A DNA stretch of 33,608 bases, from positions 1 to 33,608 of the forward strand of contig CALPWQ020000019.1 of NCBI GenBank assembly GCA_943327315.2, written 5' to 3'. Numbering within the stretch: the stretch's first letter is position 1; each line of letters begins with the position of its first letter. Below, one piece after another: positions 1-33,608 of this stretch. The position numbers and the translations under genes were made by a program. The notes under the pieces are model-generated. The model had not been told where the DNA came from and did no database searches. It saw only the letters and a list, made by a program, of their open reading frames with translations. The stretch comes from Chitinophaga pinensis (GTDB taxonomy: Bacteria > Bacteroidota > Bacteroidia > Flavobacteriales_D > Crocinitomicaceae).

Positions 1-723
1 AATTCTCCATAAGTATAAGCCATGTGCGGGAACCGAAGTCGATGCTGCTCCGCGGTCCATGGCTGAAAGGATCTCTGGTATTTTCGTGGGTGGAATTTTT
101 CCTTGTCCCACATCCATAAGGGTTCCTACCGTTGCACGCACCATATTTCTCAAAAAACGATCTGCCGTAATTTCAAAGTACCACTCGTTTTGATCGTTTT
201 TCCATTCCGCATGACTTACTGTGCAGATATTGGTTTTCACATCGGTATGTAATTTCGACAACGAAGTAAAATCTTGTTTCCCTAGCAAGTATTTCGCTGC
301 TTCATTCATCGCTTCAAAATCAAGTTCTTGAGGTACATACCAACTCAATCCTACGAGAAAAGGATCTTTCTTCTGATGAATGTAATACCTGTAAGTTCTT
401 GCCGTAGCATGAAATCGAGCATGCATTTCAGCATCAACTTCTTTCATCGCATACACTGCAATAGATGGGGGAAGCATGCGATTCAACTTAAAACAAAACT
501 GGTTCGGATCGTCAATTTCAGGGAGGTCGACGTGAAGAAAGTACTGTTTTGCATGCACACCTGCATCTGTTCGACCACAACCCACAACTTGAATCGGTTG
601 ATTGGAAAATAACTTACTTAAATTCTCTTCCATTTCTTGCTGCACAGAATTCTGCTTAGGCTGACGCTGCCAACCAAAGTAAGTGGAGCCGTCGTAAGCA
701 ATTTCTATGAAGTACCTTTTCAT
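1..723 (-). CDS. truA: tRNA pseudouridine(38-40) synthase TruA (3' end cut by window edge)
   Basis: Manual minus-strand translation from 723: MKRYFIEIAYDGSTYFGWQRQPKQNSVQQEMEENLSKLF...VGCGRTDAGVHA...; C-terminal part YFEITADRFLRNMVRATVGTLMDVGQGKIP. Classic TruA motifs. Not in the ORF track because it runs off the window. Confidence 0.95.
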   Translation of the reverse strand, partial: MKRYFIEIAYDGSTYFGWQRQPKQNSVQQEMEENLSKLFSNQPIQVVGCGRTDAGVHAKQYFLHVDLPEIDDPNQFCFKLNRMLPPSIAVYAMKEVDAEMHARFHATARTYRYYIHQKKDPFLVGLSWYVPQELDFEAMNEAAKYLLGKQDFTSLSKLHTDVKTNICTVSHAEWKNDQNEWYFEITADRFLRNMVRATVGTLMDVGQGKIPPTKIPEILSAMDRGAASTSVPAHGLYLWRI

Positions 724-741
724 GGGGTACAAAGGTAAATG

Positions 742-770
742 AAAAAGGCCGATCTGTTGGGACCGGCCTT
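742..770 (-). terminator. Intrinsic terminator of the MuiA-like gene
   Basis: AAGGCCG (745-751) / CGGCCTT (764-770) stem; T-run follows on the minus strand. Confidence 0.7.
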
Positions 771-790
771 GATTCTATTTATTGAATTTT

Positions 791-2776
791 CTATTCGACA
801 TACAACACATACCCCGGATTCGAATCCACCGAATAATTGAATTTCATGGATTTGTTTTGAGATGGCGCTAAGGTAATTCGCCAGGTCAAGATTCCTGTTT
901 TTTCATCCAACACGGCACCTTCATATTCGCCGTTTTTCACTTTGATGTCGGTATTCACCGAAAGTGGCATTTGGTCTTTGATGACGATCGGAATCGCTGC
1001 ACCTCCATTGTTTTTCACTTTGATCTCGTACGCCACTTCAAACTTCTGACGACCACCGATGGTCTTCTTTGTGCTCTTCTCATCGATGCGTACACGTTCA
1101 ATCTGAATTTTCTTGTCTTTACCCAATGAGAACGACAAGGTGTCTTTTGTTGAATTCACATCGATATACGATTTGCCGATATAGGTTCCATCAAAGTACA
1201 AATTCGATTCGCCGCTGAGAAGGTTCAGTTTTTCCCAACCCGTCACCTGTGCGGTTAAGAACACAGCAGGATCCAATTTTGGTGCGGTGTGGTATTCATA
1301 ATTCGCAGGCAATTCGAAATCATCGATGTGCACGCGGTGGTCGTTTCCGTCTGAGGGGATACTCATTTTTGATTGAATCGAATATTCCACGCGTAAGTCT
1401 TTTTGTACCACTGTTGATTGTGCCTGTTGAGACCATGTATAAGAGTTTGACTGTCCTACTGATAGTTCAACAGAATTTCCGTTTGCCATCATATCATTTC
1501 TATATTTGTCCTTGCGATTTCTGCCGCGTCTCCCGATGACTACCCCATCCATTGATTCTACTGCAGACAATTTATAACTCGCAGAAGCAACTTGAATTTT
1601 ATCGGACACTACGACTTCGTCCAATTCCAACTGATCTGCTTGCAAGAAAAACTTCAAATAGGGTGCTGTGATTTGCAGTTGCATCGGCTGATACCCCACA
1701 TAACTTGCTGTGACATAGTATTCACCTCGAGGCACATTGACTTCAAATTTACCGTCACCATCCGATACTGTTCCAACATTTGGATTCGATGGAAATCGAA
1801 TTTGCGCAAAAGGCATTGGTTCACCTGTTGTCGCATCAATCACAATCCCCTTCAACAATTGACCTGAATAGTCGACTGTTGGCAATTGGCGTGTCGCCAC
1901 GGTGCGTTGCTGCGGATAGTTGTTGTAATTGAGGTACCATGGATTGAGGATGGGTTCGGCTGAATTTTCATACGGATCATTGGTAGAAAGTACCAAGTCC
2001 ACATTGTCCCAGGCAATTCCCGTTGATTGTGTCACCAGCGCTTTTGCTTCCAAGCGCACTGGCTCGCCTATACCATTGGAACGCATGTCGTAATAAGGCT
2101 TCCAGGATGCTCGTGGCGAGATGTAGGAAAAGAAAAACTCACCTTTGGTCGCTTTGTCGACATCAATTTCAACGATGACCTCAGTATAGTTCGTAACAGG
2201 CTTGTTTCTGCGGCTAACAATTTCTTGTTCAATCCGGTTCATGTCCTTGTTCAAGGTTTCCAACTCTTCCTTGATCACTGATTGGCGAATCGTAATCGCA
2301 TTTAACTTTTCATGCATGAACGCATAAGCTTCTTTTAGCTCAGACACTTTCAATCCGAGATCAGTGCCTTTCAATTCGCGATTCTTCAGGATTAGATCCT
2401 TGTCAAACAGTAAGATTTCATATTCATCGCGCAGATTGATGTCGCGTTTTTCCAGTTTCTTTTTTTGATCATTCAAGGCATTTACCTCCTCGTTGGTGAT
2501 TTTCATATCCTCAAAGTTCTTGCGTGTTTTCACAGAAATGATGGTCAAAGCGCCCTTAGCCTTAACTTGCACCGTATTCGGGTCTACGAAATCGGTCAGC
2601 TTCTGAAACACCAATTCTTGGCGGCCAGGTTGCAGTTCAACAGAGCGATAATGGTCCAATTGTGCACCCTGAAAGAACACCGTAACTTTTTGGATGGTTG
2701 AGGACAGTGGAATCTCTTTTTGAGCATTCAACACGACTGGCAAGGCCAGCATTAGGGAATAGATTAATTTCTTCAT
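791..2776 (-). CDS. Mucoidy inhibitor MuiA-like / DUF4139 protein with embedded carboxypeptidase-regulatory-like domain
   Basis: 661 aa, signal peptide; N-terminal IQKVTVFFQGAQLDHYRSVELQPGRQELVFQKL, coiled coil, ASWKPYYDMR...LVTQSTGIAWDNVDLVLSTNDP (DUF4139 type); GIVIDATTGEPMPFAQIRF resembles a CarboxypepD_reg-like domain. Confidence 0.85.
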   Translation of the reverse strand: MKKLIYSLMLALPVVLNAQKEIPLSSTIQKVTVFFQGAQLDHYRSVELQPGRQELVFQKLTDFVDPNTVQVKAKGALTIISVKTRKNFEDMKITNEEVNALNDQKKKLEKRDINLRDEYEILLFDKDLILKNRELKGTDLGLKVSELKEAYAFMHEKLNAITIRQSVIKEELETLNKDMNRIEQEIVSRRNKPVTNYTEVIVEIDVDKATKGEFFFSYISPRASWKPYYDMRSNGIGEPVRLEAKALVTQSTGIAWDNVDLVLSTNDPYENSAEPILNPWYLNYNNYPQQRTVATRQLPTVDYSGQLLKGIVIDATTGEPMPFAQIRFPSNPNVGTVSDGDGKFEVNVPRGEYYVTASYVGYQPMQLQITAPYLKFFLQADQLELDEVVVSDKIQVASASYKLSAVESMDGVVIGRRGRNRKDKYRNDMMANGNSVELSVGQSNSYTWSQQAQSTVVQKDLRVEYSIQSKMSIPSDGNDHRVHIDDFELPANYEYHTAPKLDPAVFLTAQVTGWEKLNLLSGESNLYFDGTYIGKSYIDVNSTKDTLSFSLGKDKKIQIERVRIDEKSTKKTIGGRQKFEVAYEIKVKNNGGAAIPIVIKDQMPLSVNTDIKVKNGEYEGAVLDEKTGILTWRITLAPSQNKSMKFNYSVDSNPGYVLYVE

Positions 2777-2793
2777 AACGGTTATTTAGACGA

Positions 2794-2818
2794 AAAAAGC
2801 ACCCATTTGGGTGCTTTG
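2794..2818 (-). terminator. Intrinsic terminator of the PD40/TPR gene
   Basis: AAAGCACCC (2797-2805) atttG GGTGCTTT (to 2818), T-run on the minus strand. Confidence 0.85.
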
Positions 2819-2856
2819 AGGATGCAATTACATCTCACTTTTCATAAAGTTCAACA

Positions 2857-4233
2857 TTATTTTTTTCCAGGGTATGAAAATGTACTCATGTCCACTTCAT
2901 ACATGTTTATGCTCGATTTCTTTCCGAAGACCTCAAATCCGGCCATAACCGCTTTTTTCAAGGCTTCATAATATTGGAAATGTGTGTCGTTGTTTACACT
3001 GTTTACCACAATACCTAAATTCACAGGGTCACCCCAAGTGGAGCCAAGATTCTCTGCAACGTAAACATCCAATCCTCCCATACCCGGCAAGCCGTCTGAG
3101 CTGAAGAACAACCATCTTCCATCTGGCGAAATAAATGGCGTTGTTTCTCGTCCAATGGTATTGATAGTCATAGGAAGCGGTTTTGCTTCGCCCCAGTTTT
3201 TACCGACTTTTTGAACCATGTAAATATCTGTCGAGCTTTTATCTCCCTTACGGTCCGATACAAAATACATCGTATTTCCATCCGCTGTCATCGTTGCTGA
3301 TCCTTCAAAAAAGCTTGTATTGATGGTTTTATTGGCAATGATTTTTGGCGTTGACCATTTCCCTTTATCCGACATGGTAATTTCAAAAATATCAGAACCT
3401 TTAGTGATTATTTTCTCCTCTGTTGCTGAGGTGTTCACGGTCATAAGTCCATTCATTCCGTTTGAAGAAATAAACGTGATGCAGTCAAAACCTGAGGTAT
3501 TGATTCTTCCAAGTTCATTGGACACACTGTCCCACGTACCCGCAGAGGGGCTCCAAACTGCTCGGTAAACATCCTCAAAATACTCTTCATCATCTGGATT
3601 TTGCAATCCACCTTTTGTATCGCTGCGGCGCGAGGCAAAGTAAAGCACTGTGCCGTTGTTCGCAAGGACAGGACAGTATTCATTTTGAGCTGAATTCACA
3701 TCACCAATCATGTTGGAGCGCATGGACGTTTTCGCCCCTGCCATTTCCGCCTTCGCAAAAAGACATTGTTCCATGTGCAAACCAATCATCAATTCTTTGG
3801 CGCGCATTGGACTGATTTTCTCCAATGAAATTTGATAATAATGCAGCGCTGAATCAATATTTCCCATGCGGTGATGCGAACGAGCCAGCAACTCATAGGC
3901 CTCATTGTCTACATTTTCCTGTCCATAAGAAATCGCATCGCTTGCATACTCTAAAGCAATGCCATACGAATTGAACACATAATAACACTGTGCAGAATAG
4001 TACAATACTCGCCAGTTCTTTGGATCAACAGTACCTGCATTACGGAAAACAATTAATGCTTCTCGGTATTTCCCTTCCGACAACAATGTTTTTCCTTTCT
4101 CAATGGTTAAAAGCACATCTGCAATTTCTTTAATCGTTTTTGTAGAATCTGGCGGTGTCGTACCATTTTCGGTATTCGCAATTGAAGAAAATGAAGCGAT
4201 CATCGAAAAGAATAAAATATAGAATGATTTCAT
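2857..4233 (-). CDS. Secreted TPR + WD40-like (PD40) beta-propeller protein
   Basis: 458 aa, signal peptide; TPR-like N-terminus; repeated YFASRRSD, MYFVSDRKGDKSSTDIYMV, FISPDGRWLFFSSDGLPGMGGLDVYVAE PD40 motifs. Confidence 0.8.
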   Translation of the reverse strand: MKSFYILFFSMIASFSSIANTENGTTPPDSTKTIKEIADVLLTIEKGKTLLSEGKYREALIVFRNAGTVDPKNWRVLYYSAQCYYVFNSYGIALEYASDAISYGQENVDNEAYELLARSHHRMGNIDSALHYYQISLEKISPMRAKELMIGLHMEQCLFAKAEMAGAKTSMRSNMIGDVNSAQNEYCPVLANNGTVLYFASRRSDTKGGLQNPDDEEYFEDVYRAVWSPSAGTWDSVSNELGRINTSGFDCITFISSNGMNGLMTVNTSATEEKIITKGSDIFEITMSDKGKWSTPKIIANKTINTSFFEGSATMTADGNTMYFVSDRKGDKSSTDIYMVQKVGKNWGEAKPLPMTINTIGRETTPFISPDGRWLFFSSDGLPGMGGLDVYVAENLGSTWGDPVNLGIVVNSVNNDTHFQYYEALKKAVMAGFEVFGKKSSINMYEVDMSTFSYPGKK

Positions 4234-4326
4234 CGAATGAATGGTTGGTTTGGATTAACTCAGCACAAAAGAAACGAAATTTTTGCGTAACTGAAAATTT
4301 ACGCTCTTCAATTTAACGACAACTCA

Positions 4327-5145
4327 TTATTTACGCTTCAATTTCACCAAGTCATTCATGGCAATAGTTGCTGCAACGATTGCAATTACGGGTGCAGCTG
4401 CGGCACAAATCCATAGAAAAATATGGAATAGGAACTGTCCAAGTCCTGCAAAAAACCCTTCTTTGGTGATATTCAATCCAAACACGACATCCGTATTCAA
4501 AGGAAGAAGAATGAGTAGTGAATATCCTGCGCCAATGGATATGGCTAAACCGCGGTGTTTGCGCATAAATTGAATGCTCTGTTCGACCGTCAATTTTCGT
4601 CGTTCATTGATGTAGTCAACAAAGCTAAATCCGTAGTAGTAAAATCCAATCACCAATGTCATGATGGAAATTGGCAGGTCTTTATATTCTTGCCAAACAA
4701 CGAGCACCAGAAGTACAAAACTCATCACCAACGCGTAATGCCAGAGCAAATTTCGAAATGTGATGCGCAAGGCACGTTTCACATCCCGAACAAATTGATT
4801 GAAATCGAAGGGATAGATATTCCCTGTTAAAATATGCTCTGTGCGCTCACTCAAATGGGTAAGCAGCGGTGAGAGCAGGATGACGACCAGATACTTGGTG
4901 AATTTCATAAACAGCAAGGCCACTGAAATTTGAAAAAGCTGGCCCAGAATAAACCAAACAATATCATTCACCGAGTGAACATCGGTCTCAACAGGCCGCT
5001 TCAATACATATGCGCCAAGAACATAAATTCCAGGCATCAGCGCCGCAGGTATGAGCATAAACCAGTACAATTGATGATCTCGGATAAACTTCATCGCCTT
5101 CCAAAAAGACCTAAATCCAAGAAGTAAATCGTTGTAAAATGTCAT
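4327..5145 (-). CDS. EI24/CysZ-like multi-pass membrane protein
   Basis: 272 aa, several hydrophobic helices; FYNDLLLGFRSFWKAMKFIRDHQLYWFMLIPAALM and YYYGFSFVDYINERRKLTVEQSIQFMRKHRGLAISIGAGYSLLILLP are typical of EI24-domain proteins. Confidence 0.75.
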   Translation of the reverse strand: MTFYNDLLLGFRSFWKAMKFIRDHQLYWFMLIPAALMPGIYVLGAYVLKRPVETDVHSVNDIVWFILGQLFQISVALLFMKFTKYLVVILLSPLLTHLSERTEHILTGNIYPFDFNQFVRDVKRALRITFRNLLWHYALVMSFVLLVLVVWQEYKDLPISIMTLVIGFYYYGFSFVDYINERRKLTVEQSIQFMRKHRGLAISIGAGYSLLILLPLNTDVVFGLNITKEGFFAGLGQFLFHIFLWICAAAAPVIAIVAATIAMNDLVKLKRK

Positions 5146-5182
5146 GAATCAAATTTAATCATTGGTGCCAATTTGACGTTCT

Positions 5183-5209
5183 TTGCTCGATTTGTATTTC
5201 GTATCTTTG
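5183..5209 (+). promoter_or_regulatory. Putative Bacteroidetes-type promoter of purB
   Basis: TATCTTTG (5202-5209) matches the TAnnTTTG -7 consensus; TTG (5183-5185) upstream; purB starts at 5236. Confidence 0.5.
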
Positions 5210-5235
5210 GCGTTTAATTCCAAGAACAACGTAAA

Positions 5236-6597
5236 ATGGAAGTACTTTCCTTCAGTAGCCTTACAGCAATTTCCCCTGTCGACGGACGCTATCAGCGCAA
5301 AACAAATGAGCTTCAACCTTATTTTTCAGAATTTGGGCTGATTCGTTACCGTGTGCTGGTTGAAGTTGAATATTTCATCGCCTTGGTTTCTTTTGGAATT
5401 GAGCCCTTGGCTGATTTTCCGCTGGAAAAATTTGGTGAATTGCGTGAAATATACACCGGTTTTTCCGAGGATGATGCCTTGTGGATCAAAAACACGGAAA
5501 AGGTGACCAATCATGACGTGAAAGCTGTTGAGTATTTCTTGAAAGAAAAAATGCAAGAAATCGGCTTGGAGAAATTCCTCGAGTTCATTCATTTCGGGTT
5601 AACGTCACAAGACATCAACAATACAAGTGTTCCACTATCCTTGCGCGATGCGATCTTTGAGCAATATCTCCCGTTGATGGAACAACTCACCAATCGTTTG
5701 TCTCATTTACAAAATGAATGGAAAGACATTCCGATGTTGGCTAGAACACACGGACAACCTGCATCACCAACACGATTGGGCAAGGAAATAAAAGTCTTTA
5801 CAGAACGGCTATTCATTCAATTGGACCAGTTGAAAAACGTGCCATTCTCTGCGAAGTTTGGTGGAGCAACAGGTAACTTCAATGCGCATTATGTCGCATT
5901 CCCTGAAAAGGATTGGGTGGGATTTGCCAATCAATTTGTTGACAACATCCTTGGGCTGAAACGCAGTCAGACGACGACGCAAATTGAACATTACGACAAT
6001 TTAGCCGCATTATTTGATTGTTTGAAACGCATCAACAACATCATCCTTGATTTAGACCGCGACATGTGGACCTACATTTCGATGGAATATTTCAAGCAGA
6101 AACTCAAGGAAGGTGAAATTGGATCATCAGCGATGCCGCACAAAGTAAACCCAATAGATTTTGAAAATTCCGAGGGGAATATTGGTATTGCGAATGCGTT
6201 GTTTGAGCACCTATCCGCGAAATTACCTGTATCCCGTTTGCAGCGCGACCTCACCGATTCTACAGTTCTAAGAACCGTAGGGATGCCTTTTGCGCATACC
6301 TTCATCGCATTAAAATCAACTATCGCCGGCTTGGATAAATTGCTTTTGAATGAAAAAGCATTTGAAAGGGACCTTGAAAACAATTGGGCAGTAGTTGCCG
6401 AAGCAATTCAAACGGTATTGCGTCGTGAAGGATTTCCAAAGCCCTACGAAGCATTGAAAGGTTTAACACGAAAAAATGAGGCGGTGACCAAAGAATCGGT
6501 GCACCAATTTGTAGATGAACTTCCTATTTCAGAAGCATTAAAAATAGAATTAAAGGCGATTTCGCCACAAAATTACACAGGCATTCAACTCATTTAA
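5236..6597 (+). CDS. purB: Adenylosuccinate lyase
   Basis: 453 aa; LTAISPVDGRYQRKT, FGLTSQDINNTSVPL, ARTHGQPASPTRLGKE and signature GSSAMPHKVNPIDFENSEGN. Confidence 0.97.
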   Translation: MEVLSFSSLTAISPVDGRYQRKTNELQPYFSEFGLIRYRVLVEVEYFIALVSFGIEPLADFPLEKFGELREIYTGFSEDDALWIKNTEKVTNHDVKAVEYFLKEKMQEIGLEKFLEFIHFGLTSQDINNTSVPLSLRDAIFEQYLPLMEQLTNRLSHLQNEWKDIPMLARTHGQPASPTRLGKEIKVFTERLFIQLDQLKNVPFSAKFGGATGNFNAHYVAFPEKDWVGFANQFVDNILGLKRSQTTTQIEHYDNLAALFDCLKRINNIILDLDRDMWTYISMEYFKQKLKEGEIGSSAMPHKVNPIDFENSEGNIGIANALFEHLSAKLPVSRLQRDLTDSTVLRTVGMPFAHTFIALKSTIAGLDKLLLNEKAFERDLENNWAVVAEAIQTVLRREGFPKPYEALKGLTRKNEAVTKESVHQFVDELPISEALKIELKAISPQNYTGIQLI

Positions 6598-6607
6598 TTC
6601 TAATCAA

Positions 6608-8176
6608 ATGAAAATTTTCCTGCTCACTGCGTTGTTCACCGTTCTGAACACTTTTGTGAAAAGCCAAAACAACATAGAGTGGAGTGAACTATCGCGCCGC
6701 ACAGGCAGGATGATTTCCATTCTTCCAAACTCAGGGAAAAATTTCTACGCCCTGCGTTGGTCAGGAGGTGGATTGCTTGGAAATTACACCATGTCAAACC
6801 ACGAGGATCTAGCATTAACAGCTACAGGAAAAGTGGTGATGCAAGCCAATGAAGGCATGGCAAGTTTTGAGGGAATCGCCACAATCAATGGAAAAGTAAT
6901 TGTGTTCCTTTCGGACAGAAAAGAAGGCAGAAACCACATGTACATGCAGGAGTATGACCGCGAAATGAAACGCTCAGGAAGCGCTCAAGAAATTGCGTCA
7001 TACGAATTGGAAAAAGGCCGATCAAAAGGATTTTTCAATATACTTACTTCACGCGACAAACAATTTTTCGGAGTCGTTTGGGAGATTCCTGGAAAGAAGG
7101 ATGAACAAGACCGTTACGGGTTTAAGGTATTCGACAACGACATGAACACAATGACGGAAGGTGATTATAAATTGCCATACTCAGGGAAGCTGTCTGAAAT
7201 CTATCAACATTACCTCACAAATAAGGGCGACTATTTTATCTCGGTCATGGAATATTCTGAACCTGAGAGCAAAGGGATATTTAGAAATTACCTGAACTAC
7301 AAAGCAATGCACATCTTGCAATTGACCAATGAAGGGATTGAAGATTTCACCATCGACCTTGAAGGCAAACGGGTTGAAGCAATGACAATGAGTTCGGATA
7401 ATGATCACATTTTTACCTTCGTTGGAATTTATGGTGACCAAGGGAAAAGTGGTGTTTCTGGATTGTTTTTCCTAAGGGCAGACTTTGACAAAAAGGCACT
7501 TATTGATCAAGGGTTTGAGAAATTTGGAAAAGATTTTATCACTCAAGATTGGAGCGATCGGGACAAGGAAAAAGCACAGAAGAGAGAAGATCGAGGAAAA
7601 GGCGAGCCACAACTTTACAATTATGTTGTGCGTCAATCTGAAGTTTTAAAAGATGGAAGCATTGTCGGGTCAATGGAACAATACTATGTTGTCGTTCACA
7701 CCTACACTGATCCGAGAACTGGGGCGATGAGAACCACGTATACCTATTACTACAACGACATCATCGCGTTCAAAATCGGACAAAGTGGTGGTTTTGAGTG
7801 GTTAAAAAAAATCAATAAATACCAAGTTTCGTCCAACGATGGAGGTCCATTCTCTTCCTATGAACGCTATGTGAATGATGGAAAACTATGTTTCATTTTC
7901 AACGACAACATACGCAACTACGACGAGCAAGGAAACTTTATTCCAAATGATCGTTTCTATCCCGCAAATTTTGGGAAAAACAAGAATGCCGTAGCCCTCG
8001 TTGAACTGGATTTAGAAACAGGCGACATGCAACGCAAGACATTCTTCGACCGAAAAGAAATCACAGCTTTAGCAGTGCCGAAATTGTTTCAAATTGATTA
8101 CGTTTCCAATGAACTTCTTTTGTATGCCGTGTTTGGCAAAAAAGAGCGATTTGGTGTGATGAAAATCAATGAGTAA
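6608..8176 (+). CDS. Secreted hypothetical protein
   Basis: 522 aa with signal peptide; intact ORF 10 nt after purB; no confident family. Confidence 0.75.
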   Translation: MKIFLLTALFTVLNTFVKSQNNIEWSELSRRTGRMISILPNSGKNFYALRWSGGGLLGNYTMSNHEDLALTATGKVVMQANEGMASFEGIATINGKVIVFLSDRKEGRNHMYMQEYDREMKRSGSAQEIASYELEKGRSKGFFNILTSRDKQFFGVVWEIPGKKDEQDRYGFKVFDNDMNTMTEGDYKLPYSGKLSEIYQHYLTNKGDYFISVMEYSEPESKGIFRNYLNYKAMHILQLTNEGIEDFTIDLEGKRVEAMTMSSDNDHIFTFVGIYGDQGKSGVSGLFFLRADFDKKALIDQGFEKFGKDFITQDWSDRDKEKAQKREDRGKGEPQLYNYVVRQSEVLKDGSIVGSMEQYYVVVHTYTDPRTGAMRTTYTYYYNDIIAFKIGQSGGFEWLKKINKYQVSSNDGGPFSSYERYVNDGKLCFIFNDNIRNYDEQGNFIPNDRFYPANFGKNKNAVALVELDLETGDMQRKTFFDRKEITALAVPKLFQIDYVSNELLLYAVFGKKERFGVMKINE

Positions 8177-9770
8177 TTGGTTTTGTAGGGACGAAAAGAC
8201 GATACATACTCAATAAAAGAAGTGAGAAAGCGAAGGCCATACCAACCTTTGCCAGCAGGTCCCCAGTGCGCATGTAGATTGTTTCCTTTTTGTTTAATGA
8301 AACATCTGACCGAATTACAGCGGGTTTCCACCAATCTGTTTTTTGAGTAATATCTCCGCGTTGATTTACGAAACAGCTTGTACCCGTGTTGGCTGCTCGA
8401 ACGATTGACTTCCTGTTTTCAATAGCGCGAAGCGAAGCGAAGCTACAGTGTTGTTTATATCCTGGGGTATCTTTCCACCAACCATCGTTGGTCAAGATAA
8501 AAATTGCTTCGGCACCTTTGACGCATTGTTGGCGCACAAAATCTCCGTAAATAGACTCGTAACAAATAACCGGTGCAAAGCAAAAATCACCGTCTCTCAA
8601 TACCTTTGGCTCCTTTTCCACACCTAAAGTTCCTGATGTCCCTCCGTTGTCGATGGACCATTCCTCTAAGATTGGAAACCAATCCGAAAAAGGCAATACC
8701 TCAACCCCGGGAACGAGTTTCGATTTGTGTAAAAACTCAAAATCTCCCTCAGCACGCAAAATCATTGAGCTATTGTAGCTTTCAATGTATCCTGGTCCAC
8801 CGTTTATTTTCATGGACGCCCTTGAATGTTTGCGTTCAAAAAATTCAGCGGTTGATGCTCCAGCTAACAACTGTGCCTCCCCCCATTTTTTCATGCGATC
8901 AATGAGCATCGGGTAGATGGGCAAGCGTGAAAAATCGCTTTCGTAGAAGGTCCAACTTATTGCTGTTTCAGGAAAGATGACCAACTCCGTTTTCTCCGTG
9001 ACTTTTTGATCGGCCAAGGATAACATGGTGTTGATTTGTCCTTCAATGGAGCTGCTGAACTTTTCATTGTAGGGATCGATATTGGGCTGTACAGCAACAA
9101 CTTCAATTTTCCGTCCTTGATCTGTGAATGATGCATATTGAATCAGTGAACATGCCAATGGCACGAAAAGCACCACGACTGACATCAAGGCGTATTTTCT
9201 CACTTTCAAGCGATTTGAATTTTTCCAAGATCGTAGTGTATCGAACAGAAGAATATTGACATAAAGAACCCATAAAGTACCGCCGAGCGCACCCGTCATG
9301 GAATACCACTGCACCCAAGAAGGCGTGATTGAAAAAACATTTCCAAACATGAGCCAAGGCCAAGACATTTCCCATCGCAAATGCAGGTATTCAAAAGTCA
9401 CCCAAAAGAAAGGGAGTGTATAGATGGCAAATTTTAAATTCAATTTCCTTTTTGAAAAATGGAAAAGTTGAAAAGTAAGTGCCATAAATAGTGAATTGAG
9501 TAGAATCGCCATTGCAGCTCCTCCTTCCGATGCATTCCAAACCCACCACGTCGTTCCAATATTGTAAATGAAAAAAGTAAGGTATGCATGAATAAACACT
9601 TTACCACTGCGGTACCTTTTGTCAGAAATATTCTGTGCCACAAGGAATAAAGGAACCCATGCTACAAATACAAGCGGTGTTACACTTCCTGTAAATGGGA
9701 AAGATACGATCATCAATATCCCCGAAAGGATACTGAGTAAATAGCGCTGTGATCTTAAGAATTCAAACAT
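8166..9770 (-). CDS. lnt: Apolipoprotein N-acyltransferase
   Basis: 534 aa; N-terminal membrane helices, nitrilase-like domain: VAVQPNIDPYNEKF, ELVIFPETAISW, APVICYESIYGDFVRQ, ILTNDGWWKDTPGYKQH. Confidence 0.93.
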   Translation of the reverse strand: MFEFLRSQRYLLSILSGILMIVSFPFTGSVTPLVFVAWVPLFLVAQNISDKRYRSGKVFIHAYLTFFIYNIGTTWWVWNASEGGAAMAILLNSLFMALTFQLFHFSKRKLNLKFAIYTLPFFWVTFEYLHLRWEMSWPWLMFGNVFSITPSWVQWYSMTGALGGTLWVLYVNILLFDTLRSWKNSNRLKVRKYALMSVVVLFVPLACSLIQYASFTDQGRKIEVVAVQPNIDPYNEKFSSSIEGQINTMLSLADQKVTEKTELVIFPETAISWTFYESDFSRLPIYPMLIDRMKKWGEAQLLAGASTAEFFERKHSRASMKINGGPGYIESYNSSMILRAEGDFEFLHKSKLVPGVEVLPFSDWFPILEEWSIDNGGTSGTLGVEKEPKVLRDGDFCFAPVICYESIYGDFVRQQCVKGAEAIFILTNDGWWKDTPGYKQHCSFASLRAIENRKSIVRAANTGTSCFVNQRGDITQKTDWWKPAVIRSDVSLNKKETIYMRTGDLLAKVGMAFAFSLLLLSMYRLFVPTKPITH

Positions 9771-9797
9771 TACTCAAAATTACCGATTTTTTCATGC

Positions 9798-9826
9798 AAA
9801 AAAAGGGGGGAGTAAAACTCCCCCCC
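9798..9826 (-). terminator. Intrinsic terminator of the OmpA/TSP3 gene
   Basis: GGGGGGAGT (9805-9813) aaa ACTCCCCCC (9817-9825); T-run on the minus strand. Confidence 0.9.
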
Positions 9827-9847
9827 TGTAAGCTATTTTAAAAACAA

Positions 9848-12361
9848 TTATTTAAAGATGATCACCATATCTACGCGACGATTCTTTTGTCGTCCTTCTG
9901 GCGTTTCATTCGGCGCAATCGGCTGAGATTCTCCGAAGTACAATACATAGAATCTTGACTCGTCAATACCTTTCGATGCCAAATATACTTTCACTGCTTC
10001 AGCACGTTTTTTAGACAACACCAAGTTTTTCTGGTCCTCACCTACGTTATCCGTATGCCCCGTCAATTGAAGTCCCCATGTTGGTTTCTTTTTCAACACC
10101 TCCGCTAACTCATCCAACGAAGCAAATGAGGTTGCCTTGATGATGTCTTTTCCATTTTCGAACTCCAAGGCTGAGAATGCTGTTTTCAGAATTTCTTCAA
10201 CTTCTTTATCGATAACAGGACATCCTTTATTGGAAGCAGGTCCTGCCGTTGCTGGACAATCATCATCCTTATCGAGTACCCCATCCTTATCCGTATCTTG
10301 GTAAGGACATCCTTTGTTTGGTATCGGACCAGCAAGATTTGGACAATCGTCATCTTTATCCAACAACCCATCTTTATCTGTGTCAGGCCAAGGACATCCT
10401 TTGTTTTCTTTCGGACCTGCTTGCTCAGGACAGTCGTCCAAGAAATCAAACAATCCGTCTTTATCCGTATCTGGACATCCTTGATTTTCAAGTGGACCAT
10501 TAACTTCTGGACAGGCATCTTCATCGTCTTTGATGCCATCACCATCCGTATCCGGACATCCTCTAAAGCGCTTCAGCCCTGCAACATCTGGACAATCGTC
10601 CTCTGGATCGATAATGCTGTCATTGTCACGATCAGGACATCCTTTAAACTGAGCAATTCCTGCCAATTCGGGACAATCATCCTCTTTATCAATGATTTTA
10701 TCCCCGTCTGTATCGGGACAACCTTTAAATTCAGCAGGACCTGCTACTTCTGGACAATTGTCGTCCGTATCTTTAATCCCATCTCCATCTGTATCAGGAC
10801 AACCTTTAAAGGCCCAAAGACCTGGAACGATATCACACTCATCCACCTTATCCGAAACTTTATCCCCATCTTGGTCCGACGGATGTCCATAAAGCACCGG
10901 AACGCGCAATCCCAAATAGAATTCCGTTCCTCTCACTTTACCTGCGGCAAACAGCGTTCTGAAATCTGTCATACCGATTGTCAATGGTCCCAAACGCGCA
11001 GCCAAACCAGCTTTGAAACCTGAATATTGGTTGTACGACATTGGCAAATAAACCCCTATCCATGGGTGATCAAACGATGGCGTTATCGAAAACTGGTTGG
11101 CAATATGCACATGATTTCCGTTGCGTTTCGACAACACATTCAACATGCCTGTAGCATTTACATAGAACCAGCTTCCAAGGTGGTAATCAAGTTGAACGCT
11201 CAGAGCAGTAGGCGTTTTCATAAAATAGGTCGAACCAACATTTTCTCCAGCCGACCAATCAGGTGAGGCTAGAATTAAGCTATCCACAGTTCCGTTAAAA
11301 TCTGCGAGCGATGAGTCTGCGTCGAATGTATGTAAATCGAATAAATTCGCTGAGTTCACCGAGAAGTTTCGGCTATTGTCGCTTTTTTGAAACTTCATCC
11401 CCCCCATGTCAAGCAAGGAAATACCCGCGCGCAATTTATATTTGTTGGTATTTCTTCTCCAGATGTTTGTTTCACCATCCATGTCATATTTGTGTTCTTT
11501 CCATTCAGGACGCCATTCGTAAACGAAGCCCAAATCTCCACCCATACCGAAACTTGATGTAACAAAACCTGGATTTGATGATGTAGATACCCCGTTCAGA
11601 TTTGCCGAATATCCGTAACTAAAATCTCCACTTAATGAATTCGAAAAATCTTCATTTTTAAGGTCGTAGTTAAAGTTGTTCGTATGAATGTACATGGATA
11701 CAATTCCTGTTAAATATTTCAGGCGGCCACCAACTTTCATAAAATGTTCACCGTCATCTTTGATCACTTGGCCATAGTTGAAGCCATATTCACCCCAGGT
11801 CATGTGTTGCACGGAAAATAGTTCTTCATTGAATGTTGTATTCCACAACGAAGGGTAATCTAATGCGTTTTCTGCGAGAACAATAAGTTGGGGGTCGATA
11901 TTGTCGATGTTTGTAATGGAACGCAATTTTGTTGAAAATCCGATGGCAATCTTAGGATTGATGTGAAAAGCGAAATTCAATACGTCGAGCTGCATATTGT
12001 TGTATGCACCCAATGTTTTTGTCGAATTTTCCGAATAGTTTTTAATGATGAACTGATCCATGAAGGCCTGACCATCCTGTGGTGCCCAAGTGTTGTAAAC
12101 GTTTGTATTTAAGAATGACTTCGTCCACCATGCTGGCATTCCTTTCGTATCGAAAGACAAGGCGTTGGTGTAGAAATTAAAGCTCGAACTCCCAAGATTC
12201 ACATCTACGACAAATCTTCCGTCCACAAAACTTGCAGGCTGTAAATCGGTTCCCATCACCCCGGAATAATTGCTCGTAATAACCCCAAGGTAATTTTGAG
12301 CATACGAAGCTGTAGCACTAAAAACCGTTGCAGAGAATAAAACACGTTTAATTAGGTTCAT
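9848..12361 (-). CDS. DUF5723-like outer-membrane protein with thrombospondin type-3 repeats and C-terminal OmpA domain
   Basis: 837 aa; signal peptide; repeated CPDTDGDGIKDTDDNCPEVAGPAEFKG units; LQLTGHTDNVGEDQKNLVLSKKRAEAVKVYLASKGIDESRF...GRQKNRRVDMVI is an OmpA peptidoglycan-binding domain. DUF5723 assignment is less certain. Confidence 0.88.
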   Translation of the reverse strand: MNLIKRVLFSATVFSATASYAQNYLGVITSNYSGVMGTDLQPASFVDGRFVVDVNLGSSSFNFYTNALSFDTKGMPAWWTKSFLNTNVYNTWAPQDGQAFMDQFIIKNYSENSTKTLGAYNNMQLDVLNFAFHINPKIAIGFSTKLRSITNIDNIDPQLIVLAENALDYPSLWNTTFNEELFSVQHMTWGEYGFNYGQVIKDDGEHFMKVGGRLKYLTGIVSMYIHTNNFNYDLKNEDFSNSLSGDFSYGYSANLNGVSTSSNPGFVTSSFGMGGDLGFVYEWRPEWKEHKYDMDGETNIWRRNTNKYKLRAGISLLDMGGMKFQKSDNSRNFSVNSANLFDLHTFDADSSLADFNGTVDSLILASPDWSAGENVGSTYFMKTPTALSVQLDYHLGSWFYVNATGMLNVLSKRNGNHVHIANQFSITPSFDHPWIGVYLPMSYNQYSGFKAGLAARLGPLTIGMTDFRTLFAAGKVRGTEFYLGLRVPVLYGHPSDQDGDKVSDKVDECDIVPGLWAFKGCPDTDGDGIKDTDDNCPEVAGPAEFKGCPDTDGDKIIDKEDDCPELAGIAQFKGCPDRDNDSIIDPEDDCPDVAGLKRFRGCPDTDGDGIKDDEDACPEVNGPLENQGCPDTDKDGLFDFLDDCPEQAGPKENKGCPWPDTDKDGLLDKDDDCPNLAGPIPNKGCPYQDTDKDGVLDKDDDCPATAGPASNKGCPVIDKEVEEILKTAFSALEFENGKDIIKATSFASLDELAEVLKKKPTWGLQLTGHTDNVGEDQKNLVLSKKRAEAVKVYLASKGIDESRFYVLYFGESQPIAPNETPEGRQKNRRVDMVIIFK
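10205..10885 (-). repeat. DNA encoding about 8 tandem Asp-rich thrombospondin type-3 repeats
   Basis: Repeating unit of about 23 codons (GCPDTDGDGIxDxxDxCPxxAGPxxxK) from SDQDGDKVSDKVDECDIV to DDDCPATAGPASNKGCP. Confidence 0.9.
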
Positions 12362-12370
12362 AAGTTCGTT

Positions 12371-14542
12371 TTAATCTAGTGTATATTGTATCAGGTAATC
12401 ATCCACGATTGTTGTCAAACGGAGATTCACACCAACATTATGAAGCAGGCACTTTGTGCTTCCTTCGATTCTTCTTTCCGTATATTTATCCCCCGTAAGT
12501 CGGTAGAGATACACATTGTTTTCAAGGCCATCAATTACGGCAAGTACTGTGCCTGTGCTTGACCTGCACGCGCTAATAAACTCAATGTCAATGCACTCAC
12601 TAATGAATCCACCAATTGAGCTCAATGAACGATCAAATGCATCTATTCGTCCAGCACTTACTGCCGCAAAAATTTCTCGGGCACCATCGTATGCAGCGAA
12701 TACTTTAGACGAAGAACTTGCCAAATCGGTTGGATTCCCTTTTTGATCAAATCTCACGAGTCGGCTCCCTTCAGCAGCCATTAAAACAAGTTCATTCCCT
12801 TGGATGGATGCCGTTGCATTTCCTGTAAATGCAATCGTTCGCAATTCCCGTCTTCGGTCGGCATCAAAAATACGGTAGCGGCCAACACCTTGCACCCCAT
12901 ACATTACTTTCCCTTGACTGAGCCATACATCGGGAAGTTGTTTCACTGAAGTAAGTCCTGTAGCGATTGATGACATTACCTTTCCCGATGAGCCAATGGT
13001 CATTAACTCCCCACCTGTCGTCATCAATACGCCACATGCTCTTCCGTTGTATAAAAAAGCGCGGGCACCCGTAGCGGCTGTTTTTCCTTGCAAATTGACC
13101 GGAAACCCGCTGACGATATCGCCATTGTCCTTGAACGCAACAATCTTTGTAGAGGTCGATACAAAGAAGATGAGTCCATCACGTTCAGTTTGCACACTAC
13201 TCACTTGACCAATAACACGTCCGCTTACTCGGCGTTCCCAAGACTTCTGTCCCCCTTTAAATCGCAAGACCTTACCACTAGAAGAAAGAACGAATGCGTT
13301 GCCATTTCCTTCTTCCACCAAGAAATCTGCAATTTGATCATCCACATGCATCGTAAATGACTCCGGTGCCGCCTCATCGGCAGAATTCACTGATTTTTCA
13401 GGCATATTGACGATGGTCTGCAAGATTCTATCTCGGTAAATGGACTTGCTGAAATGCGAGGTTGCCCCATAATTTCGTTCAGACACTTTCCTTGGCAAAT
13501 CCCCAAAAATAACTTGGAAGCGTTCACTTTCGCGCTGCAAGGTATTCCCCATCTTAAAGGCCGCCACAATCTCTTCGCATACAGCTTGATCATCAGCTAA
13601 GACAACAAAATCGCCCATCAAGTAGGCATGAAATCCTAAGCGCGTTGATGTAGGAAAAGTCGATGTCAATTTTATCTCTGTAAATTGCTCATGCTCAACA
13701 TTCTCAGGGTCCATTTGAGCTTTTTCATACAACATCTGAAGAGGATCTTGTCCATCGTTATAATCCGAAATCAATGCCGTTTTTCCTTTGAATGCCACTT
13801 CGATGTATCCCGTTGACGACCATTGAGACAAAGGTCCTTTGGCATAATCAACATCCAAGGCCTTGCGGTACTCCTTTTCATAAAAATGGTATGAATTAAT
13901 ACCCGACGGGATGGCAGGAAGAAAAACCTCGGCATCATCTACCTGTTTACCCACCAAATTGTCTTCATTCTTCATTTTAAATTGAACGATCCCACCTGCA
14001 CGCACATAGACATCGGATACCTCAACACCCGTAGCCTCAAATGAGACCAAGGCCGCACTTGACTTTCGGTCAAAAGATGTCCACCCTTGAACAGCTGTTG
14101 TGCTCAGATCTCCACTTGAAAAATACAGGTAGTCACGAAGATACCTAAGATTGAAGCCTTTGATTTTAAATGATCTTAAGCCATTCTCTGTCACGGCCAA
14201 TCCCGCTTTTTTAAACAGATTTTTAACTTCTGCTGAGGACCAACCGTGTTTTTTTTCAATCATGAAGTGACTTCGGTTGTCGCTCAAATAGACGGTATAT
14301 TGATTATTCAGCTGAAGCATTAATGGATCAATAACTTTTTCCACTTGTGACGTTGGGGTGAAGCCGATGAAAGCTGGATTGATTTCATGTGTTCGATTGA
14401 TAATCAACAAACGTTTGTCTTCTTGTCCAAAAACCGCACCTGGTGAAAGTGAGTCTGTTGTTTCAACAATTTCCAGTGCTACATATCCAATCCACAACAA
14501 GCTAATTAATCCAAGAACAATGAGAAGATAACGTGCAAACAT
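12371..14542 (-). CDS. Hypothetical membrane-anchored protein, possible C-terminal beta-propeller
   Basis: 723 aa; N-terminal TM helix MFARYLLIVLGLISLLWIGYVALEIV; probably co-transcribed with the OmpA gene (9-nt gap); repeated propeller-like blades in the C-terminal half. Confidence 0.7.
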   Translation of the reverse strand: MFARYLLIVLGLISLLWIGYVALEIVETTDSLSPGAVFGQEDKRLLIINRTHEINPAFIGFTPTSQVEKVIDPLMLQLNNQYTVYLSDNRSHFMIEKKHGWSSAEVKNLFKKAGLAVTENGLRSFKIKGFNLRYLRDYLYFSSGDLSTTAVQGWTSFDRKSSAALVSFEATGVEVSDVYVRAGGIVQFKMKNEDNLVGKQVDDAEVFLPAIPSGINSYHFYEKEYRKALDVDYAKGPLSQWSSTGYIEVAFKGKTALISDYNDGQDPLQMLYEKAQMDPENVEHEQFTEIKLTSTFPTSTRLGFHAYLMGDFVVLADDQAVCEEIVAAFKMGNTLQRESERFQVIFGDLPRKVSERNYGATSHFSKSIYRDRILQTIVNMPEKSVNSADEAAPESFTMHVDDQIADFLVEEGNGNAFVLSSSGKVLRFKGGQKSWERRVSGRVIGQVSSVQTERDGLIFFVSTSTKIVAFKDNGDIVSGFPVNLQGKTAATGARAFLYNGRACGVLMTTGGELMTIGSSGKVMSSIATGLTSVKQLPDVWLSQGKVMYGVQGVGRYRIFDADRRRELRTIAFTGNATASIQGNELVLMAAEGSRLVRFDQKGNPTDLASSSSKVFAAYDGAREIFAAVSAGRIDAFDRSLSSIGGFISECIDIEFISACRSSTGTVLAVIDGLENNVYLYRLTGDKYTERRIEGSTKCLLHNVGVNLRLTTIVDDYLIQYTLD

Positions 14543-14623
14543 AGCTAGACTAATTTATCCAAAAGTACGGCAATGATGCGCTTCCAAGAAAGCACAAATC
14601 AATAGAAATGAACATTAAAATGT

Positions 14624-15232
14624 TTACGCGAAGAGCTCAAGTTGCGTCGCCGACAGCAGTGTAAAACTCATACGGTGGTAAGGTGTAGTGCCATGCTCTG
14701 CAATGCCCAAACGATGTTTTTTAGTAGGATACCCCTTGTTTGACCGCCAATCGTACATGGGGAATTCCTCATGCAAGGCTAACATGTAATCGTCGCGGTA
14801 CGTTTTTGCTAAAATGGATGCTGCTGCGATGTTTAGGTATTTCCCATCCCCTTTGATGACACAGCTTGCTGGAATATCCTTGTAGGGTTTGAATCGATTT
14901 CCGTCGATCAGTAGATGTTCAGGCAAAATAGAAAGTCCATCCAAGGCCTTGTGCATCGCCAAGAAACTAGACTGAAGAATATTGATTTCGTCAATGGTCG
15001 GGGCATCTACAAAAGCAACCGAATAGGCCAAGGCCTCGCGTTCAATTTCTTCCCGCAACTGAAAACGTATCTTTTCACTAAGCTGTTTGGAGTCGTTCAA
15101 AACACTGCTGACAAAATCTGGTGGAAGAATTACGGCCGCTGCAACTACAGGTCCAGCCAAACAACCTCGACCAGCCTCATCACATCCCGCTTCAATGATC
15201 CCTTCAATGAAAAAAGGTAAAAGTTTTGCCAT
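14624..15232 (-). CDS. rnhB: Ribonuclease HII
   Basis: [64 protein letters not shown]. Start placed at MAKLLPFF (15232) rather than the ORF-track start 15274. Confidence 0.95.
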
Positions 15233-15332
15233 GACAACAAATATGGCAAAAAAATTGTAGTTTAGTACGACCAACTTTTAGAGTGGAACAACGATTACTA
15301 GTAAATTTACGTCTGAAGAAAAAACCGATATT

Positions 15333-15707
15333 ATGAAAACAATCTTTGCAGTGGTTACAACATTGTTCTTGGCTGGAACATCCGCATTTGCTCAGGACCG
15401 CTCAACAGTCGCTACGGCGCAATCTAAAACTGAATTGGCCGCAAGCAAATCATCTGGAAAATATTTGATTACACTTCCTGATGGCATGACAGACACTGAA
15501 GTTGCCGAAAACTCAAAATTTTATACTCGAATTTTTACCATTTCGTTTGATGAAAAATCTGACGTTGCAACAATCACAATGATTGAAAACTCCGACAAAG
15601 CGCGTCATGTGATTGTTCGTTTCTTGACCTCTTGTGGTGTTCAGTCTGTGATGGTTGACGAGCGCGAAATGATGCTCGAAGATTTCTTTACGAATTTCAT
15701 GCTCTAA
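15333..15707 (+). CDS. Small secreted hypothetical protein
   Basis: 124 aa; signal peptide MKTIFAVVTTLFLAGTSAFAQ; followed by a strong terminator. Confidence 0.7.
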   Translation: MKTIFAVVTTLFLAGTSAFAQDRSTVATAQSKTELAASKSSGKYLITLPDGMTDTEVAENSKFYTRIFTISFDEKSDVATITMIENSDKARHVIVRFLTSCGVQSVMVDEREMMLEDFFTNFML

Positions 15708-15724
15708 GCAAAATTTTATTTGTC

Positions 15725-15757
15725 AAAAAAAAGGATGTCAAGTGGCATCCTTTTTTT
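15725..15757 (+). terminator. Intrinsic terminator
   Basis: AAAAAAAAGGATG (15725-15737) / CATCCTTTTTTT (15746-15757); symmetrical A/T runs, may work in both directions. Confidence 0.88.
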
Positions 15758-15812
15758 GTTTCATGCCCCGAGATTCTTATAAATGTATCATCTTTGCAAA
15801 AAAAACATACCT

Positions 15813-16292
15813 ATGAAAAAGCTCCTTATCGCCTCATTAACAGCCACAGTTCTTTTCTCGTGTGGTGAGAATAAATCTGAGAATGCTATTGTACTTGGAA
15901 AAAGTTACGGCCCAGTAAAAGTAGATACTGCAAACGCGATGAATGTGAAAGAGATGCTTGAAGCATTCGATGAAAAAAAAGGAGAACAAGCATTTACATT
16001 CATTGCACCAATTGATGAAGTTTGCTCGAAAGCCGGTTGTTGGATCAATGTTGATAAGGGCAATGGTGAAGCGTTTATGGTGCGGTTCAAAGACCACTTT
16101 ACCATTCCACCAAAAACGAAGGTTGGGACGCAAGCGTATTTGCATGGCATCGCTTATATGGACACCATCAGCGTAGACTTATTGCGCCATTTTGCCGAAG
16201 ATGCAGGAAAAAGCAAAGAAGAAATCGAAAAAATTACGAAGCCTGAGTTTGAACTTGGTTTCGAAGCCGACGGAATTACACTCATAAAATAA
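15813..16292 (+). CDS. DUF4920 domain lipoprotein
   Basis: MKKLLIASLTATVLFSCGEN (lipobox LFSC); SKAGCWINVDKGNGEAFMVRFKDHFTIPP is DUF4920-like. Start moved to internal ATG 15813. Confidence 0.85.
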   Translation: MKKLLIASLTATVLFSCGENKSENAIVLGKSYGPVKVDTANAMNVKEMLEAFDEKKGEQAFTFIAPIDEVCSKAGCWINVDKGNGEAFMVRFKDHFTIPPKTKVGTQAYLHGIAYMDTISVDLLRHFAEDAGKSKEEIEKITKPEFELGFEADGITLIK

Positions 16293-16306
16293 GTACACGA
16301 AATGAG

Positions 16307-16331
16307 AGCAGACTTCGGTCTGCTTTTTTTT
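16307..16331 (+). terminator. Intrinsic terminator of the DUF4920 gene
   Basis: AGCAGAC-ttcg-GTCTGCT (16307-16324) followed by T-run. Confidence 0.92.
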
Positions 16332-16350
16332 AGCCCCTAATAAAAAAATA

Positions 16351-17364
16351 ATGGTAAAAAAGATACCCATCGATCAATTTCTTGTCGTGCGAAAAGTGCT
16401 ACCCATTATTGACGTTCGCAGCCAAGGAGAATATTTGGAGGGGCATATTACCGGCGCATTGAACATTCCTATATTAGACAATGAGTCACGCAAAATTGTC
16501 GGCACGGTGTATAAGCAGCATGGTAGACAAACCGCGGTTTTAAAAGGGTTGGAACTCACGGGACCGAATATGAGCACCTTGCTGCGCAAAGGGATAAAAG
16601 TGTCGCCTGATGGACGTGCATTGGTGCATTGCTGGCGTGGGGGAATGCGAAGTGAGTTCTTCGCGTTTTTGCTCCATTATTATGGGTACGAAGCCATCGT
16701 TCTTGACGGCGGTTACAAGGCGTATCGTGGGGCAGTGCATCAATCCTTTCAAGAAAAGTACAACATTAAACTCCTAAGTGGAAAAACAGGTTCTGGTAAA
16801 ACAGAAATTTTAGCGGCTCTGAAAAAATTAGGGGAACAAATCATTGATCTTGAAAGCTTGGCCCAGCATAGAGGATCATCGTTTGGCGCGATTGGAATGG
16901 GGCCGCAACCCAATCAAGAATCCTTCGAAAACTCTTTGTTTGAAGCACTCACTACAATGGATGCCACACGAACCGTTTGGATTGAAGACGAAAGCAGAGT
17001 CATTGGTGATAAAGTGATTCCAGAAGGTTTGTGGAATCAAATGAAAGAAGCACCAGTAACTGAGGTTCAACGCACTGATACCGAACGACTGAATCAAATA
17101 CTACATGATTATGGCCATTTCCCACTTGCTGATTTAAGAATCGCCATGGAACGTATTGGAAAGCGACTTGGACCACAGCATGTCAAGCAAGCATTGCTTC
17201 ACTTGGACAATCACGATATAAACGCTGCTTTTGAAATTGCCCTCGGCTATTATGACCGAGCCTATGCGTATTTGTTGAGCAAGCGCAACTCTGAAAACAT
17301 TCATTCCATTGATTGTGGTGATATGGATTATGCTGCTATCGCGGAGAAATTGCGCAAAATTTAA
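16351..17364 (+). CDS. mnmH: tRNA 2-selenouridine(34) synthase (rhodanese + P-loop)
   Basis: 337 aa; rhodanese-like IDVRSQGEYLEGHITGALNIPI and active-site loop VHCWRGGMRSEFFA; P-loop LLSGKTGSGKTEIL; WIEDESRVIGDKVIPEGLW. Confidence 0.93.
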   Translation: MVKKIPIDQFLVVRKVLPIIDVRSQGEYLEGHITGALNIPILDNESRKIVGTVYKQHGRQTAVLKGLELTGPNMSTLLRKGIKVSPDGRALVHCWRGGMRSEFFAFLLHYYGYEAIVLDGGYKAYRGAVHQSFQEKYNIKLLSGKTGSGKTEILAALKKLGEQIIDLESLAQHRGSSFGAIGMGPQPNQESFENSLFEALTTMDATRTVWIEDESRVIGDKVIPEGLWNQMKEAPVTEVQRTDTERLNQILHDYGHFPLADLRIAMERIGKRLGPQHVKQALLHLDNHDINAAFEIALGYYDRAYAYLLSKRNSENIHSIDCGDMDYAAIAEKLRKI

Positions 17365-17367
17365 ACC

Positions 17368-18453
17368 TTATTTAATCTGAACACCACGGGAAGAATACAG
17401 CCCTCCCGACTGACTTTTGCTTCGATCAAGCGTAAAAGAGAATGTACTACCAATGCCCACAGTACTGCGCACAGAAATCGATTGGCCGTGTGATTCAACA
17501 ATATGCCGCACGATTGCCAATCCAAGCCCTGAACCTCCTTCATTGCGATTTCGGCTTTTTTCTACGCGATAAAAGCGTTCAAATAGGCGCGGTAGGTGCG
17601 ACTCATCGATACCTAAACCATTGTCCGAAATCTCAATGGTCAATATTTCATCCATTTGGTGAAAACGAATAATGGTTTCGCCTTTTTGATTTCCGTAAAA
17701 AATCGAATTGACCAATAAATTCGTAAAAACCTGGGCTATTTTTGAACGATCTGCATCGACATAAATTGAATTATAGTCCTTTAAGAAGACGACAGAAATT
17801 TCCTTTTCTTTTGATCTCATATCAAGCGATTCGATGATCTCTTTTGCAAGTTCAACAATGTCAAAAGAACGGATTTCCAAACGCAAAGATTCTGCTTCAA
17901 GGCGAGTAATTTGATCGAGGTCCTCGAGGATATGTGCCATGCGATCCGTTGCTTTTGATGCGCGCTCAAGAAACATTCGGTTGACTGATTCATCTTCTAG
18001 GCCCCCTTCCAGTAATGTAAGAACATAGCCTTGAATCGAGAAAACGGGTGTTTTTAATTCATGAGCGAGATTGCCTAAAAACTCGCGACGAAATTCCTCT
18101 TGTTCTTTTAAACGAGAGATTTCCACATTTCGTTCTTCGGTCCATCGGTTTGTTTCCATTTCTGCATCTGCAAATACATCATCCGATATCCGAAACCTCG
18201 GATTATTTTCAGCGGTGATTTTCCCTTTTCGAATGGAACGATACAAAAGCTTTAAACGGTCATTGATGAAATACGTAATGAAGAAGTAGAAGACACCAAA
18301 GGAAATTAACCCAGATAAAAAAGGGAGACCAATCAATACCCAAAACGGAAAATTGAGCACTTGAAAATCAATGATAACCGTTACAATGAAGGTTAAAATG
18401 AAGGTGATGGCACTTCCGCCAATGAGTAAATGTATCGGTTTGAGATTTTTCAC
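17368..18453 (-). CDS. Sensor histidine kinase, PhoR-like (GTG start)
   Basis: 361 aa; two TM helices; H-box FLGNLAHELKTPVFSIQGY; N-box FTNLLVNSIFYG; ISDNGLGIDESHLPRLFERFYRVEKSRNRNEGGSGLGLAIVRHIVESHG. Start overlaps the upstream regulator stop (TAGTG). Confidence 0.93.
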   Translation of the reverse strand: MKNLKPIHLLIGGSAITFILTFIVTVIIDFQVLNFPFWVLIGLPFLSGLISFGVFYFFITYFINDRLKLLYRSIRKGKITAENNPRFRISDDVFADAEMETNRWTEERNVEISRLKEQEEFRREFLGNLAHELKTPVFSIQGYVLTLLEGGLEDESVNRMFLERASKATDRMAHILEDLDQITRLEAESLRLEIRSFDIVELAKEIIESLDMRSKEKEISVVFLKDYNSIYVDADRSKIAQVFTNLLVNSIFYGNQKGETIIRFHQMDEILTIEISDNGLGIDESHLPRLFERFYRVEKSRNRNEGGSGLGLAIVRHIVESHGQSISVRSTVGIGSTFSFTLDRSKSQSGGLYSSRGVQIK

Positions 18454-19139
18454 TATTCGCTGAATGTATATCCGACTCCTTTTATAGTGCGAATATAATC
18501 ATCTCCTAGCTTTTCACGCAATTTACGGATGTGAACATCGATTGTTCGTTCGCCGACAATCGTTTCATTTCCCCATACAATGGTTAAAATTTGTTCTCTT
18601 GTATATACTTTACCGGGTCTGCTTGCGAGCAATTCAAGTAATTCAAATTCTTTTTTAGGGAGGAGAATTTTCTTTCCCTCCACTTCCACGATGAACTTTT
18701 CACGGTCAATTTTGACACGCACATTACTCACCATTTCCTGCGCCTCAACAGGGCGTGTTAAGCGTCGCAAGAGTGATTCAACTTTACTGATCAGTAATCT
18801 TGGACGAATTGGTTTTGAAATGTAATCATCTGCACCTGCCTCGAATCCTGCAATTTGAGCGTAATCCTCAGCGCGCGATGTTAAGAATGCAATGATCGGT
18901 TGTGTAATGTTTAGGTCTTTGCGTATAAACTGACACGCTTCGATTCCATCCATTACTGGCATCATTACATCCATTAGAATGAGTGAAGGTGAATATTGCT
19001 GCACCATTTTCACTCCTTCTTCTCCATTGGATGCTGTAAAAACTTTATACCCTTCCTTCTTCAAATTGTACGTTAGAAACTCGAGAATATCTGCCTCGTC
19101 GTCTACAAGAAGAATGGTATGCCCTTTTAAATTTTCCAT
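18453..19139 (-). CDS. PhoB-like response regulator (REC + winged helix)
   Basis: MENLKGHTILLVDDEADILEFLTYNLKKEGYKVF...DVMMPVMDG...GADDYISKPI...VGERTIDVHIRKLREKLGDDYIRTIKGVGYTF. Start set to 19139; upstream extension runs through a terminator. Confidence 0.93.
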   Translation of the reverse strand: MENLKGHTILLVDDEADILEFLTYNLKKEGYKVFTASNGEEGVKMVQQYSPSLILMDVMMPVMDGIEACQFIRKDLNITQPIIAFLTSRAEDYAQIAGFEAGADDYISKPIRPRLLISKVESLLRRLTRPVEAQEMVSNVRVKIDREKFIVEVEGKKILLPKKEFELLELLASRPGKVYTREQILTIVWGNETIVGERTIDVHIRKLREKLGDDYIRTIKGVGYTFSE

Positions 19140-19144
19140 GGGAT

Positions 19145-19176
19145 AAAAAAAAAGGGCCACCCCGGAGGGTAGCCCT
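19145..19176 (-). terminator. Intrinsic terminator of the T9SS beta-helix gene
   Basis: AGGGCcaCCCcggaGGGtaGCCCT, T-run on the minus strand. Confidence 0.82.
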
Positions 19177-19185
19177 AGATGTGTG

Positions 19186-21735
19186 TTATTTTTGAACAAT
19201 CATTTTTCGAACGATGCTTCCACGACCTGTATTCAACAAGAGTGTGTACATACCGTTTCCAAGTTGATTGGCATCGATTGCAAGTGTGTTTGCACCAGCA
19301 TTCACTTCAATGCTCGATGAAGAAACAACCTTACCAAGTTGATCGATGATCATTGTTTGAGCAGTCTCATTTGTTTCAGAAGAGAAAGTCAAAACAGTTT
19401 CACCGCTAGTTGGGTTAGGGAACAAAACCACTTTTGTAAGACCTGTAAATTCTTCCAAGCCTACAGAGATTGCGATTGTGATTGTAAATGTAGATGTACA
19501 GTTACCATTGATGGCAGTCAATACGACCTCATACGACCCATTTGCAGCGAAAGCATGCACTGGAGAAGCAGCAGATGATCCAGAGAAGTCCGCGAAGTCC
19601 CAAGAATAAGATGTTGCATCTGTAGATGTGTTGGTGAAAGTCACCACATTACCATTTACAGTAAAGGTTGCATTTGCAGTTGGTGTAGTACCGAATGTGA
19701 TTGCCGTTGGAGCAGACGATCCAACACCTGCACATGCATCAGCGTTTGTCGTTGTCACTGTGTAGTTTCCAGTGGAAGTCACAGTAATCGATTGTGTTGT
19801 TGCCGTTGTACTCCAAAGGTAAGAATCAGCAGTTGAAGACGTAAGAACAATTGAATCACCGCTACATGCTGCAGTTGCAGATGCATTGATTGTTGGAACT
19901 GGTGCGTTACTCACGTTTACAGTTGTTTCAGAAGAAGATGCTGAACATCCGTTGTTGTCCGTATAGGTTACTGAAAAAGTTCCAGTAGCTGAAACAGTGA
20001 TCGCAGCTGTTGTTGCCGTGTTTGACCAAACATTCCCTGTAGCTTGGCTAGAAGTCAATACGACAGATCCACCTGTACAGAAAGAAGTAGCACCGCTTGC
20101 AGAAATTGTAGGAGTAGCAGGAGTTGCGTTCACCGTAATTGTTACCATGGCACGAGGACCTTCTGTTCCGTCTGCACTTTGTTGTGCCACATAGTAGTTC
20201 GTAACACCAGCTGTTGTTGTTGAAGGCGTTGGTGCTGTAATAGCAGTTCCTCCTGTCGCTGTTGTGTACCATTTGATTGTACAATCAGCGTTTCCTGTAG
20301 CAGTCAATGCCGTTGCTGTTGCCCCTTGGCAGTAAGTGTAAGATGCTGTAGTTGTTGGCGCAACGATCACTTTAGGTGCAATTGTATTGTCTGCAAATGA
20401 AACATTGTTCAATGCTACTGAAGTTCCTGTTGGGCGATAATCTGGAGACAAATAGTTATTAAGAGTTGCTCCGTAAGGCGCGATCAAAATGTTTGCAGAA
20501 GAAACAATTGAATCGTTGCTGTTTTGACCAAACCACGTACTGATGTTGAAAGTACTTCCTGCGTTGCGCTCAACAGAAAAGTTCGTTAAATGCCCTGCAA
20601 CAATATTGTTTTTAAATTTTAGTGCACCTGTATTCGCATTTCCTTCACACGCTGTACCATCGATGTGTAAACCACGAAGGTTATCCATAAAAATAGAGTT
20701 GTAAATTTTCAAGCCAGTATTTCTACGAAGGCGAGCACCTCTTCTGTACCCTGTTGCAACTGTTGCTGCAGTATTTCCACGAAGTGGTCCGATGTGCGTT
20801 ACGTTAGAGAAGATGGCAGATGTTTGCGGTGTACTTACCGTTCCATTAGCATCGTTGTCTGATTCAAATCCTTCTGAAGTCGACGATGTTGGGTTATCTG
20901 CGATGAGTGGGTCACGTACAGCTACACAGAATTGAACACTTCCGGAGAAACCATTATCCGTATCGAAATCGTCATCAAGATTACGATAAGATACAAGGTG
21001 ACGGCAGTTCACTGCTCCACCGAACCATTCGTAGGCATCATCATTTGTGAAAGACACCTGAACATAATCGATCGTTGTTCCACGACCAACAGAACCCATT
21101 GTTAACCCATTGATTTCCTTACCTGGTAGATATATATAGCCACCGAACTCAATACGCACGTAGCGTAGAATTCCTGAATTGTCGTTGTCATCCGGGTTTG
21201 TTCCACCACCAAACTGTGTGTCTGGGGAAATAGCCAAACCTTCAACATTCGCAATACCGCCGGCGCTGTTGTTGCTTCCGCGGCCCATCAAGATGATTCC
21301 ACCCCAGTCACCAACGCCACGATTATTTACAGCTTGATTTGACGTAAAAACAATTGGATTGGATGCAGTTCCGTCAGCGATCAATTTTGACCCTTGAGTA
21401 ATGAACAATCCAGAACCTGGCGTAAGCTTGTCACCCATGATAATTGTTCCTGGCTGAATTGTAAGAACTGCACCATTCTTCACATAGATTTGTCCTTGAA
21501 GAAGGTACACGTTGTTGGACGTCCATGTCGTGTTGTTTGTAATTGACGTAGTCACATTCACTGTAGAAGTACCATAGGCCGTGTTTTGTGGATCCCAGTT
21601 TGTCCAACCGTCAGTCCATTGTGCCGTAGGAGCTGGAGCGAATGCTCCTCGATACGTAGTAGGGACAAAAAAACTTTGTCCGAAACTCCAACTGCTAATA
21701 CACGCAGCCAAAGCAATTGAGTAGATTTTTTTCAT
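19186..21735 (-). CDS. Secreted T9SS-sorted protein: beta-helix-like N-terminus, Ig-like repeats, PKD domain, type A sorting tail
   Basis: 849 aa; signal peptide; VKNGAVLTIQPGTIIMGDK...GDWGGIILMGRG; PKD YSWDFADFSGSSAASPVHAFAANGSYEVVLTA; tail VVLFPNPTSGETVLTF...GMYTLLLNTGRGSIVRKMIVQK. Confidence 0.88.
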   Translation of the reverse strand: MKKIYSIALAACISSWSFGQSFFVPTTYRGAFAPAPTAQWTDGWTNWDPQNTAYGTSTVNVTTSITNNTTWTSNNVYLLQGQIYVKNGAVLTIQPGTIIMGDKLTPGSGLFITQGSKLIADGTASNPIVFTSNQAVNNRGVGDWGGIILMGRGSNNSAGGIANVEGLAISPDTQFGGGTNPDDNDNSGILRYVRIEFGGYIYLPGKEINGLTMGSVGRGTTIDYVQVSFTNDDAYEWFGGAVNCRHLVSYRNLDDDFDTDNGFSGSVQFCVAVRDPLIADNPTSSTSEGFESDNDANGTVSTPQTSAIFSNVTHIGPLRGNTAATVATGYRRGARLRRNTGLKIYNSIFMDNLRGLHIDGTACEGNANTGALKFKNNIVAGHLTNFSVERNAGSTFNISTWFGQNSNDSIVSSANILIAPYGATLNNYLSPDYRPTGTSVALNNVSFADNTIAPKVIVAPTTTASYTYCQGATATALTATGNADCTIKWYTTATGGTAITAPTPSTTTAGVTNYYVAQQSADGTEGPRAMVTITVNATPATPTISASGATSFCTGGSVVLTSSQATGNVWSNTATTAAITVSATGTFSVTYTDNNGCSASSSETTVNVSNAPVPTINASATAACSGDSIVLTSSTADSYLWSTTATTQSITVTSTGNYTVTTTNADACAGVGSSAPTAITFGTTPTANATFTVNGNVVTFTNTSTDATSYSWDFADFSGSSAASPVHAFAANGSYEVVLTAINGNCTSTFTITIAISVGLEEFTGLTKVVLFPNPTSGETVLTFSSETNETAQTMIIDQLGKVVSSSSIEVNAGANTLAIDANQLGNGMYTLLLNTGRGSIVRKMIVQK

Positions 21736-21822
21736 TTTTTCGTTTAGATTAATTTCTTGACAAATTTCACTTGTTCACGGCATATAAAGGTTAAGGTCAC
21801 CCTATGTTATGAAGAAGAAATA

Positions 21823-21841
21823 GTTATCTCAATGTTAAGTA
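21823..21841 (+). promoter_or_regulatory. Candidate regulator site (copy A of a shared 19-bp motif)
   Basis: GTTATCTCAATGTTAAGTA; GTTA half-sites 11 bp apart; 16/19 identity to the site at 24940-24958; about 88 nt upstream of the start codon at 21735. Confidence 0.4.
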
Positions 21842-21859
21842 AATAGAAATGTTTTTGAC

Positions 21860-21892
21860 AAAAAAAGACCGCAAACCTAGTGGTTGCGGTCT
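21860..21892 (-). terminator. Intrinsic terminator of the TonB-dependent receptor gene
   Basis: AGACCGCAA (21866-21874) / TTGCGGTCT (21884-21892), T-run on the minus strand. Confidence 0.9.
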
Positions 21893-21917
21893 CTTTTGCA
21901 GAGTGATTTGATATCTA

Positions 21918-24860
21918 TCAGAATTTGTATGTTAAGGCGAAAGATATTGTACGGCCAAAACGCGTATTCCAAATCATGTCATCCAAATTTTTATCGTATC
22001 CATTTTTGTTGTCTGGATCGGATAAGAACAAAGTATTTGTCATGCGTTTAAATCCTTTTGTCACAGGCTCGTTCCCATAATTGTTTTGGTAGAAAATTAA
22101 ATTTTGAGCAAGGATGTTCTGTACATTAAGTTTCAATTCCAATTTGTCATCCAAGAACATTTTTGCAACTTGGAAATCAAGGAATGTTCGGCTCTTTTCC
22201 CAAATGTCTGGCTCAATTACACTTCCAAGAATGTAGATGCGTGGACCTACTCGGTTGATGTTCAGCGTATAGGTCATGTTCAGTTTCTCATCTTGATACA
22301 CGATACCGCCATTAAACAGGTACGGTGACTGACCTTGAAGTGGGCGAGTTTGGTATGGTGTCCCAATGTTTTGTGATACATCGACAATTGAACGGATAAT
22401 TCCAAGATTGCTATAAATGTTAAGGTTATTCAAAAATGAAGTTGAATCTGCCTTGAACAAACTTCCAATGGATGCGCGCATGTCAAGTTCAAATCCATAG
22501 TTGACCGCTGTAGGCACATTCTTGTAAGAGATTTCATTCGTTACATCCGGACGCGCGATTTGCTCAATTGGATTTTCGAAGAATTTATAGAAGACGGTAG
22601 CTGACAAGATTTGGCTTTTTCCTGGGAACCATTCATAGCGCAAATCGATGTTTGTGATGCGGGCACGCTTCAATGAATCATTTCCAGCCAATACAAACTG
22701 AGTACTGAAGTCATAGAATGCAAAAGGAGCAAGTTCTCGGTATTCAGGGCGATTCAATGTTTGTGAACCGCTAAATCGAATGTTTTGCTTTTTCGTTGGG
22801 CTAATGATGAGGTTAAAAGACGGAAGTACATCCAATTTTTTTGTCGCGATGACAAGTTCTGATTGATCCTCTCGAAGCGCTGTTAGGTTTTGTGTAAAGT
22901 GTTCAACGCGCGCTCCCCAATTTAAACGTACCTTTTTTCCAAATTTGTTGTCCATAGCGACATAACCTGCAATGATACTAGAGTTTGCGTTGTAGGCATC
23001 CGAAGGTTTTGTGCCGTCTATCAATTTGAACCCTCCAACTCCTGGACTGATCAAGCCCATATTTTGTTGCTGAAAAATTGAATCTTCTGGAAGATATAGC
23101 AATTGTTGATCGAATTGTACAGATCCTCCAGGAATTCCATACATGTTATATCCCAACTGTCGCGCTTTAAAATCTCGGTTACGGTATTGAAACAAACCTC
23201 CAAATTTAATTTCAGTGGCCATGTTGGCAATTGTATCCAATTTCCAATTTAAATTGGCATTCAAACTTGCGATATTTTCTCGGTTTTGAGAGAAGAACAT
23301 TCCCCCACCGTAGTCAGGACCAACATTCGCATTTGGAATATTTGCTGTGTAAACCGTGTCGTACGGATTTGGATCGGTTGGATCGTTCAGGTATTTTAAG
23401 CGCGTGTAAATAGATCGACGTAGATTTGGAATCGTACGTATGATGTTGCTGTATGCACCAACCCACTCCAATTTTAAACGTTCATTTGTCGAAGAGTGCT
23501 CACCTATCAATTGACCAGAATAAATATTATTGCTGGTAAACCAACGGGCATTTGAACGAATAAGGTTGGGATTGGCATCAAGCGGATTGATTTCACCTGT
23601 GCGAAGAATCGTGCGGTCGTCCGCGTTGATGCTGTATAAATTTTTGAATGAAATTTTGTGCTTTTCATTGAACTTCAAACTCATGTTCAACATGGAACCA
23701 ATCAATGTTTGCGCCGAATAAACCTTGTCAAACAAATCATTCTCAATTTGTGACGCCCCTGTTCCACCAACCTGATTATCTGTGTAGGAACGACGCTCCG
23801 TTTCGTTGAAATTGTTTGTTCGGTTATAGGATAGCGAGCCAATCAACCCAAAATCGCCCAATTTAACTTTTTTCGCAAATCCTCCGGAGTATTGTAAACT
23901 CATGTTTGGTAAGAACGTTTTATTTTGAAGCGACCAATCGTATCCAAACGTTTTAGCCAATGCTGCTTGATCTTCAACAAGCGATGGATAATCTGCTTGA
24001 GACGGAATTGATGATGGAATACCTCTTGTTCCGTCGTCTATTCCTAACCAATCTGTTTTTCCACCTTCATAAGTTAACTTGTCTTTAAATGTTGTAATGG
24101 TGTTGTAACCACCTCCTAAGCTAAATGAATGAAATGTTTTTGTTGGGATGTCCTTGGTTTTAATTTGAATAATCCCTCCTGCAAACTCACCTGGCAAATC
24201 TGGCGAAGCTGTTTTTACAATCGTCAAGTTGTCGAGCATATTTACAGGGAAGATGTCAAAAGCGAAAGCCTTACGGTCCGACTCAGAACTTGGAAGAGGC
24301 GCTCCATTGAGGTATGCCGCATTGTATCGGTCGTTCAAACCACGAATAATCGCAAACTTGTTGTCCTGAATACTTGCACCACTTACACGTTTCAATGCAT
24401 CAGATGCTGATCTATCTGGAGAACGCTTAATTGTTTCGGAAGATATCCCATCGATAGCCACCAAACTATTTCGTTGAAGTTGAAGCAAACCGCCTGTTGA
24501 CTCTTTCACAACAGTATGTGTCACTTGCATGGGTCCGAGCTCTAAAAATTCCGACTTCAGCGACACATTCACAACTGTAGGTTCCGATTTACTTACTTTA
24601 ATGCCGCGAATCGTATCCACCTTGTAAGTGTCGTATTTGAAGGTGAGCATGTAGGTGCCATTTGGGAGATCGAGTAACTTGTAATTTCCATCGAAATCCG
24701 TGTAGGCACCCTTGCCCTCGCCCTCTACCATGATTTTTACACCAGGAATTGTTTCCCCCGATTTGGCGTCTGTGACTTTACCTTGTATGGAAACCGTTTG
24801 AGAAATACCTGTAAATGAGGTAATTATAAGCGCTGCAGTTAAAATTTTCTGAATTGACAT
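21918..24860 (-). CDS. TonB-dependent receptor with N-terminal carboxypeptidase-regulatory-like domain
   Basis: VSIQGKVTDAKSGETIPGVKIMVEGEGKGAYTDFDGNYKLLDLPNGTY; plug ISSETIKRSPDRSASDALKRVSGASIQDNKFAIIRGLNDRYNAAYLNGAPLPSSESDRKAFAFDIFPVNMLDNLTIVKTASPDLPGEFAGGIIQIKTKD; C-terminal TRFGRTISFALTYKF. Start at MSIQKIL. Confidence 0.94.
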   Translation of the reverse strand: MSIQKILTAALIITSFTGISQTVSIQGKVTDAKSGETIPGVKIMVEGEGKGAYTDFDGNYKLLDLPNGTYMLTFKYDTYKVDTIRGIKVSKSEPTVVNVSLKSEFLELGPMQVTHTVVKESTGGLLQLQRNSLVAIDGISSETIKRSPDRSASDALKRVSGASIQDNKFAIIRGLNDRYNAAYLNGAPLPSSESDRKAFAFDIFPVNMLDNLTIVKTASPDLPGEFAGGIIQIKTKDIPTKTFHSFSLGGGYNTITTFKDKLTYEGGKTDWLGIDDGTRGIPSSIPSQADYPSLVEDQAALAKTFGYDWSLQNKTFLPNMSLQYSGGFAKKVKLGDFGLIGSLSYNRTNNFNETERRSYTDNQVGGTGASQIENDLFDKVYSAQTLIGSMLNMSLKFNEKHKISFKNLYSINADDRTILRTGEINPLDANPNLIRSNARWFTSNNIYSGQLIGEHSSTNERLKLEWVGAYSNIIRTIPNLRRSIYTRLKYLNDPTDPNPYDTVYTANIPNANVGPDYGGGMFFSQNRENIASLNANLNWKLDTIANMATEIKFGGLFQYRNRDFKARQLGYNMYGIPGGSVQFDQQLLYLPEDSIFQQQNMGLISPGVGGFKLIDGTKPSDAYNANSSIIAGYVAMDNKFGKKVRLNWGARVEHFTQNLTALREDQSELVIATKKLDVLPSFNLIISPTKKQNIRFSGSQTLNRPEYRELAPFAFYDFSTQFVLAGNDSLKRARITNIDLRYEWFPGKSQILSATVFYKFFENPIEQIARPDVTNEISYKNVPTAVNYGFELDMRASIGSLFKADSTSFLNNLNIYSNLGIIRSIVDVSQNIGTPYQTRPLQGQSPYLFNGGIVYQDEKLNMTYTLNINRVGPRIYILGSVIEPDIWEKSRTFLDFQVAKMFLDDKLELKLNVQNILAQNLIFYQNNYGNEPVTKGFKRMTNTLFLSDPDNKNGYDKNLDDMIWNTRFGRTISFALTYKF

Positions 24861-24939
24861 CTTTTCCTTTGTTAGTGGCACAAAGGAACTCCTACAGGTT
24901 TATCCCCGAATTATTAGAAGGTTAAAGTATAATTAATTC

Positions 24940-24958
24940 TATTTAACATTGATTTAAC
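24940..24958 (-). promoter_or_regulatory. Candidate regulator site (copy B of a shared 19-bp motif)
   Basis: Minus strand GTTAAATCAATGTTAAATA: GTTAAAT direct repeat with 11-bp period, about 80 nt upstream of the receptor start. Confidence 0.4.
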
Positions 24959-24988
24959 CTTGAAGACATTTGAAATTAACAAAAGCAT

Positions 24989-25666
24989 TTAAGCTGATTG
25001 GTCGACGAATTTGTACCCGATGCCTTTGATTGTTTTGATCATGCCATCACCAATTTTTTCACGAAGTTTTCGAATGTGAACGTCAATCGTTCGATCACCC
25101 ACAACGATATCCGTACCCCACACTTTTTCAAGAATCGTATCTCGTTCGAACACATGACCCGGCCGGGAGACAAGTAACGCGAGCAATTCAAACTCTTTAC
25201 GCGGCAAATGCAGCACCTCCCCGTCTTTTTCCACAAGGTATTTATCCCGATTAATGACCAAGCGACCATCTGCGCTTTTCTCGTAAGGCTCCACCATTCC
25301 TTTTCGGCGCAGCATGGCTTTTATTCTACTGATGAGCACCTTCGGTTTAATTGGTTTTGATACATAATCGTCAGCGCCGGCATCCAAGCCTGCAATTTGA
25401 CTGTAATCCTCACTTCTAGCCGTTAAAAAACAAATCAGAGTACGTTCATGACCGGCCAAATTTCGAATGGCTTCGCACACTTCAATGCCATCCATTCCTG
25501 GCATCATTACATCCAATAGAACCAAATCTGGGTGAACAGACTTGATCAGCTCCAAACCCTTTTGACCATTTTCTGCAGAAAAGGCATTAAACCCCTCTTT
25601 TTTCAGGTTATAAGTAAGGATATCTCGGATATCTTCTTCATCATCAATGACCAGTACTGAAACCAT
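24989..25666 (-). CDS. PhoB-like response regulator, paralogue of 18453-19139
   Basis: MVSVLVIDDEEDIRDILTYNLKKEGFNAFSAENG...LLDVMMPGMDGIEVCEAIR...GADDYVSKPIKPKVLISRIKAMLRR...VVGDRTIDVHIRKLREKIGDGMIKTIKGIGYKFV. No adjacent kinase. Confidence 0.93.
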   Translation of the reverse strand: MVSVLVIDDEEDIRDILTYNLKKEGFNAFSAENGQKGLELIKSVHPDLVLLDVMMPGMDGIEVCEAIRNLAGHERTLICFLTARSEDYSQIAGLDAGADDYVSKPIKPKVLISRIKAMLRRKGMVEPYEKSADGRLVINRDKYLVEKDGEVLHLPRKEFELLALLVSRPGHVFERDTILEKVWGTDIVVGDRTIDVHIRKLREKIGDGMIKTIKGIGYKFVDQSA

Positions 25667-25804
25667 TTAGCTGCGATTTTAAGAATGCAAATTTTTCAAT
25701 TCAAAGGTACAAAAGAAACAGAGGATATGAACAATGAACTACATGTTGTTAAGAATTCATGAATAAAAAAAAACGCACAGTAAAAACAAGACGAGATATG
25801 TAGT

Positions 25805-25812
25805 TATATTTG
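25805..25812 (+). promoter_or_regulatory. Putative -7 element upstream of the RprY-like regulator
   Basis: TATATTTG fits TAnnTTTG; no convincing -33 TTG found. Confidence 0.35.
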
Positions 25813-25843
25813 TCCCGTAGTAGTAGGTTAGGTTGATTAGTGT

Positions 25844-25881
25844 ATAAACGCTCCGTATTCTTTCGGGGCGTTTATCTTTAT
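25844..25881 (+). terminator. Terminator/attenuator-like hairpin in leader of the RprY-like gene
   Basis: ATAAACGCTCCG (25844-25855) / CGGGGCGTTTAT (25864-25875), 12-bp stem with one G-T wobble, 8-nt loop, then CTTTAT. Confidence 0.5.
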
Positions 25882-25932
25882 AAAGCATTGGCATCTATCT
25901 ATTTTATAAATTCGCTCTTTCAATATGCAGCT

Positions 25933-26622
25933 ATGAAAATAAAAATCTTGCTTGTAGAAGACGACACAAACCTTGGTTTTGTAATTTCGGACCAATTGCG
26001 CTCGGAAGGATATTCGGTGACCTTGTGCAGTGATGGTGCGGAAGGATTTAAGCACTTCAACCAAGACACCTATCACATGTGTATTTTTGATGTGATGATG
26101 CCTAAAAAAGATGGTTTTTCATTGGCTCGAGATGTTCGAAAAGTGAACAGCACCATACCTATACTTTTTCTTACGGCAAAATCAATGACTGAAGACAAAG
26201 TGGAAGGATTTAAATCTGGTGGTGATGACTACCTCACTAAACCCTTCCATTCAGAAGAATTATCCTTGCGGATTGCTGCTTTGCTAAGACGTGTAGACAT
26301 TTCACTTGTCCCAGTTGAAAGTCCAGTGCTTAAACTTGGTGATTACAGTTTTGATACAATTAACTTCACCTTGACGCATGCCAAATTTGAAAAAACGCTT
26401 ACCAAGAAGGAAGCTCAAATCCTGAAGATTTTATATAAATTCATCAACCAAGTGGTTTCTCGTGATGTGATCTTAAATGCCGTTTGGGGACAAGACGACT
26501 ATTTTGTTGGACGAAGTTTAGATGTGTTTATTACCAAGCTGCGAAAGTACCTTAAAGAAGATTCCCGCATTCACATCTCCAATGCACACGGGATTGGTTT
26601 CAAACTAGAATATGTGGCATGA
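25933..26622 (+). CDS. RprY-like orphan response regulator (REC + winged helix)
   Basis: MKIKILLVEDDTNLGFVISDQLRSEGYSVTLCSDGAEGFKHF...DVMMPKKDGFSLARDVR...FLTAKSMTEDKVEGFKSGGDDYLTKPF; SLDVFITKLRKYLKEDSRIHISNAHGIGFKL. Start set to 25933. Confidence 0.9.
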   Translation: MKIKILLVEDDTNLGFVISDQLRSEGYSVTLCSDGAEGFKHFNQDTYHMCIFDVMMPKKDGFSLARDVRKVNSTIPILFLTAKSMTEDKVEGFKSGGDDYLTKPFHSEELSLRIAALLRRVDISLVPVESPVLKLGDYSFDTINFTLTHAKFEKTLTKKEAQILKILYKFINQVVSRDVILNAVWGQDDYFVGRSLDVFITKLRKYLKEDSRIHISNAHGIGFKLEYVA

Positions 26623-27293
26623 TGCGAATGCTTCATCTGGAAACGTCGACCAAAGCATGTTCAGTCGCATTGTCTGAAAATGGCCAATTGCTGGCACTGA
26701 AAGAGACCTTAACGGACGATTATAGCCACAGTGAGAATTTAACCAACTACATTCAGGAAATTTTAATTGGCCAAGGCCTGACACCGGCCGATCTCTCTGC
26801 CATTTCTGTTGCTTCAGGTCCCGGATCATACACTGGATTAAGAATTGGCGTTTCTACAGCAAAGGGCCTTTGTTTTGCGCTAGGCATCCCTCTTATTGCT
26901 GTTGATTCATTACTCTCCCTCGCTCACATGGCTCAAGTTAAACACCCGAATACGCGGTTGTGTATGGCAATTGATGCGCGAAGAATGGAGATATTTAGCG
27001 CCATTTACGACCGTGAAATCTGCCTTTTAAAAGCCATTTCCGCAGACATTGTGGATGAAAATATTTACCGTGAATATGAACCTTTTCTTGTCGCTGGAGA
27101 TTCGAATGAAAAATTGAAAACAGTGTGGGAGAATCGAAACATATCCTTTGACGATTCCATTCATTGCTCCGCCGCCGGACAGGTCACTGAGGCAACACGC
27201 AAATATCATACTGGTGAATTTGAAAATGTGGCTTATTTTGAACCTTTCTATCTGAAAGATTTCGTCACTACTCAGCCAAAGAGAAATAAATAA
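26619..27293 (+). CDS. tsaB: tRNA threonylcarbamoyladenosine biosynthesis protein TsaB
   Basis: LHLETSTKACSVALSENGQLLALKE...SAISVASGPGSYTGLRIGVSTAKGLCFALGIPLIAVDSL; 4-nt ATGA overlap with the upstream regulator gene. Confidence 0.95.
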   Translation: MMRMLHLETSTKACSVALSENGQLLALKETLTDDYSHSENLTNYIQEILIGQGLTPADLSAISVASGPGSYTGLRIGVSTAKGLCFALGIPLIAVDSLLSLAHMAQVKHPNTRLCMAIDARRMEIFSAIYDREICLLKAISADIVDENIYREYEPFLVAGDSNEKLKTVWENRNISFDDSIHCSAAGQVTEATRKYHTGEFENVAYFEPFYLKDFVTTQPKRNK

Positions 27294-27348
27294 AATGAAT
27301 AACGAACTATAGGATATCCATTGTTGTTATCATTATAAAAACACCACC

Positions 27349-28413
27349 GTGAACTTACGCGAATCCATCTTACAACATCGCCCCTTTCTCATTGCTGGAC
27401 CCTGCTCAGTAGAGTCGCCCGAGCAACTGCGAAAAACAGTGGAGACTTTCCCCTCACTTGGCATCAAATTGATTCGTGGAGGAATTTGGAAACCCCGCAC
27501 TCGACCTGATTCATTTGAAGGAATTGGCACACAAGGATTGGAATGGCTTGTAGATGCAGGAAAAGCCGTTGGGATTCCTGTCACTACAGAGGTTGCAAAT
27601 CGTCAACATGTTGAAGAGGCAATGCGTGCTGGTGTAGATGTTCTTTGGATTGGTGCGCGAACAACCGTCAATCCTTTTGCCGTGCAAGAAATTGCTGATG
27701 CCCTCCAAGGTTCATCCGTTTCTGTTATGGTGAAGAATCCCGTGAATCCCGATTTAGAGTTGTGGTTAGGTGCCATTGAACGCATCGAGAATGCTGGAAT
27801 AAAGGATGTCAGTGCCATTCATCGCGGATTTTCATTTTACAAACATCCCGTTTACCGCAATGTTCCGAACTGGGAACTGCCCATTGCCTTGCGCGAACGG
27901 AGACCTGATCTCGCCATGATTTGTGATCCAAGCCACATTACAGGAAAGCGCTCACTCATCGCCGAAGTTTCCCAGCAGGCAATGGACTTGAATTTTGATG
28001 GATTGATGATTGAATCTCATTTTGATCCAGACAACGCTTGCTCCGATGCCGCACAACAAATCACCCCAAAAGACCTTCAATTTATTCTTTCAGAATTGGT
28101 CTTGCGTTCAAAAATAGTTTCACCACAAATTGCCCTGCAACTCGAAGAAATCCGCACTAGAATTTCTTCATTGGACGAAGCCTTGTTGGGAATCATTGCT
28201 GAGCGAATGGTGTTAAGTCGTGAGGTAGGTCAATTTAAAAAAGAAAACCACATCATGATTCTTCAGCAAGAGCACTGGTGGAAAATTATCCGTCAAAAAT
28301 TGGAATGCGCTGAAACATTGGACCTGTCTCCGGCATTTATCCGCCAAATTATGGATGCCATACATCAAGAGAGTATTCGTCACCAATTGGATGTTGTCAA
28401 TAAAACCAAGTAA
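27349..28413 (+). CDS. Bifunctional 3-deoxy-7-phosphoheptulonate synthase / chorismate mutase (type II) (GTG start)
   Basis: FLIAGPCSVESPEQLRKTVETF, IRGGIWKPRTRPDSFEGIG, ICDPSHITGKRSLIAEVSQQAMDLNFDGLMIESH; C-terminal RTRISSLDEALLGIIAERMVLSREVGQFKKEN is chorismate-mutase-like. Confidence 0.93.
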   Translation: MNLRESILQHRPFLIAGPCSVESPEQLRKTVETFPSLGIKLIRGGIWKPRTRPDSFEGIGTQGLEWLVDAGKAVGIPVTTEVANRQHVEEAMRAGVDVLWIGARTTVNPFAVQEIADALQGSSVSVMVKNPVNPDLELWLGAIERIENAGIKDVSAIHRGFSFYKHPVYRNVPNWELPIALRERRPDLAMICDPSHITGKRSLIAEVSQQAMDLNFDGLMIESHFDPDNACSDAAQQITPKDLQFILSELVLRSKIVSPQIALQLEEIRTRISSLDEALLGIIAERMVLSREVGQFKKENHIMILQQEHWWKIIRQKLECAETLDLSPAFIRQIMDAIHQESIRHQLDVVNKTK

Positions 28414-28415
28414 GT

Positions 28416-29666
28416 GTGGCTTCAATAAAGGTAAAACCTGGGATTAGAAAAGGAATCATTCATGTTCCGCCATCGAAAAGCGATTCCCAAAGGGCTTTGC
28501 TTTGTGCGGCCTTGGCCAAAGGAAAATCAATCATTGGTCATGTTGGAAATAGTGCAGATGAAGAAGCCATGCTTCACGCAATTTCTGATTTGGGGGCTAC
28601 AGTCACCGTTCTTGAAGAAGGAAAATACGCCATTGAGGGAATGCCTTCATCTCCAAAAAACAATGTTATCAATGCCAACGAAAGTGGATTAGCTGCTCGT
28701 TTGCTCGCTGCTGTATGTGCTGCGGGTGATGAGAAAATTACGATTGTTGGATCAGGCAGTCTTGTTTCTCGAACAATGGCATTTTATGGGGATATCCTTC
28801 CTCAATTTGGGGTAAAGCTTTCCGGTTTCAATGGTCATTTGCCCATTACTGTTCAAGGACCTATGCTTGGAAAAGAAATTGAAATCGATGGATCAATCAG
28901 TTCACAGTTCATTTCAGGATTACTCATTGCCTTGCCCTTGGCACATGGAACATCTAGGCTGAAGATCGTAAACCTTGCAAGCAGACCATATGTCGACATG
29001 ACATTGAAAACCCTACTTACCTTTGGAATTGACATAGAAAAAATAAAACAGGACACCTATTCAATAGTTGGAGGCCAACAATACCAACCATCAGATTACA
29101 CCATAGAAGGAGATTGGAGTGCCGCATCCTGTTGGTTGACTGCTGCAGCACTTGGTGCTGAACTTACCATAAATGGATTGAGTTCCTCGAGTGCTCAGGC
29201 CGACAAGCAGATGCTTACAGCACTCATGTCTGCCGGATGCAGTGTTCATTTTTCCATAGACGGAATTCGAATCAATGGCGACAAAAAACATCCATTTGAA
29301 TTTAATGCACAGGACTGTCCAGATCTTTTCCCAGCGTTGGTAACACTAGCTGCTCATATCCCGGGCAGGAGTATTGTTCATGGAGCGAATCGACTTATTC
29401 ACAAGGAAAGTAATCGTGTAGCATCCTTGTGTTCCGAATTTTTAAAGTTGGGAATTGCCATTGAACACATCGACGATGCTTTGCATATTCATGGGAAGTC
29501 ATCCCTGCTAGGTGGCGAAGTTCATGCGCATAACGACCATCGCATTGCCATGGCGCTAGGGATTTGTGGCCTATTTTCTCATGGACCTATTGTCATAAAT
29601 GGAAGTGAATCAGTTGGCAAAAGTTATCCAACCTTTTGGACAGCAATGGATGCTTTAACCATTTAA
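28416..29666 (+). CDS. aroA: 3-phosphoshikimate 1-carboxyvinyltransferase (EPSP synthase), GTG start
   Basis: HVPPSKSDSQRALLCAALAKG; NANESGLAARLLAAVCAA; SSQFISGLLIALPL; HNDHRIAMALGICGL. Two nt after the preceding stop. Confidence 0.94.
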   Translation: MASIKVKPGIRKGIIHVPPSKSDSQRALLCAALAKGKSIIGHVGNSADEEAMLHAISDLGATVTVLEEGKYAIEGMPSSPKNNVINANESGLAARLLAAVCAAGDEKITIVGSGSLVSRTMAFYGDILPQFGVKLSGFNGHLPITVQGPMLGKEIEIDGSISSQFISGLLIALPLAHGTSRLKIVNLASRPYVDMTLKTLLTFGIDIEKIKQDTYSIVGGQQYQPSDYTIEGDWSAASCWLTAAALGAELTINGLSSSSAQADKQMLTALMSAGCSVHFSIDGIRINGDKKHPFEFNAQDCPDLFPALVTLAAHIPGRSIVHGANRLIHKESNRVASLCSEFLKLGIAIEHIDDALHIHGKSSLLGGEVHAHNDHRIAMALGICGLFSHGPIVINGSESVGKSYPTFWTAMDALTI

Positions 29667-29769
29667 CCCAAAAGAAATCTAGTTGATAAAAACCTCAAAT
29701 TGTCAATTTTTTCCTTCGATGACAATGCTTAGAGTGAAGTACTTTTGACATTAAACTAAATCAAACAAC

Positions 29770-30162
29770 ATGACACTCAAGGAAACTATTGGAGCTGTGG
29801 AGGAATTTCACAATGCATTTGGGATTCAGAACAATTATAGTCCGACCAGCGACTTGGGTGAAGCCGATGTTATGTTGCGCTACAAACTGATGCGTGAGGA
29901 AAATGAAGAATACCTTGAGGCCGCTCAAAAAGGGGATTTAGTAGAAATTGCTGATGCCTTGGGCGACCAACTGTACATCCTTTGTGGGACAATTCTCCGT
30001 CACGGCTTGCAAGACAAAATGGCTGAAGTATTTCGAGAAATACAGCGTTCCAACATGAGTAAATTGGATGCCGACGGAAAAGCAATCTACCGTGAAGATG
30101 GCAAAGTACTGAAGTCTGAATTGTACTTCCGTCCAGATATCAAGTCGATTCTTGACAAATAA
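29770..30162 (+). CDS. MazG/HisE-like nucleoside phosphate pyrophosphohydrolase
   Basis: 130 aa; YKLMREENEEYLEAAQKGDLVEIADALGDQLYILCGTILRHGL: ExxE and ExxD motifs of the all-alpha NTP-PPase fold. Confidence 0.85.
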   Translation: MTLKETIGAVEEFHNAFGIQNNYSPTSDLGEADVMLRYKLMREENEEYLEAAQKGDLVEIADALGDQLYILCGTILRHGLQDKMAEVFREIQRSNMSKLDADGKAIYREDGKVLKSELYFRPDIKSILDK

Positions 30163-30175
30163 TTCCCGCTAAAAT

Positions 30176-30613
30176 ATGCAGGTGCAACGCTTTAATGTTC
30201 GCGTCTACGGACTGCTTTTCAATGCGCATGGAGAAGTTTTGATTTCTGACGAATGCCGCAATGGGTATTCCTTCACGAAATTCCCAGGTGGAGGTATCGA
30301 GTTTGGAGAAGGAATATCAGACGCGCTGAAAAGAGAGTACATGGAAGAATTGGACATCACGGTGCGCGTGGGTGAATTTTTCTACATCAATGAATTCTTT
30401 CAGGCCTCTGCATTCAACCCCAATGATCAAATTATTGCCTGTTATTATATCGTGCATAGCAATCAACTGGATCAGATCGTTGTCAATCAACATGCCCTAC
30501 CTTTATTGGAAGACGGAGAGTGCCACCGGTGGATTGCCTTGAACGAATTAACTGACAGTGACCTAACCTTTCCCATAGACCGTCACGTTGCGATGCTCCT
30601 CCGCAATCGCTAA
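30176..30613 (+). CDS. NUDIX hydrolase
   Basis: 145 aa; Nudix box GGGIEFGEGISDALKREYMEELDI. Confidence 0.92.
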   Translation: MQVQRFNVRVYGLLFNAHGEVLISDECRNGYSFTKFPGGGIEFGEGISDALKREYMEELDITVRVGEFFYINEFFQASAFNPNDQIIACYYIVHSNQLDQIVVNQHALPLLEDGECHRWIALNELTDSDLTFPIDRHVAMLLRNR

Positions 30614-30774
30614 ATCAGTCATTTTTTCAGCAAAAACAACCTCTGCTTTAAGTAGAAATACTTAACACGTTATAGGTTCACCTACTGAATTTCCGTGAAT
30701 TCGGACTGCCCTAACATCAATGGCCCAGAGAACAGCTTCATATTTGTATCATGAAACGCAAAACACATTTAACC

Positions 30775-31614
30775 ATGAAAACAAAAATGAATACAATCAA
30801 GAAAATCGCATCAACAGGAATGTTCCTTGTATCATTATCTGCACTTGCGCAAGAGACACCAATGACTGTGGAAACAATTGTCAATCAGCCATTGTGTTAT
30901 GGAAACGGAACAGGTCAAATCATTGTTCATCCAATTGGAGGAAATGCACCGTACACCTATTATTGGTCGAACAACGCGCCGGAAGATGTCAACTACATTT
31001 CCAATCTAGCACCAGGTCTGTATACAATTACGGTGAAAGATGCATGGGGACAAGTTGTATCATTGACTTATGAAATTACCAGCCCGACTGCAGTGATCAT
31101 CAACGGATCGATTTTGCCTCCATCCAACAAAAATGCAACGGACGGTTCAGTAGATGTTACCGTGCTTAATGCGGTGGGAACACCAAGCTACAACTGGACT
31201 TTAGCAAATGGATCAGCAGTAGCATCGACTCAAGATTTAACGCAAATTGGTGTTGGTCACTACTACTTGACCGTGACAGATCAAAACGGGTGTACATCAG
31301 CAAAAGATTTCAATGTCTTTGCGAAAAAACCAAAACCAGTTACAGGTCAAACAATTAACTTCACAGCGGGTAACGTCGTTCAACTTGGTTCTGTTTATCC
31401 GAACCCAGCCGTTCAGAATATCAATGTTCGCGCAGAAGAAAATCTTGAAGGTTTCTCAGTATACAACGCGTACGGAGTGAAAGTCTATGAATCAAACGGG
31501 AAAATGATGAGTAAAGATGAGAGCAACATTCTTCTGAAGAGCGGGGTTTACACAGTGTACTTCACGTCAGAAAATGGAGAACAAAGCAGCGAACGTGTCG
31601 TGATCAGTGAATAA
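30775..31614 (+). CDS. Secreted SprB-repeat protein with T9SS type A sorting domain
   Basis: Signal peptide KKIASTGMFLVSLSALAQ; NQPLCYGNGTGQIIVHPIGGNAPYTYYWSNNAPEDVNYISNLAPGLYTITVKDAWG is SprB-like; tail VYPNPAVQNINV...LKSGVYTVYFTSENGEQSSERVVISE. True start may be 30751, 30775 or 30787. Confidence 0.85.
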   Translation: MKTKMNTIKKIASTGMFLVSLSALAQETPMTVETIVNQPLCYGNGTGQIIVHPIGGNAPYTYYWSNNAPEDVNYISNLAPGLYTITVKDAWGQVVSLTYEITSPTAVIINGSILPPSNKNATDGSVDVTVLNAVGTPSYNWTLANGSAVASTQDLTQIGVGHYYLTVTDQNGCTSAKDFNVFAKKPKPVTGQTINFTAGNVVQLGSVYPNPAVQNINVRAEENLEGFSVYNAYGVKVYESNGKMMSKDESNILLKSGVYTVYFTSENGEQSSERVVISE

Positions 31615-31638
31615 GTTCTAGAGTAAAATAACACATAT

Positions 31639-31665
31639 AAAAGGCCTTATTGATTGAGGCCTTTT
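31639..31665 (+). terminator. Bidirectional intrinsic terminator
   Basis: AAAAGGCCT (31639-31647) / AGGCCTTTT (31657-31665), between convergent genes. Confidence 0.9.
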
Positions 31666-31683
31666 TGGTTTTATCCTTTTCAA

Positions 31684-32055
31684 TCAATAATAGGTGTCGG
31701 CAATGCGTTGACAAATCATTCCGGAAATACGCTTATTGAAATCTGTAGCATGTTTTACATAAATCGATAATTCTTCGCTTGTAAACATCCCTACAATCAT
31801 TCCGATCAACAGGTGTTTGATGCCAGGTTGTTTAACAATAAACGTGCGCACCCGATCATGAAACTGTTGGGCAGAACCTTTTCTTTGCAGCAGTTCATCA
31901 AAATTCGTTTGGTTCTTCACTAAACCCACCAGCACCTCATGCTGCATTTTAATTATTGGACGCAAAGTTTGATTTTGAAACTGTTCAATAGAGGAAACAT
32001 CAGCGTTTCCAACAGTGTAAATGATTGGTCGTAAAGCAACAAGTTCTTCTCGCAT
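31684..32055 (-). CDS. Hypothetical protein
   Basis: 123 aa intact ORF in the same orientation as the DEAD-like/mazG pair; no recognised motif. Confidence 0.65.
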   Translation of the reverse strand: MREELVALRPIIYTVGNADVSSIEQFQNQTLRPIIKMQHEVLVGLVKNQTNFDELLQRKGSAQQFHDRVRTFIVKQPGIKHLLIGMIVGMFTSEELSIYVKHATDFNKRISGMICQRIADTYY

Positions 32056-32103
32056 GTCCGTACAACAATCAAGTGGATGACATGTTCAATCGCAAGGCAA
32101 CCT

Positions 32104-32715
32104 TTATGCCTTTATGGTTTGGTAAATGGGCAGATACTCTTCAATGAATTCAGCCGTTCTTCGCTCTGTAAATGTTGTTGAAAAATACAGGTGCTGGCAT
32201 TTTGGAAGACTTTCAAACAAGCGAATCAATTGCATTTTGTGGCCTGTGCGGAACAGTTCCACCATATCATCGAGAATGAGCAGTTTCAATTTTCCGACAT
32301 TAAACCCATTTTGGATGTACAACTCATACAGGCGCTTAGGATTCGCCACGATGATTTCTGTCCCATCAAAAATATCATTGCGTTGTTGGAGGATATTTCC
32401 TCTGTCATGGGCAAGGTCTACAGTTAAATCCAACCATCGGGTATATTTTGACAGCTCTGCATGCAAGTCATACGCCTTTTGGTCGCTTGCACAAACAATG
32501 ATTGCACGGGGAGATCCCTCTGCAGGCTCGTTCACTTTTTCAAGAATAGAAACAAGTGCAGCCGTAGTTTTTCCACTTCCTTCTGGAGCTTCCGCCAGGG
32601 TATTTTTTCCCGATCGAATCCCATTAATCACTGAATTTTGAAATTCATTGAGTGCAGTAAAATTCTTTTCTGCTAGTAATTCTGCCAGTTCAGGACGTAA
32701 ATTTTCGAATGCCAT
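32104..32715 (-). CDS. Single-domain DEAD/DEAH-box-helicase-like protein (RecA1 domain only)
   Basis: 203 aa; FQNSVINGIRSGKNTLAEAPEGSGKTTAAL (Q/Walker A region), IIVANPKRLYEL (motif Ib-like), LLILDDMVELF (degenerate Walker B/DEAD), LYFSTTF (SAT-like); ORF ends without a RecA2 domain. Confidence 0.78.
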   Translation of the reverse strand: MAFENLRPELAELLAEKNFTALNEFQNSVINGIRSGKNTLAEAPEGSGKTTAALVSILEKVNEPAEGSPRAIIVCASDQKAYDLHAELSKYTRWLDLTVDLAHDRGNILQQRNDIFDGTEIIVANPKRLYELYIQNGFNVGKLKLLILDDMVELFRTGHKMQLIRLFESLPKCQHLYFSTTFTERRTAEFIEEYLPIYQTIKA

Positions 32716-33041
32716 TATTTCAGTTTATCATTTTCTTTATGCCGCGAATGGTCGCGATTTGTTTTCTTTTCAAGGTTCTTTTCCAAGGCTTTTTCGAGGT
32801 CCACACCTGTTTGATTTGCCATGCACATCAAAACAAATAGTACATCCGCCATTTCGTCGCCAAGGTCCTTATTTTTATCCGATTCCTTCTCACTTTGCTC
32901 GCCGTATCTTCTCGACATGATGCGTGCCACCTCACCCACTTCTTCCACGAGAATCGCCATGTTGGTCATTTCATCGAAATACCTCACACCATACTCTTGA
33001 ATCCATTGGTCAATTTTCGCTTGTGCTTCTTGTATTGTCAT
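32715..33041 (-). CDS. MazG-like nucleotide pyrophosphohydrolase
   Basis: 108 aa; TNMAILVEEVGEVARIMSRRYGEQSEKESDKNKDLGDEMADVLFVLMCMANQTGVDLEKALEKNLEKK; EExxE and ExxD motifs. Stop overlaps next start (TAATG). Confidence 0.92.
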   Translation of the reverse strand: MTIQEAQAKIDQWIQEYGVRYFDEMTNMAILVEEVGEVARIMSRRYGEQSEKESDKNKDLGDEMADVLFVLMCMANQTGVDLEKALEKNLEKKTNRDHSRHKENDKLK

Positions 33042-33130
33042 TCCTTGTTCAATTTGTTGCTGCGCTATTTGTTATAAAGACAAAAGACACTTCTTCGCTC
33101 TTTGAGCTCCGAAGGACAATGGACTTCAAA

Positions 33131-33161
33131 GTTACTAGTTACCAATGACGAGTTACGAGTT
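33131..33161 (-). repeat. Inverted AACTCGT-like heptamer array (left arm)
   Basis: Reverse complement AACTCGTAACTCGTCATTGGTAACTAGTAAC; its first 18 nt are identical to 33367-33384 on the plus strand. Confidence 0.85.
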
Positions 33162-33206
33162 GAGGAATTTTAGCTTCGGGCTAGACTTCAAACAAACTTC
33201 GTCATT

Positions 33207-33505
33207 CGTGGCTTCGAGACTGCTGTCGCACCTCACGTGTCCGCTGCGGCGGAGCCACCTAATTCGTAATTTGTAATTCGTAACTCGTAATTAGTAATTC
33301 TTTATTCCCAAGCGTGGCTTCGAGACTGCTGTCGCACCTCACGTGTCAGCTGCGGTGGAGCCACCTAACTCGTAACTCGTCATTCGTAATTCTTTATTCC
33401 CAAGCGTGGCTTCGAGACTGCTGTCGCACCTCAGCCACCTAACTCGTAATTCTTAATTCTTAATTCCCAAGCGTGGCTTCGAGACTGCTGTCGCACCTCA
33501 GCCAC
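33207..33505 (+). repeat. Four-copy hairpin repeat unit in two size classes
   Basis: 29-bp core CGTGGCTTCGAGACTGCTGTCGCACCTCA identical at 33207, 33313, 33405 and 33472. GTGGCT...AGCCAC hairpins at 33208-33258 and 33314-33364 (51 bp), and 33406-33438 and 33473-33505 (33 bp). Confidence 0.95.
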
Positions 33506-33560
33506 CTAACTCGTCATTCGTAACTCATAACTCTGCATTCTTCATTTTTAATTTTTAATT
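33261..33560 (+). repeat. Degenerate AATTCGT-type heptamer arrays between and after the hairpin units
   Basis: aattcgt aatttgt aattcgt aactcgt aattagt aattctt (33261-33302); similar arrays at 33367-33404, 33440-33471 and 33508-33560. Confidence 0.9.
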
Positions 33561-33608
33561 CATTGGTCACTCCCTGCTCTTCGAATCTATAATTATAGTG
33601 ACCGGTCC

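Follow-up and report, generated by a model that had tools for sequence, protein, structure and literature searches.

The window that we analysed, the whole stretch of 33,608 nucleotides, is the entire contig C19 of a draft genome (G000; 3.04 Mb in 178 contigs). It ends 103 bp past the last hairpin of a repeat cluster that lies between two genes of the minus strand. One is a mazG-like gene, of which an orthologue is present in 24 of the 26 genomes of the genus. The other, truncated by the contig end, we take to be dtd, a name based on its conserved C-terminus and on the sequence of its relatives. The repeat region is non-coding, as the initial annotation had stated for the sequence 5' of mazG, and it occupies the 525-bp gap from the dtd stop codon (33567-33569, minus strand) to the mazG start (33041). 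The features, in order of position, are as follows.

32715 to 33041, minus strand: mazG-like gene, 108 aa, downstream of the cluster (Pfam MazG, E=3.9e-14)
33130 to 33192, minus strand: left dispersed module, reverse heptamers (TTACGAG) and then AGCTTCGGGCT, outside the hairpin unit (copies at 97-98%)
33208 to 33258, plus strand: hairpin unit 1, long form, with stem GTGGCT/AGCCAC, arm A TGC-TGTC-GCA and an extra arm B
33259 to 33306, plus strand: forward heptamer array (AATTCGT / AACTCGT)
33314 to 33364, plus strand: hairpin unit 2, long form
33366 to 33398, plus strand: heptamer array between units 2 and 3
33406 to 33438, plus strand: hairpin unit 3, short form, 33 nt
33440 to 33466, plus strand: heptamer array between units 3 and 4
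33473 to 33505, plus strand: hairpin unit 4, short form, 33 nt
33507 to 33552, plus strand: heptamer array after unit 4, decaying toward the dtd end
33567 to 33608, minus strand: 3' end of dtd (GPVTIIIDSKSRE*), truncated by the contig end (conserved C-terminus and the sequence of relatives)

A pattern search of the window found the 29-bp core in four exact copies, at 33207, 33313, 33405 and 33472, against a mean of 0.00 in shuffled sequence, and nothing similar was present elsewhere in the window. The core-to-core spacing is 106, 92 and 67 bp; units 1 and 2 have the 51-nt long form with the extra arm and units 3 and 4 the 33-nt short form. With up to three mismatches allowed, the heptamer AAYTCGTAAYTCGTAAYTC matched 14 times in the window, compared to 0.06 expected, and all of the matches fell within 33131-33560. 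The mismatch-free cores and their spacing, the GTGGCT/AGCCAC stem and the phased AAYTCGT heptamers that the initial annotation had described were all confirmed. The left module (33130-33192) forms the inverted repeat I2 with the heptamers to the right, and its copies (97-98%) lie at C56:17851 and C8:32028. At 10253-10438 of the window, a coding region also contains an 87-bp tandem repeat, which on the minus strand gives DTDKDGLLDKDDDCP-like repeats that resemble, by eye, those of thrombospondin type 3.

The hairpin is a dispersed element and not a local one. In its own genome, the core had 46 matches within three mismatches, on many contigs and on both strands, and our searches and the stretches retrieved with them put the number of hairpins at 67-71 copies (67 by a stem-to-stem pattern). 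The same pattern gave 22 copies in G004, 16 in G010, 24 in G015 and 28 in G024, whereas G002 had three and 20 other congeners had none, all of these being draft genomes; a reversed pattern, applied to the same genomes as a control, had no match. An over-loose pattern of the unit, whose matches were mostly due to chance, was left out of the counts. The core was absent from 34 genomes of other genera. In a collection of 85,462 species it was found only in four MAGs (Kiruna3_bin-5384, Jr-28aug17-78, 49632_E31 and MoE-23oct19-142), and these match the sister species G024, G004, G015 and G010. The five carriers (G000, G004, G010, G015 and G024) are freshwater bacteria and form one clade of one genus. 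With about 70 copies in the own genome and more in four independent sister MAGs, a repeat that exists only at this site and only in this assembly is excluded. The dispersed family makes a non-autonomous mobile repeat, one of the roles listed in the initial annotation, probable. The likeness to Bacteroidetes intergenic repeats that was noted there holds for the kind of element, but the hairpin family itself is mainly confined to a single clade.

In a set of 295 genomes from the order, outer stems that enclose a different sequence were found only in G002, G210, G227 and G141. In G210, which belongs to another genus of the family, locus L310 contains GTGACTGAGGCGTGCAAAGCACGGGACTCGAAGGCACC repeats with the same outer plan and a different arm. 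Carriage of the hairpin by phages or plasmids was considered and rejected, as the core occurred in none of 2.9 million viral contigs and a plasmid search returned no meaningful match. The hairpin may also have some likeness to the GGTGGTTGAGG...CTCGAAACCACC repeats of Actinobacteria; for this likeness the plasmid matches were weak and partial only (E=0.5) and there were none in viral contigs.

In nearly all regions, the hairpins are arranged as direct tandems or singletons. By a crude ORF call, 10 of 80 units of the own genome fall inside an ORF of 70 aa or more. Among the hairpin regions of G000 (L190-L247), 36 of 44 have the 3' side of the unit nearer than its 5' side to a gene boundary (p about 1e-5), whatever the orientation of the gene. 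Judged with the same crude ORF call, the hairpins showed no significant bias to the stop sides of genes once the mix of region types was taken into account; the facing gene ends were stops in about 30 of 46 regions, barely above the prediction from this mix. Seventeen of the 178 contigs have a hairpin at most 300 bp from an end, so the repeats probably limited the assembly.

The heptamers have expanded in exactly the five genomes that carry the hairpin. Exact 21-mers of AAYTCGTAAYTCGTAAYTCGT numbered 139, 143, 75, 80 and 57 in the five carriers, compared to 0-7 in other congeners and 0-10 in other genera. The hairpin has a fixed orientation in the arrays. Forward heptamers stood on both flanks of 61 of the 80 units in the own genome, and reverse heptamers were found upstream of five and downstream of three. 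The common junction, marked here by a slash, is AAYTC/GTGGC ... GCCACC/AAAYTC or GCCACC/TAAYTC. Thirteen of the 80 units were without heptamers, several of these being in another context (TTGTCCCTT...GAAGTG), and about five of 12 sampled heptamer arrays were without a hairpin. The intergenic regions L193, L196, L204, L229 and L246 and their counterparts in G024 form a mosaic that contains CTTCGCTCTTTGAGCTTCGAAG palindromes, arrays of TTTGATGCCTTCGGCAATT, GTCTTTTGTCC and AAGATGTT, and CCCCCTCAACGAGGGGGAG.

The dtd-mazG junction in relatives shows sites with and without the element. The element is absent from G011, G012 and G014, where the ends of dtd and mazG share one base (TAATG), and in G016, G025 and G017 the gap between the two genes is short and repeat-free. 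Hairpins and heptamers are found at the dtd-mazG junction in G000, G015 and G010, while in G024 they lie upstream of mazG and a different gene follows. In G000, a repeat cluster of about 500 bp stands between these genes, whose ends overlap in some of the relatives. In species that are ~89% alike, an array had the hairpin in one and lacked it in the other (L190/L124, L247/L261, L239/L289 and L238/L122). Alignment of intergenic regions at orthologous arrays revealed a fast turnover and many other repeat modules. Presence and absence of the hairpin at the arrays could be due to its loss by deletion between heptamers.

The initial annotation had proposed folding the element and had suggested selection on the hairpin. 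Folded as single-stranded DNA, the short form clearly beats shuffled sequences (z about -2.3; 5 of 200 shuffles were equally good), whereas the long forms are no better than shuffles (z 0 to -1.2). We then compared the stems of 52 distinct short-form units with 1000 shuffles, leaving kinship among the units in. In this kinship-uncorrected set, 94.9% of the cells were paired, compared to 92.0% in the shuffles, and 11 cells had double changes, compared to 2.0; neither value was reached in any of the 1000 shuffles. Double changes were distributed over four pairs, a number reached in 4 of 1000. Most of the double-change cells come from a single class change, TGC/GCA to TTCC/GGAA, with three cases in the outer stem separate from it, and the variants of the outer stem include GTGACT/AGTCAC, TTGGCT/AGCCAA and GTGGGT/ACCCAC. 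Two positions of the loop are free to vary. The compensated changes in the stem support selection on the hairpin. The Rfam covariance models had no match to it up to E=1.

A single Y1_Tnp gene, encoding 144 aa, was found in the own genome. Its protein passes the IS200 model of NCBIfam (76.6 bits, cut-off 55), falls below the REP-associated model REP_Tyr_transpos (31.9 bits, cut-off 80) and matches structure chains of IS608-type TnpA (E=5.8e-8). With the motifs DHVH, WQ and YIYCQKKHH, its length and its low copy number, it is predicted to be a TnpA-Y1 transposase of subclass 1.2. We rejected a class 2 RAYT, because Y---NP is absent, YIYCQKKHH being present instead, and because the protein does not pass the REP_Tyr_transpos model. 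A RAYT-like Y1 transposase, which the initial annotation had suggested looking for, therefore exists as a Y1 gene with an adjacent copy of the repeat, but it is IS200-like, of subclass 1.2, and not a classical RAYT (Y---NP).

The hairpin lies directly 3' of the Y1 gene in G000 and G024, on the 3' side only, and heptamers follow the gene on this side in all four Y1-bearing carriers. The neighbourhood of the gene is conserved and syntenic in the four species, and no tnpB was seen beside it. Orthologues (85-94%) were found in G024, G015 and G010 only, and in none of 21 non-carriers. Because the five carriers are one clade, the counts of this co-occurrence are not independent. In the tree of Y1 proteins, the protein of the clade groups with other genera and not with congeners, at deep supports that are moderate to low. 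No Y1 gene was found in G004, which has 22 hairpins. One of these (L168) is identical to the Y1-adjacent hairpin of G000; it is in an unrelated locus with no Y1 remnant beside it, and it adjoins an array of (TTAGTGG)n.

Elsewhere in the order, too, Y1 homologues commonly have repeats beside them. Three or more repeated 12-mers were present in the 400-bp flanks of 28 of 29 homologues, and control stretches had them in 9 of 89 and in 6 of 36 cases. Counting repeated 12-mers over all flanks is a better test than looking for 11-mers common to both flanks, of which there were none for the Y1 genes of G000 and G024, where that test is a poor one. By eye, the repeats are mostly palindromes and differ between gene types. 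The GTCCCNNNGGGACTRYA palindrome was found only in G005, G021, G023 and G007, the congeners with that type of Y1, and at several loci in some of them. TGACTTCWSWGAAGTCA was found only adjoining its Y1 gene and is thus not dispersed. The motif pattern missed 9 of 36 homologues, some because of cut matches, so not all of the homologues are proven members of subclass 1.2.

We suggest, with a confidence a little above even, that the cluster represents a REP-like non-autonomous hairpin that is served by the subclass 1.2 Y1 transposase and for which the heptamer arrays are landing sites. It consists of four tandem copies of a hairpin of 33 or 51 nt in AAYTCGT arrays, and the hairpin most likely spreads as single-stranded DNA by means of the single-copy Y1 of the clade. 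By analogy with TnpA-REP and its REPs, the Y1 may recognise the hairpin and carry out both cutting and joining next to it, and the cut single strand may be joined to a short target, as in TnpA-REP and IS200/IS605 systems (PMC8266576). A cleavage site for Y1 at the hairpin was not identified in this analysis. If the hairpin usually lands in the heptamer arrays, it would enter in one orientation and in phase (AAYTCGT/GGC...GCCACC/AAYTCGT), as insertion confined to one strand, with its target inside the heptamer, would be expected to fix the orientation. In this model the heptamers would be targets and not by-products. Their presence on both flanks would also permit precise loss of the hairpin and tandem growth by slippage, and the local copy number probably shifts by slippage or recombination between them. 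There is a wider version of this model, rather doubtful to us, in which the subclass 1.2 enzymes throughout Bacteroidetes are each devoted to processing the hairpin repeats of their own clade; here the cut would fall inside the heptamer, and successive rounds of cutting and joining would both insert hairpins and lengthen the arrays.

It is also conceivable, if rather unlikely, that no transposase took part. The arrays would then have arisen by replication slippage and recombination, the hairpins would have been copied from array to array by gene conversion and tandem duplication, and the Y1 gene would be a bystander that collected repeats on its 3' side. The direct tandem of identical cores in the window would be expected from such processes, and so would the hairpins of G004, where Y1 was not detected, the common hairpin-free heptamer arrays and the several other degenerate arrays in the same genomes. 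However, they would hardly bring the hairpin to about 70 sites with a fixed orientation and phase, or to non-heptamer contexts, and they do not explain why, throughout the order, unrelated repeats flank the homologues of Y1, with one palindrome that tracks the gene type.

A role at the RNA level seems improbable to us. A hairpin behind a stop codon might stabilise or end the upstream mRNA, as has been proposed for the REPs of E. coli, and selection rather than mobility would then explain the number of copies. The cluster comes after the stop codon of dtd, but the hairpin is not followed by the T-run that an intrinsic terminator would have, and the stops at about 30 of 46 facing gene ends hardly exceed the prediction from the region mix. 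The compensated stem changes, the mostly extragenic positions and the 3' side of the unit as the one closer to a gene boundary (36 of 44 regions) are in favour of such a role, but the hairpin is often absent at orthologous sites and its long forms fold no better than shuffles. The four copies and their spacing might even be an error of assembly at a repeat-limited contig end, because only 103 bp separate the last unit from the contig end, and in 17 of the 178 contigs a hairpin lies at most 300 bp from an end. This is very improbable in view of the independent MAGs G015 and G010, which have hairpins and heptamers at dtd-mazG, of G024, which has them upstream of mazG, and of the copies with unique flanks throughout the contigs.

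A hairpin that is moved by the Y1 of the clade, the explanation that we prefer, has a close parallel in the REP/RAYT systems (GTAG repeats with TnpA-REP, REPINs and BIMEs), with which it shares a 33-nt imperfect palindrome with an internal bulge, intergenic dispersal, and a single-copy Y1 transposase gene with an adjacent copy of the repeat (PMC2817692, PMC8266576). The short form fits the 20-40 nt of REPs with conserved pairing, whereas the long form has 51 nt, and the 67-71 copies, most of them extragenic, are below the usual number of more than 100. The unpaired GTAG (or CGTC) foot of REPs is absent; instead, AAYTC precedes the unit and GTGG is paired in the stem. The units do not form inverted doublets or alternate in order like those of BIMEs, they sit in heptamer arrays, and the Y1 motif is Y---Q--HH where RAYTs have Y---NP. 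Membership of the GTAG REPs is ruled out by the missing tag and the missing doublets. From the REP/BIME-like element of the initial annotation we thus retain a REP-like dispersed hairpin, in direct tandems or singletons, and drop the inverted doublets.

The own enzyme resembles TnpA-Y1 subclass 1.2 in DH[IV]H, WQ and Y---Q--HH, in low copy number, in its occurrence in Bacteroidetes and in size (~148 aa, compared to 144 here). Neither REPs nor properties of insertion sequences were reported for that subclass (Quentin et al. 2018, PMC6006769), but our gene has repeated hairpins in its company, and repeats also flank the majority of its homologues in the order. With IS200/IS605 elements such as IS608 and ISDra2 it shares the enzyme family, a hairpin as the (here candidate) substrate and a fixed orientation of insertion. 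It differs from them in being single-copy and syntenic, not mobile as a unit and without hairpins at both ends. The locus and its relatives thus offer a candidate substrate for a subclass 1.2 Y1 transposase, with natural sites of presence and absence, and the enzyme of 144 residues is amenable to in vitro testing. The arrays resemble the intergenic TAACTGA heptamer arrays of Beggiatoaceae, Cyanobacteria and Bacteroidetes (PMC4679880) in their direct 7-mers and patchy distribution, but the heptamer here is AAYTCGT, degenerate and interrupted by the hairpin element. Dispersed hairpin repeats and intergenic heptamer arrays are usually described apart, and in these genomes they are joined.
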